A DNA stretch of 64,000 nucleotides from Pedobacter sp. (GTDB lineage: Bacteria > Bacteroidota > Bacteroidia > Sphingobacteriales > Sphingobacteriaceae), in NCBI GenBank assembly GCA_025351765.1, contig JANXVH010000172.1, forward strand, positions 1 to 64,000, read 5' to 3'. The first letter of the stretch is position 1, and the number at the start of each line of letters is the position of its first letter. The notes below the pieces were generated by a model that was not told the DNA's origin, searched no databases, and saw nothing but the letters and a program-made list of their open reading frames with translations. Of this stretch, positions 1 through 64,000 are shown one piece after another. Position numbers and translations under genes: made by a program.

Positions 1-737
1 TTGCGGAAAACCTCAATAATGGATTAATAAAGCCCATATTAAATAATATATAAAGGGCTGTAATAATCCAATTATCGCAACTATCCTAATCCACTTATAA
101 TTATGTAAGTGGATTTTATTATTTACTTTCATATCTAAAAATTTATTTATCTATAATTAAAACCCCTTTTTGTCCCAACTCGTATATAGTTACCTTAAAT
201 AATATTAGCTGCTTCCCTTCGCCATGTACAAGGCTTTCCCCTGCTCGGACTACTACGGAAGCTCCGTTACCATATCAGATATTCAAGAATCTGCATTCTA
301 TAGCCGCGCAAGCGGCATTCTGACTTAGGTAATCCACGTTTAGCAACATAGTAACGATGGCGTTACAGATTGTCGGATATGACTTCCACCCGTTATTGCA
401 TATTGCAATTGCGCTGTGATTTGTTCTTCGCTTACCCTCCTCAAAGACCAAAGGGAAGTATCACAGTATGACGAGTTCAGTTATCTTACGTCATAGCTAC
501 CGGGAGAGGCCGCTTGGGTTATCATTCAATCAGTATGGATTTTATCCTCATATCTGTTTCTCGTCCTGCTATTCAGTCGTGACCTGACAACTGGTCAACT
601 TATAGACTTGTGTCGGCATGCTACACTCCCCGATATTTGGTTTCCCTCACGGATAAGCCGATGGACGATAGGCCTTTTGAACACTGGCCTAATACCCTGC
701 CATGGGTATATTTACTATGCTGCCGCTACGTGCGCAC
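1..737 (-). mobile_element. Group II intron, 5' portion (continues beyond the window start)
   Basis: Minus strand begins GTGCGCACGTAGCGGCAGCATAG (5' GUGCG consensus) at 737. It contains the stretch GTAGTAGTCCGAGCAGGGGAAAGCCTTGTACATGGCGAAGGGAAGCAG, typical of the intron RNA region ahead of the maturase ORF. It interrupts the PH-domain ORF. Confidence 0.65.
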
Positions 738-1023
738 CCTTAACCCGGTACATTTCTACGATATCCGTTCTTTTAAAGAAAATGCCTCTTTGTATCCTGA
801 TCAACTGCGGCTCTATTATGTACAGTGTTTTCCTGATGTATCTAAAGCGATAACAAGCGAACAGCATTGTAATTAAACTCATTAATATGAACGCCGGAAA
901 TATTAACCAGGCGATATATAAAAGTATAAGGGATAATAAAATCAGGGGCAATGTTTTTAAGAAAGCAAATACAGGAGCTGGTTTTATCACCATCTCCTGA
1001 ATCTTGGTTACGGGTATTTCCAT
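715..1023 (-). pseudogene. PH-domain (bPH-like) membrane protein, C-terminus cut by the group II intron
   Basis: Two hydrophobic segments then RKTLYIIEPQLIRIQRGIFFKRTDIVEMYRVK; family-like sequence stops at the GTGCG boundary. Confidence 0.5.
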
Positions 1024-1028
1024 GATGA

Positions 1029-1655
1029 TTAATAATTAAAGGTGTGGTGTTGCAGGTGTTCTATCCAACTGTCAAAGCTTTTAGGTTTGTGTACCGGAAT
1101 ATTAAACCGGTATCCCGTCTTTTTTTCCAGGGCATTAAGGCTAAAACCATCAACAGTAAAAACATGATCTTTCATCCGAAAATTCACAATTACTGTCTCA
1201 GCCTGGACAGTAACAGCCGCCGGCATTTTTCGGATACCGGCGGCTAACTTGACTTCTGCTACTCTGCCCAGCAGGTCGTTGCCAAAAATGCACTTGAAAG
1301 ACTTACCCGACAGGTTTTTGCTTATCCAATGAGCCTGATCCGTACCGGGCCTTGTCCCGGTCGCCAGAAAAAGCAAATTTCGAATATCGCGGAAGTATGG
1401 CAGGTTGAGGGACAAATAAGCCATCGCATCCATGGCAGAGGTGCAGATGATCACATGGCTAACTGTATGGAAATTCCTGCTCCCTGCCAGAAAAAGATTT
1501 TCAGATACCGGTATTTTATGAAAGGCGATACCATAGTGTTCTATTGAGTCCCCATAGTCAAATACCAGATCCCCCTTCCTGTCAACGGTGTAAAATGGTT
1601 GGAAAAAAACCTGGACTTCCGGATGTACGCCAAGTCTTATCAAATAAGGATGCAT
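1029..1655 (-). CDS. Hypothetical protein of conjugative element
   Basis: 208 aa ORF in the minus operon, abutting the next gene. Confidence 0.6.
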   Translation of the reverse strand: MHPYLIRLGVHPEVQVFFQPFYTVDRKGDLVFDYGDSIEHYGIAFHKIPVSENLFLAGSRNFHTVSHVIICTSAMDAMAYLSLNLPYFRDIRNLLFLATGTRPGTDQAHWISKNLSGKSFKCIFGNDLLGRVAEVKLAAGIRKMPAAVTVQAETVIVNFRMKDHVFTVDGFSLNALEKKTGYRFNIPVHKPKSFDSWIEHLQHHTFNY

Positions 1656-2449
1656 TACCTGGAATAACCCGATCTGGTGTAGGTGCGGCTTTGTTCACTT
1701 TCATTCCGGCGATTCGCAGGCCTTTCAGTTTCGTTCTTTTTCACCATATCTTCCAGGGCCTGGTAATGTCCTTTGCTGTAAACATCTGCTTTTTGCGGGT
1801 CATGCTTTTTACCAAACATTGCGTTTAGTCCTTTATAAAGCAGGTAGGACATCCCACCATCAACGATGACGGAGGCGATCAGCGCCAGTTTATTGGCGCG
1901 TACTCCCCTTGCATCTCCACCTGCGTACTGGAACCGGGTACCATCGGAGAGTTCTACTTCTTTGCCTTTACGGTACCTTTCCTTTTGTTCGAGAGACAGG
2001 TATTCATTATTGACCATATCCGGTACAAGTACCTTTTCCGTATCCGTTATAATAAACTCCCTTGTCTCCCTATCGAACTCGACCAGCACCTCTTTTTTGA
2101 CACCATGATCATTAATTATCTTTTCCAAGTTTACCTCAGCTCCTTTTTCCAGCGACTCGGCTTCTGAGTCTGTCAGGTACTCTGGATAACTGGCCTCCCG
2201 GTAAACCGGGTGTACTAACAAATCCAGGCTTCCCCTATCATTTTGTCTGAGCGATAATTTGGCATCAAGCGAATCAATATTTGCTCCATCAGCCGTTATA
2301 TTCTGGAGTTTAAGCATTCCCGTCCTGCTTCCTGACAGCAATGCCTGCAGATCACTTTCATCCAATATCAACCTTCCATTTTCAGCCAGGCCGATCTGAC
2401 CAAGATCTCCAATTGGCAGATCCTGATCCTTATAAATTTTTCGTACCAT
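1655..2449 (-). CDS. DUF4099/DUF3945-like conjugative element protein
   Basis: 264 aa; DLPIGDLGQIGLAENGRLILDESDLQALLSGSRTGMLKLQN style. Confidence 0.55.
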   Translation of the reverse strand: MVRKIYKDQDLPIGDLGQIGLAENGRLILDESDLQALLSGSRTGMLKLQNITADGANIDSLDAKLSLRQNDRGSLDLLVHPVYREASYPEYLTDSEAESLEKGAEVNLEKIINDHGVKKEVLVEFDRETREFIITDTEKVLVPDMVNNEYLSLEQKERYRKGKEVELSDGTRFQYAGGDARGVRANKLALIASVIVDGGMSYLLYKGLNAMFGKKHDPQKADVYSKGHYQALEDMVKKNETERPANRRNESEQSRTYTRSGYSR

Positions 2450-2459
2450 GTCGATGATT

Positions 2460-3662
2460 TTATCTTTCTATGGAATAAGTAGTTTCCGTGTGTTTTTCTT
2501 CAGCCAGCGCCCGTTCTTCAACTACCGGCTGACGTTCAATGGCCTGTTCTGTATTGTTTTTCGCATTGATCAGCGACGTGTACAATCCATCCTTCGGACC
2601 GACCTTGAATTTTTTTCCAGATCCCAGGTCTTCCAGCTGCGCGGTTTTACCTTTGAGAATAGCCAGCACCTTGTATTCCGTTTCCTTGTAGGAAATAACG
2701 TCATCCTTGTTTAGTCCTTTAGGATTGGTACTGTGCTGCATGTCCTGTTTAATTTCCTGCTGCCTGTCGATATTAAGGACATAATCAGCGATCTTCTGGG
2801 CATCAGCTGACGCTTTAAACAATTCAGTGGGGTCATCCTGTAAAACCCGGATCCAGCTTTCCACATATGCGGCATGCTGACCGAAATTATGGCCGATATT
2901 CAATTCGCTCCCGATCATTAAAGAAGCGATCTCAGCCCTGAGTTCTTCTTTAGCATAAGCCTCCGTACCAAATTTTCCGCCCATATCCCGGTTAAGCCTG
3001 CTTTCATGTCCTGACCAGTGGCCCAATTCATGAAGCAGGGTCGCATAATATTTCGCGGCACTGTCGAATTGTTTTTGTGCAGGCAATTTAATAAAGTCTT
3101 TGCCCGGATTGTAATAAGCCTCATTACCGCCATGTTTAACGACGGCCTGGCTTGCGGCGACCAGTTGCTCAGCCCTCTCCAAAGGTGACCAGGTCTGCCC
3201 CGCTAACATCTCTTCACGGGCTGCTTTCCATTCGGGTATGCCATTGATCTGCTCGGCATTGAACACCCATGCGTTGGTGATAACGGGTTTTTCCAGTCTG
3301 ACCGTCTCTGTTTTTGGCTTACTGTTTTCGTTTAAGACAGGCTCGTTCTTTTCATCCAGAACAGGCCTGATGTCCGTATGCTTAACGAAATTGATCAGGG
3401 TAGCCTTGGCTCCTTTCTCTACGGTCCAATTATTATAGGAGGCCTGTTTCAAGGTCATCCAGCGAGGATCTTCCCTGTTCTGCATACCGAGCCATAATGC
3501 GTTCATTCCCCGGTAGTTCTTCCCTGTGGTCGGGTTCACCGGGACGATATAAGCGGCGGAGTTGTCATCTGTCCAGGGTTTCTGAAAAGGAGACGTACCG
3601 GCTTTCAATTCGGCGACCAGCTTTTCTGCGATCTGTTCATGAAGTGGCTTAAAATTGCTCAT
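2460..3662 (-). CDS. ArdC-like antirestriction protein with zincin-like metallopeptidase motif
   Basis: N-terminal ssDNA-binding-like region (PFQKPW...GKNYRGMNALWLG) and HELGHWSGHESRLNRD zincin motif. Confidence 0.8.
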   Translation of the reverse strand: MSNFKPLHEQIAEKLVAELKAGTSPFQKPWTDDNSAAYIVPVNPTTGKNYRGMNALWLGMQNREDPRWMTLKQASYNNWTVEKGAKATLINFVKHTDIRPVLDEKNEPVLNENSKPKTETVRLEKPVITNAWVFNAEQINGIPEWKAAREEMLAGQTWSPLERAEQLVAASQAVVKHGGNEAYYNPGKDFIKLPAQKQFDSAAKYYATLLHELGHWSGHESRLNRDMGGKFGTEAYAKEELRAEIASLMIGSELNIGHNFGQHAAYVESWIRVLQDDPTELFKASADAQKIADYVLNIDRQQEIKQDMQHSTNPKGLNKDDVISYKETEYKVLAILKGKTAQLEDLGSGKKFKVGPKDGLYTSLINAKNNTEQAIERQPVVEERALAEEKHTETTYSIER

Positions 3663-4146
3663 GATCTGTTTGTTTTAATATGATGGCATATAAAAATGCC
3701 AGCGGGTTAATAAAATGATTTTTAAACTGAATGCTAAAATGCAGGTGTTCACCGGTCACCTTTCCGGTAGCACCAGAAATTGCGATCGGCTCACCCGCTT
3801 TCACCTGTTCCCCAGGCAGGACTAAGAGCCTGGAAAGATGGCCATAGGAACTTTGAAACAGCCCATGATCGAGGCGAATATATATTCCTGATAAAACATG
3901 ATATCCCTCTTTTTGCACCCTACCTGGCAGGATGGCGAACACCGTATCTTGCCGGGCAGCGAGATCAATACCTTCATGGAAGGCATACCGACCTGTTAGC
4001 GGATGATGCCGGTAACCAAATCCGGAAGTAAGCTGAATGTGGCGGAGCGGAAGCACGGCCATGCCGATCAGCATTGAAATTCGTGTTAGGAAAGCCATCG
4101 GTCTATCGCTCCATTTGAGGCGGGCGAAACTGGTTGAGATCGACAC
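3649..4146 (-). CDS. M23-family peptidase
   Basis: SGFGYRHHPLTGRYAFHEGIDLAA ... GEHLHFSIQFKNHFINPLAFL LytM/M23 motifs. Confidence 0.85.
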   Translation of the reverse strand: MSISTSFARLKWSDRPMAFLTRISMLIGMAVLPLRHIQLTSGFGYRHHPLTGRYAFHEGIDLAARQDTVFAILPGRVQKEGYHVLSGIYIRLDHGLFQSSYGHLSRLLVLPGEQVKAGEPIAISGATGKVTGEHLHFSIQFKNHFINPLAFLYAIILKQTDHEQF

Positions 4147-4546
4147 TTTCCGTTTTAACCATGCCCAGCTTTTCCTCCAGGCTTACCATTCCGAACTCGC
4201 GCAGCACAGGGTTCTGCCGTAACAATTCCATAGCGCCCTTAAGCTGGCCGGAATGCCCGTATTGTTGCATCAGGTTGGCCTGGAAAAGTGTTTTAAAATC
4301 GGAAGCCTGTAAATTCGGCCGGTTCTCCATCAGTGCGGTATAGACATCGTTTTCCGATTTCATGACCAGCAGGGCGTCACCGCTATACAAAGCCTGTTCC
4401 CCTTTGCCAAAACTGACATATACATCATCTTTAACCAGGTCATAGTCTGTAATAATTCCGATCTGGTTCTGTTTATTGGCCGGGTCGGCGGCCAACTCGG
4501 GATGCACCAAAACGAGGGTGCCTGTTAGTTCATCCTTCATGTTCAA
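4103..4546 (-). CDS. Hypothetical conjugative element protein
   Basis: 147 aa ORF in the operon. Confidence 0.6.
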   Translation of the reverse strand: MNMKDELTGTLVLVHPELAADPANKQNQIGIITDYDLVKDDVYVSFGKGEQALYSGDALLVMKSENDVYTALMENRPNLQASDFKTLFQANLMQQYGHSGQLKGAMELLRQNPVLREFGMVSLEEKLGMVKTESVDLNQFRPPQMER

Positions 4547-4586
4547 TTGTTTTAATAAATAAATTATAGATTATGAAAACAGGCAA

Positions 4587-6599
4587 CTAGGCAACGGTAC
4601 CCCGCATGCTCGCTTTGGGCATAGTTTGCCCGGGAGTCCTGTTATTCACCTCCCTGATCACCATTTCAACCTCCCGGTTGATCCGCATAAAGTTTTCCCG
4701 AAGGATATTTTCTTTCTGACCACCGAAATCATAATAAACCGGCAGGTCCCGGTACCCCGCTTCTTCCTTTTTAATACCTTCCATATCCAGGCTGACACGA
4801 CAATTGATCGCAGAGGTCTCGAATTTTCCGCTGAAGGTTTCCTGCACATCGGCCGCGATCAACCCTACCATTTCACCGGTGTTCAGGGAGGCCATCTTAC
4901 CTGCGGGGATCAGCGGTTCGAGCTTCTCGTTCAGGGAAGTTGAAGTTTTATTACGGTCGATAGAAAGACCCTCCCCGACCTGCTTATTCTTACCAAACAA
5001 GCGTTCAAGCCATTCAAGTGTTTCTTTATTCCTTACCGAACCCGCCATCACGTTACCAACGACCGATGTGATAGTTGCTGCTGTATCCTTCCCGTATTGC
5101 TGGTTGAACTGGGGTAACTCCTGTAGCCCCATCAGGATAGCGACCTTGTTGGACCGCGCGGTAGCGATCAGGTTCTCTACCTTATTAATGAACAGAGTCG
5201 GGATCTCGTCGATAATTAAAGCAGAAGGCAGGTTTCCCTTGCTGTTAACCAGCTTTGTCAACCTGTTCATCACGATAGAATAACTGGCAGCGTTGATGCT
5301 CTGGGTATTGGGATCATTGGCGAGGATCAGCATGCCGGGGCTGTCCGGGTCCGATATCTTGAGGTTAAAATCATCACCTGAAAACACCCAGAAGGTCTCT
5401 TTCGTCGCCAGGCGACTGATAAAGATCTTCAGCGTTCCGATCTGACCTTCCAGTTGCGTATAGGCTTTGGATAGCCAGGCAGACCTGAAAGGGGACAATA
5501 AGGGATGCAGTTCCGGTTCTGTGAACAGGGTATCAAAAACATCCTCGTAAGACTGGTTCAGGAAAGCCAGTACGTGCGGAAAACTGGCGTAGCGCCCTCT
5601 GGTGTATTTGCTAAAAAAATATACGCAGGCTGAGAGAAAGTTAATAGCGGATTGGGTGAAAAACTGATCGCTCCCACCTGACCTGTCCCCTTTCTTCATA
5701 GCTTCCACCAGGCCTTCGGCGGCTTCTGCCGCATCTGCCAATGTTTGCAGGTAGTCACTTTTCCAGGGATTGATCCTCCTGCTCTTTTCCACATCGGTGA
5801 GGTTGACGACATGAAACTGGTGCGTAAGACATTTTCCTTCCTGCTTGGCCAAAAGATAATGGTAATAAGCGATCCTGGCCAGATCGGGAAACTTAAAGTC
5901 ATAAATACAGGTACAAAAACCCTTTGCGATCATTTGCCTGATAAAAGGGTTGACCACACCAAATGATTTACCGGAGCCCGGCGTACCGATCAGAATAGTT
6001 CCCCTGAATGGGTTAACAATATTGATCCAACCTCTTCTCACCTTTCCGCTGTAATAAAAACGCATCGGAATATTGACTGAATACGGCGTATCGACCAGGT
6101 TGACCGGCTGCATAAAACTTTCCCCCTCCACATTCCAGATATCCTTACCCAAGCCCGAGCGGATCATTTTGGAAACATTGTCCATAGCTACGCTTGTCAT
6201 CATGGCTCCTGTAAAAGAACAGATGATATAGATCAGATTGAACCAGCTCGTATAATCAAAAGCCAAACCTGATGGGCGGTTATAACAGGCAATACAGCCA
6301 AAGAATAACAGCAAGCCCAACGCCAAGGGGTACAGGATATGTTTTTTCGGATCGAGGTCCAGCTTTTTTTTAGAAAGGGTTCCGATACTAACCAGGCAGA
6401 TCAGCAGCAAGGTCAGCAGCTTACTAAAGATTACTTGCCTGTAAATGACAATAGACGCAATTTTGATCAGTGGAGTGGAGAAAACACTCCAGAAGGGCGC
6501 CCCGATGTAAACGAACACAGCCACCTCCAGTGCAATAGACAAATAAATAAGGCATTGCATAAAGCCGTGCAACTTTTGCATCTCATGTGTTTCTTCCAT
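4587..6599 (-). CDS. Type IV coupling protein (VirD4/TraD-like; MobC of Bacteroidota elements)
   Basis: N-terminal TM segments, Walker A IGTPGSGKSFGV, Walker B-like SALIIDEIPTLFI. Confidence 0.85.
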   Translation of the reverse strand: MEETHEMQKLHGFMQCLIYLSIALEVAVFVYIGAPFWSVFSTPLIKIASIVIYRQVIFSKLLTLLLICLVSIGTLSKKKLDLDPKKHILYPLALGLLLFFGCIACYNRPSGLAFDYTSWFNLIYIICSFTGAMMTSVAMDNVSKMIRSGLGKDIWNVEGESFMQPVNLVDTPYSVNIPMRFYYSGKVRRGWINIVNPFRGTILIGTPGSGKSFGVVNPFIRQMIAKGFCTCIYDFKFPDLARIAYYHYLLAKQEGKCLTHQFHVVNLTDVEKSRRINPWKSDYLQTLADAAEAAEGLVEAMKKGDRSGGSDQFFTQSAINFLSACVYFFSKYTRGRYASFPHVLAFLNQSYEDVFDTLFTEPELHPLLSPFRSAWLSKAYTQLEGQIGTLKIFISRLATKETFWVFSGDDFNLKISDPDSPGMLILANDPNTQSINAASYSIVMNRLTKLVNSKGNLPSALIIDEIPTLFINKVENLIATARSNKVAILMGLQELPQFNQQYGKDTAATITSVVGNVMAGSVRNKETLEWLERLFGKNKQVGEGLSIDRNKTSTSLNEKLEPLIPAGKMASLNTGEMVGLIAADVQETFSGKFETSAINCRVSLDMEGIKKEEAGYRDLPVYYDFGGQKENILRENFMRINREVEMVIREVNNRTPGQTMPKASMRGTVA

Positions 6600-6658
6600 A
6601 AAGATTTGGTATTGAATAGCAGCAATTAAATAGACAATCGTGCTAAGGTGGAAAAGAT

Positions 6659-7516
6659 TTAATTGGATGGTACGACGTCAGCGTCGAGGATGTCCTGATA
6701 AGATATGGCAAGGGCGATCACACGCCCGGATAGCTGTTTTTCGCTGAGCTCTATATGCAGTACCTTATTGCCTGGAAAACTCATCTTTTTGAACACGAAG
6801 ATATTGCGGTAATTCCGTTTAAAACTTCCTGTATTAAACAAAATACATTCCGGCCTGATCTCGAGGGATTGCACATTGGAGGCTTTGGTGATCTTTTTAT
6901 CATCGACCTTAAAACGAAACTCATCAATAGCATAGGTGAGATTTGTTTTATTCCGATATCCAAGATCCAGGAATAAGTAATCGCCGAAAGAATACAAGTT
7001 ATTGACCGTTCCCTTGATGCCAAAAGCTTTGTTGGCCGTGACCGGGTGGCTGTTTTCTCTCGTCGCCAGCCTTAGCGCAATAGTCCTGAGCTGATTTTCT
7101 GATAAACCTATACCAGAGATATCCAATGGCCTGGTCATAGATGGCAGGATTTCGACATCAGTTACCGCATCCCGCGTTGTAATGGCATTGGCCTTAACTA
7201 CCCGGTACTGGGCAATAAATTTTTCACCGGTGATCGTTACGACCGCATCATCAAAAGCGCGCCCCTCCCCCGTGGTATCGGAGTTCAAACGAATCCTCAG
7301 TACGTTTTTTAATGGCAGGTCACCTGTAATAGCTTTTGCAGATATGTCTACGTATTGGATAGCTTCCGGGGAAATAAAATGCACTGATACATTTACCGGC
7401 AGGTAAATTACCGGCAGTTGCGTTTTTTTGACACCATCAGCCATCTGTGTTTGCTGAGCATGGGTATGCGCTCCCACCAGCAAGCCAGCGAGGAAACAAA
7501 AGAATATTTTTTTCAT
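6659..7516 (-). CDS. traN: Conjugative transposon protein TraN
   Basis: Signal peptide then KTQLPVIYLPVNVSVHFISPEAIQYVDIS; position after TraM. ORF extends to 7549; start chosen at MKKIFFC. Confidence 0.8.
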   Translation of the reverse strand: MKKIFFCFLAGLLVGAHTHAQQTQMADGVKKTQLPVIYLPVNVSVHFISPEAIQYVDISAKAITGDLPLKNVLRIRLNSDTTGEGRAFDDAVVTITGEKFIAQYRVVKANAITTRDAVTDVEILPSMTRPLDISGIGLSENQLRTIALRLATRENSHPVTANKAFGIKGTVNNLYSFGDYLFLDLGYRNKTNLTYAIDEFRFKVDDKKITKASNVQSLEIRPECILFNTGSFKRNYRNIFVFKKMSFPGNKVLHIELSEKQLSGRVIALAISYQDILDADVVPSN

Positions 7517-7520
7517 TGGA

Positions 7521-8714
7521 TTAATTTTTAGGCGCGTTTTGCAGCGCATCGTTATCGACTAAGTAAAGGCAGGAATTGTATTTCAATTTAGCTTTATTCT
7601 TTCTGATCGCTTCAGCAATCGCAGACGATGTAGACTGGAAGATCTTGCTGGCTGAACTCATCAGAAACTGGTTACCCGATCCTGAACTGCCGTCCAAGTT
7701 CACTCCCTGCATGGAGTTACCACCCAGATCTTTGGTAAAATCACGAAAGGCTGATTCCGGTACATACAGGCCGGGCATGCCGTCCAGATCGTAGATCTCC
7801 AGTTTTACCGGAAGTACCTGGCTGTCCACTAAAATGGAAGTAACCAGCAATGTTACCCGCTGTCCGGAAAAACCGTTGATCAAAGCGTAGAGGTAGGTTC
7901 CTTTTTTGACAGAAACCTTCCCTGCCATGATATCGTCCAACAGCCTGATCCTGATACGAGAACCGGCATAACCCGTTACGTTTTCATCAATAATCGCTTT
8001 GATCGGGTCGCTATGCCGCTCGGGAAGAACTGTATTGAACCCGGAGGCTTGTTCGCCGATTTTACTGACTTTAAGATAATGCTGCGCTGTGCGCAATTGT
8101 TCTGCTTTATCCAAAGCCTCCTTTTTCAGCTTTTCCGTCTTAAAGGCTGGGTCATTGGCTTTATTCATACTGTCCATATAGGACATTTGTTGCTTGAACA
8201 GATCCATCGGATCTCCTTCCTTTACAGCATGGCTGTTCTGCCGTTCCTCTGCCAGGTTTTGCTGACGCCTTTTGGTCAAACCTTTGAGCGCCTCAGCCAT
8301 GGCCCGGTCCCCCGGATCAACATGACGCTGCTCATTCACCAAAGGATTTTGAACTACGTTAGTTGCGTATTTTATTTTCATCGCCCGGTCTATTGAATCC
8401 AGTTTTCGCTTTTCCGTTTCACTGTAGCTATTGTCGAAAGTCGCTGTCCCGGCCTGTTCCTTCGGTATCGGTATTACCGCGGTGTAACCGTCTGCCTCTT
8501 TGTAAGTATTACGATAGGCATCCAGCTTATCCGATAATTGCTTTTTTTTGACATCACCGGATACTTCGGCCACAGTGGCATTGAGCCCTGTTACCGGCTG
8601 TTTTTGAGTAACCTCTTTTGAAGTGCTGCTTTGGTACACATAAAAGAACAGGCACAAAAATGGCAGCAGCAACAAAGGCGCGATGTACTTGGGTTGTTTA
8701 AAATCTATGTTCAT
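7521..8714 (-). CDS. traM: Conjugative transposon protein TraM
   Basis: N-terminal TM, central RIRLLDDIMAGKVSVKKGTYLYALINGFSGQRV...PVKLEIYDLDGMPGLYVP, TraM/VirB10-like. Confidence 0.8.
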   Translation of the reverse strand: MNIDFKQPKYIAPLLLLPFLCLFFYVYQSSTSKEVTQKQPVTGLNATVAEVSGDVKKKQLSDKLDAYRNTYKEADGYTAVIPIPKEQAGTATFDNSYSETEKRKLDSIDRAMKIKYATNVVQNPLVNEQRHVDPGDRAMAEALKGLTKRRQQNLAEERQNSHAVKEGDPMDLFKQQMSYMDSMNKANDPAFKTEKLKKEALDKAEQLRTAQHYLKVSKIGEQASGFNTVLPERHSDPIKAIIDENVTGYAGSRIRIRLLDDIMAGKVSVKKGTYLYALINGFSGQRVTLLVTSILVDSQVLPVKLEIYDLDGMPGLYVPESAFRDFTKDLGGNSMQGVNLDGSSGSGNQFLMSSASKIFQSTSSAIAEAIRKNKAKLKYNSCLYLVDNDALQNAPKN

Positions 8715-8717
8715 GGC

Positions 8718-9140
8718 TTATTTGCTAAATTGTTTACTAATCTCCCGCAATTGATCCAGGTCTTTTTCAAGTTGCACGCTGTCTGCAGGCGTTAACGACT
8801 TTTGAGCCGTCAGGCTATCTACCTCTGCTTTTAACCTAATGGTCGTTTTCAATGCTGTTCCTGTATTGATAATCTGATCAAAGCCTGTGTTTAAAGGAAC
8901 TTTTTTTACAGAAACCATCTTTTCTTCGGACGATGTATCCTTATTCCTAAACACGGTAAAGGAGAGAATAAGCGAAACCGCCATCAGTAAGATCATGAGC
9001 CGGAAGAGAAATTCCGGGTAGCGATCCGCAAGTGACTGGCACCATTTTTCGAATTTAACGAAGTAAATACTGAACTCTTTTTTGACTTCGCCGAATACCG
9101 TAACACCCGGTGTTCTGTTAGAATGAATTTTTTTGAACAT
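8718..9140 (-). CDS. Small membrane protein, TraL-like position
   Basis: 140 aa, one TM, between TraK and TraM. Confidence 0.6.
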   Translation of the reverse strand: MFKKIHSNRTPGVTVFGEVKKEFSIYFVKFEKWCQSLADRYPEFLFRLMILLMAVSLILSFTVFRNKDTSSEEKMVSVKKVPLNTGFDQIINTGTALKTTIRLKAEVDSLTAQKSLTPADSVQLEKDLDQLREISKQFSK

Positions 9141-9732
9141 CTTCGAGATCTTTGTTTTCTAAAGTTTTCCAATTGGTGATCAGTACTCCATGTGAATTAT
9201 TATCGCTCCGCCGGATATCCTTGAGGTTCCCTTCGGTAATGAGCGAGCGGACAACAGTTGAGCTCCTGCGATCAATCTTGATCTTCCCGTAGAACCTGAA
9301 ATAGTGCCGGGGCATGTCCAGGGAAATGGAATCCGTTTGCAGGGTAAGTACTGAACTGCTGGAGAGGATGGAGTTGAAATACCCATTCTCTTTCAGGTTG
9401 TTGTACTGCTGGACCCCGGATTCATCAATGAGGTACATCGCTTTTTTCATCTGGTACTCGATAAACTTATCATCCGGTGTCAGGGAAAAGAAGAGGGCGT
9501 GGAACAGGTCGATGACCGAGCGGTATTCCGCAGGGCGGTTCATCATCATGTCGGTTTGACTGGCTTGTAAGGCGACGTTATTATTCAGTACATAAATACT
9601 CTTTTCGGAATTAGCAACCTGTTTGTAAGCGTATGAACAGCAAATCAGTGAAATGATGATGGCCGTCAAAAAGCTACCCGCGGCGACGAAGGTCGCCAGC
9701 CGTATCTTGGCTTCGATATTTTTAATGATCAT
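9118..9732 (-). CDS. traK: Conjugative transposon protein TraK
   Basis: 204 aa; IKNIEAKIRLATFVAAGSFLTAIIISLICCSYAY, VirB8-like topology. Confidence 0.8.
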   Translation of the reverse strand: MIIKNIEAKIRLATFVAAGSFLTAIIISLICCSYAYKQVANSEKSIYVLNNNVALQASQTDMMMNRPAEYRSVIDLFHALFFSLTPDDKFIEYQMKKAMYLIDESGVQQYNNLKENGYFNSILSSSSVLTLQTDSISLDMPRHYFRFYGKIKIDRRSSTVVRSLITEGNLKDIRRSDNNSHGVLITNWKTLENKDLEDVQKNSF

Positions 9733-9751
9733 AAATTGAGATTAAAAGTTG

Positions 9752-10906
9752 TTAAAGAAAACTGCCCGACGCCTTTCGGGCAAGACCGGTTACCGTAGCA
9801 GCGCCACGGCCAAAACTGGAACTGGCAGAAGTGATACCGGAGGTAGAAATGATCCAGGTGGAGATACTTGGCACGGTGAACATACAGATCGCGCCGATTA
9901 GGAAAACGATTACTACAGTACCAAAGGAAAGTATCCCGTTCCCCGCAAACCAGGCCAGTTTTTCCAGGCTACCGCTTGTACCGTCTGACCCTACCAACTC
10001 CTTATACTTACTGATCTCAGAGGTCAGCGCGTATTTCTGCATCAGCGCACAGAGGTACATAATGAGATACGCGATGCCGGAATACAGATTAACAGAAATA
10101 AAGCGGGCCACCCAGGTACTGAAGCTGTCCCTAAATGCCGGAAGGATACTGGCGGCTACTGCAAAAGGCCCGAGTATAATCAGGATACTGGAATAAATGA
10201 TCTGGATCATAAAGATAATATAGACCGCGATCCGTAATATCCAGATACCTAATAACTCTACCAATTGCGTCATGAGCAATTGCATACCTACTTGCAACCT
10301 ATTCTTTAACTCAAGCAAAGGCGCAACAACGGTAGAAATCCCCTCCTTAACCGTACTGGTTACCGAATCCCATGCTTTACCATACCAGGTATTCGACTCT
10401 TTTTCAGCAACCTCGGTTTGGGCCTGGTATGTATACAAGGCATTGGCAACTTTAATCATCAGGTCAGCCCTGGTGAAACGCAGATTATCTACGTTACTCT
10501 GCTCACTTTTGAACATTTCCTCTGTTTTGATTGCCACCAGATCCGTGGGAAAGGCAACCATTCTAGCGAAAGCTCCCCACCAGATAATCACCATCGCCAG
10601 CCCAAAAGGCCGAATAAGTGGCATGATCTCCATGCGTTTATCGCCGACCATCATCTCATAAGATTTGATCGCGAAATAGATGATCATAAAGATAGCAGCC
10701 AACGCTTTGGCGTCAACGATGAACATGTCAAAATGGGTCCAGATCGAATCTTTCAGACCGGCGAGGAAAACCATCACGCCTTCTTCGTAAACGCCATTGC
10801 CCTGTAAATATTCAATGGATTTTTTATAATCCGGATCTGCAACCTGGGCATAACAAAATCCGCTTCCCCAAAAAAGGAGGAACCCCAGCAGCGATATTTT
10901 TTTCAT
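9752..10906 (-). CDS. traJ: Conjugative transposon protein TraJ
   Basis: 384 aa polytopic protein with a signal peptide; position between TraK and the upstream tra genes. Confidence 0.8.
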   Translation of the reverse strand: MKKISLLGFLLFWGSGFCYAQVADPDYKKSIEYLQGNGVYEEGVMVFLAGLKDSIWTHFDMFIVDAKALAAIFMIIYFAIKSYEMMVGDKRMEIMPLIRPFGLAMVIIWWGAFARMVAFPTDLVAIKTEEMFKSEQSNVDNLRFTRADLMIKVANALYTYQAQTEVAEKESNTWYGKAWDSVTSTVKEGISTVVAPLLELKNRLQVGMQLLMTQLVELLGIWILRIAVYIIFMIQIIYSSILIILGPFAVAASILPAFRDSFSTWVARFISVNLYSGIAYLIMYLCALMQKYALTSEISKYKELVGSDGTSGSLEKLAWFAGNGILSFGTVVIVFLIGAICMFTVPSISTWIISTSGITSASSSFGRGAATVTGLARKASGSFL

Positions 10907-10996
10907 AAAGTTTTATTTAATGTGAAACTGCCCGAAAACAAAGGGCAAAAAAAATCCCGGCTGATGGCCAGGACGAATGATTTAAGATAATGACTA

Positions 10997-11290
10997 TCAG
11001 GATAACAGCAAAGGGTCCTGCCGGTTATCCCAAAAACAGATGATAAGCACGGTATGGTCGTAGACCGCGTATAACATGGAACAGTTTTTATGGAGCACAC
11101 ATTTTCTGACTTGTGTTTGCTCCTCTGCAACCGCGTACAAATATGGCGTAACGGCAAGCGTTTTAAGGGAACCAGCTACTTTAAGCTTAAACTTTTTCAC
11201 GTAAGCATTGCCCCACCGTGTCCTGAGCTGGGCAACTATACTTTGAAATGTTTCTTCTGCTTCAGGGGTAAACCTGATCTCAAAGTTCAT
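10997..11290 (-). CDS. RelE/ParE-family toxin
   Basis: FEIRFTPEAEETFQSIVAQLRTRWG...LYAVYDHTVLIICFWDNRQDP; overlaps the upstream antitoxin ORF. Confidence 0.8.
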   Translation of the reverse strand: MNFEIRFTPEAEETFQSIVAQLRTRWGNAYVKKFKLKVAGSLKTLAVTPYLYAVAEEQTQVRKCVLHKNCSMLYAVYDHTVLIICFWDNRQDPLLLS

Positions 11291-11496
11291 TATTCCGATA
11301 AATGTTTTTGGGTAAATTCTTCCAGTGAAATACTTTTCCCGGCCTCAAATTGACTGATCCCGCGCCGGATACTTTCTGAAACGTGGGCAGGCAGGGTAAC
11401 GGGTGCTGATTCAAACTGCACCTTCAATGCCTTCAAAACAGCTTTAACCGTTTTCAATTGCTCCGGGCTTTCGGGATGTATCAGAATACTTTCCAT
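11290..11496 (-). CDS. Antitoxin of ParE-type module
   Basis: 68 aa: HVSESIRRGISQFEAGKSISLEEFTQKH; 1-nt overlap with the toxin ORF. Confidence 0.7.
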   Translation of the reverse strand: MESILIHPESPEQLKTVKAVLKALKVQFESAPVTLPAHVSESIRRGISQFEAGKSISLEEFTQKHLSE

Positions 11497-11540
11497 GTAA
11501 ACAAATATACCAAAAATCAGCTACCATCTGCTAGCAAAAT

Positions 11541-12326
11541 TCAATATTTCCGGTCACGCAGTACCTGTTTTGCTATCTCTACATCGTTCTGCGTTGTCCA
11601 GTTAGCGGGCGAAACCAGACCTCCCCTAACCTTTTGCTGCTGTTTGACCATTTGCATATTGATCGCCGCCGTGGCCGTCCGGATTCCCCAGGTCGCTTCC
11701 AGCGTCCGGTATTGTTGCAGCATCCGGTGATAAGCCATGATCCGGGATCCCCTATCCATATCTGTACTTCGTGCCGCGTCAAGGCGTTCCTTCAGCATAT
11801 CCAACTCTTTTTTGTACCAATCCAGCAGGCCTTCTGAAATTACCTTTTGCCGTACAGCATCCGGCAAACCGCTTAAAATCGAAGCGTCTGAATGTTCCAA
11901 AACCGGCTCCAACTCTTTCGCGTAGTACAAGAGCCATAAAGGATCTGCGGCCGTAATCAGCCCGGATTGGTTGCCGATATCAGAAACAGCCGAGTTCCTG
12001 AGGGTATCTGAATGGAGCTTATAACTATTGTCTGTATTATTCATAGTAGCAACCAGTGCGATTCGCTGGGTTTGCGGCCCCGATGGCCCCAGCGGACGCA
12101 GGTCTGTTTTTTTATAGCTGGGCATCTGGCCCCAGGTTAGCCAGTAGTAAGGATTCAAACCCAGGAATCCGCTGGAGGGCTTAAATTTGTTCTTGTCCCA
12201 TTGTTTAAACACCATCCGCTCTTCCTGGTAACGGATAGCCTCATCGTTGATAGAAGTTTGTGCGAAGCTTAATTGTTTGGTCAGCATAACTGACCATAAG
12301 AATAGATATTTGATAAAATTTTTCAT
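11541..12326 (-). CDS. Conjugation protein, TraI/VirB5-like region
   Basis: 261 aa secreted protein ending NDVEIAKQVLRDRKY, similar to the tails of the next three paralogs. Confidence 0.55.
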   Translation of the reverse strand: MKNFIKYLFLWSVMLTKQLSFAQTSINDEAIRYQEERMVFKQWDKNKFKPSSGFLGLNPYYWLTWGQMPSYKKTDLRPLGPSGPQTQRIALVATMNNTDNSYKLHSDTLRNSAVSDIGNQSGLITAADPLWLLYYAKELEPVLEHSDASILSGLPDAVRQKVISEGLLDWYKKELDMLKERLDAARSTDMDRGSRIMAYHRMLQQYRTLEATWGIRTATAAINMQMVKQQQKVRGGLVSPANWTTQNDVEIAKQVLRDRKY

Positions 12327-13021
12327 GGTTTTAAGTATTTAGCGTTTCTGATAATTTCATTAACCGTATTCCGGTCATTATTGATATAGCCTTCATAAGG
12401 ATTGATACTGGCTATGATACCCCGTTCTTTTGCCCAGAACATTGCCTTCCATCCTCCATAGGCCATGCCGTCAATAATCTGCAACTCCTGCCGAACATGA
12501 TTTAGAAGTTCATCCCGGCTATTGTAGTTAGCCAGTATGTTACTACCTTCCTTGAGAACAAATTTGGATACGTCACCAACAAGCCGGGTTGCCCTACCCC
12601 TGATCTGCCCGGCATAACTTTCAGCGAACAGCAGGAGATATGGCTGGGCCTTAGCTAATTCTATCGACTGATTGGTATAGCGAAGAATATCGGCTGTAAT
12701 AACCGCGAGGTCTTTAACCACCAGGCCATTTTTCAATGCTGAATTTATATTGGAAAGGCCTTCATAGATCATGGTTTGCGCCAACACCACAGATCCTGTG
12801 TTCGTGTTAATCGTCTGTAGATTTTTATTGATCTTGTCCAGGTAATTACTGTGGGAGATCTCCGCGGCGGATTGTACAGCTCCGTTCTCTATAACGGCTG
12901 CAGTATGTTTGTAATCCACAACGATTTCGTAGCCCTGGGCAAAAGCATCCAAATTAAAGCTAACCAACAGCATCAATAGCGACAGTTTCATAGCTAAGCA
13001 ATTAAGAATTAAATATTTCAT
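12323..13021 (-). CDS. VirB5-like secreted conjugation protein, paralog 1
   Basis: 232 aa, signal peptide, tail NPYEGYINNDRNTVNEIIRNAKYLKP. Confidence 0.6.
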   Translation of the reverse strand: MKYLILNCLAMKLSLLMLLVSFNLDAFAQGYEIVVDYKHTAAVIENGAVQSAAEISHSNYLDKINKNLQTINTNTGSVVLAQTMIYEGLSNINSALKNGLVVKDLAVITADILRYTNQSIELAKAQPYLLLFAESYAGQIRGRATRLVGDVSKFVLKEGSNILANYNSRDELLNHVRQELQIIDGMAYGGWKAMFWAKERGIIASINPYEGYINNDRNTVNEIIRNAKYLKP

Positions 13022-13692
13022 TGTTTCAGGTATTTAGCGTTATTAATAATATCTCTGACAATAACTTTGTCCTGGTCGATATAATTTTGAAATGGGTTTA
13101 CCGAGCGGATCAGTGAAGCCAAGTTGCCGTAACGAACGCTATTGACCAGATTTCCAGATAAGTCCTGAATGTTACTTAATTCAAATAGGATATAATCAAA
13201 CAATATCTTGCGGTCAGATGCTTTCATCTGGTTCACATCCCCAATGCTTAGGCAGAGACCAACGAGATACCGGATCAGCATCTGGGCCTTATCCGCGAAT
13301 TGAATCTCCGTTTTATAGGCCAGTGCGAGTATGGCTGGATTGTCCCGCGCCAGCGCGTACAATTCAGATTGGTTACTGATAATCCTGCTGACCATTGGCT
13401 CGGCGTCGATCCCAACATTAGCCGCATTAATAGCAGTACCTAAAGTGCTATACCGTTGTTGAATGGTTCGGTAGGTATTTTTAAGTTTATCGAGCATGGT
13501 CTTATTTCCATATTCTTCCGCAGTATTCCTGAACTGCCGGTCCCGGGCGGTCTTCTGTAGTTTGTTTTCTGATTTGGATTCACCAACCAGTTGCCAAATC
13601 CCGGGTATGTTTAATGCTTTCTGCTGCCCGAAAGCAGACGCCGCATTCAGTAATAACCAAATGGGGCAAATAATAAATAATCTTGTGATCAT
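13018..13692 (-). CDS. VirB5-like secreted conjugation protein, paralog 2
   Basis: 224 aa, signal peptide, tail NPFQNYIDQDKVIVRDIINNAKYLKQ. Confidence 0.6.
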   Translation of the reverse strand: MITRLFIICPIWLLLNAASAFGQQKALNIPGIWQLVGESKSENKLQKTARDRQFRNTAEEYGNKTMLDKLKNTYRTIQQRYSTLGTAINAANVGIDAEPMVSRIISNQSELYALARDNPAILALAYKTEIQFADKAQMLIRYLVGLCLSIGDVNQMKASDRKILFDYILFELSNIQDLSGNLVNSVRYGNLASLIRSVNPFQNYIDQDKVIVRDIINNAKYLKQ

Positions 13693-14351
13693 CGTTTTAT
13701 ATATTTGGCTTCGGTTAACACACTATTGGCGATCTGTACATCCATATTTTGCCATTCGGCCCAGGGATTAAGAGATTTCCAGATACCACGCATTTTTGCC
13801 CAGTACATGGTCCGCTGCATACCATAGGCAATCCCCCTTAAAATGCGGAGCTCATCAACGATGTGGTTAAGCAGTTTTGCTCTTTCCCCGGAATCCATCA
13901 GGTTAGATTTGCCACCTTTCAGCACAAAAGCGCTGACATCCGCAGCGAGCCTGATTGCACGGTTCTCGAAATCCCGCGCGCCGCTTTCAGCGAATAAAAG
14001 CAGAATCGGGTCCGACTTCGCAGTTTTAACGGCCAGTTCAAGATCATTGACGATATCGACCCCTGTTTCAGCAATATCTTTGATCGTGCCAATGCTATTG
14101 ATAACTCCCGCAACTTCGCTGAGCCCTTTATAGATTTTATCCTGCATGTTATTGACGATTATCAGCTGTCCGGTTACAGCCAGTTGTCCGCGCTCAATGG
14201 CACTCAGGTTATTATTAGTCGTATTTAGCTGCCCGTCAATAACGAGGCTGTGAGATAACATTGCTGCGGCTGTAACCGGATCAACATACAGCGATTGAGC
14301 ATAAGTAGTTCCAGCTGCTAAAAGCAGCAAAATAAACAGGCACTTTTTCAT
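13689..14351 (-). CDS. VirB5-like secreted conjugation protein, paralog 3
   Basis: 220 aa, signal peptide, tail NPWAEWQNMDVQIANSVLTEAKYIKR. Confidence 0.6.
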   Translation of the reverse strand: MKKCLFILLLLAAGTTYAQSLYVDPVTAAAMLSHSLVIDGQLNTTNNNLSAIERGQLAVTGQLIIVNNMQDKIYKGLSEVAGVINSIGTIKDIAETGVDIVNDLELAVKTAKSDPILLLFAESGARDFENRAIRLAADVSAFVLKGGKSNLMDSGERAKLLNHIVDELRILRGIAYGMQRTMYWAKMRGIWKSLNPWAEWQNMDVQIANSVLTEAKYIKR

Positions 14352-14368
14352 AAAAATTGATTTAATGG

Positions 14369-16810
14369 TTAATGGACGGGTACACCTGCCTGATTGACAC
14401 GTTTGATAAAATCCCCCAGTTGCAAGCCGCTATTTTGCATGTCTTTAATGAATTCATCGAGGCCGGATGGATAGGAACCAAAAGCGTTAGTGTAGACCTC
14501 CACAGCAGATTTTTCAGGCTTCTCCGTTGTATAGGTCAAATACTGGGATAGCGATACTTCTACACCATACACTTCGCCGACGGAGCCCCTGCGGATATAT
14601 ACCTCTTTGAAACGGCCCCGGTCTTCTTTATTATCCAGCTGGTTGATGGTGAAGATCTTGCGGCGTTCGGTCTCGTTGATAGACAATAAAGCGGCGATCT
14701 CGTTATAATTATCCTTGAACTTGGTCTGGTCGAGCAAACAGATCGTATCCGAGTTATTGATAATACTGTCTTTGACCACCGCGTTACCGATGATATCGCC
14801 CAACTCCTGCGTTACCACAATGGCTTCGCCCCAGAACTTCCGTACTGTTTTATAGAGGTACAAAAGATATCCGGCCATAAGCGGACTGGCGATAGCTTTC
14901 CAGGCCTCTTCAACAATTAGGCATTTCCGTTGTGTTTTTCTGAAACGCATTTTCTGGATAAATACATCCATAATGATTAGGGTAACAATGGGAAACAAAA
15001 TTTTCGATTCCTTGATACTGTCAATTTCGAAGACAATAAAACGCTCCGTAAATAAAGACTTATCTGCCTCTTTGTTCAGAATTGTCGCGAATTCCCCACC
15101 TTTATAAAACTTCTTTAATACGTAACGGAATTCATCCAAATCAAACGGAATATTTTCCTCTGTCCTTATCTCTGGGATCTTTTTGATGGCAAACTCATAA
15201 AAGGTATCAAACTTCAACTCCCCTTTTTCTGAAAAGAATTTGCTATAGTAAGCGGAGATCACATTAGCGATCACATCACGTTCGACCGGGCTGAACGTCC
15301 CCTCAGCCCCCTTCCAGGCAACACCGATCAGTGTACAGAGGAAATCTTTTTTTTCAATATTGTATTCAGATTCGTCGATCTGGAAAGGGTTCATGGTGAT
15401 CGGCTCCTTTTCGGTGTACGTTATATACTTTCCCTTATAGTAAGAACAAAGCCCGGAATACGAATCACCGGTGTCAACAATGACCATATCCATATTATAT
15501 AACATGTACTGTTCTGCAAAGCTGTTGACAAAGTAAGATTTACCAGAACCTGATGGACCTAAAACAAACTTATTCCTATTGTTAATCCGCCCGGTTCTCA
15601 TAGGATAGTCAGCCGGGTCGATCCCAACGGGGATACCCTGCCTATCCGTAAAACGGATCAGGAAATCCGAAGGCTCATCCGCGGGCAGTGATTCTTTAAA
15701 AAAGAAGCATACCGCCGCATCGCTGGTCGTCAGGAACCAATCATAATGCTGAATTTCTACTGCGTTGCCGGGAAGGGCAGAACGGAAAAGTTCCAGTTGG
15801 TTATAAGCACTTTTGCTCGCGAGAATTCCAAGTTGGAAAAGCGAATTTTCAATAAAATTGCAGGCTTTTTGTAGCTGAGTTTCCGGAGCGCATACCAGGA
15901 TATTAAAATGACAGTTCACCAGTAACTGACTTTCCCTGGCGACATCTTTTAACAACAGATCGATATCCTCCACACAGAGATCGTTTGCCGGGTCAGGAAT
16001 CCCGGAATGCTGTTTTTTCTTTCTTTCCAGTTTGCGTAAGGTGGCCACCTGGACCGGGATTTCGATCAGCTGGTTGAATATAATCACTTCGTAACCTGGA
16101 ACCTTAAATAAAAACGATAGAAAATCCACGGGAAACCCCCGCATGGTTTCCTTATCATTCAATTCCACGTACGTACCAACTTCCTGGGGCAGGTCAATGC
16201 TGTCCACATCGACGAGGCTGATGCTCCTGCATTGCAAATTCCCCATCCTGATCTCCGAATCATTTGCACTCAGGTTATTTAATGCGATAGGTTGCTTATT
16301 GAAGGTCATACTTAAGACTTGTAAAACAAAAAGGTTGATCTCTTTTTCCCTTAATAATACAGGGGCTGTTTTGGCAGCCGTCAATACATCCAACACTTTA
16401 TTGATCGTTTGCCGGAATTCTACCAGTGCTTTGGCATTAAATACATAAAATGCGCTTTTTTTTATCTGCCGCGTAATGGTTAGGTAAGTGGTTGTCTTTG
16501 CAAAGGAGCGGCCTGCAAAATGTTCGTTATACTTTTTTTGAAGGTATTCTTCGGCCGGCTTATCCGGAAACGCAGAGCGGCTGATGATGTCTTGTTTCTG
16601 AAGAATATAGCCATCTCCAAGCATTTTAACTATACTGATGACCAGTGCATGAAACTCGTCATAACCAGAGGGGGATGCCGAGAACCGAACGACAGGATTG
16701 ATCAGGCTGATGATAACAGAATATTCACCGTTGAGCCCAATCAAAAGGTCAAACTCTCCGCTGGTATCCACTCCGGCATAGGGTATTTTAAAAACTTTCT
16801 TTGCGGCCAT
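14369..16810 (-). CDS. traG: TraG-family conjugation ATPase (VirB4-like)
   Basis: 813 aa; Walker A VLGPSGSGKSYFVNSFAEQY, RKCLIVEEAWKAIASPLMAGYLLYLYKTVRKFWGEAIVVTQEL. Confidence 0.9.
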   Translation of the reverse strand: MAAKKVFKIPYAGVDTSGEFDLLIGLNGEYSVIISLINPVVRFSASPSGYDEFHALVISIVKMLGDGYILQKQDIISRSAFPDKPAEEYLQKKYNEHFAGRSFAKTTTYLTITRQIKKSAFYVFNAKALVEFRQTINKVLDVLTAAKTAPVLLREKEINLFVLQVLSMTFNKQPIALNNLSANDSEIRMGNLQCRSISLVDVDSIDLPQEVGTYVELNDKETMRGFPVDFLSFLFKVPGYEVIIFNQLIEIPVQVATLRKLERKKKQHSGIPDPANDLCVEDIDLLLKDVARESQLLVNCHFNILVCAPETQLQKACNFIENSLFQLGILASKSAYNQLELFRSALPGNAVEIQHYDWFLTTSDAAVCFFFKESLPADEPSDFLIRFTDRQGIPVGIDPADYPMRTGRINNRNKFVLGPSGSGKSYFVNSFAEQYMLYNMDMVIVDTGDSYSGLCSYYKGKYITYTEKEPITMNPFQIDESEYNIEKKDFLCTLIGVAWKGAEGTFSPVERDVIANVISAYYSKFFSEKGELKFDTFYEFAIKKIPEIRTEENIPFDLDEFRYVLKKFYKGGEFATILNKEADKSLFTERFIVFEIDSIKESKILFPIVTLIIMDVFIQKMRFRKTQRKCLIVEEAWKAIASPLMAGYLLYLYKTVRKFWGEAIVVTQELGDIIGNAVVKDSIINNSDTICLLDQTKFKDNYNEIAALLSINETERRKIFTINQLDNKEDRGRFKEVYIRRGSVGEVYGVEVSLSQYLTYTTEKPEKSAVEVYTNAFGSYPSGLDEFIKDMQNSGLQLGDFIKRVNQAGVPVH

Positions 16811-17084
16811 AATGGTTGATCTGATTAATAATATAAATTCCGTTGGTGCGGGTCTTCCCGTGTAGACCCTGTTTTTGCCGGCTGGCGGTATAAAGCAGGC
16901 CGCCTACGATACAGCCAATCAAAACCAAAGCACCAAGCCACATATTAATTAGGGACATGACCAAAGCGCCCAGCACCAAACCGGTCAAAAGGGAAGCTAA
17001 TCCCCAGTAAATAAATTTTCCTTTGAAGCCGCGAAAGATAAGGGGCTTCTGCAGCCCCTTATATACAGCAAACCGCTTCCCCAT
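16788..17084 (-). CDS. traF: TraF (DUF4133) membrane protein
   Basis: MGKRFAVYKGLQKPLIFRGFKGKFIYWG; start trimmed from the 17150 ORF; ATG overlaps the TraE stop by 1 nt. Confidence 0.8.
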   Translation of the reverse strand: MGKRFAVYKGLQKPLIFRGFKGKFIYWGLASLLTGLVLGALVMSLINMWLGALVLIGCIVGGLLYTASRQKQGLHGKTRTNGIYIINQINHYGRKESF

Positions 17085-17386
17085 TATAAACCGAAGAAAG
17101 CTTTGATCACCAGTGCTGATACCACCAGGAACACACAGGATCCACCCCATCCCATGAGTTCTTTATTGATATCCTGATCCCCGGAATTCCATTTGGAATA
17201 TACCCGGATGGCACCAACAATGCCGACGATACCACCGATAACCAGTGTGATGTTAGTCACCGGGGCTATATAGGTTTTGAGTGTGGTCGTGGCCGTATTC
17301 AGGCCATTTACACCATTTTGCGCAAAGGCTGGTACGGATAGGGCAAGCAATAATGCTGAAGCCCAGATTTTTTTTGTTCTGTTCAT
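17084..17386 (-). CDS. traE: TraE (DUF4134) pilin-like small membrane protein
   Basis: Signal peptide plus two TM; GLNTATTTLKTYIAPVTNITLVIGGIVGIVGAIRVYSKWNSGDQDINKELMGWGG. Confidence 0.85.
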   Translation of the reverse strand: MNRTKKIWASALLLALSVPAFAQNGVNGLNTATTTLKTYIAPVTNITLVIGGIVGIVGAIRVYSKWNSGDQDINKELMGWGGSCVFLVVSALVIKAFFGL

Positions 17387-17435
17387 TTGTTATTGGGTTT
17401 ATTAAAAATTTATTTGAGATTTTTTAGGCATAAAA

Positions 17436-17463
17436 AAAGCGGCCTCCTGTATGGAGCCGCTTG
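17436..17463 (-). terminator. Rho-independent terminator between two DUF4134 genes
   Basis: Minus strand AAGCGGCTCC-ATACAG-GAGGCCGCTT followed by TTTTT. Confidence 0.7.
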
Positions 17464-17485
17464 TTAAAAGGAGGCAAAAAAAGGG

Positions 17486-17782
17486 CTAAATGCCGAATAC
17501 CGCCTGGAGGAAAGCCCCGGCGATCACCATAAAAAAAGAGGCAAAGAACCAAGCCGCCACATCATTGGTTATCCGTTCTTTACCCATCTGCCAGTTATGA
17601 TAAATCTTCACTGCGCCGACAATGCCGAATAGGCCGGCCAGCACCAGCGAAAAATCAACCGCAGAAAAGAACGAGGATGTAAGGTTTTGCTTTGCCTGTT
17701 GCATTTCGTCAATACCTGGCTGCGCATGAGCCGGAAATGGGATAAAAAGCAAGCTGGCTGGGATAAGCTTCAGGTATTTCAT
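17486..17782 (-). CDS. Second DUF4134/TraE-like protein
   Basis: 98 aa; same layout as TraE (FSLVLAGLFGIVGAVKIYHNWQMGKERITNDVAAWF). Confidence 0.75.
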   Translation of the reverse strand: MKYLKLIPASLLFIPFPAHAQPGIDEMQQAKQNLTSSFFSAVDFSLVLAGLFGIVGAVKIYHNWQMGKERITNDVAAWFFASFFMVIAGAFLQAVFGI

Positions 17783-17784
17783 AG

Positions 17785-18105
17785 CTAATAGCTTACCTGG
17801 CCGGTATATACGATGGATTCCTTTCGGGCCAGGCTGAATAGCTCCCTGATCAGAACACCACCGGAAGCAATGATCGCTGATCCTCCCTGACTATTTCCTG
17901 CCTTCGATTCGGTTGCGGGTAATGAAATACTTTGTTCCTCCATAACTATCCGTTGTGGAGACTCAATCTCTGAAAACGTCAGTTCATTTACCCAACCCTG
18001 AGCATCAGGTTTATTTCCTGTGCGGAGGAAGTCAGCAAAAATAATGACCAGGTAATAAATTGCGTATATGCAAGCGATCCAAAGAAAAAAATGTAACCAG
18101 TTCAT
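17785..18105 (-). CDS. Hypothetical conjugative element membrane protein
   Basis: 106 aa, N-terminal TM. Confidence 0.55.
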   Translation of the reverse strand: MNWLHFFLWIACIYAIYYLVIIFADFLRTGNKPDAQGWVNELTFSEIESPQRIVMEEQSISLPATESKAGNSQGGSAIIASGGVLIRELFSLARKESIVYTGQVSY

Positions 18106-18437
18106 AATTCCAATTGTTGAATATATTGTTTGATGATTATTTTAAGTTCCGGGTGCTGTTCAAATAGCCGCCGGACCGAATAGGCTACCAGCCTGGTGAC
18201 TTCCACGCCTGTTGCCATTTTAAAGTAGTGCAGCATTTGGGCCGTTTGTGCATCAAACCGGGCGTGCACCATACTTTTGTGACCCGAAATATCATAACCC
18301 CGGAGTAACTCGACGATTTCCAGCGCTTCAGCCTTGTTTTGCTTTTTCTTTACGGCGACCGGTTTCGGGGCCACCAGTGCCTCGGGCTGATTAATTTTTC
18401 CACGGATCTGATCCGCGAGGGATTTAATTTCATTCAT
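18102..18437 (-). CDS. Small DNA-binding-like accessory protein (TraB/DUF3408-like position)
   Basis: 111 aa; follows the ParA-like gene, overlap of stop/start. Confidence 0.5.
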   Translation of the reverse strand: MNEIKSLADQIRGKINQPEALVAPKPVAVKKKQNKAEALEIVELLRGYDISGHKSMVHARFDAQTAQMLHYFKMATGVEVTRLVAYSVRRLFEQHPELKIIIKQYIQQLEL

Positions 18438-19063
18438 TAGTTGTTTTTTAGGTATTGTTCGTAGATCTGTTTAAATACGGGCAAAATGACCGGGTAGACG
18501 GAAAGCGGGGTCATCATGGTATTGGTACGCTGGAAATCGATCCGATCAGGTAAGGATTGGGTCAGGCTGCCGAATTTGGCCAACTGCGCGTCGACATCGG
18601 CTTGGGTTTCGTATTTGACATTCGCCTTAATCCGGTTGGGAACATAAACGATATTGACCTGCGGGTTAATTTTTGTTAGTACGACTGAGAATAATATGGT
18701 GGATTCAAAACTAAATTCATCATATGCAAAGGGGCAAACGACCAGGTCAGCAGATTGAAATACGGGTATCAGTCCATCATCGTCCAGCTTACCCGGAAGA
18801 TCTATTAAAATGATGTCCTGAGAATTGCCTGTTAATACTTCCAACAGATCGGGGTAATCCTCCAGCGCGGCCGCGATGACCTCGTAAGGCTCCTCATTTT
18901 CAAGCAACTTGGCTTTTTCGAATTTCTGGGCGATGGATTGCTGGTAATCCATATCAATGACTGTGACTTTACTTTTTTTGGCCAGTGTGAGGTAGTTCGC
19001 CAGCAATAATGTAAGCGTGCTTTTCCCTGAGCCACCTTTTTGGTTCCCGATGATTATGATCAT
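18437..19063 (-). CDS. traA: ParA/TraA-type ATPase
   Basis: IIGNQKGGSGKSTLTLLLANYL deviant Walker A; VTVIDMDYQQSIAQKFEKA. Confidence 0.85.
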   Translation of the reverse strand: MIIIIGNQKGGSGKSTLTLLLANYLTLAKKSKVTVIDMDYQQSIAQKFEKAKLLENEEPYEVIAAALEDYPDLLEVLTGNSQDIILIDLPGKLDDDGLIPVFQSADLVVCPFAYDEFSFESTILFSVVLTKINPQVNIVYVPNRIKANVKYETQADVDAQLAKFGSLTQSLPDRIDFQRTNTMMTPLSVYPVILPVFKQIYEQYLKNN

Positions 19064-19080
19064 AAAATAGTTATTTAAGT

Positions 19081-20436
19081 TTACCTGCTGTTGGCACGCG
19101 CCTTTTTCTTTCGTCTCCGGTTACGACCATGAATGGCTTCATCATCGATATCTGCCGCTATCTGTATAGCTGCGATGGGTCTATTTATATTGATAATAGC
19201 GATTTCCGGCTCGGGCTTTAGCCCATAATATCGTTCCATTAATAAAGTGCCGGACCCGTCTAATAATAAGCTAACCGGTATATACTGGTCAGCCGCAGGA
19301 TCTGCAAGGTATAGTTCATCGTCATGACGCATTACCTCGAGGCCTTGGTGATGCAGGCCTTGCTTGAGGTCAGGATAATTATTCAGGGCAGCCGAAAGCA
19401 ATGTCCTGTAATATTCTCTGTTTGCCGTAAGTTCATAATTTTCAGGAACCGGAGGCAACAGCTTGGAAGGCATTTTTTGATCAACAACGCTCCTATCCTG
19501 CTGTATTGCCAGGAGTATTTTCATTGGCAATATGTCACTTCCTTTGTATATACCTTTTTGCGCATGATCTATGATTGAATAGCCGTAAGGTGGCTTGTCA
19601 TCCTTAAAGTGAAAAATGAGCGCTATGCCATGTTTGTCTTGCATGTAAGCAGCAAAATCCGATGTATACCCTTTCAAATTAATTATATCCCTGCCTGCTG
19701 AAACGGAATTCACGGGCATTAATTTGGTATCATGTTCGGCACCATGTTTATAAAAAATAGCTTTTAACTGGTTTATTCTATCTGTATCAGGCTGATTCTG
19801 ATGAATACGCTCATCGATCTGCATAAGTTTGACTTCATCCTGCAGGATGCCGGATTTGATAATTTGGAGATTTCCACCAGTTTCTTTTAATATATAACCA
19901 GCGCTTTCGAGGATCATTTTAAACTGGGCCCGGGTCTTAAACTGGTAGCCTAAGGCTTTTTGCACATCCAGGTTTATCCTTTGTTTTTCGTCTAATCCCA
20001 ACACCTTGTTGAGGTTTTGGATGGCTCGGATATTTTCAAAGCCGCTGCTGATCTTTTTGCCATCTTTTCCTATCCTCGTTGAAACCAGGTGCACATGATT
20101 ATTACCGGTGTCATTGTGATAAACGACCAGGTAAGGTTGGTCGGCATAGCCCATCTGACGGAGCCACCGGATAGCAACCTCCGTCAGGGATGCTTTATCA
20201 TAGGCTTTTCCTTTAGCCGAGATAACCGCATGAAACTGCGGTTTGGAAACCCTTTTATTTTGCGCAGAAACCATTTTAAGGTAATTCTTATAGTCCTCAG
20301 GCCTCAAAGATTCCAGCCCCTGCAACGGTCCGAATCCAGAGACCTTCATTAATTCACCGCGCAACCTTTCAATTTTATTAGTATTATAGCTTACACCGGC
20401 AAAGGAAGCTGAGGAGGATAGGATACGGACAACCAT
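19081..20436 (-). CDS. mobB: Relaxase/mobilization nuclease (MobB of Bacteroidota elements)
   Basis: PYLVVYHNDTGNNHVHLVSTRIGKDGKKIS (HxH motif), KPQFHAVISAKGK. Confidence 0.85.
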   Translation of the reverse strand: MVVRILSSSASFAGVSYNTNKIERLRGELMKVSGFGPLQGLESLRPEDYKNYLKMVSAQNKRVSKPQFHAVISAKGKAYDKASLTEVAIRWLRQMGYADQPYLVVYHNDTGNNHVHLVSTRIGKDGKKISSGFENIRAIQNLNKVLGLDEKQRINLDVQKALGYQFKTRAQFKMILESAGYILKETGGNLQIIKSGILQDEVKLMQIDERIHQNQPDTDRINQLKAIFYKHGAEHDTKLMPVNSVSAGRDIINLKGYTSDFAAYMQDKHGIALIFHFKDDKPPYGYSIIDHAQKGIYKGSDILPMKILLAIQQDRSVVDQKMPSKLLPPVPENYELTANREYYRTLLSAALNNYPDLKQGLHHQGLEVMRHDDELYLADPAADQYIPVSLLLDGSGTLLMERYYGLKPEPEIAIININRPIAAIQIAADIDDEAIHGRNRRRKKKARANSR

Positions 20437-21071
20437 ATATCGAGCACATTTGGACCGTGATAGAAATAAGCCTGATCGGTAATATCCAGATCAAAAGTAT
20501 CCTGCTCTATCGGGACAGGATACTATCGAACAGGTTACGAGATAACCAGCTATAAAATACCTGGCTATAAAATGATCTATGAACCGGATACAGAAGGTTA
20601 GATGAACTGGTTACTTTTTACCGAAGTATCAGGATAGTAATGAAATCCGGAACCGGTTAAAATTGTTAATGTATCGTGGTATTTCATATCCAGCTCCTGA
20701 TTATCCGGATATGAAGTATCAGAGTGATATGTATCCAGCTATTTCATCTCGTGATATTTAATGCACTAACCACATCCCTCATCAATATCCTCATATCCTT
20801 TTACCCACTTTAAAACACTTTTATCTTCGCATTGCTTGTCAAGTCCATACCGGACGATCATTTTGGCTTGTCCCTGTTCATATCCCCGCCGCCAGTCCCT
20901 CCATGAACTCCCGGGTAGATTGATCCTGGGCAGGAAGGGGTCCTGGCAGCCACTGTTATATCGGTTGAAAGTCAGGATAGGTACCTGAGCAGAAAATAGG
21001 CAGCAATGGTAATGGCGACCGACGGGCCGGTTAATGTAATGTAAATCATAAGCTTATTTTTTAAGGATCAA

Positions 21072-21482
21072 TTATTTGCCCATATATCGAATGATCTTGC
21101 GTAAGGCCGCTTCCAGTATGGTTTGATTGTCGATATATTGGGAGAATAGCGTGTTAAAACGCTCTATCACCACCGGCGTCAAAGCAGATTTGAGTTGCAG
21201 TATATTAGCGTAGTGCGCCAGCTGGTTGATATTGTTACCAGCCCGCCCAAGTTCAGTACCTATACCATCCAGCAGCCGGATCAGTTCCCTGGCATTAATG
21301 ATCGTCAGGGGGGCATTTTGCAAAAGCCTTGTCCTGACCAGATCCGTTTTACTGATCCCTAACTGTTTTTCCAGTTCCAGGATGACCAGGTATTCATCTT
21401 CGCTAAAACGTGCGTCGATCTTCCTGATTCGCTTACCTGTTTCCAATTTCGGTCTGCCGGTTGATTTGCGATTTTCTGGCAT
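21072..21482 (-). CDS. mobA: MobA/MobC-like relaxosome accessory protein
   Basis: RPKLETGKRIRKIDARFSEDEYLVILELEKQLGISKTDLVRTRLLQ...ELGRAGNNINQLA; start trimmed to MPENRK. Confidence 0.75.
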   Translation of the reverse strand: MPENRKSTGRPKLETGKRIRKIDARFSEDEYLVILELEKQLGISKTDLVRTRLLQNAPLTIINARELIRLLDGIGTELGRAGNNINQLAHYANILQLKSALTPVVIERFNTLFSQYIDNQTILEAALRKIIRYMGK

Positions 21483-21539
21483 AGAGATAACGAGTTGCGA
21501 GTTATTGATATCCTTGATCAGTTGAGGCACGAAACGGGC

Positions 21540-21650
21540 AAGGCAAGATTCCGTTGGCTGAGAAAACCGCTGAAGGCGTTTTTGTCGGACAAAAGGACAT
21601 CTTGCCGCAATAAAAACTAAAATATAACCAGCTACCTGGTTATAAAACAG
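21540..21650. promoter_or_regulatory. Candidate oriT
   Basis: Between primase and MobA-like gene. Inverted repeats GGCAAGAT(21542)/ATCTTGCC(21599), TTTTGTC-G-GACAAAA (21580-21594), TAACCAG/CTGGTTA near 21625. Confidence 0.4.
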
Positions 21651-21670
21651 CCAGTTCAAACCCGTCAATA

Positions 21671-22597
21671 CTATCTGAAAAAAGAACGTTCACTGGATCG
21701 CGTGGAAACGGCGATCAGGTAGTCATTATAATCGTTATATCCCTTATATATTTCCGACCGGTCGACTGCGAGCGGTAGGCTGCGGATAAATTCCGCGGCT
21801 GCATCCTGCCCTGTCTTATCATGGTCAAAATAAATAGAAACGTCCTTAAAGGCGGCTGCGTTTTTAATCGCTGCCTGCAATAAAACAGTTGTGTTCATTA
21901 CCAGGACCGTATCGTTTATTAAGGGATTATCAGTTTTCCAACTCAAATAATTAAAATAGCCTTCAAAAACATGCAGCTGGTCATTGTCCCCCGGAATGAG
22001 AGAAATAGCTTTATGCCCGAGGCAGCCCTTAAAATATTTATTCCTGACTTCCCATCCGCCCAATTCATTTTGCCATCCGGCCGCAAAAAAATACTTTCTG
22101 GTCTTTTTTTCGTCTTCCACAAAATAGTAGACCTCTTTTAGTCGCCCATCTGCGGCTTTAAAAATGCCGCGGCTTTGCAGGTATCGGCTGATTGCAGGAT
22201 TATTACCTAACTCCTTTACGGATTCGACCCTGTAATGAGGAACCTTTAAAGCGTGCCTGCGTGTATTTATCCTGTTTAAATCCGGGCTAACACGAAGTAT
22301 GGGCAGATTACAGGTGGATTTAATCTTACCAATGACATCACTGAACGTTGATCCCCCCCAGTAAAGCAGGCCAAAATCAATGACATTTCCACCTTTACCC
22401 AAGCCGTGATCATACCAAACACCAAGTTCGTCGTTTACCGCGAATGAAGGTTTGGTATCCGAATCGCGCAACATGCTCAGGTAAATATCTTCTTTTCCCG
22501 ATCTGCGTAATGGGTGAAAACCGAGCCTGGCCAACAGATCCACAATAGAGACCTGCTCTTTCAGGCCTTTCACATCTAAGAGATTATCCATAATCAA
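21671..22597 (-). CDS. CHC2 zinc-finger/toprim primase
   Basis: LDVKGLKEQVSIVDLLARLGFHPLRRSGKEDIYLSMLRDSDTKPSFAVNDELGVWYDHGLGKGGNVIDFGLL; toprim-like LHVFEGYFNYLS. Confidence 0.75.
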   Translation of the reverse strand: MIMDNLLDVKGLKEQVSIVDLLARLGFHPLRRSGKEDIYLSMLRDSDTKPSFAVNDELGVWYDHGLGKGGNVIDFGLLYWGGSTFSDVIGKIKSTCNLPILRVSPDLNRINTRRHALKVPHYRVESVKELGNNPAISRYLQSRGIFKAADGRLKEVYYFVEDEKKTRKYFFAAGWQNELGGWEVRNKYFKGCLGHKAISLIPGDNDQLHVFEGYFNYLSWKTDNPLINDTVLVMNTTVLLQAAIKNAAAFKDVSIYFDHDKTGQDAAAEFIRSLPLAVDRSEIYKGYNDYNDYLIAVSTRSSERSFFR

Positions 22598-22685
22598 ATT
22601 TTAAATGTTAAATATTTTCTTTCAGTCCGCTGAAACAGCGACCTCTTTTTTATAATTATTATTTTATATAGTATTGGCCGAAAAG

Positions 22686-22904
22686 TCCGACATCGGAAAG
22701 GGAAATCCCCCTGTACGGAGCATCAACCATGTCCGAAATAGCCGACATTGAATTGCTGAAGTCAAAACACCAGACATTGGAATCAATCAGTTCGACATCG
22801 GGGCCAAAAAATCCGACATCCAGGTCAATTAGATAGACATCAAAATCAAAAAGCCCGACATCCGCTCCGAACTATCCGACATCATTTCCGAACTACCTGA
22901 CATC
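22686..22904. repeat. Iteron array (TCCGACATC-type), core spaced exactly 21 bp
   Basis: GACAT at 22689, 22744, 22773, 22794, 22815, 22836, 22857, 22878, 22899; the last seven are exactly 21 bp apart. Confidence 0.85.
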
Positions 22905-23969
22905 AATCAGGGGTTTAAGAAAACTGCCTGTTCGTATCAGACTGAGGGCCTGAGTCTGATTGAGGTTAATTTGAAAGGCTATATAATAGGCATGAACCAA
23001 AACCTGCGATTTCGAATTCAGGTCACTGCTCATGTCCGCTAACCAAAATTGAAAGGGATCATCATCTATAATTACACAGGCTGATTTGCGACTATCGAAT
23101 ACGGTTTTTAACCCGGATAATAACCGGTAATAAAAAGAATGTTCCATTTGGAGTTTATATCTGGAATGATCAGGTTTAAATTCGAGCCGGACCATATAAT
23201 TAGTATTGAACCTATCCTGGATAAATTGAAATTCGAATAAGAATTTTCCGGTCTCCCTGATATAGGCAAGCATCCTGGTGAGGTTTTGCTTTTTATGAGA
23301 GGGCTTGCTGTCCAGGATATCGGCTATCCTGCATAACCTGTCCAGGGGAACTAGGGTTTCGTTATCCGCACCTGTAGAAAGCAGGATATGTTTCAGTTTG
23401 GAGAGATAAATGAGTAATTGTTTGCGGCTGTCGCCCCCCCTGCCTTTTCCAACCAGCCGGTAACTCGATGTATCTATGGTGTAGTACCTGCTTAGGAAGC
23501 CATGAAGTAAATCATCAGAAAGCCGGACATCATAGATCTTCTGCTCTTTACTGCTCCTATTAAAATTGAGTTTCAGGTCTTTCAGGATCGAGAAGCTCTG
23601 CATCTGTATCATGCCTCCTTCCGCCCTGACCTCATAAGCTGATGAAAAGATAATGTTTCGTTCCATCATGGTATACAAGGCATAATCAAATACCGTCTTG
23701 AATTCATACCCTGCGATCATCGGCGGCAAGGACTTCCCGTTAAGAAAATCCGGGTAGATGACCGCGAGGTCCTGGCGTATCCTCCCTGTTTCCAGGCAAA
23801 ATTGCTGCAGGGTAAAACGGGTATAACCAAAAAGATCGGTCTTCAGTTGCCTGGTGATAAAAATTATAAAATCCTGAACGATTCCTGCCTGGCCACCAAA
23901 TGAACGTTTAATGTCTTTCATGTTATCGGCGACTGCCCTGTCAATTCGGCTAATGATCTTTGGATCCAT
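22893..23969 (-). CDS. Replication initiator (Rep)-like protein
   Basis: 358 aa, winged-helix initiator style (FDYALYTMMERNIIFSSAYEVR...LSDDLLHGFLSRYYTIDTSSYRLVGKGRGG...LIYLSKLKHILLS); adjacent iterons. Confidence 0.65.
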   Translation of the reverse strand: MDPKIISRIDRAVADNMKDIKRSFGGQAGIVQDFIIFITRQLKTDLFGYTRFTLQQFCLETGRIRQDLAVIYPDFLNGKSLPPMIAGYEFKTVFDYALYTMMERNIIFSSAYEVRAEGGMIQMQSFSILKDLKLNFNRSSKEQKIYDVRLSDDLLHGFLSRYYTIDTSSYRLVGKGRGGDSRKQLLIYLSKLKHILLSTGADNETLVPLDRLCRIADILDSKPSHKKQNLTRMLAYIRETGKFLFEFQFIQDRFNTNYMVRLEFKPDHSRYKLQMEHSFYYRLLSGLKTVFDSRKSACVIIDDDPFQFWLADMSSDLNSKSQVLVHAYYIAFQINLNQTQALSLIRTGSFLKPLIDVR

Positions 23970-23983
23970 AAAATTGGGTTTAC

Positions 23984-24008
23984 AAAAAAGGGGGCGTAAG
24001 CCCCCTTT
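23984..24008 (-). terminator. Rho-independent terminator upstream of rep
   Basis: Minus strand AAAGGGGGC-TTAC-GCCCCCTTTTTT. Confidence 0.65.
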
Positions 24009-24426
24009 GGTTATTGACCATGATAGTCGTTCTATTTAAAATTAATTCATCGGGCGTACTCACGTCAGTTTCTACAAACCGGGTCCTATCCTGCCTTTGT
24101 GCTTTCAGTTGTTGATACCATCTCACCTTCACAAAATTTCCTGCTGCTAACAGGATAATGCTTCTGCCCACCATGTCAAAGATCGAAGACAATAGTTTCC
24201 CATCCCGCTTAAAAAGCAGGTCCAGGATTATCCGGATAGTGAAATCCGGGTGGTATTAATAAGTTGAGAATCTTGGCACCTCTGTCGCCCGCCGAAGCTG
24301 GCAATGGTGTCCTATTGATGAAATCCGTTCACTTAATACCCTAACTATCATCAGGTTGTTAAGCAAAGATTGAAAAGAGAAAAACAGGTATTTGACAACA
24401 ACATGGGATGTTGTCATAAATAAATA

Positions 24427-25254
24427 TCAGCCTCCTGACATTTTTTTCAGCAGTGCTTCCTTCATAAGGTCTATAAACTTCGTTGCACTGATCCGTTTCC
24501 GCCTGATTATTTCGTCGAACCTGCGGTGTGGGAGGCCTATCCTGATATTTAACTGCTGTTCAAGCCAGCGTACTACCCTGCTTAATGATATATTTCCATT
24601 ATTGAGTTGTCCGGTTAAGTAGATTCCAAAAGCAAGCTCTACCAGGTTAATGGAATCGCCGGTCCATGTTATCGGGTCATCCTGATTAGCTGGAGCTTCA
24701 GGTTTATCCTGTGGTACTAAAATGTCGGCCCGGGTTTGCAATTCAATTCTAAGATTTTCATAAGCAATAAATTTGGAAAAAAGATATGATGTGCTGGTGC
24801 CCGACTCAGGCACCAGTTCAGGAACAGCCGGGATGAGGTGACTTTGAATATTTGAACCCATTAAAAAATACAGTTGATCAAGCTCAGTTGCATTCAAACG
24901 GTAATACTGATAACAGAACTGGTTACGGTTAAAAAACACATCGATAAACTTCAATTCATCGGCATAATAGGATTTGATTCCTATAGAATCTAAAAACTGT
25001 ACGGCCTTTTCGAGGTTATACAATTCACTGTAGAAAATAAGCATGGCATAGAATTTCGGCCTGATGCTTTTATAGTATTCAATTTCCAGTTGCTCATCAT
25101 CGAAAGATGTCCCTTCATACAAATCCACAAGTTTTTTTATTGTGCTCCTGATTTCTGCAATGATCATGGCATTTCGCTTTAAACTATCAACCTCTTTAAC
25201 CTGGCTGATACGCTGTAACAATGGTTCGAACAAGTCAATTTTTGAGTTTTTCAT
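24427..25254 (-). CDS. RteC-family regulator
   Basis: RNQFCYQYYRLNATELDQLYFLMGSNIQSHL...RRFDEIIRRKRISATKFIDLMKEALLKKM. Confidence 0.75.
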   Translation of the reverse strand: MKNSKIDLFEPLLQRISQVKEVDSLKRNAMIIAEIRSTIKKLVDLYEGTSFDDEQLEIEYYKSIRPKFYAMLIFYSELYNLEKAVQFLDSIGIKSYYADELKFIDVFFNRNQFCYQYYRLNATELDQLYFLMGSNIQSHLIPAVPELVPESGTSTSYLFSKFIAYENLRIELQTRADILVPQDKPEAPANQDDPITWTGDSINLVELAFGIYLTGQLNNGNISLSRVVRWLEQQLNIRIGLPHRRFDEIIRRKRISATKFIDLMKEALLKKMSGG

Positions 25255-25578
25255 ATACTTTTTTTGACACGAAAGGACAAATAATTCCGAGGCAGAAATA
25301 GTCGTTATTGGGTAATATACCCTTTACTACCCTTTGAAGTTATTACGCCCAAAATGAAATATGAAACGGCCTCTTCACTTAATTTAGGGGCTACAAAATC
25401 ACAAAAAGCCAAAAGGTGGCTACCTTTCAGCTTTTTTTATCAGCTAAAAAAACCGTGATTTTTTTAGGTTGTGCTACTTGTTTGTTATTTGTAAATCGTC
25501 TACATTTATCATGTAAGCCTTTTGCGACCAACCTGGGTCAGATTATTTTTCAATGCTTAAAAGCACAAAATTCAAATT

Positions 25579-25797
25579 ATGGAAGAGCAAATATTTATGG
25601 AAAAACAGTTCGGTGATTTACCGCTTACTGAAAACTTTTGCCTTAGAAGCAAATTAATGGGGTATAAAACCTTGCAGGATATCGTAAAAGATCCCGTCAA
25701 GGTTTTAATAGGAAAGGAAGATTTCAGTTATAACTGGCTTGGAGAGCTCGTTAGATTATTGAATGAGAACCAATTATTGCACAGACTGCAAAGATGA
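25579..25797 (+). CDS. Stand-alone RNA polymerase alpha-CTD-like small protein
   Basis: LPLTENFCLRSKLMGYKTLQDIVKDPVKVLIGKEDFSYNWLGELVRLLNENQLLHRL resembles a helix-hairpin-helix alpha-CTD. Confidence 0.5.
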   Translation: MEEQIFMEKQFGDLPLTENFCLRSKLMGYKTLQDIVKDPVKVLIGKEDFSYNWLGELVRLLNENQLLHRLQR

Positions 25798-26992
25798 CCG
25801 GAAAATATCGCTTGTTGATAATATCTACCATTTTGAGTAGCATATCTCGAACCACTGCAGCAGTGACCTGAGTCACACTATAAAATTCTTTATGGATACT
25901 GCCGGTAGATATGTGCTGTTGTTTCTTAGACTCGTAGTGAAGTGCAATAAACCTCAGGATCTCTTTAATATTAGCTATAGCAAAGTGGCCGGATTCGTAA
26001 AACAACCTGACAATTAATGCCAGCTGCGCGACTGATATATTTAATGGCAGCTTTTCAGGTTTATATGAGTGTTTGGCGCCGGCTCCGTTGAAATCCTTTT
26101 TCCCTGCCAGCATCCTTGTAGCAATCTCATCGTTTAGCCAGGTTTCAAGCATAAGCTTAATAGTAGGCCATTCTGGATTATAACTAAAAGCAGGTTTAAG
26201 CTGTGCCGCCTTTATGATTGATAGATAGCGCATCAGGATTTCAATATGCTGTTCGTTGTTATCGGCATCAGCAAGTTCCAGGTTAACCAGATCCTGGTAA
26301 TAGGAAAAAAAGCCCAGGTGGTTGTAATTCAGATACAGTAGCGCCATTGAGATCTGATTGTCCCAATCGCCTCTTTCCGTTTGAATAAAAACAGATGATA
26401 ATTCCTTTAAAAATTCTTTCAGATAGATCAACTTACGAAAAGTGATCATCGTTTGCGGAAGTACAATTGAATTCAGAAAATCATGAATGGAAGACTGCAG
26501 TAATATTTCCACCTGCATATCGGACAATTGCCGCTGTAATTCCTTGATAATATCGCTTAGCTCCTGGAATGAAATTGCACGATAGGTTTCAGGAATTTTG
26601 CTTTCCAGGTTGAAATATTTCGAAAAAAAACGTTCGATGTAGTTCAACAATTCAAAAAGCTGGGATATAAACCACCTAATCAATTCTACGGTTACATCAC
26701 AAAATGGTATGCTTACCTCGTTATCACCTTTTAAAATATCATGGTAAGACTGTAAAAGGTCTGCAAATTCGATGATACCTGTCTGATGATATTGAATATA
26801 ACGTTCTATAATATTATCCTTAGCCGCAGTAAAGATCGCTGTTGTCCATGAATCTTTGATGCGTACAGATTCGGATTCAACACTAGCCTTCCATAATGGA
26901 AGGTCCCGACGCCCTGCGTCAAATGCAGCAAGCTGTTCTGGCGCAAGGGCCAGAACAAATTCTTGCAACGTTTTAAGTTCGTATTTCAACAA
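25751..26992 (-). CDS. Hypothetical protein, possibly distantly RteC-like
   Basis: 413 aa ORF, helical. Confidence 0.6.
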   Translation of the reverse strand: MLKYELKTLQEFVLALAPEQLAAFDAGRRDLPLWKASVESESVRIKDSWTTAIFTAAKDNIIERYIQYHQTGIIEFADLLQSYHDILKGDNEVSIPFCDVTVELIRWFISQLFELLNYIERFFSKYFNLESKIPETYRAISFQELSDIIKELQRQLSDMQVEILLQSSIHDFLNSIVLPQTMITFRKLIYLKEFLKELSSVFIQTERGDWDNQISMALLYLNYNHLGFFSYYQDLVNLELADADNNEQHIEILMRYLSIIKAAQLKPAFSYNPEWPTIKLMLETWLNDEIATRMLAGKKDFNGAGAKHSYKPEKLPLNISVAQLALIVRLFYESGHFAIANIKEILRFIALHYESKKQQHISTGSIHKEFYSVTQVTAAVVRDMLLKMVDIINKRYFPVIFAVCAIIGSHSII

Positions 26993-27284
26993 GGCTATTT
27001 ATTTAAATGTGGATAATTCGGTGAGTAGTTTAAACTTTGAAAATATGGGTCGTTGTTAATATGGTTATGGTTGTATTCGTCGGATCAGTCTCGCCCTTCA
27101 CTGAATTTCCTGCATTCCGCACAGCATTATTCTTAAATATGTGCAGTGTATTGTTCCTTTTTTTTAAGTATTTCTCTGAATTATTTTTCATATTCTTAAT
27201 ATTTTTCAGGAAATTAACCTTGGGTTAATACTAAAGACCGTTTTATTACGCCAACGGCGCCTTGGTATAGGTGCATAACAAGCA

Positions 27285-28376
27285 ATGACAATGAAATTAC
27301 AATCAGAGCCGATACATAAAATCACTATTGCCGACCGGATTTACCCGCATATAATCGGCTGGTCAGTGTTTATATTGTATGAAATAGGCTTTGTTTATTT
27401 ATCGACAGGAACGACATACACCCTGATCAGCTATATTTGTTATTACTCTTTAAATATTGCGTTGTTTTACACTAACGTAGGCCTACTGAATTATTCCTTC
27501 CGCCAACGTTTTCCATATTTAAAGGCTATACTGTTTGGCTTTGTTGCATTAACCATTAGTGTAGCAATCAAATATTACCTTGATCAGGTTTTCCTGATCT
27601 TTAATGTACACATGTGGTCTAAGCCTGGATATTTATACAAATTCGGTGTCCAGAACACATTCAGAGGCCTTTATTTTTTAGTCTTTAGTACCTTGTATTG
27701 GGCATTTTTAAGATTTATTGCCTATCGTAAGAATGCTAATGAAAAAGAAAGGCTCAATCTTGTGATATTAAAGGAAAAGGCGGAGTTGGAAAATAAATTT
27801 GCAGATGTACGAAATGCCTATCTCCAGCATCAGATCAACCCCCACCTCCTGTTCAACACACTCAACTTCATCTATAACAAAGTTTATCAGAATTCAGAAT
27901 CAGCCTCAGAGTGCGTTTTCCTACTTGCAGAAATTATGCGGTATTCACTTGAGGAGGCCGACCAGTCTGGAAAAAAGCTTTTAGAAAAGGAAGTGGAACA
28001 AATAGAGAACCTGATAAAAATCAACCGGCTGCGATATAACCACCCTTTATATATCCACTTCATTGTTACCGGAAGATTTACGGGAGTCAAAATTATCCCG
28101 CTAATCCTTTTAACATTTGTAGAGAATGTATTCAAACATGGCAATCTTAAAATTGAGGAGGATAAGGCCATTATGGAATTAAATGTGAATGAAAACAATG
28201 AGTTGACGTTTACAACCAGGAATATAAAGAAACAACAAAACCCCAACGATAGGTTAAAAAGCATTGGTGTCGAAAATGCTATAAAGCGACTTTCATACAA
28301 CTACCCCGACCAATATAAACTGAACATAAATGACGAAGAAGGAACATTTAATCTTTATTTATATATGCGTTTATGA
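27285..28376 (+). CDS. LytS-type sensor histidine kinase
   Basis: Polytopic N-terminus, YLQHQINPHLLFNTLNFIYNKV, GVENAIKRLSYNYPDQY. Confidence 0.9.
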   Translation: MTMKLQSEPIHKITIADRIYPHIIGWSVFILYEIGFVYLSTGTTYTLISYICYYSLNIALFYTNVGLLNYSFRQRFPYLKAILFGFVALTISVAIKYYLDQVFLIFNVHMWSKPGYLYKFGVQNTFRGLYFLVFSTLYWAFLRFIAYRKNANEKERLNLVILKEKAELENKFADVRNAYLQHQINPHLLFNTLNFIYNKVYQNSESASECVFLLAEIMRYSLEEADQSGKKLLEKEVEQIENLIKINRLRYNHPLYIHFIVTGRFTGVKIIPLILLTFVENVFKHGNLKIEEDKAIMELNVNENNELTFTTRNIKKQQNPNDRLKSIGVENAIKRLSYNYPDQYKLNINDEEGTFNLYLYMRL

Positions 28377-29113
28377 CTTTAACATGTTACATTGTAGATG
28401 ATGAATATCATTCTATTGAAATTATTAAATCCTTTATTGAAAGGACGAACGATGTTGAATTGCTTGGAAGTTCGGTAGATCCGGTTTCCGCTTTGAATAC
28501 GATCAGCATCAGCAAACCGCCATCAGTCATTTTTATGGATGTGGATATGCCGGAATTGACGGGGATGGAATTCGCCGGAATGGTCAGCTATTATACCCAG
28601 GTTATATTTATCACTGCTTACCCGGAATACGCAATTGAAGCCTTTGAGAAAGATGCGATTGATTACATTTTAAAACCGCTAAACTATGAACGGTTTATAA
28701 AAAGCATCAATAAAGTACGAAGAAAACTTTGCGATGTTACGCCACAAAACACGGCCGATCCTGAGTTTTTTTTCGTTTCTCATGAAACCAAAGGAAAAAT
28801 GGTAAAAATTTTCCTTGATGACATTATTTTCTTTGAGTCGGTAGATAACTATATCAAGATACACACAGCTAATGGCACTTATCTTGTATACCTGATGCTC
28901 AGTGAGGTTGAAGACAAATTATTGAAGGAGCGTTTTTCCCGTATACATAAATCATTCATTATTAATAACAGCAAGATAAAGACAATAGATGGTGCATTTA
29001 TCGGTCTGGATGATAAAGCGAGCACCATATTGCCCCTGGGCCGTTCTTTTAAAGCTAATTTTATGCATCAAATGAACACCAGGATTTGGAAAAGTAAACG
29101 GAAAGATCCTTAA
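28373..29113 (+). CDS. LytTR-family response regulator
   Basis: Receiver domain VIFMDVDMPELTGMEF and LytTR domain; ATGA overlap with kinase. Confidence 0.9.
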   Translation: MTLTCYIVDDEYHSIEIIKSFIERTNDVELLGSSVDPVSALNTISISKPPSVIFMDVDMPELTGMEFAGMVSYYTQVIFITAYPEYAIEAFEKDAIDYILKPLNYERFIKSINKVRRKLCDVTPQNTADPEFFFVSHETKGKMVKIFLDDIIFFESVDNYIKIHTANGTYLVYLMLSEVEDKLLKERFSRIHKSFIINNSKIKTIDGAFIGLDDKASTILPLGRSFKANFMHQMNTRIWKSKRKDP

Positions 29114-32100
29114 TTAACTGAATCGGGCTTTTGCTGAGATTCTATATTTCAAAAGACAGAAATAAATAATAAACTCCTGTTCGCGTTGCCGTTCTGAAAA
29201 CAAGCGGTTTAAATGCATATGGATTAGATCGGCGGCGAGCTGCATCCGCCGATCAACTTTACCCTCACTAACTTGACCGAAAACGTTATTCACAAAGCTT
29301 TTGAAAGCTGCTACTTTTTTTTGCATCCTAAGCCTTTTAAAATAAGTCTTGTCAGCTATAAGGCGATTAAGCTCCTGTCTCAAGCTTCTATATTTGGTGT
29401 CCAGATCAATTTTGAGAGTCTGATCTTTTCCGAATTCATTAAAAAACGAGTCAACCACCCTCCTGGTGAAAGCTATCGCATCGTCCTCTTTATTGAAAAT
29501 GGCATTGATAATCAGATGAACCGTCAAAAAACCAAAGCTATAGACACTCATAACTTCAGGTTTCGTGCTGTATTTTCTTAAAAACAAAAGCGTAAGCAGG
29601 CTACTTGAACAAAAGAATTTTTCAACTGCCAAAATCGATTCCGCACCATATCTTTCGAGTTCGCGATTATAACTATCAGCGTGATATTCTTTGATCACCT
29701 GGTATTGCAGTTGGGAAGATAAGGCAGATTTTAGTTTTTTTAGAATTGCCCCCAGATCACTGTCCTTTAAAAGCAACCGTAGTCGTATATGATGCGCAGA
29801 ATCCCTATATCTTACAAAAAACCAGGTTTGAATGCTTTCCTTGTTTCTACCATTTATAAAAGGAAGTATTTTGGTTAGCAGCATCATATTTGCATTCTGT
29901 GGGGAGCAATATATTTTAAGATATAGCCACTTACTTCCAAGCGAAAAACTCCTTTTCCTGACTTTAGGTCGAATTTTCTGCATGTTGCTTGCAGCCTGAT
30001 ATACCTTGTCTTTGTTTACAAGGAAACCTATGAACTGTGTGATCACTGGTTTACCTTCCGAAGCTACCATGGAATCGACGATAAATTCCTGAATCAATAA
30101 CCGTTTTAATCCTTTAATCGATTGAAGAAAAAAGTGCTGTTCGGCTTCCTTACCAAGGTTAAATACCAATTGTTGGTCGTGCCTGGTTAACGCAATCCGT
30201 TCCGGAAGTTTGTATTTTTTTTTAAGTTCTATCAGCATTGATATGCATGACTTTTTTTCTTTTTGCTGTAGTGACTCCAGTTCATCTCCAGTTATGACCC
30301 ATTTAGCTAAAGTCAAAATTGTTTTTTTGAAGCATATTCTGGGGTAAAAGTTCATACCCGGAAAATAAGATTCCATATCTAAATTGAAATTTGTCTGTAT
30401 CCCCTGATATTGGAGGTCGCAAAGAAACCGAAATACAGCTAACTCGTTATTATTATGATTGTAAGCAGAAGTTAATCTTGGAATAACTATCTTTTTCAAA
30501 CGTTGTGATTCCAGGATCATTTTGCCATCATGAAAAGATAACCAAAGGTCATTTAATGGAATCTGTCTATTTTCCGGCAATTCAGAAACCGAATTTATAG
30601 GTATTTCATATCTATATACCGATGGCCTTTTATTGATGTTATCAACATGTGGATACGACAATAAGCTGATATCGGCGAAGACCACCCCGGAATTAACGGC
30701 CTCCTCCGTTTCGGCAATATCTGCCGCGATATCCCTGACCTGATCATTCAGGGCAGCAAACCTACCTATCAGTGAGGTCCCAGTAACCCCTCCAAGGCTT
30801 TCAATATAGATTTCGTTATCAAGCATTCTGAAAATCACAGGTAACGACGGAGGCAGGTTAGGGCTTATTTTATCTGTGAAAATTTCAAAGTCCGCCGAGT
30901 CCAGGTTGATTGGCCTATAACGGTCAACGCCCTCGTATCCCAACCATTTGTTTAATAAAATTCGATGTGTCTCCGACCAACTGATAGTCCTTTCAGGATT
31001 TTCCCCATTCGGAAATTTGATATCTGTTAACAATTCCTGACCACGCAACAATTCCGGGCGGCCACCGTATCCAATTCCGGTTTCAGGATCCAGCACAATT
31101 AATAGAGGAACTTTCTGACGATCATATCTTTTAAGAAATTCCCGCTGAAATATTGCGATTCCGGGTGGACCCGAAGTATTGCACAATTTTACCAGGAAAT
31201 TGATGCCTTCGTATAATTGTAATTGAAATTTTCGTCCTAACTTATTACGAATGACATCCCGGAACGAATTGGCATAATAGAATGTCTTTATATCGGAGAT
31301 ATCAAAACCGGGAAAATGCCCCGAAATTTCCCGCAAAACATAATCCAACTGCGGGACATCCCCGTATTCAGCCTTTTCGAGGCGCTTAGTCAACTCCTTA
31401 AGGAAATCCTTGGTAGTAGGCATAACGGCCGGCTGGAAATTTACCAGGCGTTTTAAAAAGTCTGCCCCTATCATGTTAATGCCCTGCTCGGGTTTTATAA
31501 CCTGGGCACTGCGCAGGAATTCAAAATACTCCGTTGCCTGATCCTCATGGCAGGATGTAACACTGACGATAAACTTCCATATTTGTCTACCCTGCATTAA
31601 CGACCCTTCAAATTCTTCCATAAGGCCAGATGTCAATTTATTTGCTTCAATTGATTCAAGCGTAAATAATGGCGCAATGCCGGCATCGTCGTTGCCAGTC
31701 CAGATATACCGATATTCGCGTCCAACTTTGTAAATAGTGGGGTTTAAGCGGTATTTTTGTTCATAAATCAGTTCATCTCCTACAACCTTTGCAATTCCCG
31801 CAATGACCTCCTGATCAGGTTTTATACTGATCTGAATTAGGTTTTTACTGACAAGGTCGATCTCGGTAACATCACTCCACTCCACAACGGAATAAGAAGA
31901 GAACGCACCAAATGGCGTTGGGCGGAATGACATCCGGTTATAGTACTTATTGAGTGTCAGCTTTTCTTTGTCATTCAACTCGCCCCATTTAAAATCTTTT
32001 CTTGAAAGTAATCGGTAAAAAGAAGGATTTGCTAAATACACTGCATACCTGAAGTAGGTATCAGTCAATATTAGCTCAAGGGAATCCAAATTATAGTCAA

Positions 32101-32167
32101 TATAGCTATATACTGGATTTCTGGCTATTGCTCGGGCCGAAAACTGTAGCGGTAAAAATTCATCCAT
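29114..32167 (-). CDS. LanB-type lantibiotic dehydratase with C-terminal thiopeptide-type domain
   Basis: 1017 aa; RMSFRPTPFGAFSSYSVVEW, WLYLKIYCSPQNANMMLLTKILPFINGRNKESIQTWFFVRYRDSAHHIRLRLL. Confidence 0.85.
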   Translation of the reverse strand: MDEFLPLQFSARAIARNPVYSYIDYNLDSLELILTDTYFRYAVYLANPSFYRLLSRKDFKWGELNDKEKLTLNKYYNRMSFRPTPFGAFSSYSVVEWSDVTEIDLVSKNLIQISIKPDQEVIAGIAKVVGDELIYEQKYRLNPTIYKVGREYRYIWTGNDDAGIAPLFTLESIEANKLTSGLMEEFEGSLMQGRQIWKFIVSVTSCHEDQATEYFEFLRSAQVIKPEQGINMIGADFLKRLVNFQPAVMPTTKDFLKELTKRLEKAEYGDVPQLDYVLREISGHFPGFDISDIKTFYYANSFRDVIRNKLGRKFQLQLYEGINFLVKLCNTSGPPGIAIFQREFLKRYDRQKVPLLIVLDPETGIGYGGRPELLRGQELLTDIKFPNGENPERTISWSETHRILLNKWLGYEGVDRYRPINLDSADFEIFTDKISPNLPPSLPVIFRMLDNEIYIESLGGVTGTSLIGRFAALNDQVRDIAADIAETEEAVNSGVVFADISLLSYPHVDNINKRPSVYRYEIPINSVSELPENRQIPLNDLWLSFHDGKMILESQRLKKIVIPRLTSAYNHNNNELAVFRFLCDLQYQGIQTNFNLDMESYFPGMNFYPRICFKKTILTLAKWVITGDELESLQQKEKKSCISMLIELKKKYKLPERIALTRHDQQLVFNLGKEAEQHFFLQSIKGLKRLLIQEFIVDSMVASEGKPVITQFIGFLVNKDKVYQAASNMQKIRPKVRKRSFSLGSKWLYLKIYCSPQNANMMLLTKILPFINGRNKESIQTWFFVRYRDSAHHIRLRLLLKDSDLGAILKKLKSALSSQLQYQVIKEYHADSYNRELERYGAESILAVEKFFCSSSLLTLLFLRKYSTKPEVMSVYSFGFLTVHLIINAIFNKEDDAIAFTRRVVDSFFNEFGKDQTLKIDLDTKYRSLRQELNRLIADKTYFKRLRMQKKVAAFKSFVNNVFGQVSEGKVDRRMQLAADLIHMHLNRLFSERQREQEFIIYFCLLKYRISAKARFS

Positions 32168-32572
32168 ATATACTTTATAACCCTTTGTTTAAAACAGGTA
32201 CAAATGGTTAACGGCAAGTATATTTATTCGCCCAATCCAAAAATAGTATACGAGTTCTTATAAAGTAAAATATTATTTTATAATGACATATAAATTCATA
32301 ACCCCAGGTTGATAGACCTGTCTCTTAATTTTAATACTCTTAAAACCGATCTACAGATCCTCTTTGTCAAAAACATTCCAAAAAAGGGTAATACATCTAA
32401 AATACGCCATAAAATATATACAAGACATATAAGGATAGTTAGTTGGTTCATTTAGCTCAAAGGGCGTTTAACAGCAGAATGTTCCTTTTGAGTTATCCTG
32501 GATTATATGCTACCCAATTACTACTATTTTGGCTATTCACAACGATCTTAATTTGTATAAAAATTAATACAA

Positions 32573-33043
32573 ATGATCACGAACAACGAGGGGTTAAACT
32601 ATGGCTTTTCAAAACGGGAAAATATCTGGAGGGAGGTGTCAGTATTATTTACAGTAGTCCTATTTTCATACGCAGCCATCAGTAAACTGATTAATTATGA
32701 ACAATCACGGAATCAAATGTTGAACCAGGTATTCCCCCGTGATTTCGCTATGCTATTAACCTGGGCCGTGCCTTCTGTGGAATTGATTAACGTTTTATGT
32801 TTATCCTTTAAGCGGACCGTTATTGTGGGACTATGGTTTAGCCTGACATTAATGATATCCTTCACGATTTATATCATACTGGGGTTACTAAATGCCTTTT
32901 CAAGAATGCCTTGCTCCTGCGGTGGAATATTGGAAAACATGGGCTGGGAAACTCATCTTTTTTTTAATGTTGCCTGTATACTCATCATCATAATAGGGTT
33001 AATTCTTTCCATAAAAGAAAGGAGGATCGGTGACACGAGATAA
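32573..33043 (+). CDS. MauE/DoxX-like membrane protein
   Basis: Four TM segments and SRMPCSCGGILENMGWETHLFFN. Confidence 0.75.
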   Translation: MITNNEGLNYGFSKRENIWREVSVLFTVVLFSYAAISKLINYEQSRNQMLNQVFPRDFAMLLTWAVPSVELINVLCLSFKRTVIVGLWFSLTLMISFTIYIILGLLNAFSRMPCSCGGILENMGWETHLFFNVACILIIIIGLILSIKERRIGDTR

Positions 33044-33122
33044 AAAAACTAAATTATTTGATACAACCTGCCAGGCATGTTGCATCAACTCAGGAGGTGC
33101 CGAAAACCTGAAAACAGAGTAG
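33030..33122 (+). CDS. Candidate 30-aa small ORF (Cys/Thr-rich)
   Basis: GTG start: (M)TRDKKTKLFDTTCQACCINSGGAENLKTE; AAAGGAGG about 5 nt upstream; overlaps MauE stop. Confidence 0.3.
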   Translation: MTRDKKTKLFDTTCQACCINSGGAENLKTE

Positions 33123-33188
33123 GCATATAACATACACAGCGTAAAGATACTCTTTATGTTTCTCCATTATCTTTTTAAAATTACCATT

Positions 33189-33455
33189 ATGAAACGCGTA
33201 AAATTAAATTTCGCAATCGTTGCTGCTCTTTTAGGTTCTGGTGCAGCATTTGCAACATCTGCTTCTGCTACAAATGTTAAACCTGTAAATGTTTTATGGG
33301 GCCAGCGCAGTAACGGGACGTGGGCACAGACGACAACCAGTTCGACATGTACCCTGGACACAAAGATCTGTAAGGAATATTTTCCTGCAGGACAAGATCC
33401 TAACCTGGATGCTTCAGGCGGCACTGTTCAAACTGCAAACGGGCACATCAATTAA
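33189..33455 (+). CDS. DUF6520-like small secreted protein
   Basis: MKRVKLNFAIVAALLGSGAAFATSASA signal peptide; Thr/Ser/Cys-rich mature part. Confidence 0.6.
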   Translation: MKRVKLNFAIVAALLGSGAAFATSASATNVKPVNVLWGQRSNGTWAQTTTSSTCTLDTKICKEYFPAGQDPNLDASGGTVQTANGHIN

Positions 33456-33458
33456 TAA

Positions 33459-33492
33459 ATCAAAAGCCGCCAAAATTGGCGGCTTTTGATTT
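33459..33492. terminator. Bidirectional terminator
   Basis: AATCAAAAGCCGCCAAAATTGGCGGCTTTTGATT perfect palindrome between convergent genes. Confidence 0.8.
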
Positions 33493-34892
33493 TAATTCTG
33501 TTGAATACCGCTGCGTTTTATTTCATAATCAGGTATCCTGAAAACGTACTTCTTCCCCATCGGAGCTAGCGTATGGGTGATATTTTGTACGGTATGGTAT
33601 ATAGTTACCGCATAAGCAAGGTCACTGTTCAATCTTCGCAGATCTGACCATCTTATACCTCTGCCGACCAATTCTTTCCTTCTCTCTTTCAAAATAATAT
33701 GTAGTAAAGCGTTCGGCTCTTTCGTCGTAATATTAGTGAACGATCCCGTCTTATAGCGTTTCAAAAGTAGCGTATTTAAATCGCTGAGCGCATTATCTGC
33801 ATGGCCGTTTCTCAAGCCAGCTTCTGCTTTTGTCAACAATAGTTCATCGTTTGCAATGCCACAAAAGAAATATCCGCCATCCCCATAACTACCTTTAAAA
33901 TTGTATAAACCACTTCCGTTGTCGACGTAGAATAAAGATTTTCTCAGATCATTGTCATCATAATCTCTGTAAAGATCCGGATCAACATATGACAAGGGTG
34001 AACTGGTAAATGAGTAGTTGAGCAGCGCGGAATAAAAGACTACCTCATTGCTGTTATTGGGCAATATCTGGGGAAACGGATTGTACGATGCAGGATCGAG
34101 GGCATTAAAATCCAGTAAGTAGTTGTTGACGGACAAAGCATTATTGGCAGAAGTTTCGGCGTTACGGTAATCTTGCATACTCAGATAGATCCGGGCCAGG
34201 AGCCCATCAGAAGCCCTTTTGTTTGGACGCGTCTTGTAGCTGGAATTTACGGGTAACAACGTTTGAGCCAACTTGATATCGTTGATAATCTGCGTATAAG
34301 TTTCTTCTATTGTTGCCCGCATCGATTTGATATTGACATCTGAATTCAACCTCAGCGGTATCCCAAGATCACTTTTAGCTGTCGACTTATTATAAGGCAG
34401 GCAAAACAACTGCGAGAGATTATAAAAGGCAAATGCGCGTTGGAACAGTGCTTCACCTTTTACCCGGTTGTAATCAGATTGGCTGACGTTACCAGGTCTT
34501 AATTTATTTAAACCGTCCAAAACCACATTGCTGTAAAACACCTGCTGATAGGGCGTATCCCAGTCAGACACGATAGAAATTCCTTGATAGGTATCATCTG
34601 CATAGATGTAAGCATTTTTTTCTGTGATCAAATACCACCCAAGCCATCCATCGTCAGTAGTGTAAAAATCATCGGACGTTATTTCATTTAAGCCACAGGA
34701 GAAATTAAAGATGGTCGTGTTATCTAATAACGCGTCAAAATCCGCTAAGGTCGTGGGGACTAACAGTGACTTACTGGGTTTTGCATCCAAAAAACCTTTT
34801 TTACAGGAGATGTTTAAAAATGCTACCAAAAACGCCGCGAAGCAAATCCGTAACATCTTATTTTTACGTTTGAGTTGTATATTATATTTCAT
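33492..34892 (-). CDS. SusD/RagB-like outer-membrane lipoprotein
   Basis: Lipobox LNISCKKGFLDAKPS; SusD-like TPR region and C-terminal RRKELVGRGIRWSDLRRLN. Confidence 0.9.
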   Translation of the reverse strand: MKYNIQLKRKNKMLRICFAAFLVAFLNISCKKGFLDAKPSKSLLVPTTLADFDALLDNTTIFNFSCGLNEITSDDFYTTDDGWLGWYLITEKNAYIYADDTYQGISIVSDWDTPYQQVFYSNVVLDGLNKLRPGNVSQSDYNRVKGEALFQRAFAFYNLSQLFCLPYNKSTAKSDLGIPLRLNSDVNIKSMRATIEETYTQIINDIKLAQTLLPVNSSYKTRPNKRASDGLLARIYLSMQDYRNAETSANNALSVNNYLLDFNALDPASYNPFPQILPNNSNEVVFYSALLNYSFTSSPLSYVDPDLYRDYDDNDLRKSLFYVDNGSGLYNFKGSYGDGGYFFCGIANDELLLTKAEAGLRNGHADNALSDLNTLLLKRYKTGSFTNITTKEPNALLHIILKERRKELVGRGIRWSDLRRLNSDLAYAVTIYHTVQNITHTLAPMGKKYVFRIPDYEIKRSGIQQN

Positions 34893-34910
34893 AAAAATAT
34901 TTTAAAGCAT

Positions 34911-37900
34911 TTAGAAATTCAGTTTAACTCCGGCCGCGATTGTATTAACCGGCGGGTAATTCGAAGTAGCGTAATCAGGATCGAATGGTCCTTTTGTCGC
35001 TTTCCATAAAACACCAAGGTTGTTCATATATAAATAGACCTGCAGATGCCTGACAGCATAACGATTAATTTTAAAAGCATTGACATCATAACTTAGGCTG
35101 ATATCCTGTAGTCTTATGTTATCGGCCTTTTTAGCAAGCTGCGTGGAATACCTGTAAAGCTGGTCCCTGTTATTATCGATGGCGGCAGGTAAGGATGGTA
35201 CCTGTGTTGTCTTTTCATCACCTGGTTTTTGCCAGCGTTGCGCGTAATCTCCATAAGCATAACCCTGGCCGGCGAGTACGGTTCCGTAATTGATCCCGTT
35301 CTGCCGGTAATAGTAGCCGAAACGGTAAGAAATATTTGCTGATAATGAGAATTGTTTGAATGCTACGATGTTCCTCAATGAACCGAAAACAACTGGCCGT
35401 GTCGGCCCATCATAAACCAAATCTTTCACAGGAGTATTAGCGATTATAGCAGCATAATCTTTACTGACCACACCATTTAAATAACCTTGAGGATCGCCAT
35501 TTGAAGGGTCCAACCCGGCCCACTTATAGCTGTACAAAGCGAACAAAGGCCTGCTCAATAAGGGATATGTTCCAAGATTACCGGAACTGGCGTAAGTAAC
35601 GGCATCCGCTTCAACATTGTAATTACTAACCTTGTCGGTCACGTAACTGAACAATAACACTGAAGACCATTTCAGGGCACCGGTGGTATTTCGAGAATTA
35701 AGGGTCAGATCGATTCCGTGGCCTTTGGTGCTGGCTGTATTACCAGTAAACACAGCGATTCCGGTCGATGGAGCAAATGGAGTATCCCCTATCAGATCAA
35801 GCCCTTGTTTGATAAAATATTCCCCGGAACCGTTCAGGCGATTTCCTCTTGTACGAAAATCAATTCCAAAGTTTACCACCCGATCCCGCTCCCATCGTAA
35901 TTCAGGATTGGGTGGATTTATGATGGAAGCTGTGGGTGCGTTTAAAACAGAGTAATAGGCAGGGAAGTAATTAGCGGTAGTGTAAGCTGATACACTTTTA
36001 TCGATATTGCCGTTATAACCGTACGTGGCCCTGACCTTGAGATAAGGTAAACCATCTAAGTGATAAAACTTTTCCTCATTGACCACCCATCCCAACCCTG
36101 CGGACCATAGTGGTACCCCCTTTTGATTAGTGTTAACTCCAAATAAATTGGATTGGTCAAACCTAGCACTTCCCGATAAAATATACCGGTGGTTATAAGT
36201 GTAGGAGATATTGGCAAAATAAGAACGATAGCGATCCGTAAGATCTCCTGCTAACTGGTTATTGGGAATCTGTTGTTGGGATATTGGGTAATTATATTGC
36301 GGAAAAGTGGAAATATAATCGACGCTGCTGCTGGTGGCGTGATCATCATCATAACCGTATAAGCGGTCGGAATTAGAAACGGTATGCGCATCCTTGATCT
36401 CGTAACCCGCAAGTGCTATAAAATCGTGCATCTGATGAAAAGTATGGGTAAAATTCAGTTGTGCTCTAAAACTTTGGCTGGAAAGCCGTGTGTTATCCAT
36501 GTCTAATATGCCACCTATTGGAATATTATAATTAAAGGAGCCATCGGGATTAATAACAGTAAATCGATTGATCAAGTCCCTGGTGTAATAAGTTTGGAGG
36601 CTTTGCAAGTTTCTTCCATCAATGACGGCATTTTCATACTGATATAATAACATTGTATTTAAGCCGGGAATAATGGTGTATTTCAATTGCGCATTTAGGC
36701 GGTAATCTATACTGCGAATATTATTGCTACCGTTTTTGAGATCGTCTACCGGCTTGTAGGTCCAGTCAAGCAAACCCGCTTGCTGGGCAGTCTGTACAAA
36801 AGCATTTCGATAATCGTGATTCATATTTAAAGAAGTTCCATTTGCGTCCGCCAAGCGGGCGTATGGATAGAGTGACTGGCCTTCCCCGGAATTAAGCCCA
36901 ACCAGATCAGTACCTGTGTTATCAAGAGAGCGGTTGGATTTCGTTATATTAATGCCCGTGATAAATTCAAGTTTTTGCGGGATCAGGGCATAAGTATCAT
37001 TAGCGGTTATAGTAACCCTGTCGTTTCCGTTGCTTACCAGGTTATCCAGATTTTTATCGTAGCCAACAGCTAAATAATATTTCTGATTAGCGCCGCCCCC
37101 GTTTAAATTCAGGGCATATTGCTGGTTTACTGTTTTGCGGTAAAAGTATTTTTGAAAATCATTTCTCACATCGTACTGCCGTAAAGCGTCAATTTGTAAA
37201 TTTGCATTTTCCGCGGTAATGCTTCCATTTCTGGCTGCATATAACAAGTCAACTGCGGGAGTTAAAGCTCTATTTCTTCTTGAGGCGGCAATGCTGTTAT
37301 AGTAACCATTGTTGAACAGCATTTTTTCGACGTCGATGTAATCAGAGGATGACATTTTGGGCTGATAAAAGATATCAGGCTTTTCGCCTATGGTAGTATT
37401 TACATTGAGGTTGACTTCGATCTGATGATTGTAGGCACCTTTTTTTGTCGTGATCACGATTACACCGTTTCCCGCCCTCGCCCCCCATATGGATGCGGCG
37501 GCGGCATCTTTCAATGCGGTAATGCTTTCGACATCGTTAGGGTTTATATTATTGATATCCCCGTCGTACGGAAAATTATCTACCACAATGAGTGGCTGTG
37601 CATTCGCGAATAGCGTACTTCTACCCCGTATGCTTATCGTGTTGCTTCCAACTCCCTTACCCTTATTAAAAATAAGTCCGGAAGTTACATCCTCAAGGCG
37701 GCTGAGCACGTCCGTGCTCACCCTTCTGTTAAGTAAATTATTGTCTATCTGGACAAATGAACCCGTGGTTTTTTCGGCAGCAATTTGTTGAAAGCCCGTC
37801 GATACTACCACCTCTTTGATTGCCATGGTTTCTGGAATAAGGGCGATAGTCAATCCTTTCTTTGCAAATACCTTTATTGAAAGGCTTTTGTACCCGATAA

Positions 37901-38117
37901 ATACAACAGACACCATACGGCCTGAATCGGGGATAGAAATATTGAAAAACCCATTCTCATCGGTAATTATTTTATCATTGTTTGCATGGATTATTATTGT
38001 GGCTCCTGATAGGGGGGTGTTTCCTTCCCTGGAAACTACCCTACCTTTCGTATTTACCTGGCAAAAAGCAAATAAAGGGGCGCACAACAGCCATATTGCC
38101 ATTGTGAATCTGATCAT
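34911..38117 (-). CDS. SusC/RagA-type TonB-dependent receptor
   Basis: Carboxypeptidase-like domain, plug motif VESITALKDAAAASIWGARAGNGVIVITTKKG. Confidence 0.95.
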   Translation of the reverse strand: MIRFTMAIWLLCAPLFAFCQVNTKGRVVSREGNTPLSGATIIIHANNDKIITDENGFFNISIPDSGRMVSVVFIGYKSLSIKVFAKKGLTIALIPETMAIKEVVVSTGFQQIAAEKTTGSFVQIDNNLLNRRVSTDVLSRLEDVTSGLIFNKGKGVGSNTISIRGRSTLFANAQPLIVVDNFPYDGDINNINPNDVESITALKDAAAASIWGARAGNGVIVITTKKGAYNHQIEVNLNVNTTIGEKPDIFYQPKMSSSDYIDVEKMLFNNGYYNSIAASRRNRALTPAVDLLYAARNGSITAENANLQIDALRQYDVRNDFQKYFYRKTVNQQYALNLNGGGANQKYYLAVGYDKNLDNLVSNGNDRVTITANDTYALIPQKLEFITGINITKSNRSLDNTGTDLVGLNSGEGQSLYPYARLADANGTSLNMNHDYRNAFVQTAQQAGLLDWTYKPVDDLKNGSNNIRSIDYRLNAQLKYTIIPGLNTMLLYQYENAVIDGRNLQSLQTYYTRDLINRFTVINPDGSFNYNIPIGGILDMDNTRLSSQSFRAQLNFTHTFHQMHDFIALAGYEIKDAHTVSNSDRLYGYDDDHATSSSVDYISTFPQYNYPISQQQIPNNQLAGDLTDRYRSYFANISYTYNHRYILSGSARFDQSNLFGVNTNQKGVPLWSAGLGWVVNEEKFYHLDGLPYLKVRATYGYNGNIDKSVSAYTTANYFPAYYSVLNAPTASIINPPNPELRWERDRVVNFGIDFRTRGNRLNGSGEYFIKQGLDLIGDTPFAPSTGIAVFTGNTASTKGHGIDLTLNSRNTTGALKWSSVLLFSYVTDKVSNYNVEADAVTYASSGNLGTYPLLSRPLFALYSYKWAGLDPSNGDPQGYLNGVVSKDYAAIIANTPVKDLVYDGPTRPVVFGSLRNIVAFKQFSLSANISYRFGYYYRQNGINYGTVLAGQGYAYGDYAQRWQKPGDEKTTQVPSLPAAIDNNRDQLYRYSTQLAKKADNIRLQDISLSYDVNAFKINRYAVRHLQVYLYMNNLGVLWKATKGPFDPDYATSNYPPVNTIAAGVKLNF

Positions 38118-38137
38118 GTTGAATAAATTAAAAGGAA

Positions 38138-39604
38138 CTACTTATTTATTTTTGCGATTTGAGGTACCGAATCCGATATGGTCAATACATCTGCCTTCTC
38201 TAATTTCCGGATCAATTTAAGGCCATACTTGTCAAGCTGTTCGTTTACCTGGTCTATATCTCTCATATCAGCCTCTATATCCATATCTACCTGAGCGGTA
38301 TATCCTGTTTCGTTCTTTAATATCAGTCCGGATTCCTGTTGAAAAACCCTGAACCGGCTAAGAAAAACGTTAAGATTGCAATTAATCATGGTGCCGCCGG
38401 TCACATCAAATGCAATAGATGATTTTCCGGTAGATGAAACCGGGATAGTGGTTGATTTTGTCCGCACCAGTGCAAGGCAGCTTTTTTGTTGCTGCTTGAC
38501 TATGGCCTTATATTGCGGAAAATAAAATTCCAGGTCCATACGCATTTTGGCCAACGCTTCACCAGTATCGCGGTTAGCGACAACTAACTCGTAACAAAAA
38601 CCTTTTTTATTGTCCAGCCAATCCACAAATGCTTGTCCGCTTAAAGATGTATTGAGCATAGTAGTATCTTTTACGGCCAGGTAAGTTTGGTTCCAATCGA
38701 GGGCCCGAGCACTTTTGCTCATGGCGATCTGGTAAAGCTGAGCGATAGTTAAATTTAAGGCAGTAATCCTATGATACCCGGTAGTTATATTTTTGTTAAA
38801 CAAATCGTTATAATAGCCGCATCCTAATCCAGGTTTATAAGCAGTCAGGATACTGTAGGAATTAATTCTCTGGTTGTCAGACGGATTACTGATATTGAAA
38901 AGTGGTTTTATAGAATTATAATCCACGAGAATATCACTTTTTAAACCAACATCCATTTTTTCACCATGGAGTGCTTTTTTGATCTTTGATGAATTGATAG
39001 CCTCATAGCCCGTTATAGCCATCACAACTCCTTTCTTATCGATCCAGACATAATGTGGCAAGGAACTGTGCGGAAATAATTTATTTAACACCGTGTCACC
39101 ATAAGCCTCTTTGAGATTAAACGGATGTTGCTTTGTTAACCTCTCCAAAAATGGCACTACGGTCTTTCCCGGTTGATCAGTAACGGATAAAAATTGCAGA
39201 TCTGGACCTAATTCTTTTTGCAGAGAATCCATCTTTGGAATCATATGAATACAAGGAGAACACCACGTTGCCCAGAAATCTATTATAAGTAATTTACCTT
39301 TGAAATCCGATAATTTAGCTGAACTGGATTTATAGCCAATCATATTATTAATAGTAACATCCGGCACGTTATCCCCAATAGTGAGCCCGTCGTGTGCGGC
39401 CTGTTGTGCTTTGGAAATGTATGGATAAATGACCAATAGCAAAACTATCAATAGGATATAAAATAAAGATATATAAATACCCGGCCGGGCGTGTTTTAAT
39501 CCGTCAAAGTCGACGTTAACAGAATTGCCAGCAGGCATTTCTTGAATTGTGGGAACCTTCCCAAAAGGCAATAGCTTACCTGGGAAGCCAATTTTTAGCT
39601 TCAT
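38138..39604 (-). CDS. TlpA-like thioredoxin-fold protein
   Basis: KLLIIDFWATWCSPCIHMIPKMDSLQKEL. Confidence 0.9.
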   Translation of the reverse strand: MKLKIGFPGKLLPFGKVPTIQEMPAGNSVNVDFDGLKHARPGIYISLFYILLIVLLLVIYPYISKAQQAAHDGLTIGDNVPDVTINNMIGYKSSSAKLSDFKGKLLIIDFWATWCSPCIHMIPKMDSLQKELGPDLQFLSVTDQPGKTVVPFLERLTKQHPFNLKEAYGDTVLNKLFPHSSLPHYVWIDKKGVVMAITGYEAINSSKIKKALHGEKMDVGLKSDILVDYNSIKPLFNISNPSDNQRINSYSILTAYKPGLGCGYYNDLFNKNITTGYHRITALNLTIAQLYQIAMSKSARALDWNQTYLAVKDTTMLNTSLSGQAFVDWLDNKKGFCYELVVANRDTGEALAKMRMDLEFYFPQYKAIVKQQQKSCLALVRTKSTTIPVSSTGKSSIAFDVTGGTMINCNLNVFLSRFRVFQQESGLILKNETGYTAQVDMDIEADMRDIDQVNEQLDKYGLKLIRKLEKADVLTISDSVPQIAKINK

Positions 39605-39858
39605 AAATTTGAATAATAGTTAGAGCGGTAAGAAAATTAGACTAACAAAAAAGAAGAAATACGAAAACGGCAACCTATAAAAAGGACATTAACTATTAAG
39701 CTGATCATAGGTTACCGCATCCCTAAATATCATTCAGGAGGGCAGATAACTAACATTAAAAGGTCTCTAACAGCACGCATAACACAGAAATTAAAAAGTG
39801 TTTACACCGTAAGTTGAGAAGTGCCTAACAATAAGTAAGGCGTGGAACTCAGCTTACT

Positions 39859-39965
39859 GCTCTGGAGGTACTGGTATACCGTGAACGAATAAGTGAGCCC
39901 ACGCCATTAGCGTGAGCACTTTCACCTATCCTCTCGTTCGTCTTAAATTACCAGTTTTCCAGAGC
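39859..39965. repeat. Nested inverted repeats / structured element
   Basis: Outer arms GCTCTGGAGGTACTGGTA / TACCAGTTTTCCAGAGC, middle GAACGA/TCGTTC, inner GCCCACGC-CATTA-GCGTGAGC. Confidence 0.6.
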
Positions 39966-40127
39966 GAGATTAAAGTGCGAATGCTTCAATTATTAGTAAG
40001 AAGGAATCGCAAAAATAAAAAGTATTTACATTACTCTTGTTAATTACAAAACACTAAAATACAAAATATTTCAATTGGTACATAATAATGTACCAATTTA
40101 TTTTTTCACTGTTCTCATATTTCAGGC

Positions 40128-40382
40128 ATGAATGACGACGAAAAAGATTTATTTAATTCTTCCTTAGGGGAGAAAATTAAATCTATTCGAAAAGGTCATA
40201 ATTTTGGCGTTCGAGAACTTGCATTGATTGCGGAAATAGAACATCATCAGTTAATTAACATTGAAAAAGGTCGAGTTGACATTCGGCTTTCTACTTTAAG
40301 AAAAATAGCAAAAGCTTTGAAATGCACCCCAAAAGATTTGTTGGATTTTGAATTCGAAATTAATTCAACAAAAATCAAGTAA
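40128..40382 (+). CDS. XRE-family HTH regulator
   Basis: IKSIRKGHNFGVRELALIAEIEHHQLINIEKGRVDIRLSTLRKIAKALKCTPKDLLDF. Confidence 0.85.
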   Translation: MNDDEKDLFNSSLGEKIKSIRKGHNFGVRELALIAEIEHHQLINIEKGRVDIRLSTLRKIAKALKCTPKDLLDFEFEINSTKIK

Positions 40383-41357
40383 ATATTAAATTCCGCGATT
40401 ATATTTCGTAACCTGCAATGAACAGAAGCACAATGGCTACCTTGTTCGATTTAAGAAGAAAAAGATTCCATACTATAGGTAAATTTAGCTAATAATCCAG
40501 TAGTACTTTATAATTAAAAATTAATCTAAATCCTAATTTAATTTCGGGATATCTCTCCTTTTACTTAGTTCTTATTTGTTTTAATGTAGATTGTCATCCA
40601 ATACTGATTTTCATAACATCTTCTATTCGAGTAGTGTAGCACGTACACAAATTAGGCGCATTGAGTTGTAATTGTTTATCGTTGCCTTGTGCATCTAATT
40701 GGACTGTGTTTCGTCCGTAACGGTATTAATATTGTCTAAGGCTTTAGATAGTTTGGCTTCCAAAGCCAGCCCGTAGGGGAACGTTCTCGAACCCTTTTTT
40801 AGCAAATTTAAGATTATTGGCAGTGTCTTAATTTTTTAACATTCTAATAATCAACTCAGTGTAAACCATTGGAATATTATTTCGACTGGATTTCATTTAA
40901 CGTAATGTTGTTGTGAACGTTCGAGTGTTCGGACTTCTTTTCTTGCAAGAAAAGAAGCAAAAGAACCGGAGAAAATTTAAGCATTCTTTAATTTTCTAGT
41001 TGATGATCGCGGGGCTTACAACCACTTACTTTAAATCCATGTCCCATTCGAAATTAGTATACCAGGCTCAATGTTGGCGGGGCGATCACGTTTTTGGCCA
41101 GCTATAGCCTGGAGCGGAGGTTCCGGGAGGCCTGACCAGACTGTTCCGTGCGGTTTAGAGCACTTAGTTGTGCAACGAGTACAAGAAAAACAATCAAAAA
41201 CCAATAGCTTTACAAACTGTAACAGAATTCCACGGCTGTTATTAGCGTCTCAATTTAAATCGTTTTGCGTTAAATTAAATTTCTACTATGAACAAATAAA
41301 CCGCGAAGAAAACTTAAGTTAAAAGCTTATTCCTCAAACATACCCGATAACGCATTA

Positions 41358-41858
41358 TTAAAAAGCTCTTGTACCATAACCCTTGCTAATATTCAGATCA
41401 CGAAGTTTGTTGAAAAGGCCTACCATGGTACCATTTTCCATAATCCATTCCATTATGATCTGAAGCATTTCGTCGGCATCAGTATTGTAGGTCATCCTAC
41501 CATCCCCGCCGCGAGTGCCGTCTTTCCTGATTCTTTTCCCTCGGGTCAGATAGGTGTTCTTTTCTTCATAAATGAAATCTCGCGCGGCTTTATTCGAAGG
41601 TCCTTTAGGTAAATGCGCACGTAGTAACCTATTAATTCCTTTGTAATAAAGGTCAAATTTCTTCTCAGGATCATCAATATTACTGAGGGCCGTTTGAAGA
41701 ATTTCTCTTTGTCGTTCCAGGTCGCCTGTGGGTGAAATAATTAACTGCTCGCCTTTGACCTGATCAGAGGCAGCCAGGATATTTTGCTTGAGTTGTTCGT
41801 CTGCTAATTCTTTTTCTGTTTTTTTTCGCTGATGTGGTTTGTTCTCTTCTTCGGCCAT
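41358..41858 (-). CDS. Hypothetical partner of the ImmA/IrrE protein
   Basis: 166 aa, charged; 5 nt downstream of the ImmA/IrrE gene. Confidence 0.65.
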   Translation of the reverse strand: MAEEENKPHQRKKTEKELADEQLKQNILAASDQVKGEQLIISPTGDLERQREILQTALSNIDDPEKKFDLYYKGINRLLRAHLPKGPSNKAARDFIYEEKNTYLTRGKRIRKDGTRGGDGRMTYNTDADEMLQIIMEWIMENGTMVGLFNKLRDLNISKGYGTRAF

Positions 41859-41863
41859 GGTAA

Positions 41864-43075
41864 TTAAATATTAAAAATGTTTTCCTTTAAGTAGTTTACA
41901 GTATCTTCAATACGTTCCTTATCAAAAGGATCGATATTGATATCGTTTAAGGCCAGCTTAACGTCGGCTTCAGTGTGTTTGTATTTTGCCCAGAAGCTGC
42001 CTTTTCCTGCGGCATCCATATCCCAACAATAAAAATTATATATCATGGAAGGATGGATCTGGTGCTCCCTTGCAAAGTTGGCCACCACCAAAGGGCTGTC
42101 GATATATTTGTAAATAAACCTGGACCGCTCAGCAGGTAAAAAGTAATCACGGGCAAACTCATCAGCTTTATCTTCCTGAAGCAAAAAGAGATCGGCTTCA
42201 CCGGTTAAATGAAAAACATTACGTTCGATTTCATCAAAATCGAAAATTACGTGGTGCAATTCATGCAGCAAGGCGAACCATATAGTTGCGTATCGTTTAT
42301 TAAGATCCGTCAGAACAATACAAGGTTTACTGTTAATGACAAAGGTTGCCCCTCTGACCTGCGTAGTTTGTAAATGCGGTTGATAGATTACGCTAACTCC
42401 TATATTATACAACGCCTGGGTGACTGTCCGAAGCCCGGTTGTCACGTTCATGCTATAGGGTTTGATCTTAGCAATAAGCTCTATCAGTTTCGTCTTATCA
42501 TACGAATTAGAATTTTTCAGGCAATCAAAATGCGCATAAGCGGACCTTACCCAAAATTCGCGCATCAGACCACTTTCACTTTTCTTTGTTTTGCTAAATG
42601 CAGGAATGATTTGTTTGTTGGAATATTGAAAAATGGATTTTAGTCCGAAATAAGTAACAATACGTTTTTCTATTTGATCAAAATCCGTTTTAGTTGTCAA
42701 AAAACCTGATTTCGCAAGGTTTTTGATGTCAAACGTCGACAGGATGTAAGATTTCTTTTTCGCATCTTCCAATTCACCTACCATTTCCTGTGGCATATCA
42801 TTAAGGAATAATTTTAATAACGCGTCCATTTGCAGCCCTAGGAATTGCCCAAGCTTCAATAAATTAATTACATCCACTCGTTTGGCTGAACCATCCAATA
42901 TGCCTTCCAGTGTGCGTTTCTGCATATTCAGCATTTTTTCTGCCTGGTTAATGGTGATGCCGTGCCGTGCAAGCCTAGCATCAAAAATTTCCTTAATCGA
43001 ATTGGTTTCACCTTCCCACACGTCAACCGGGGAAAGCATTTTGTAGAATTCGTTCAGAAACTGATTTTCATCCAT
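41864..43075 (-). CDS. HTH plus ImmA/IrrE metallopeptidase-domain protein
   Basis: HGITINQAEKMLNMQKRTLEGILDG; LLHELHHVIFDFDEIERN...EDKADEFARDYFLP. Confidence 0.85.
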   Translation of the reverse strand: MDENQFLNEFYKMLSPVDVWEGETNSIKEIFDARLARHGITINQAEKMLNMQKRTLEGILDGSAKRVDVINLLKLGQFLGLQMDALLKLFLNDMPQEMVGELEDAKKKSYILSTFDIKNLAKSGFLTTKTDFDQIEKRIVTYFGLKSIFQYSNKQIIPAFSKTKKSESGLMREFWVRSAYAHFDCLKNSNSYDKTKLIELIAKIKPYSMNVTTGLRTVTQALYNIGVSVIYQPHLQTTQVRGATFVINSKPCIVLTDLNKRYATIWFALLHELHHVIFDFDEIERNVFHLTGEADLFLLQEDKADEFARDYFLPAERSRFIYKYIDSPLVVANFAREHQIHPSMIYNFYCWDMDAAGKGSFWAKYKHTEADVKLALNDINIDPFDKERIEDTVNYLKENIFNI

Positions 43076-43155
43076 AGTGTAGCAAAAATGAAAATAATTA
43101 TTGGGATATTCAAATAAAAGTTATGTAAATTTACATAACTTTTAAAATATATTCA

Positions 43156-44850
43156 ATGCCTGCTTTTCCAGTTGCCGAGCCAGATGCCCACCACGATTAC
43201 GCGCACAGTGTGGCATTGGAGAGAGATATACATATTTCTGAAGTTACTCAGCGCGGGCGAAAAGGTTATAAGTGTATAGGTTGCCAGCGCGAGATGCAAG
43301 CCGTATTACCAAAAGTCCAAAATTATAGACCCTATTTCCGGCACGACGCAAAATTTATCAAACCCGGCGATAAATGCACTTTTAAAGATGAGGATTACAG
43401 GCGTAAACTTGCCGCCACGACACTGGAGCTAAATAAAGAGATCAAGGTTCCTCCGGTTTACAAATATCCCCCTAAAGGTGTGGCCGGATTGGCGCTGTTT
43501 CTTTTGCCGGGAACTGTCATTGCCGCGGGCCGTGTTGAAAAAAATAAATATTTTTTCGAAGATCATAATGGCAATATAAAGGCGGATTTTAGTTATCATG
43601 GGCCACAGGAAGAATTGTTATTTAAGGCCGATATAGTTTTTTATGACGAAAACGATGAGCCTATACTATTTATCCAATTAGGTAAAAGAAAAAAATTAAC
43701 TGTAAATGAATTTGCCGGATTAAAACGGCTACGTGTTAATACGATCAAGTTAACAATACCAAAGGAATCTGCTGAGGCAATAGAAATTTCTCAAAAAAAG
43801 GGCGACCGCGCCAAATGGTTATACCACGATGATGAACAACAAATCGCTTATTTTTCAGTACCCACCGATCTTGGAGATGGAATACCTGCAATTGATGGAG
43901 ACCCGGATAGACTTTCTGAAGAAAGTTACGACTGCCGAAAGGTACAAGTTAACAATCTCATACGAGCACTTGGCCGATGTTTGGAATCAGAACCGTACCG
44001 CACGGCAGAACGAGCAGTTGTTACAGCTATCGGAAGAACTGAACTCGCAATCAAGCGAGTTGGAGAACGACGGGCTGTTTTTGAAGAACAATATCGAAAC
44101 GACGCTGAAACAACATATCGCGGAGAGTTGGACGAAATTGAAGCAAGACGAGTTCAATTTAGAACTACAAAAGCAGGACTTAACGGACGTTATCAACGCC
44201 TGGACGAAAGATATCAATCAACAAAACAGCGACTTAGAGAAGAGAAAGCGTTACTTGATGCAAACATCCGGCAGGAAGAAATCGCGCTTGGCGGAACAGG
44301 AAAAACAATTGGGCAATTACAAGACGATGCTGACCGAGAGCACAAAGCAGCACGAGATCGATTGGATGAACAATTTGGAAGAGAACTCGAATCAATTGGA
44401 GCGGAGCAAGAACGAGTGGAACGAGCTATTGCAATTGAAAGAGCAGCTATCGAGCGATTACGCGCAGATATTACAAATGCACCAGCAGAACTTATCAGAA
44501 AGCAACACAGCCAGCGAAGCTATCATGAGCGACTTGAAGCAGCAGAAAAAGAAATTATCGGTGGACTTGAAAAAGAACGAGATGGAAGACAAGAACGTAT
44601 TGATGGCGCACGAAGTGATCTTGCAGCGCGATTTGACGAGTTACGAAGACAAACTGCTCTTGCCGCTGAAAACAAAGATACTGAAGGAGGAACCGGCTTG
44701 TCCCTACGACTTAAAGCACTTAGTCCTGCAAGAGGATATGTTTTGGCTGTCGAGAATGGCAAAGCAGATAGCCGAAGACTCCGTAAAGCGAAGGATTTTA
44801 TTGGAACAGCAGCTTTCCAATCTTGGCTATTACAACGTCAGCGTGGATGA
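43156..44850 (+). CDS. CoiA-like putative nuclease with coiled-coil C-terminus (frame 1)
   Basis: N-terminus CIGCQREMQAV...NYRPYFRHDAKF, LLFKADIVFYDENDEPILFIQLGKRKK; then ESYDCRKVQVNNLIRALGRCLESEPYR and an Arg/Glu-rich coiled coil. Shares about 1 kb with a second same-strand frame. Confidence 0.7.
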   Translation: MPAFPVAEPDAHHDYAHSVALERDIHISEVTQRGRKGYKCIGCQREMQAVLPKVQNYRPYFRHDAKFIKPGDKCTFKDEDYRRKLAATTLELNKEIKVPPVYKYPPKGVAGLALFLLPGTVIAAGRVEKNKYFFEDHNGNIKADFSYHGPQEELLFKADIVFYDENDEPILFIQLGKRKKLTVNEFAGLKRLRVNTIKLTIPKESAEAIEISQKKGDRAKWLYHDDEQQIAYFSVPTDLGDGIPAIDGDPDRLSEESYDCRKVQVNNLIRALGRCLESEPYRTAERAVVTAIGRTELAIKRVGERRAVFEEQYRNDAETTYRGELDEIEARRVQFRTTKAGLNGRYQRLDERYQSTKQRLREEKALLDANIRQEEIALGGTGKTIGQLQDDADREHKAARDRLDEQFGRELESIGAEQERVERAIAIERAAIERLRADITNAPAELIRKQHSQRSYHERLEAAEKEIIGGLEKERDGRQERIDGARSDLAARFDELRRQTALAAENKDTEGGTGLSLRLKALSPARGYVLAVENGKADSRRLRKAKDFIGTAAFQSWLLQRQRG

Positions 44851-44875
44851 ATTAATTGAAGTGGCAAATAAGTAA
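43829..44875 (+). CDS. Overlapping coiled-coil ORF (frame 2, 348 aa)
   Basis: Open 348 codons inside the previous gene; Leu/Lys/Glu/Gln coiled coil with natural C-terminus EEPACPYDLKHLVLQEDMFWLSRMAKQIAEDSVKRRILLEQQLSNLGYYNVSVDELIEVANK; next ATG is 6 nt after its stop. Confidence 0.5.
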   Translation: MMNNKSLIFQYPPILEMEYLQLMETRIDFLKKVTTAERYKLTISYEHLADVWNQNRTARQNEQLLQLSEELNSQSSELENDGLFLKNNIETTLKQHIAESWTKLKQDEFNLELQKQDLTDVINAWTKDINQQNSDLEKRKRYLMQTSGRKKSRLAEQEKQLGNYKTMLTESTKQHEIDWMNNLEENSNQLERSKNEWNELLQLKEQLSSDYAQILQMHQQNLSESNTASEAIMSDLKQQKKKLSVDLKKNEMEDKNVLMAHEVILQRDLTSYEDKLLLPLKTKILKEEPACPYDLKHLVLQEDMFWLSRMAKQIAEDSVKRRILLEQQLSNLGYYNVSVDELIEVANK

Positions 44876-44881
44876 TTAACG

Positions 44882-45334
44882 ATGCTAACTACAAAAATAC
44901 TAGGTAAGGGTAATCATCAGGTTTTATATAGAACCAACCCGAGTTATATCCTCCATGTCGGTCACCATACCGGACGTATTCGTTGTTATCGTTCACATTG
45001 CTTATATTTTCAGCAACATGATGTATATCGCTATTGATAAAACACATCTTACGATTTCGAATTGTACCTGTATAAACACGGTACAGCCCGAAAAATCGGT
45101 TTACACATTAAACTGATGGGTTTTAAACGGGCTGGAATCAAGGCGTTCAATTCTTACGGTAATCTATTTGTGTATTTTAACGACTACAACTACACATTGG
45201 GCAGCAGTCCGGAACATATTTGGATCACCAAGTTGTATGATCAAATGCTGAGCATGGACGAAATCAACATGATAGCCGCCAAATTTAGAGATGAGATCCT
45301 CGAACGAATCAACATCCAGTTAGAGGATCTTTAG
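44882..45334 (+). pseudogene. Small gene pair or gene interrupted by in-frame TGA-TAA
   Basis: Frame from ATG 44882 reads MLTTKILGKGNHQVLYRTNPSYILHVGHHTGRIRCYRSHCLYFQQHDVYRY, TGA TAA (45035-45040), then NTSYDFELYLYKHGTARKIGLHIKLMGFKRAG... to 45334. Confidence 0.4.
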
Positions 45335-48300
45335 CTCGCTCCGGAAATTTTATCATAAAGGCGGATGGCACTTTCCTGCGATGCCATCTTAACTGAATTG
45401 GCTTCGAATTGCTTGGCATTGTTTTCCATCAAGTAAGTTAAGCCCTGTATGAAATTTTCAGGAATGGGTTGTCCTTTTTTGGCCATTTCCTGTCGTTTTT
45501 TCAGCCATTTTTCAACTTTCTTTCGGACTTTGGGGAAGTTATCACGGTAAAGGGCAATATGCTGCAGTATTGTACCACTGATGCTTCGCAAATCGCAAAA
45601 CGTGTCCGCATAAAAAGATGGCTGTTGGGCCAATTCGTATAACTCGAGGGCATAACGGGTAAACTTGGGTTTATTTAAACGGTACAAGGGGTTTGATGGA
45701 GACGAATCATCAGGGGAATAACCTTTTGCTCGCAGCACCGCGACATAGTCCTCCACAGCGGCTTTATGTTGCAGCTTGACCAGGAACCTGATGAACGTCA
45801 GCTTTTCTTCCGGATTGCTTTCCTCAGCCGCTTTTTGCAACAACGTTTTCTTAATTGTTGGACTGCCGGCGGTGATGAACTTTTCAATAAGTGCTTGTAA
45901 AAAATAGGACGTCGATGTTTCCAGCAATGGTCGCAGCATTTCCAGGTTGCCCCCAAGGCGCAAATAAGCATTTAGCAACTGGTAGTCATCCTTTACAGTG
46001 CCATCGAGCAGGTAAACCCGAAATAATGGTACTGCTCTTTTCACATCGTGTGTTTCCATGAACTTTACATAATCGTCTAATAGCTTCTGTCCCGGAACTT
46101 GCAGGGTCATGTTCGTCAGAATTGCCTCTGCCGTTGTTTCAAAACCAATTACCGACTGCACAAACGGAATGATTTCAATCAACTGGTCATCCCATCTGAA
46201 TGTGTTTAACATGTCCTCGTACAGCGCGTTCGGATATTTCCGAATATCCAGGTAACGTATAAAAAAGGAAAAAATTTCCGACGTCTTATCCATAATCCAC
46301 CCCCCGTAAGGAGTCCAGCTTATCGCTTCCCTGAAATTTACAGTTGTTGCTGCCTGGTCGCACCAGGCAAAGATCGGCTGCCATTGATCTGTTGTAAGTT
46401 TGGCCTGCGGGTGATGCAATAAATAATCATGCAACCGGTTAGGCAATCGCAGTTCGAAATCTGTTAGAACTTCCCGGGTGACATCTTGCAGGCTAACCGT
46501 GTGATTTTCGCCACGCAGATCGATAATATCCCTTGCAATTCCGGAAAAGTCCGTGCTCCAGAAATCTGCTACAATATCATTGTACCGATCATCAGTAGTC
46601 AACGTATCTTTACCGAAGGCCTGAAAGATCATTTCAATTTCGCTTAGCATTACAGACTGGTCAAATATCGCTGCCAAGTCCCTGGCTTGAACCTCTTCCA
46701 TCCCCGGCATCTGGCGCTGAGGCCGCCGGGGGATCTCGTTCAAGGAAAAGGCAACTCTTATATAATCAGCGTTGACATTGTTTTGCAGATCCATTTGTTG
46801 ATGGATATCCTCAATGGTTTGCTGATCTATCCGACCGGCCTCCAGTTCCAGCACCAAAAAGTCGACGAATACAGTTGTTCCTAATATTGCCACGGTTCGC
46901 ACGAGTGAATAATCCCGGTATCTACGCGTAACAATCATTTCTTTCACGACCAGATCCAATTGCCCGGCAGCACTGAAATAGCTTAGAAAAGCCTTATTAA
47001 AATTAGACTTCTGTAGTATTTCGGAATGATGTGCTATAAAGGTTTGCCGGATCGCCTTCGATAATGATTCATCTTCGGTATATGCTTTAGCTTTTTCGAG
47101 GGTTGGTTCGTAAACTTTACTGAAGTAAACAGAATAAGCGAACCTGGAGAAATCGGTTGGGCCGGAGTTAAAAAGTTCAGTCAATCCAGCCGCAGTATGG
47201 ACGCGTTGCAGCGCATTGGACACTTCAGTAAATTCATTGCTCAGACGATTGCTTCCCTGTCTCTTGTTGAGCCGAGGCATTTCATCAGCTTGGAGGAACC
47301 GTGCTTGTTCCAGTAAGTAGCCAACGACCAAATCCTGGTGACCGGTTATCCATATCAGGGTAAAAAGCTGGTAGCGCACCCAGGTGTCTTCCGACGTTTT
47401 AAATTTCTTGAAGACTTTGAGAAAAGCCGCCGCAGAAATATCGAAAAGACCGCCAAAGCCAGCAAGCGCTGAGGCATGTAACTCGGCTTCATTTCCTTCA
47501 AGGATGCACTCGTAACGTAGTCTGAAGAGTTTCCGGTAGTTTGGATAAGCTTTTAGATGATAAAAATTTGCAATAGTTAACGCATTCATTTTGGATATGC
47601 TATCACCTGAATCCAGTTCCGCCAACAAGTAATCAAAAATCTGCTCACTTTCAGAAAAGCTGGCCAGATCTTCATACCGATAGATCTGCCGGTTAATTCT
47701 GCGTCTTTCGTTTTTAAATTGTACAAAAATGCCGGAAAACAGGTCGAACTTTAACTGGTCAGGCATTTTCTTGGAGTCAAGCGCGATCAACAGGTCTTTG
47801 TTTTCTTTCGCTAGCCAGTTAAATATCGTATTTATCAAAGCGGCTTTTTCAGGCAGGATATCGATCACAAATGCGAGGGTATTTACCCAGCTGGGTTTTA
47901 TCCTGTCAAAATCCGGTTCTACCCCAATAATTTCTTTAATCTTCTTGAATTTTAATTGCGCCAATACTTTCGCCGCGAGGTATTCCTGCGCATTATTATG
48001 GGTAAATTTGAACACTTTACTTTTATCGTCAGTGCCCTGGAAGAGGTTGCCTGCCTTAAGTACCTTTCTGTAATCCTTTTTATCCGGTAATATTAAATGA
48101 AGATCGCTGCTGCTCACTTGGTTGGTACCTTTTGCTTCCATGACAAAGGCAGCCTTGGTAAAAAGTTTAAATAAGGCTAACTCGTAAGGTGCTCGCTCTT
48201 CCGGCTTCAGTTTACCCACATCCATGCGGATAAGGTCAAATATTTCGGATTCAAACAATTTGCCTTTACTGTCCGCGATCTGGTGACCGTTACGGAATTG

Positions 48301-49443
48301 CTGCACCAGCTTCACCAGATAATAGGGAGCATGCAGCAAATCACTGATCTTTTTGCGGTTGACTTCCAGTAAGAAATCTTTCTTGTTTTGCCCAAGGTGT
48401 TTATCCAAGTATTTTTCAATTTCTTGGTTTGCAAGCGGATCAAGCTTATAGGAGGAAAAATCTGTTAAGGTATTGTAAGCGGAGTTTTCGGAATCTGTCG
48501 TGTAAAAATTGGTACGGCAGGAAACGATGATACGGCTCTTCGGATAACCTTCTGCGAATTGAAGGATCGCGTCAATCGTTTCCTTCCGGTTCTTGCCCCG
48601 TATTTCGTCCAACCCGTCCAGCAAGACATAAAGCTGATCCGAAGGGATTCGATCGATCTGCGGTATTCGCTTATGGATAGGGCCGTTGAAATGGTGCCCG
48701 AAAATAATGCGGTGGGCATGGATAGAAGGCTTTTGAGATAATACATGTGCCAGCCTGATCAGTTCAGTCGATTTCCCGCTAAGACCCCAACCCAGCAACG
48801 CAATCCGGGTATGTTGCGTTAATACTTTTTCCAGCGTGTCATGATCTAACAGCAATTGTGCAATCGAATCGCCGCTGGAAGGGGTTACGGTTCGCAGGAG
48901 GTAACCATCGTAATCATCATTTTCAGGTTTTGGGGGTGGTGGTGCCTGCTGTTTGCGTACCTTTTTCAGCCATTTATAAAGCAATTTGATTTCCTGCGGC
49001 TGGGCCTCATCATTCATACTGCCCCGGCGAAGGTAAACGCGGTTAGCCATCAGCGTATTCGACTGATTTACCGGAACAGACAGATATTTTTCATGGGGAT
49101 GTACCGGGATTTCAATAATACCGTATTTTAATTCCCGGTAAGTGTAAATATAACTTTTGAACTTCGGTGCCGGGCTAATTTTACTTCTGGCTTTTTCCTG
49201 CAAAGCGGCATCGTCCATGATTTCACTTATACCGTGATAGACTTTATCGCCATTTGGCAGCAGTTTAATCCCGAAAATCAGGTGGGCGGTTTGCTCCCGA
49301 ATCGTGTTAGACATGGAAATCAGGTCTTTCAAAAAACCAGCGTCACCTTTGCCAGAATTACTGAAATCATAAAATGTCTTTTTGAAATCTAAAATTTCAG
49401 TTTCAGGATTGTTTAGTAATTCTGCAAATAAGGCGTCATTCAT
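45331..49443 (-). CDS. AlbA_2/Schlafen-like plus NACHT NTPase with HEAT-like repeats (bacterial NLR-like)
   Basis: N-terminal ETEILDFKKTFYDFSNSGKGDAGFLKDLISMSNT; P-loop LLGWGLSGKSTEL; Walker B YVLLDGLDEIRG; long helical C-terminus. Confidence 0.8.
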   Translation of the reverse strand: MNDALFAELLNNPETEILDFKKTFYDFSNSGKGDAGFLKDLISMSNTIREQTAHLIFGIKLLPNGDKVYHGISEIMDDAALQEKARSKISPAPKFKSYIYTYRELKYGIIEIPVHPHEKYLSVPVNQSNTLMANRVYLRRGSMNDEAQPQEIKLLYKWLKKVRKQQAPPPPKPENDDYDGYLLRTVTPSSGDSIAQLLLDHDTLEKVLTQHTRIALLGWGLSGKSTELIRLAHVLSQKPSIHAHRIIFGHHFNGPIHKRIPQIDRIPSDQLYVLLDGLDEIRGKNRKETIDAILQFAEGYPKSRIIVSCRTNFYTTDSENSAYNTLTDFSSYKLDPLANQEIEKYLDKHLGQNKKDFLLEVNRKKISDLLHAPYYLVKLVQQFRNGHQIADSKGKLFESEIFDLIRMDVGKLKPEERAPYELALFKLFTKAAFVMEAKGTNQVSSSDLHLILPDKKDYRKVLKAGNLFQGTDDKSKVFKFTHNNAQEYLAAKVLAQLKFKKIKEIIGVEPDFDRIKPSWVNTLAFVIDILPEKAALINTIFNWLAKENKDLLIALDSKKMPDQLKFDLFSGIFVQFKNERRRINRQIYRYEDLASFSESEQIFDYLLAELDSGDSISKMNALTIANFYHLKAYPNYRKLFRLRYECILEGNEAELHASALAGFGGLFDISAAAFLKVFKKFKTSEDTWVRYQLFTLIWITGHQDLVVGYLLEQARFLQADEMPRLNKRQGSNRLSNEFTEVSNALQRVHTAAGLTELFNSGPTDFSRFAYSVYFSKVYEPTLEKAKAYTEDESLSKAIRQTFIAHHSEILQKSNFNKAFLSYFSAAGQLDLVVKEMIVTRRYRDYSLVRTVAILGTTVFVDFLVLELEAGRIDQQTIEDIHQQMDLQNNVNADYIRVAFSLNEIPRRPQRQMPGMEEVQARDLAAIFDQSVMLSEIEMIFQAFGKDTLTTDDRYNDIVADFWSTDFSGIARDIIDLRGENHTVSLQDVTREVLTDFELRLPNRLHDYLLHHPQAKLTTDQWQPIFAWCDQAATTVNFREAISWTPYGGWIMDKTSEIFSFFIRYLDIRKYPNALYEDMLNTFRWDDQLIEIIPFVQSVIGFETTAEAILTNMTLQVPGQKLLDDYVKFMETHDVKRAVPLFRVYLLDGTVKDDYQLLNAYLRLGGNLEMLRPLLETSTSYFLQALIEKFITAGSPTIKKTLLQKAAEESNPEEKLTFIRFLVKLQHKAAVEDYVAVLRAKGYSPDDSSPSNPLYRLNKPKFTRYALELYELAQQPSFYADTFCDLRSISGTILQHIALYRDNFPKVRKKVEKWLKKRQEMAKKGQPIPENFIQGLTYLMENNAKQFEANSVKMASQESAIRLYDKISGAS

Positions 49444-49482
49444 CGGTTAACTTAGGGTTGTAGGTTCTACAAAATTGTAAAA

Positions 49483-50385
49483 TTAAATGTTACTGTGATT
49501 GGGTTTACAAGCAATTTTTACATTGAATTGCTTGTAAACGCACTTTAGCGTAATTTGAATATTTCCAAGGTCCGGCGAATCATGTTGCATCGCAAAAGCA
49601 AACTGGTCCAGTTTTTCAATGGTAGAACTCATCGCACTGAGATGGAACCAGTTATTGGATCCGGAAAAGAATACATTATTCAGGTCGATTGGGTGTATCT
49701 CGTTTTTGTAAAAACATATGGCCGGCCAAAGAAAATCAAAATCAAAGGGTTCAATTTCATCAGGCAGCCAATCCTCATCATAATCACTTTGCTGGTAGGC
49801 CATCATCAGGAATACCAGCTCTTCCTTACTAAGTTTCCCCGGATCTACTGTACTTGCCAACCTTGCCAGCGTCTTAATTTCCGGCAGCGTATGCTGGAAT
49901 AACCATTGCCGAACCAGGCTTTTCACCCATGCCACCGTATCGTCGGCGAAGTATTTGATGATCAAATCCGGGAATGCCAGGAGATTATGTTTGATCATTT
50001 TGCCGTCAATGACATGAATTTTGAAATCAACTTTTTCCTGTGTTTTATTCAGATAATCCCTGGTGTCTTTGGTGGGATGGGTATTCGTCATCAGGACAAA
50101 GTGTTTTACCCGGTGCGCCGTCGCCCAGCCGATTTTACTGACAAGTTCAGTCATAGGTATACCGCCGGTGTAAAATTTGCATTCAAAAAACCACTTTTCA
50201 GTATAGGCCCCCAGCAATGGATTGACTACTGTAGCCAATGCTTCAATGTCCTTACCGCCATCGGCACTGCCCTGATGCCAGATCATATCGTGAAACTGGT
50301 ACTTCATCAATAGATCGAAGCATAATTCTTCAAATCTGCGCCAGTCAATACGATCAAAGTCAATGTCGGTCTCTTCAAAGTTCAT
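49483..50385 (-). CDS. Mrr-like restriction endonuclease
   Basis: DWRRFEELCFDLLMKYQFHDMIWHQGSADGGKDIEALA...KWFFECKFYTGG (D..ExK) and HFVLMTNTHPTKDTRDYL. Confidence 0.8.
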   Translation of the reverse strand: MNFEETDIDFDRIDWRRFEELCFDLLMKYQFHDMIWHQGSADGGKDIEALATVVNPLLGAYTEKWFFECKFYTGGIPMTELVSKIGWATAHRVKHFVLMTNTHPTKDTRDYLNKTQEKVDFKIHVIDGKMIKHNLLAFPDLIIKYFADDTVAWVKSLVRQWLFQHTLPEIKTLARLASTVDPGKLSKEELVFLMMAYQQSDYDEDWLPDEIEPFDFDFLWPAICFYKNEIHPIDLNNVFFSGSNNWFHLSAMSSTIEKLDQFAFAMQHDSPDLGNIQITLKCVYKQFNVKIACKPNHSNI

Positions 50386-51062
50386 AGAGATTAAAGATAG
50401 TATTTACCCCGTTGATTTCTTGATGTGGGACAATCAAAATTTGTTTAAGTGAATTGGGCTGATCAGCGAAACAGTACCAAGAAAAGCGAAAATTAACCGG
50501 CTATTTGCAGAGCAGGAAAGGATTATCCTAATGGTACTGTTAAAATATAAAAGAGTGTAATATTTATCAATTCCTTGACAAAGCTAAGGTTATTGCCCCG
50601 TGTTCATAAAAAGGCACTAGTGAAGCAGGGATCTCATTCTTCTCAATTGTCGGTGCAAATGGAGATGCATTTGGGTACTGGACACTTCCAAAAGATTGAA
50701 GAAGCAATCAAGTAGTCATAAGAGCTGCCAAAATTTTTGTCTTCATACGTGATATTCTGATGCTTGCAAAATATGCTTAGATGACATTCATGATCCTGTA
50801 CGAATTAAATTCGCTTTCTCAATATACGTACAAGTAGTAGTTTAAAGCAAGCCATGTTTTGGTATTACCAAAACTGCTCGCCGGGAATACCCGGGTCCGA
50901 TGCTTCACTTCGTTCAATTAGCATAAAACGTCAAAAAACAGAAAAGCGCTTCGGCTAATGACGCGTCTTTGAGATTGTAACGTAATGAAAATAATTGGCC
51001 AGTAAGGCCAGGGAAACCTTATACTTTGGCCTGTTTAATGGCTTCCCGCATCGCCTCCGTCG

Positions 51063-51266
51063 TTAGGCTAAGTTCCAAAAGTAATTTACGAAATTCTTCC
51101 AGCTTGGCCATTTGCGCATGACAAAGCCGCTATCCCTCGGGTTCCTCATGTCTTGCAATAGCCACTCACAAACCTCCGCCGGTAAAATGAAGACGTATTT
51201 CTGTATTGAAGTGTTGAAGACAATTCCAGGAGTTTTCCACACGAACCAAAGCTCAAAATTAATCAT
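51063..51266 (-). pseudogene. Small ORF, probably frameshifted near its 3' end
   Basis: Another frame continues as MAKLEEFRKLLLELSLTTEAMREAIKQAKV; joining needs one extra A at CGCAAATGG. Confidence 0.35.
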
Positions 51267-51402
51267 TTATACTTCCCTGGAATTGTAAAAATCACTTCCT
51301 TCTCCGACAAAGCGCCGGCTGGTTACCGATCCTCAAAACTCAACATAAACAGGCGGCGAAAGGGCCACGGCTACGCCGTGGCCGCCGGGCTATTTCAAAC
51401 AA

Positions 51403-51855
51403 CTAAAGCGGCTCATATACTGATATTTCCATATCAATTGCAGACAGGTAATCCACGATCATGGGTTTGACCACTCCCCAATCCAACCCACCATTCCCAC
51501 AGCCCAAAGCCGGCATAGCAAGACTTTCCACGGGATGCTGGATCAAAAATTCACGAAGCGTAATTAATCCTGATTCAATATATTCGTAGGTGGACGGGTG
51601 CTTCCAATGCTGCTTGGTCGGGAAATTGACGATGGTCTTTTCACCACGTAAAAGATCGTTTTCGTTGACCACTAATAACTGTCCAGTAATCAGTTTGCCG
51701 TTCTTACAGGCATCCTGGTATAATTTATAATTCAGCGGAAAAGTATTTTTGAATTGCAGGGCTATCCCCTTTCCCATAACACCTACGGTATTTACCGTAT
51801 TGACCAAAGCCCTGGCATTACTTTTCAATAAATTACCCTGTGTAAAATGTATCAT
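51403..51855 (-). CDS. Macro-domain protein (DarG-macro-like)
   Basis: ALVNTVNTVGVMGKGIALQFKNTFPLNYKLY...LAMPALGCGNGGLDWGVVKPMI. Confidence 0.9.
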   Translation of the reverse strand: MIHFTQGNLLKSNARALVNTVNTVGVMGKGIALQFKNTFPLNYKLYQDACKNGKLITGQLLVVNENDLLRGEKTIVNFPTKQHWKHPSTYEYIESGLITLREFLIQHPVESLAMPALGCGNGGLDWGVVKPMIVDYLSAIDMEISVYEPL

Positions 51856-52042
51856 TGTGCGGTTTGTAGTTCCAATAATAATAGCTTTTGATAAGTATCA
51901 CCCCAATAAGTTGCCAACACTTCATCTTTTGCTGCAAAAGCAGGATCAGTGTGGGGTAGTGCCGGTAATCATCAGCCTGTAAAAGAGCCAGTTTTGGATC
52001 GGTCACTTGTATGACCTTGCCGTTTATATCTATAATTTCCAT
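51852..52042 (-). pseudogene. Small PRTRC-adjacent gene with apparent 1-nt deletion
   Basis: Frame A MEIIDINGKVIQVTDPKLALLQADDYRHYPT; frame B continues TDPAFAAKDEVLATYWGDTYQKLLLLELQTAQ and its TGA overlaps the macro ATG (ATGA). Confidence 0.6.
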
Positions 52043-52053
52043 TGCATCTAAAA

Positions 52054-52875
52054 TTAAGCCACTTTGAGCGGTTGTGTCCTGAACTCTTTGAGATTGAGAA
52101 AAAAGCCTCGGTTGAACAGCATGCCCTCCCGGAACAAAGACCATAACAGGGAAGCGCCAAGATTGGCCAACGCAGAATTGATGAACAAATCCTGTTTGGT
52201 CAGGGCTTCCGCCAAAGAACAGGATGGCGTATTGTCCGTCTTTTCCGACTGTAGCAACAATTCTTTAAATTCCTCGGTAACGAATGGCAATTGCCCGACA
52301 GGGTTAAACCTTTTAGATTCCGGCTGCTTGACCTTACCGATGGTAGAGATCACCACCTGACCTGTATCCCTGCTGTTCCCAAAATCCATCCAATAAACTG
52401 GCCGGTTGCGGTGGTTTGGCATATGACGGTGATACGTTTCCAATATCTCCGCTATTTCAAAACGGGTGTTCACGGTGTCCACGCAGGAAATGGTCATAGT
52501 CGCTACTCCCTTTTCCAAAGAACAATAATCCTTATCATATTTTTCGGCCACTGCTTTCCAGTTCGTGCCGAAGAAACGGTTGATACGGTTAACCAGTGCG
52601 ACCGACTTATATAACCCTAATTCAGCGGTGGTAAAAAGCTGCCTGCCGAGGTTTGCCCTATCTACCCTATCATCATCAAATAAGGTCACCATCAGGCCGG
52701 GATGGTTTAGGGCGACAAGAGCGTGGTTCATGCGTCCGAGGGCGGTCAGCAACTGGCTTCCGGTCCCCCCTGCCCCAATGAGGTTAATCGAAACGGGGTT
52801 ATAAGGTTGTAACAATTCTTTTTCAACGATATGCACGGCAGGTTTAACTGCTATTTGGTTTTTGAGATTTTTCAT
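52054..52875 (-). CDS. PRTRC system ThiF-family protein
   Basis: SINLIGAGGTGSQLLTALGRMNHAL...VTLFDDDRVDRANLGRQLF; ATGA overlap with protein B. ORF track start 52959 trimmed. Confidence 0.85.
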   Translation of the reverse strand: MKNLKNQIAVKPAVHIVEKELLQPYNPVSINLIGAGGTGSQLLTALGRMNHALVALNHPGLMVTLFDDDRVDRANLGRQLFTTAELGLYKSVALVNRINRFFGTNWKAVAEKYDKDYCSLEKGVATMTISCVDTVNTRFEIAEILETYHRHMPNHRNRPVYWMDFGNSRDTGQVVISTIGKVKQPESKRFNPVGQLPFVTEEFKELLLQSEKTDNTPSCSLAEALTKQDLFINSALANLGASLLWSLFREGMLFNRGFFLNLKEFRTQPLKVA

Positions 52876-53621
52876 CGGATAAGATGGTTTAATGAGGTAT
52901 TTGATTTGACTAAAACTTCCTGCGGAAAGTCCCTGCCTGTAGCAAACTGATCCTGCCAAAGCTGTACAATACTTATTTTGGTAGTGCTGTTATTGTGGAT
53001 GGTATGGCTGAAATAACTGTTAAAGAAATAGCTTTCCCATTGCGCCATAAAATCTTCAAGGGCGGTGTTGCTGTCGATATTGATCACGACTGTCCCCATG
53101 CAAACGTTGCCGTTCATATGGATATTAAAATAAGGCGCATGATAGAGGGACGTTTTAGTAGTCGGCTTGCTTTTCCCTTTTACAGCAAACACGTCGAGCC
53201 TGTCTTTGGAGGCTTTCCATACCATAGCCGGGATATGCGCTTTACCTGACGGGATGCCAAGGCTGTCCACAAAAAACAAATTCATTTCTTGCGGTGGGGT
53301 ATACCATAGCGCAAAGCCATTGGTCAGCGGGTTGATATATATCACTTTACCGGGCAGTAAGCCCCTGCTTTTCAAATAGGCACCTTTCAGTTCCTGCGTA
53401 CTTTGCAATAATTCGTTAAGGGATTGCATTTCAGGAATGGTGAGCGGATGCGCGTTGATGGGGTTACCCTGTTTCCCGATATCATAGCTTTCGACGTAAA
53501 TTTCCTGCCCGCTTTCCCTGTGATGGTAATTACTATCTTCCTCCTGCCCAACCGATTGGTATATCAATAATGCTTTGATAGGAAGGTACTGGTCGTTAAA
53601 CTGTTGGCTCACGTTCTTCAT
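52872..53621 (-). CDS. PRTRC system protein B
   Basis: Position between ThiF and PRTRC F-like; KVIYINPLTNGFALWYTPPQ. Confidence 0.7.
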   Translation of the reverse strand: MKNVSQQFNDQYLPIKALLIYQSVGQEEDSNYHHRESGQEIYVESYDIGKQGNPINAHPLTIPEMQSLNELLQSTQELKGAYLKSRGLLPGKVIYINPLTNGFALWYTPPQEMNLFFVDSLGIPSGKAHIPAMVWKASKDRLDVFAVKGKSKPTTKTSLYHAPYFNIHMNGNVCMGTVVINIDSNTALEDFMAQWESYFFNSYFSHTIHNNSTTKISIVQLWQDQFATGRDFPQEVLVKSNTSLNHLIR

Positions 53622-54537
53622 GGTCGTACTGGTGTAAAAGGGTTGATAATTTATTGATAAGGTCGAACAGCCGGGTCTCGAAGTCAAAATCTTCCGGTAC
53701 TGTTTCGTTCATGGTATCGAACAATTGCACCGCTATGGGTTCATCCATGACGGCTATTTCCTGAAAATTCGTATTGATCAAATCGTCGAGGGTATCGGTA
53801 AAGCAATCGTTTCCGCTCCAATAGAAAGAAATGTATTGCTCTGCCCGGATACGATCCTCTTCTTCGGGATGGTAGAGGTCAGGCCGGATGTGGTCAAAAA
53901 CAGAGCGGTCAGGATACTGCTGATACAATTGGAGAAAATCAATCGCTAAAAGCGCCCATTCCAAATCCTTTTCCGGTAAATCGGTGTAGGCAATGACCAC
54001 ACTTTCCATGCGTCCCATCCAATGGGGATTATTGATTGATCTTAGAATATGTATGCCCGCATTTTGCATGAGGTAGAGCGTATCCAGTTCCAGTTCTTTA
54101 AACTCTTTTTCATCTTCATCGTCCTCGTCCATTTGCTCGGTGACCCATTCAAACAAGGTGTCATACTGGTATTTGAGGTAACTGCTGTCCTCCGCATAAA
54201 ACGGTATTTTGACGACCTGGTATAGGTAAGCGAACAGGGCGGTAACCAGTTCAGCTATTGGCTGTTGTTCAGCCACCTGTCCCCAATGCCATAACGGCCT
54301 TACCGGCACATAGAATAAGGTACTTCCCGTGTTCAATCGTTTCAGGGTTGCCAGTGTTGCTACGTGGTCAACATCCTGCACGATGATACAATCCATTTTT
54401 TTGTCGATGGCTTTGATTTGTCCGGCTACGTTTTCCCATGAACTGAAAATATTCTGTGGAAAAGTAAGAGAAGATACATCAGGTACGTGGAGATTATAGT
54501 ACGAGCAGATATGAGAGAGGGAGCGGAAATATTCCAT
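53596..54537 (-). CDS. PRTRC-associated protein (F-like position)
   Basis: Acidic helical protein from MEYFRSLSHICSYYNLHVPDVSSL; the upstream extension to 54813 looks non-coding. Confidence 0.55.
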   Translation of the reverse strand: MEYFRSLSHICSYYNLHVPDVSSLTFPQNIFSSWENVAGQIKAIDKKMDCIIVQDVDHVATLATLKRLNTGSTLFYVPVRPLWHWGQVAEQQPIAELVTALFAYLYQVVKIPFYAEDSSYLKYQYDTLFEWVTEQMDEDDEDEKEFKELELDTLYLMQNAGIHILRSINNPHWMGRMESVVIAYTDLPEKDLEWALLAIDFLQLYQQYPDRSVFDHIRPDLYHPEEEDRIRAEQYISFYWSGNDCFTDTLDDLINTNFQEIAVMDEPIAVQLFDTMNETVPEDFDFETRLFDLINKLSTLLHQYDHEEREPTV

Positions 54538-54766
54538 TTCCGCCCTTCCCCTATTACCTTTAAACACCCAAAACGGCAGGAAACAATGGTTCAGAAAACC
54601 ATTCCGGCTATTCCCGGAGGTGCGCTTCGCAAGGCGTTGCGCTGTACCTCCCCTGCGTCCGGCAACCTGTTGAGTTTGGCGACGAACGCCCCGAATGATT
54701 GCTGTATTCTCCATTGGTCTGTTTCCTTTTCTATTTTGATATTCCGGTTTACTTTGACTTTCCCGT

Positions 54767-54982
54767 TCATCCCTTTGTCCCCATCGTTGTTTCAAAGCGG
54801 TACTGCACCTCATCGTCCTTAATCTCCGGGCCGGTGATTTTGGCGGTGGTCAGGATGGGATAAGTATTGGCATAAAAGTTCAGTACAGCGACCGTACTGA
54901 AATCAGCACCGGGGTCGGCCAAACGGACATCCTGCCCGTTATCCTTATGCAGAAATATCCTGCTTAATGTATTTACTATCAT
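54767..54982 (-). CDS. PRTRC system protein C
   Basis: RIFLHKDNGQDVRLADPGADFSTVAVLNFYANTYPILTTAKITGPEI. Confidence 0.8.
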   Translation of the reverse strand: MIVNTLSRIFLHKDNGQDVRLADPGADFSTVAVLNFYANTYPILTTAKITGPEIKDDEVQYRFETTMGTKG

Positions 54983-55000
54983 GTTTGGTAGGTTTAAGTT

Positions 55001-55612
55001 TTATAAATCCTGGCTGATGGTATCATATATTTTTTTGCGCTTGGCCAGTTCATCCGCTTTTTCTTTCAGTTCCTTTAGCTTTTCGGGGTACTCGTCAACC
55101 GATGGAAGTAATGCGATAGCGTCCGCATACTTAAAAGCTTTGGCCAGTTCAGCGATTTGCAGCATGGTCTCATCGTAAGCTTTTTTCTTATCCGCTTTCT
55201 GCTGCTCCTCCGCCTGTTTATTGCTGAACAGGTTTTCGCTATTTGATTCATTATCCTCATCACTTTCCTCCGCCCCTGTTTTGGCCTTGCCATTCTTGTT
55301 CTTTTTGTCCTGTTCCTGTTTAGAGGCCAGTTTGGCATCGTCCAGTCCCTTTTGGTAAGCATCCATATTGGCAAATAATTGGGAGGTTTGCTTTAAGGGA
55401 GTGCTGACAGCGTCAAAAAAACCCTCATCCATTTCCCCGGCATTTCCTCTTAAAATCATGGGCTGAATAATTTTTCCTGCTTTGTCAGACGATTTATCAT
55501 TGACGACCATCACCGATACCACCAAGTTTCTTGTTGCCCCAAAGCTCATTGCTATTTTCAGGTCGGCAGTGATGCCCAAACCTGTGATATGTTCAAAAAA
55601 GTTCGTTTTCAT
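55001..55612 (-). CDS. PRTRC system protein E
   Basis: FEHITGLGITADLKIAMSFGATRNLVVSVMVVND; charged C-terminus. Confidence 0.75.
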   Translation of the reverse strand: MKTNFFEHITGLGITADLKIAMSFGATRNLVVSVMVVNDKSSDKAGKIIQPMILRGNAGEMDEGFFDAVSTPLKQTSQLFANMDAYQKGLDDAKLASKQEQDKKNKNGKAKTGAEESDEDNESNSENLFSNKQAEEQQKADKKKAYDETMLQIAELAKAFKYADAIALLPSVDEYPEKLKELKEKADELAKRKKIYDTISQDL

Positions 55613-55841
55613 TTTGTTGTTTATTTTTCCTGTTCTTTAATAATATAGTTCCCCTACCCTTTTTGTACCGGGTGGTATAACCGTTGTTTTCGATAATTGA
55701 CCTTAGTGTATTTTCCGCTTCTCTTACCTTATAGGCGTCTTCTGCGTTCATCAGCAAAAGGTCAGTATGGCCGAAAAAGCGGAGCGTATTGGCTATTACT
55801 TTTAAAGCCCGTCTTTCGGTTTTACTGGATAATATGCTCAT
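55593..55841 (-). CDS. Hypothetical PRTRC-linked protein
   Basis: 82 aa between known genes. Confidence 0.5.
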   Translation of the reverse strand: MSILSSKTERRALKVIANTLRFFGHTDLLLMNAEDAYKVREAENTLRSIIENNGYTTRYKKGRGTILLKNRKNKQQNENELF

Positions 55842-55880
55842 GTGTGTGTGTTGTAGGCGGGCTTGCCCTTGTGTTAATGA

Positions 55881-56372
55881 TTAACTGATGTTATTTTCGT
55901 TTTTCAGCATGGAGATTGTTCTTTTCCTTTCGAGCAGGATATCCAGTATTTCGTCGAGAATCTCGTATTCCATCCCCTCGAATAGGTAAGTTTCCGTATC
56001 GAAACTATAGCAGTACTGGTCAAAATCTTCGATTTCAAGCACGATATCTGAAAACTTACCATCATCGAAACTTGCCTGACCATAAATAAGGTTTCCCATT
56101 TCGCAATACTGCATGATGAATGAAGTGTCGGTATAAATAGCAATATGCTTCATTACACTGATATTCGGCACCCACCGTGTCTCATAATAAAGTACATCTT
56201 CCTCCCACCGGATATCGAACAGGTAACCTGTTTCAGCGGTCACGAAACCGGGAAGCTGACCTGCCCCGCTGCTTTTTTCCCTTTCCGCCATGTCGTTGAA
56301 CAATTCCGCCAGTTCCGATAACTGCGCTATGCTTCCTTTAAATTCTACCCTGTTGCTACACCAGTTTGCCAT
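55881..56372 (-). CDS. YubB ferredoxin-like (DUF1281-like) protein
   Basis: MANWCSNRVEFKGSIAQLSELAELFNDM. Confidence 0.7.
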   Translation of the reverse strand: MANWCSNRVEFKGSIAQLSELAELFNDMAEREKSSGAGQLPGFVTAETGYLFDIRWEEDVLYYETRWVPNISVMKHIAIYTDTSFIMQYCEMGNLIYGQASFDDGKFSDIVLEIEDFDQYCYSFDTETYLFEGMEYEILDEILDILLERKRTISMLKNENNIS

Positions 56373-56435
56373 ATTAAACTTATTTATTAATTAATAATAG
56401 CAGGTTTAAGGCTTATCCTGCATGCCGATAAGCTT

Positions 56436-56840
56436 TTAGAAAGGAAGGTCATCATCGCCGGAGCCAGTCACATCGGTATCCACCGCTTTGGTTTTCTTAG
56501 CAGGTTTACCAGCTTTCCCATCCCCCGCATTACCGGCCTTTCCCAATAGAGTTAAATCATTCACATGAAAAGTGATGATAGCTTTTGCCTCGTTGTTGGC
56601 ATTCATCCATGCATTAACCCCTAACCTGCCATACAATTGCACCTGTGTACCTTTGGTCAAAAATTTGGCTACCCCTGGATTGAGCCAGTAGGCACAATCC
56701 ACGTAAGTGGTGTCCTCTGCGGTTTCTCCGTTCCTGCGGTAACGGTAATTGATGGCTAACCTGAAATTGGTTACCTTTTTGTCGTTTTGTAATTTCTTAA
56801 CCTCTGAATCTGCGGTTAATCTGCCTGTGATGATTTCCAT
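56436..56840 (-). CDS. ssb: Single-stranded DNA-binding protein
   Basis: ITGRLTADSEVKKL..KKVTNFRLAINYR...TTYVDCAYW; acidic tail GDDDLPF. Confidence 0.9.
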   Translation of the reverse strand: MEIITGRLTADSEVKKLQNDKKVTNFRLAINYRYRRNGETAEDTTYVDCAYWLNPGVAKFLTKGTQVQLYGRLGVNAWMNANNEAKAIITFHVNDLTLLGKAGNAGDGKAGKPAKKTKAVDTDVTGSGDDDLPF

Positions 56841-57106
56841 AACATTTTTGTTTTTAATGAACTATTAATTGTTTAATTCTTCTCTCTTGTCCGTTTGTCT
56901 GTGTGTATTTTTAAAAGAAAAAGGGAAAAAAGAAAGCAATAAATAGTGCCCGTGGCGGGAGACAAAAGGAAACGGAATAAGTGCCGGAGGCTGAAGACGA
57001 GAGGAACGAGCGCCTGAATTATGCCGTAGTCTTTTTTCGTACGCCTGGGGTTTCGGGCACGAACTTAGCTGCGCTTTTTACCCGTTTCGTTTAAAATACG
57101 TTCATC

Positions 57107-57139
57107 AAAAAAAATCCCCAACGAAAACTCCGTTAGGGA
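57107..57139 (-). terminator. Terminator downstream of the 57338-57589 gene
   Basis: Minus strand TCCCTAACG-GAGTTTT-CGTTGGGGA followed by TTTTTTTT. Confidence 0.6.
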
Positions 57140-57337
57140 TAGCAATGAAAATCCTTTGAAAAAGATTGGAGTAAATAGCCCGGGCCGAAGGCAACGGTCA
57201 GAATTTTTAAAGGTGTAGCAGTCGGAAATTTTGATCCGGCTTATCGTTCAACACCATTCACGTATACTGCTACAATAGTCAATTCATTGATTTAGGCTGT
57301 ATGGCAAACGAGAAATTAACACAACCCATTTAGTAGA

Positions 57338-57589
57338 TCAGGCATCAGTTTCCGGAAAAAAATCATGTTTGTCGCAACGGTCTTCATACCATCCGGCGAA
57401 AAAATTTTCACAATTGGCTATATATTCTTCGATAGCACTTTTCCCTTCAATTACTGCTATACCGTCAACAATCATCGGGACTGGCTTATCATAGCTTAAA
57501 ACCGCTTCATATTTTGTAAATGTTGCATCGAGCCTTGATTTCCAGCTTTCAATTTCGGTGGTAACAGGCGTGTAATAAATAGCGATCAT
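57338..57589 (-). CDS. Hypothetical small protein
   Basis: 83 aa ORF with a downstream terminator. Confidence 0.5.
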   Translation of the reverse strand: MIAIYYTPVTTEIESWKSRLDATFTKYEAVLSYDKPVPMIVDGIAVIEGKSAIEEYIANCENFFAGWYEDRCDKHDFFPETDA

Positions 57590-57651
57590 GACTTATTCAA
57601 TTTATTTTTGTTTACAGATTTAAATGATGCAGGTATTGAAGCTCCTTCGAC

Positions 57652-58795
57652 TTAGCGTGAGGGAGACTTAGGTATACAGGCCTGAACAACAGGTGTATGC
57701 TGGAAAAACATGATAAAAAAAGTAACTACGGAGATGATTAGGCCGAACATAAAGATATTGTATGCCACTCTTAGCATAAGGTATTTCTTACCCAGCACAA
57801 TCCCCTGGCCATACACATCTTTAATAAGGCTTTTATATAATATTTTTTTGTCATCCATTAGCCTGAACATACCATTTGTATAATCAGCTAGAGTCATCCG
57901 GTAAAAGTTACCAAAAAATAAAAGATTTGCGGAAAGAGCATCTGGCTCTTCATCATTAACCCGGCCTCCCGGTATGGTCGGGCGTGTAGCCAAAATCGCG
58001 AAAATCATGGAAAACAAACTTACCGCAAGCAAAGTAAATGTCGGATATATAAGATAGCTGCTGTCATCGAGTTTGCGTAATAATAAGCTGATTATTGCCG
58101 ATAGGATAATTGAATTGACCGTTATCAGTATATGTGCCTTGTTGTCACCTAAACTAGTAAGGCGCTGGTTATTAGAAGTTGCTACCCTAAACATAGTTTC
58201 AATCCCCTTATCCGGTTTTTCGGTATCCTTTATCCTTGCCCCATGGTGGGTATGATGTTCATGGGAAACTTTGTTTTGATGTTCTATGATTTTGATCTGT
58301 TCCTCTAATAACTCCAAATTCTTTCGTTTTTTCCGCAGCTCACCTTTACTTTGGTTCGTATAATAATGATTGTCTGCATAAACACCATCACCTGCTTTAA
58401 CCATTCGCCGACCGGAATTTCACGCCCTTCCATGAATTCCGTGTCTTTACGTAATGCTTCTGTCCAAAGGTTAAATGATTTTTTTGTCCACTGGAAACGC
58501 AAAGCATCTGATAAGATCTGTTCCTGTAAGGTAAATGGTGGATTTTTTGAATAATCTGCGGGAAGTAAATTTAGAATTTGCTCGATATGAACCTCTTCCA
58601 CCCCGCTTTCTTTTATCAAACTGCCTATAGTCGCTTTTCCACCATCTCGGTCTTCCCAATACTCCAATCTGGAGACGTCGAAAAACAATCCGGCAACCTG
58701 AACTTCAAATAACTCATCTTTAGAAATGTGCTGATGCTTAGCAAGCTCTTTGATCGCCTCAACCAACAAATCTGAATGGTTTAAATTGTAGTAAT
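57652..58795 (-). pseudogene. Pycsar-effector-like (HD plus TM) gene, split by frameshift and lacking a clear start
   Basis: ORF 58305..58769 (YNLNHSDLLVEAIKELAKHQHISKDELFEVQVAGLFFDV, degenerate HD) and ORF 57652..58404 (NHYYTNQSKGELRKKRKNLE...DNKAHILITVNSIILSAIISLLLRKL) fit as one protein. Confidence 0.65.
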
Positions 58796-58805
58796 AGAAA
58801 CCAGA

Positions 58806-58827
58806 CTACCACTTGTTTAAGTGGTAG
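58806..58827. repeat. Perfect hairpin at the 5' edge of the split gene
   Basis: CTACCACTT-GTTT-AAGTGGTAG. Confidence 0.6.
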
Positions 58828-59073
58828 AATAGCACCCCGGTCGTAGAACACAATACCCAACTTACATAACCTATTCCTTACGCTCTAATCAAAATGTAGA
58901 CTACTATGAAAGATAAAACATTCAACATAGTACTTAACGTCATTGCCGTAATCGGCACCATTACCTTAGAAAAATATTGGAATAAGGGTATACGCCTCAC
59001 ATTTCGAAGAGGTAATGCAACCTAAACGAATAACGCGTTTGTATTGTGGCTTTTAGTTTGCACTGGCTTTGTA

Positions 59074-59238
59074 ATGATTGATACTTTTAACGTACGGTGC
59101 AAGAAGTGTAACCATGAGCAATTGCAAGAGGTACAGCGAAACTGGATAGCCCGGAATTTCTTTCTCTTTTTGCCCATTCGCAAATATTACTGTCCCTCAT
59201 GCACGACGAACCTTTTTAGGTGGTATCAAGATGCGTGA
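59074..59238 (+). CDS. Small zinc-ribbon protein
   Basis: VRCKKCNHEQ...YYCPSCTTNLF. Confidence 0.5.
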   Translation: MIDTFNVRCKKCNHEQLQEVQRNWIARNFFLFLPIRKYYCPSCTTNLFRWYQDA

Positions 59239-59471
59239 CAGAATCCTTTGAATCAAAGGCAATGATAACATTATCGTAACAACTATTTTTCGTTCTCTAA
59301 GCAGAGAATGGTATCTTTGAAGCACTGCGTTAAACATTAATACCCCCGCAATAGTTACTGTAAGCCCTCCATCTTTGGTGGGCTTATTTTTTATACGGCG
59401 ACAAAATTTAGCCAGTCATCGAACACGCTTTTCAATACTATAACAATCAATTATCATTCTACGAAGCGAAG

Positions 59472-59726
59472 TTAGTTGTTGCTGGAAATAATATTAAGTA
59501 AATGGCCAACGATCGTATTATCAAGCTGTGTCGAATAGTTAATTATAGTCGGTGTCTTTCCTGCAATACTTTGACAAGTCATAACCACAACACCGTTGCA
59601 TATAACATCAATTACTCGTGTAATTCCATCTTGTAACCGATGTGCCATAACCTCATAGTGATGCACATCATTACCTATTGGCATTGTTATAGTGAAGTTC
59701 TCCATCTCGCAACCAAATTGATACAA
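59472..59726 (-). CDS. Hypothetical small protein
   Basis: 84 aa ORF. Confidence 0.4.
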   Translation of the reverse strand: MYQFGCEMENFTITMPIGNDVHHYEVMAHRLQDGITRVIDVICNGVVVMTCQSIAGKTPTIINYSTQLDNTIVGHLLNIISSNN

Positions 59727-59799
59727 TAACTATGTTCCATGCCGGCCCTAAAACAAATTTTGTTCCAAAATTCAAGCTTGTAACCAATGAAAAAACACC

Positions 59800-60258
59800 C
59801 TATAAAGGGTGTTGAATAAGTTGACTTGGTAGTGATTGCCATACGGCTTCGATCAATTGTTTTGTAGATGGGTAAGCTATAGGCTTGCCGCGTTCCCAGC
59901 GCATTGCTGCATCAACTGAAATAGACAATCGTTTTGCACATTCTTTAAAGGTTAGCCCGTGATAATGGCGTATCTGCTTTAGCTTTCCTGCAACGCTGTC
60001 CGTTTCGTGATTGAATGGGTAATAGCCGAGAAATGCAATGATTGCGGGATAGTACTTCATTAAGGGCTGGTTGCGCTCCAGCTCCCAGCCGGTCACGGTG
60101 TTTTCGTCAACCCCTAATTGGTCGGCAATAAGTTTTTGAGGTAGTTGGCTTTGTATCCGTTTCTTTCTAATATGCTCACCGAAAGTCTGCGGATTTGGAT
60201 TATATTGCGGGACGTTAGGCTTTTTAACTACTTTGCTCTTTGAAAGAAATGTTCTCAC
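59800..60258 (-). CDS. Double helix-turn-helix (XRE-like) regulator
   Basis: IRKKRIQSQLPQKLIADQLGVDENTVTGWELERNQP and LKQIRHYHGLTFKECAKRLSISVDAAMRWERGK. Confidence 0.75.
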   Translation of the reverse strand: MRTFLSKSKVVKKPNVPQYNPNPQTFGEHIRKKRIQSQLPQKLIADQLGVDENTVTGWELERNQPLMKYYPAIIAFLGYYPFNHETDSVAGKLKQIRHYHGLTFKECAKRLSISVDAAMRWERGKPIAYPSTKQLIEAVWQSLPSQLIQHPL

Positions 60259-60606
60259 AGGGATGCTAAACCGGATAGACCAACAACATCAACGCAGAAT
60301 TGATTATTAAACCATCAAATGACCAACCCCATCTATCCAAATTCCTAAAATGAGTAGCTCAAACTTAGTTTTAAGCAATGCATATAATTCAGGTTCAGCA
60401 GCTAAGGTAAGTCGACATAGTTTATATGGTGGAATCAGACCCTACAGTGTGTTATCAAGTCGCCTGTTTCTGTCATCCATTTTTATCAAATTTAAAACAC
60501 TTTTTGGCCGGCATTATACCGGAACATTTGATTAAGTTAGCAATGGGGCTCATGAAGGCATTAGACCTGACAAGCTCAACGACAAGTATTTCTAGATGTC
60601 AGCGCT

Positions 60607-62232
60607 ATGAAAAAAAAATTGTTGCAATATGCATCCTTTATCCGGGCTAACATTTCTGATTATTCGGCAAACGATGATAGAGAACTGCGTTACTGGCAGG
60701 ACCGGTTATTTTGTAATTTCCTGATATATTGCCTTCCCATAAGCCTGGTAGCGCTGTTACCAGGTGTATTCATGGCGTTAAAAGACGGGTTCGTCCTGAT
60801 CGCAGTAGTAGATACAATCTGCTTTGGCCTGATCATTTTGATCACTTTCGCGCCAAAGATCAAAGTGCGTTACCGGAAGATTGGCGTGATTACTATTTTC
60901 TATGTCCTGGCCATTTTCCTGATCAACACACTCGGATACCTTGGCCCCGGGGTCTTTTATCTTTTTTTTATTACCATGCTGTCAGCTTTGATTTTTTCCA
61001 TACGCTACGCTTACTTTTCCATATTGTCAAACGCCGCCCTGTTAGGTGCCTTCGCCTTTATTATTGGCTTTAAACTGTTCAATTCTGCGCTGATAACCGA
61101 ATACAGCGCGGGAAAATGGATCGCATTCAGCGTAAATCTCCTCTTTGCGAGCACCGTTATCGTCTTACTTATCGACAAAATCTTTCAGAGTCTCCAATCG
61201 ACCATAGTCGACAAAACCCATTTGCAGCAACGCTACCTTCAAATATTTAACAAAAGCCCGCTGTCGATGTGGTTGTTCGATACCGACACCTTTAAATTCC
61301 TGGATGTAAATGAGGCCGCGACCGAACATTATGGCTATACCAGGGAAGAATTTCTGGCCATGACGATCATGGATATCAGACAAACGGAAGCTGTCCGTCA
61401 GACAGAAGAATTGGTTCGCGCAAATAAATTATCAGGCAAATATTACGGCGGTGTTTCGCAGCACCTGAAGAAGAACGGCGATATGATATACGTCAATGTT
61501 GAAAGTAATTTATTGAGCCTGGAAGGGCGTCAGGTCCGACTTGTACAGGCGACAGATATTACCACCCAGTTGGAACATCAGCTGGAATTATACGATGCCA
61601 ACCTGAAAGTTAAAGAATCAGAGTCTAACCTCCGCGCCTTGTTTGACAATGCTATTGACGGCTTTGTTTTATTAGACAAACAGTACCGGGTTAAATTATT
61701 TAACCCAAAAGCTTCGGAGTCTATGAAATTCAATAGAGATCAAAGTTCCTTTAAGGTCGGTTGTAGTATTTTTGATTACGTGGAGACCTCACGCATGAGC
61801 TATTTTAAAAAGATCATTGCCCAGGTTTATAGCGGTGAAACCGTTGATTATGACCGGATGTTCCGCACGAATAGCAAGGTTCAATGGATACGGTACACCA
61901 TCAATCCGGTCTGGGAAGAGCAGCGCATAGTCGGGGCCTGCATTACCGGACGGGACGTAACGGCCAGGAAATTATACCTGCGGTCTATAGAGGATCAGAA
62001 TAAGACTTTCCGCGAAATTTCCTGGATGCAATCACATCTGGTGCGTGCGCCATTGGCCCGCATCATGGGCCTGCTGCCGATGCTGCCAAACGCAACAGAT
62101 GATAAGGAGCGTGCCGAGATCATCCAATTCCTCAACTTATCAGCTAATGAATTGGATGACATCATCAGGCAGATTACGGATAAATCGACCGGGATAATTG
62201 CAAAATACGGTGAGCCAAATGGCGGCGGCTGA
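60607..62232 (+). CDS. Membrane PAS/PAC sensor with HisKA-like segment, no catalytic ATPase domain
   Basis: Polytopic N-terminus, two PAS domains, WMQSHLVRAPLARIMGLLPML, then stop. Confidence 0.8.
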   Translation: MKKKLLQYASFIRANISDYSANDDRELRYWQDRLFCNFLIYCLPISLVALLPGVFMALKDGFVLIAVVDTICFGLIILITFAPKIKVRYRKIGVITIFYVLAIFLINTLGYLGPGVFYLFFITMLSALIFSIRYAYFSILSNAALLGAFAFIIGFKLFNSALITEYSAGKWIAFSVNLLFASTVIVLLIDKIFQSLQSTIVDKTHLQQRYLQIFNKSPLSMWLFDTDTFKFLDVNEAATEHYGYTREEFLAMTIMDIRQTEAVRQTEELVRANKLSGKYYGGVSQHLKKNGDMIYVNVESNLLSLEGRQVRLVQATDITTQLEHQLELYDANLKVKESESNLRALFDNAIDGFVLLDKQYRVKLFNPKASESMKFNRDQSSFKVGCSIFDYVETSRMSYFKKIIAQVYSGETVDYDRMFRTNSKVQWIRYTINPVWEEQRIVGACITGRDVTARKLYLRSIEDQNKTFREISWMQSHLVRAPLARIMGLLPMLPNATDDKERAEIIQFLNLSANELDDIIRQITDKSTGIIAKYGEPNGGG

Positions 62233-62437
62233 TAATGTCACCCCCTTAGTCTTTTTCTGGACGTTAGGTAGCCGATCCATTTTCATGGAGCCGCCACTGT
62301 TACGTGACTGGTTGCAATTACGCGCTCGCACTTTTATGTCAGCAACATTTACTCATTCTCATGCGCCGTCGGTATGACAAGGAATGCTTAAACTTGACCG
62401 TAGGTTCAAATGATTACTTATCAATATCTCGCAATTT

Positions 62438-62466
62438 AAAAGCCCCGCTCAGCCACGGGCTTTTTG
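62438..62466 (+). terminator. Rho-independent terminator
   Basis: AAAAGCCCCGCTCAGCCACGGGCTTTTT. Confidence 0.6.
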
Positions 62467-62578
62467 CACGCTAGCTTCAGGTTCAGGCATGTGCCGGCAA
62501 TAGTTTCATGCCTGACAAATCGCTACATTTCCTGCATACACCCCGCCGCTTTCTTCAATTTTGCGTATTATTGCCGTA

Positions 62579-62872
62579 ATGATTAATGCGAAACAAGCAA
62601 TCCTGGTCGTGATGGTGCTCGAGCTTGAAACGCTGCTGCAACGGGCATCACTTTCGAGCAAGAACTATCCATGTTTCTCCGAACGGCAGCGGGAGGAACT
62701 GGTGTCAAAACTTGCAGCTCAAAAAGCGGCTGTCAACGGGCTAATACCGCTGCTGATAAAAATGTCCGTCGATGACGACAATCTCGCCGCATACCTGAAC
62801 AACCGGCTGTTTGAGATTGGAATCGAGGACATGCTGACGGAGCTAGACATCCATTTCGTCACGCCAAATTGA
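62579..62872 (+). CDS. Hypothetical protein
   Basis: MINAKQAILVVMVLELETLLQRASLSSKNYPCFSERQREELV; ORF track start 62561. Confidence 0.45.
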   Translation: MINAKQAILVVMVLELETLLQRASLSSKNYPCFSERQREELVSKLAAQKAAVNGLIPLLIKMSVDDDNLAAYLNNRLFEIGIEDMLTELDIHFVTPN

Positions 62873-62953
62873 AGTAGGAAAGTTTGCTCGCCATCCTAAT
62901 TACCACGTATCTTCACGCATGCGCCTTGTCAGCTATCCCCGAATGTACCTCGA

Positions 62954-63280
62954 TTGCATGGTGACGCTCTATGGGGTCAACGTCACCTGTATCTCCATGC
63001 CAACGAGCTGCTCTCCTGCGCGAATACCACGCTCGAAGCCTTTCTTGCCACGGGCGACAACGCGGCTAAGTTCGAGCGGTTTGAAAAGACGGCGGGAGAG
63101 ACCCTATGCACAATCAACCCCCACGGCATTCCCTTTTTTGTTGCCCCTCCGAAGCTCCCGAGAACGGTGCTGGTTTCCCAGGTCGCGGCGTATCACATCC
63201 TGTCGCAGGTCGAGGCCGTCGCTGTAAATAGGTGGGTGCAAAGCGAATGCTGCCGCATTCGGGACTCTCTCAACGGGTGA
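62954..63280 (+). CDS. Hypothetical protein
   Basis: 108 aa ORF followed by a strong terminator. Confidence 0.35.
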   Translation: MHGDALWGQRHLYLHANELLSCANTTLEAFLATGDNAAKFERFEKTAGETLCTINPHGIPFFVAPPKLPRTVLVSQVAAYHILSQVEAVAVNRWVQSECCRIRDSLNG

Positions 63281-63341
63281 GAAAATCCCCATTCGTCGAT
63301 ATAGCGTGGCGATTGTCCGTGTACGGCGGGGTAAAGAACCT

Positions 63342-63367
63342 GGCCCGCATATCGCGGGCCGTTTTTT
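63342..63367 (+). terminator. Rho-independent terminator
   Basis: GGCCCGC-ATATC-GCGGGCC-G-TTTTTT. Confidence 0.75.
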
Positions 63368-63578
63368 GTGAAGATCGGTAGTGAGCATGCGGCATAAGAG
63401 CATGAGCAATTGTGCCTGATGCCAAGTATCTTCCTAACAAGCCACGATCCAATGATAGCCAATACTTTCTCGAACCAATTTTATTTATAACTAAAAAAGA
63501 TAATTTAATAGTAAAATATTATCTTCGCATTATCATTAGTCGATCTTCCCTGATCTTCAATTGTGATAAGGTTTAGGT

Positions 63579-63611
63579 TTTAAAAGCCCAGCGCGAGGCA
63601 TGGGCTTTTAT
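63579..63611 (+). terminator. Terminator-like hairpin
   Basis: AAAAGCCCA-GCGCGAGGCA-TGGGCTTTT. Confidence 0.5.
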
Positions 63612-64000
63612 ATTATTCATCTCTTATCAATGCTGGCTAATGCCCCTTTTAGCTAATTTGAATGCCAATTGCATATCTGGGGCGTGGGACTAACTTAATA
63701 TAAATACCGGTGACAACAGAGACCCCTCAGACTAAATCATACTCAGCATATTGCAGTTGCGGTACAAATCGCAGTGATTGGCAAAGAATCCCCAGGCATT
63801 TGTTAATGAAAATGTTCCTCTTTTGGCTGCCAGTGAGGCGGTATAAGTGTTTTCGCTGCCATCGCCGCCACTGGGTTTTAGGACGCTAGCAGGTGGATGT
63901 AGCACGTTAAGCGACTGTGGCTTGGTAAGTGGGGCCATGCCTTGAACATTTTGGCAACTAAATTGCACTGGATCGTACATGATCGACATTTCCAATATTT

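Follow-up and report, generated by a model that had tools for sequence, protein, structure and literature searches.

A putative CoiA-like gene of Bacteroidota very probably shares about 1 kb of same-strand DNA with a second coiled-coil gene in the +1 frame

Introduction

Long same-direction overlaps between bacterial genes are generally put down to annotation errors (PMC2478687). The survey behind this view accepted none of 715 same-direction overlaps longer than 60 bp as real; its longest verified overlap, between holD and rimI, measures 56 bp (PMC2478687). The overlapping genes described in E. coli O157:H7 (pop/ompA, laoB and others) are antisense and shorter, and have been described as young or restricted (PMC7103648, PMC5810103, PMC9927249). 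An earlier long same-strand bacterial case was not found in the open-licence literature, where the later bacterial examples are antisense. Nucleases with coiled coils are known from the CoCoNuT defence systems, for which overlapping reading frames at the operon start are mentioned (PMC11090510).

Here we describe a locus in a contig of Pedobacter sp. The window, i.e. the whole stretch of DNA that was analysed, comprises 64,000 nucleotides. From comparison with related loci we conclude with high confidence that about 1 kb of it carries two real overlapping genes, here called A and B, on the same strand and in frames offset by +1.

Results

Two open frames in the window

An earlier note on this DNA had reported two long open frames on one strand and offered three readings: real overlapping genes, a programmed +1 frameshift, or one gene with an indel and a chance-open shadow frame. 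Both frames are indeed open, at 43156-44850 (564 aa) and at 43829-44875 (348 aa), the latter at an offset of +1. The features of the locus and its surroundings are as follows (coordinates in the window, strand, description):

43156..44850, +: gene A, 564 aa, CoiA-like, putative PD-(D/E)xK-type head and coiled-coil tail
43156..43828, +: single-coding head of A; contains a CxxC...H...C motif and a predicted alpha/beta core of endonuclease-like type
43829..44875, +: gene B, 348 aa, in the frame offset by +1 from A; helical domain at the N-terminus, then a very long coiled-coil helix and further helices at the C-terminus
43829..43834, +: start codon(s) of B, ATGATG, within the codons by which A encodes WLYHDDE
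43829..44847, +: dual-coding overlap, 1,019 nt, both frames constrained in every 25-codon window
43774..44059, +: 286 nt without substitution relative to Mucilaginibacter pineti, from ahead of the B start into the N-terminal part of B, which is conserved
44773..44826, +: motif conserved at the C-terminus of A, RRLRKAKDFIGTAAFQSW, from comparison with relatives
44654..44872, +: part of B conserved towards its C-terminus (..LEQQLSNLGYYNVSVDELIEVANK), from comparison with relatives
44665..44675 (approximate), +: counterpart of the single-base deletion in M. pineti; intact in the window
41358-43075, -: divergent two-gene unit (403 aa and 166 aa) immediately upstream of A
45331-50385, -: 1370-aa Schlafen AlbA_2 protein and Mrr-type nuclease gene, a defence-like block downstream of A/B
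29114-32167, -: 1017-aa ORF, lantibiotic dehydratase-like by eye, beside a two-component pair

Codon counts bear out the shift in third-position usage that the note had seen in A. In the head the third position is A 0.30, C 0.19, G 0.19 and T 0.32, in the overlap A 0.48, C 0.14, G 0.10 and T 0.28. Arginine in the overlap is mostly encoded by CGA (23 of 47 codons) and AGA (13 of 47), compared to one CGA and three AGA among the 13 arginine codons of the head. T-ending codons are scarce in B (11%), and an ATG lies 6 nt past its stop, both again as described before. The likeness of A to its family had been followed to about 44.0 kb. It holds that far, but 44.0 kb is not its limit: the C-terminus RRLRKAKDFIGTAAFQSW aligns with RRLRQAKQEFDSGAWKNW and similar C-termini in relatives, so that likeness reaches the final residues of A.

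Related loci carry the same arrangement

We collected 19 related loci from genomes and plasmids of several Bacteroidota families, giving 20 with the window. Five Bacteroidota plasmid loci were obtained by tblastn with A against plasmids (about 29–33% identity), M. pineti (L003), the nearest named match to the window, by a genome scan (97% identity), and 13 further loci from about 1,700 genomes that were searched with profiles. Their G+C content ranges from 30 to 54%. Over the full length, A of the aligned loci shares 23–32% identity with A of the window, M. pineti again reaching 97%. A B-like +1 frame is present in all 20 loci, i.e. in all 14 genomes whose head match is strong, in the five plasmids and in M. 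pineti. Sixteen loci are intact, three carry a one-base deletion and one (L042) is truncated in both frames. Where both genes are intact, B has 280–369 codons and the overlap, where measured, spans about 0.8–1.05 kb.

With B as the tblastn query only the same loci were found (with identities as low as 29%, at 4e-26), and no stand-alone B was found in the plasmids or in 13 carrier genomes; one marginal coiled-coil match to B was seen at 7e-5 in genome G637. A search for viral or phage carriers returned none. Twelve more distant relatives of the head, proteobacterial as well as bacteroidotal, lack a comparable +1 frame, which mildly favors A as the older of the two genes. Trees of the A head and of the N-terminal part of B agree in well-supported groups. 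As to which frame is older, codon usage points both ways: the tail of A is nearer to local usage in most loci of low G+C, and B is nearer in the G+C-richer loci. Public annotation of the Hymenobacter DG25B plasmid (L009, 3554-4600) contains B (WP_156126522.1) and omits A; that of the Fibrella and Spirosoma plasmids contains A and omits B.

Both frames are open and conserved beyond what the other frame forces

We held the protein of one frame fixed and permuted synonymous codons within the overlap in 2,000 trials. Permutations preserving A of the window left a mean of 9.1 stops in the B frame (23.8 stops with the codon usage of the A head), those preserving B a mean of 11.8 stops in A, and in neither direction was one of the 2,000 open, so that the openness exceeds chance. 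In all intact loci the outcome was alike: A-preserving permutations had a mean of 5–11 B-frame stops per roughly 310 codons and were never open in 2,000, B-preserving ones had 7–18 stops in A and none was open.

Conservation of the proteins was assessed with profiles, each locus being scored against one built from all the others and compared to 200 permutations. B of the window reached 206 bits (permutation mean 70, maximum 108) and the tail of A 199.6 bits (mean 54.6, maximum 90.5). In 15 of 15 loci the true B scored above the best of 200 permutations, and the reverse test with the tail of A pointed in the same direction. Support from Hymenobacter L009 was weak, B scoring 37 bits there against a permutation maximum of 27. 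The first reading of the note, real overlapping genes, thus finds strong support in distant relatives, where both proteins are conserved beyond what the other frame forces. A chance shadow frame was rejected on the openness and profile-score permutations. Heptad periodicity beyond that imposed by the other frame was suggestive in most loci; exceptions are L039 and L041, in which B has ranks of 84 and 91 out of 100.

Constraint sets in at the start of B and acts on both frames

Constraint was followed along the overlap in thirteen windows of 25 codons. All of them were constrained in both frames, with Z values of 5.8–17.3 for B and 5.8–18.5 for A. In the overlap the +1 frame had a mean Z of 7.9. 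Spill-over was seen in the +2 frame (mean Z 3.3), yet this frame contains 25–52 stops per locus. Frames without a proposed gene in the A head served as control and had a mean Z of 0.1; kinship of the loci therefore does not explain the signal, and inflation of the test by shared ancestry was rejected on these grounds. Between the final head window that was tested and the opening window of B, Z for the +1 frame jumps from -1.0 to +16.1, and constraint is at its highest over the first 25 codons of B, at Z 16–17.

The heads of A from the window and from M. pineti differ by 6.1%, with a nonsynonymous rate of 0.020 and a synonymous rate of 0.217. In the overlap, changes synonymous in A occur at a rate of only 0.068 where they would alter B. 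Lowest of all, at 0.024, is the rate of changes that affect both proteins, and no change creates a stop in B. In the other two close pairs stop-making changes in B are likewise rare. Doubly synonymous sites are the fastest in three of three close pairs, at modest counts. By these computations purifying selection acts on both frames in the close pairs. In the pair L038/L039 the heads differ by 7.6% and the overlap by 25%, a contrast that hints at exchange or rapid divergence of the tails.

Predicted proteins

The head of A shows a CxxC/H/C and a D..ExK-like pattern, the D..ExK residues being retained in most members. In A of the window the catalytic Glu of ExK is replaced by Gln (FIQL); other departures are Asp for Glu in L045, Asn for Asp in L008 and Leu for Glu in L046. 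Relatives of A match the Pfam models CoiA_N (PF25164), DUF7828 (PF25165) and DUF7830 (PF25169) with best values of 2.1e-8 to 4.9e-8, CoiA_N being matched in 7 of 15 family members (best 4.9e-8). A of the window has no significant Pfam match. The head of A is predicted with fair to good confidence (block pLDDT mostly 70–92) as an alpha/beta core followed by long helices, and the predicted alpha/beta order fits an endonuclease-like core. Searches of the PDB by sequence gave no matches, and a fold search found none at E<=0.001 for A and none significant for B. The designation as nuclease therefore leans on the Pfam matches of the relatives and on our reading of the motifs. We infer that A may be a CoiA-like, PD-(D/E)xK-type nuclease head on an Arg/Glu/Ala-rich coiled-coil tail.

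B is rich in Leu, Lys and Gln. It is predicted to begin with a small helical domain, to continue as a single helix of about 200 residues and to end in further helices (mean pLDDT 86.5 for the member of L036). Single members of A and B gave marginal matches to Exonuc_VII_L (E 0.05). Against the PADLOC models neither A nor B had a match outside coiled-coil similarity; weak matches of the coiled-coil type were obtained to LmuB, ZorA, JetC and DruB (E 3e-6 to 1e-2). We regard coiled-coil matches of A and B to SMC, LmuB, ZorA and JetC models as generic.

The start of B

In 17 of the 19 loci examined an ATG occupies the equivalent place directly past the W-x-Y motif of A, that of L045 one codon later. 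The two exceptions are L009, with GTG, and L014, whose nearest ATG comes six codons downstream. The codons of A that supply this ATG differ among loci (AAT-G, CAT-G, TAT-G, GAT-G). In six loci (L015 and L038–L042) a stop in the +1 frame is located five codons upstream of the ATG, leaving 12 nt of room for a shift. The start region of B shows less structure than the gene as a whole in 17 of 19 loci. We searched for a Bacteroidota promoter motif directly upstream of the B start and found none, nor did a translation signal emerge there.

Given the onset of constraint at the ATG of B and the +1 stops upstream in six loci, internal initiation is preferred over frameshifting. B would start at the conserved internal ATG on the message of A and so yield a separate protein, and we consider translation by internal initiation quite likely.

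Alternative explanations for the second frame

In the second reading of the note, programmed +1 ribosomal frameshifting would give the head of A two alternative tails, its own and that of B. The B frame lies at +1 throughout, as such a mechanism would have it, and three loci contain fusions of the A head to the B tail, by which such a chimera appears to be at least tolerated. These fusions stem from one-base deletions, each at a different place, in M. pineti (L003), Spirosoma KNUC1025 (L007) and G1220 (L046), which join the A head to the B tail and shorten B. Against frameshifting stand the sharp beginning of B constraint at the ATG with its highest values over the first 25 codons, the retention of the start codon at an equivalent place and the 12 nt left behind the +1 stops of the six loci. 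The onset of constraint and these stops give no sign of a shift site ahead of the conserved stretch of B, and inspection by eye around the B start revealed no shared slippery sequence. As the main mode of B synthesis we hold frameshifting to be improbable. The fused loci also bear on the third reading, in which a single gene carries an indel or sequencing error and the long shadow frame is open by chance, since M. pineti, at 97% identity, has a single uninterrupted frame from A head to B tail. Uninterrupted homologs of this kind, which the note had named as the mark of a sequence error in the window, thus do occur, but in these three loci, while sixteen others keep two frames; many of these are of about 30% G+C, and both frames run intact to separate conserved ends. 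Openness and conservation lie far outside the expectation from permutations, and in the fused loci the original tail of A past the deletion point is open to its end. In our comparison it is the fused frame of M. pineti that appears derived, by a one-base deletion, the window being intact; the third reading fails for the window and is hardly credible. A last possibility is that A alone is functional and the openness of B a by-product of its coiled-coil composition, as R/E/A-rich codons avoid +1 stops. Composition does help, with merely 5–11 stops per roughly 310 permuted codons, but no permutation of an intact locus was open, amino acid conservation of B far exceeds that of the permutations and synonymous change in A is suppressed, which makes this explanation very improbable. 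The deletions in the three loci may be recent losses, phase variation or read errors.

Genomic neighborhood

Neighbors of A/B vary by locus but are repeatedly defense genes, in settings that include plasmids. Among them are Eco57I type IIG RM, GmrSD, TIR, reverse transcriptase (RT), AIPR, RloB/AAA ATPase, ThiF, Abi_2 and Mrr. The divergent pair upstream of A in the window is also found beside A/B in M. pineti and G1220 (74–97% and 67–94% identity). Its 403-aa protein has an HExxH-type motif and is ImmA/IrrE-like by eye, with no Pfam match; the pair is possibly a regulator of A/B. In M. pineti a 287-aa ORF (L003, 5732-6595) follows the A/B pair and has no counterpart after B in the window, where just a short ORF follows from the ATG at 44882.

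Discussion

Because the neighbors resemble defense islands and B is found only together with A, we propose that a nuclease-like protein and its coiled-coil partner act in defense. A role against foreign DNA is about an even prospect. A and B would act jointly, most likely as partner coiled coils of one complex, a partnership that we consider plausible at slightly less than even chances. A might cut foreign DNA, or perhaps merely bind it in the Gln-bearing copy of the window, and B might hold or regulate A. As the two coils share their DNA, an in-frame insertion or deletion would lengthen or shorten both equally and their lengths would stay matched. The full picture is tentative: A and B would form a probably defensive machine of two proteins, the nuclease stalk and the partner coil being encoded by the same ~1 kb in two frames, so that both coils are forced to equal length as they evolve and single-base deletions swap the C-termini.

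A different division of labor would be a nuclease/inhibitor or toxin/antitoxin-like pair, in which B neutralizes or regulates A and its embedding blocks inheritance of A without B. The presence of B only with A, the co-inheritance guaranteed by the overlap and the defense-island and plasmid setting all agree with such a pair. B is however a long coiled coil and not a small antitoxin-like fold, and it has been kept although A of the window is probably without the catalytic Glu. The sequence does not separate this pair from the partner-subunit model, and we treat it as a serious alternative, albeit on the unlikely side.

Whether partners or opponents, A and B present a deep comparative case of two proteins sharing one DNA sequence. 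As the loci have diverged, dual coding can be examined by comparing them and not only by experiment. Gene callers overlook one member of the pair, which is A in Hymenobacter and B in the Fibrella and Spirosoma plasmids that have been annotated. The locus also points to an undescribed protein pair in defense islands.

Comparison with known systems

With CoiA-like proteins the relatives of A share the N-terminal models and the CxxC/H/C and D..ExK-like pattern. A differs by its long coiled-coil tail and the second gene embedded there, an arrangement that more distant CoiA-like relatives do not have. In exonuclease VII (XseA/XseB) a second, helical subunit binds the long coiled-coil stalk of the nuclease. 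The likeness of A/B to it concerns a possible way of working only, given that neither protein has a significant fold or family match. CoCoNuTs and A/B have in common a nuclease, extensive coiled coils and defense settings, whereas A/B are without a McrB-like GTPase and the CoCoNuT paper describes no 1-kb dual-coding region (PMC11090510). Like the E. coli O157:H7 cases, A/B place a second coding frame inside a known gene; unlike these, they lie on the same strand over about 1 kb and are conserved across several Bacteroidota families. holD/rimI also combines a same-strand overlap with conservation of both proteins, but that overlap is at most 56 bp and terminal, compared to about 1 kb in A/B (PMC2478687). 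In length, orientation and depth of conservation, A/B lie far beyond these overlapping-gene cases.
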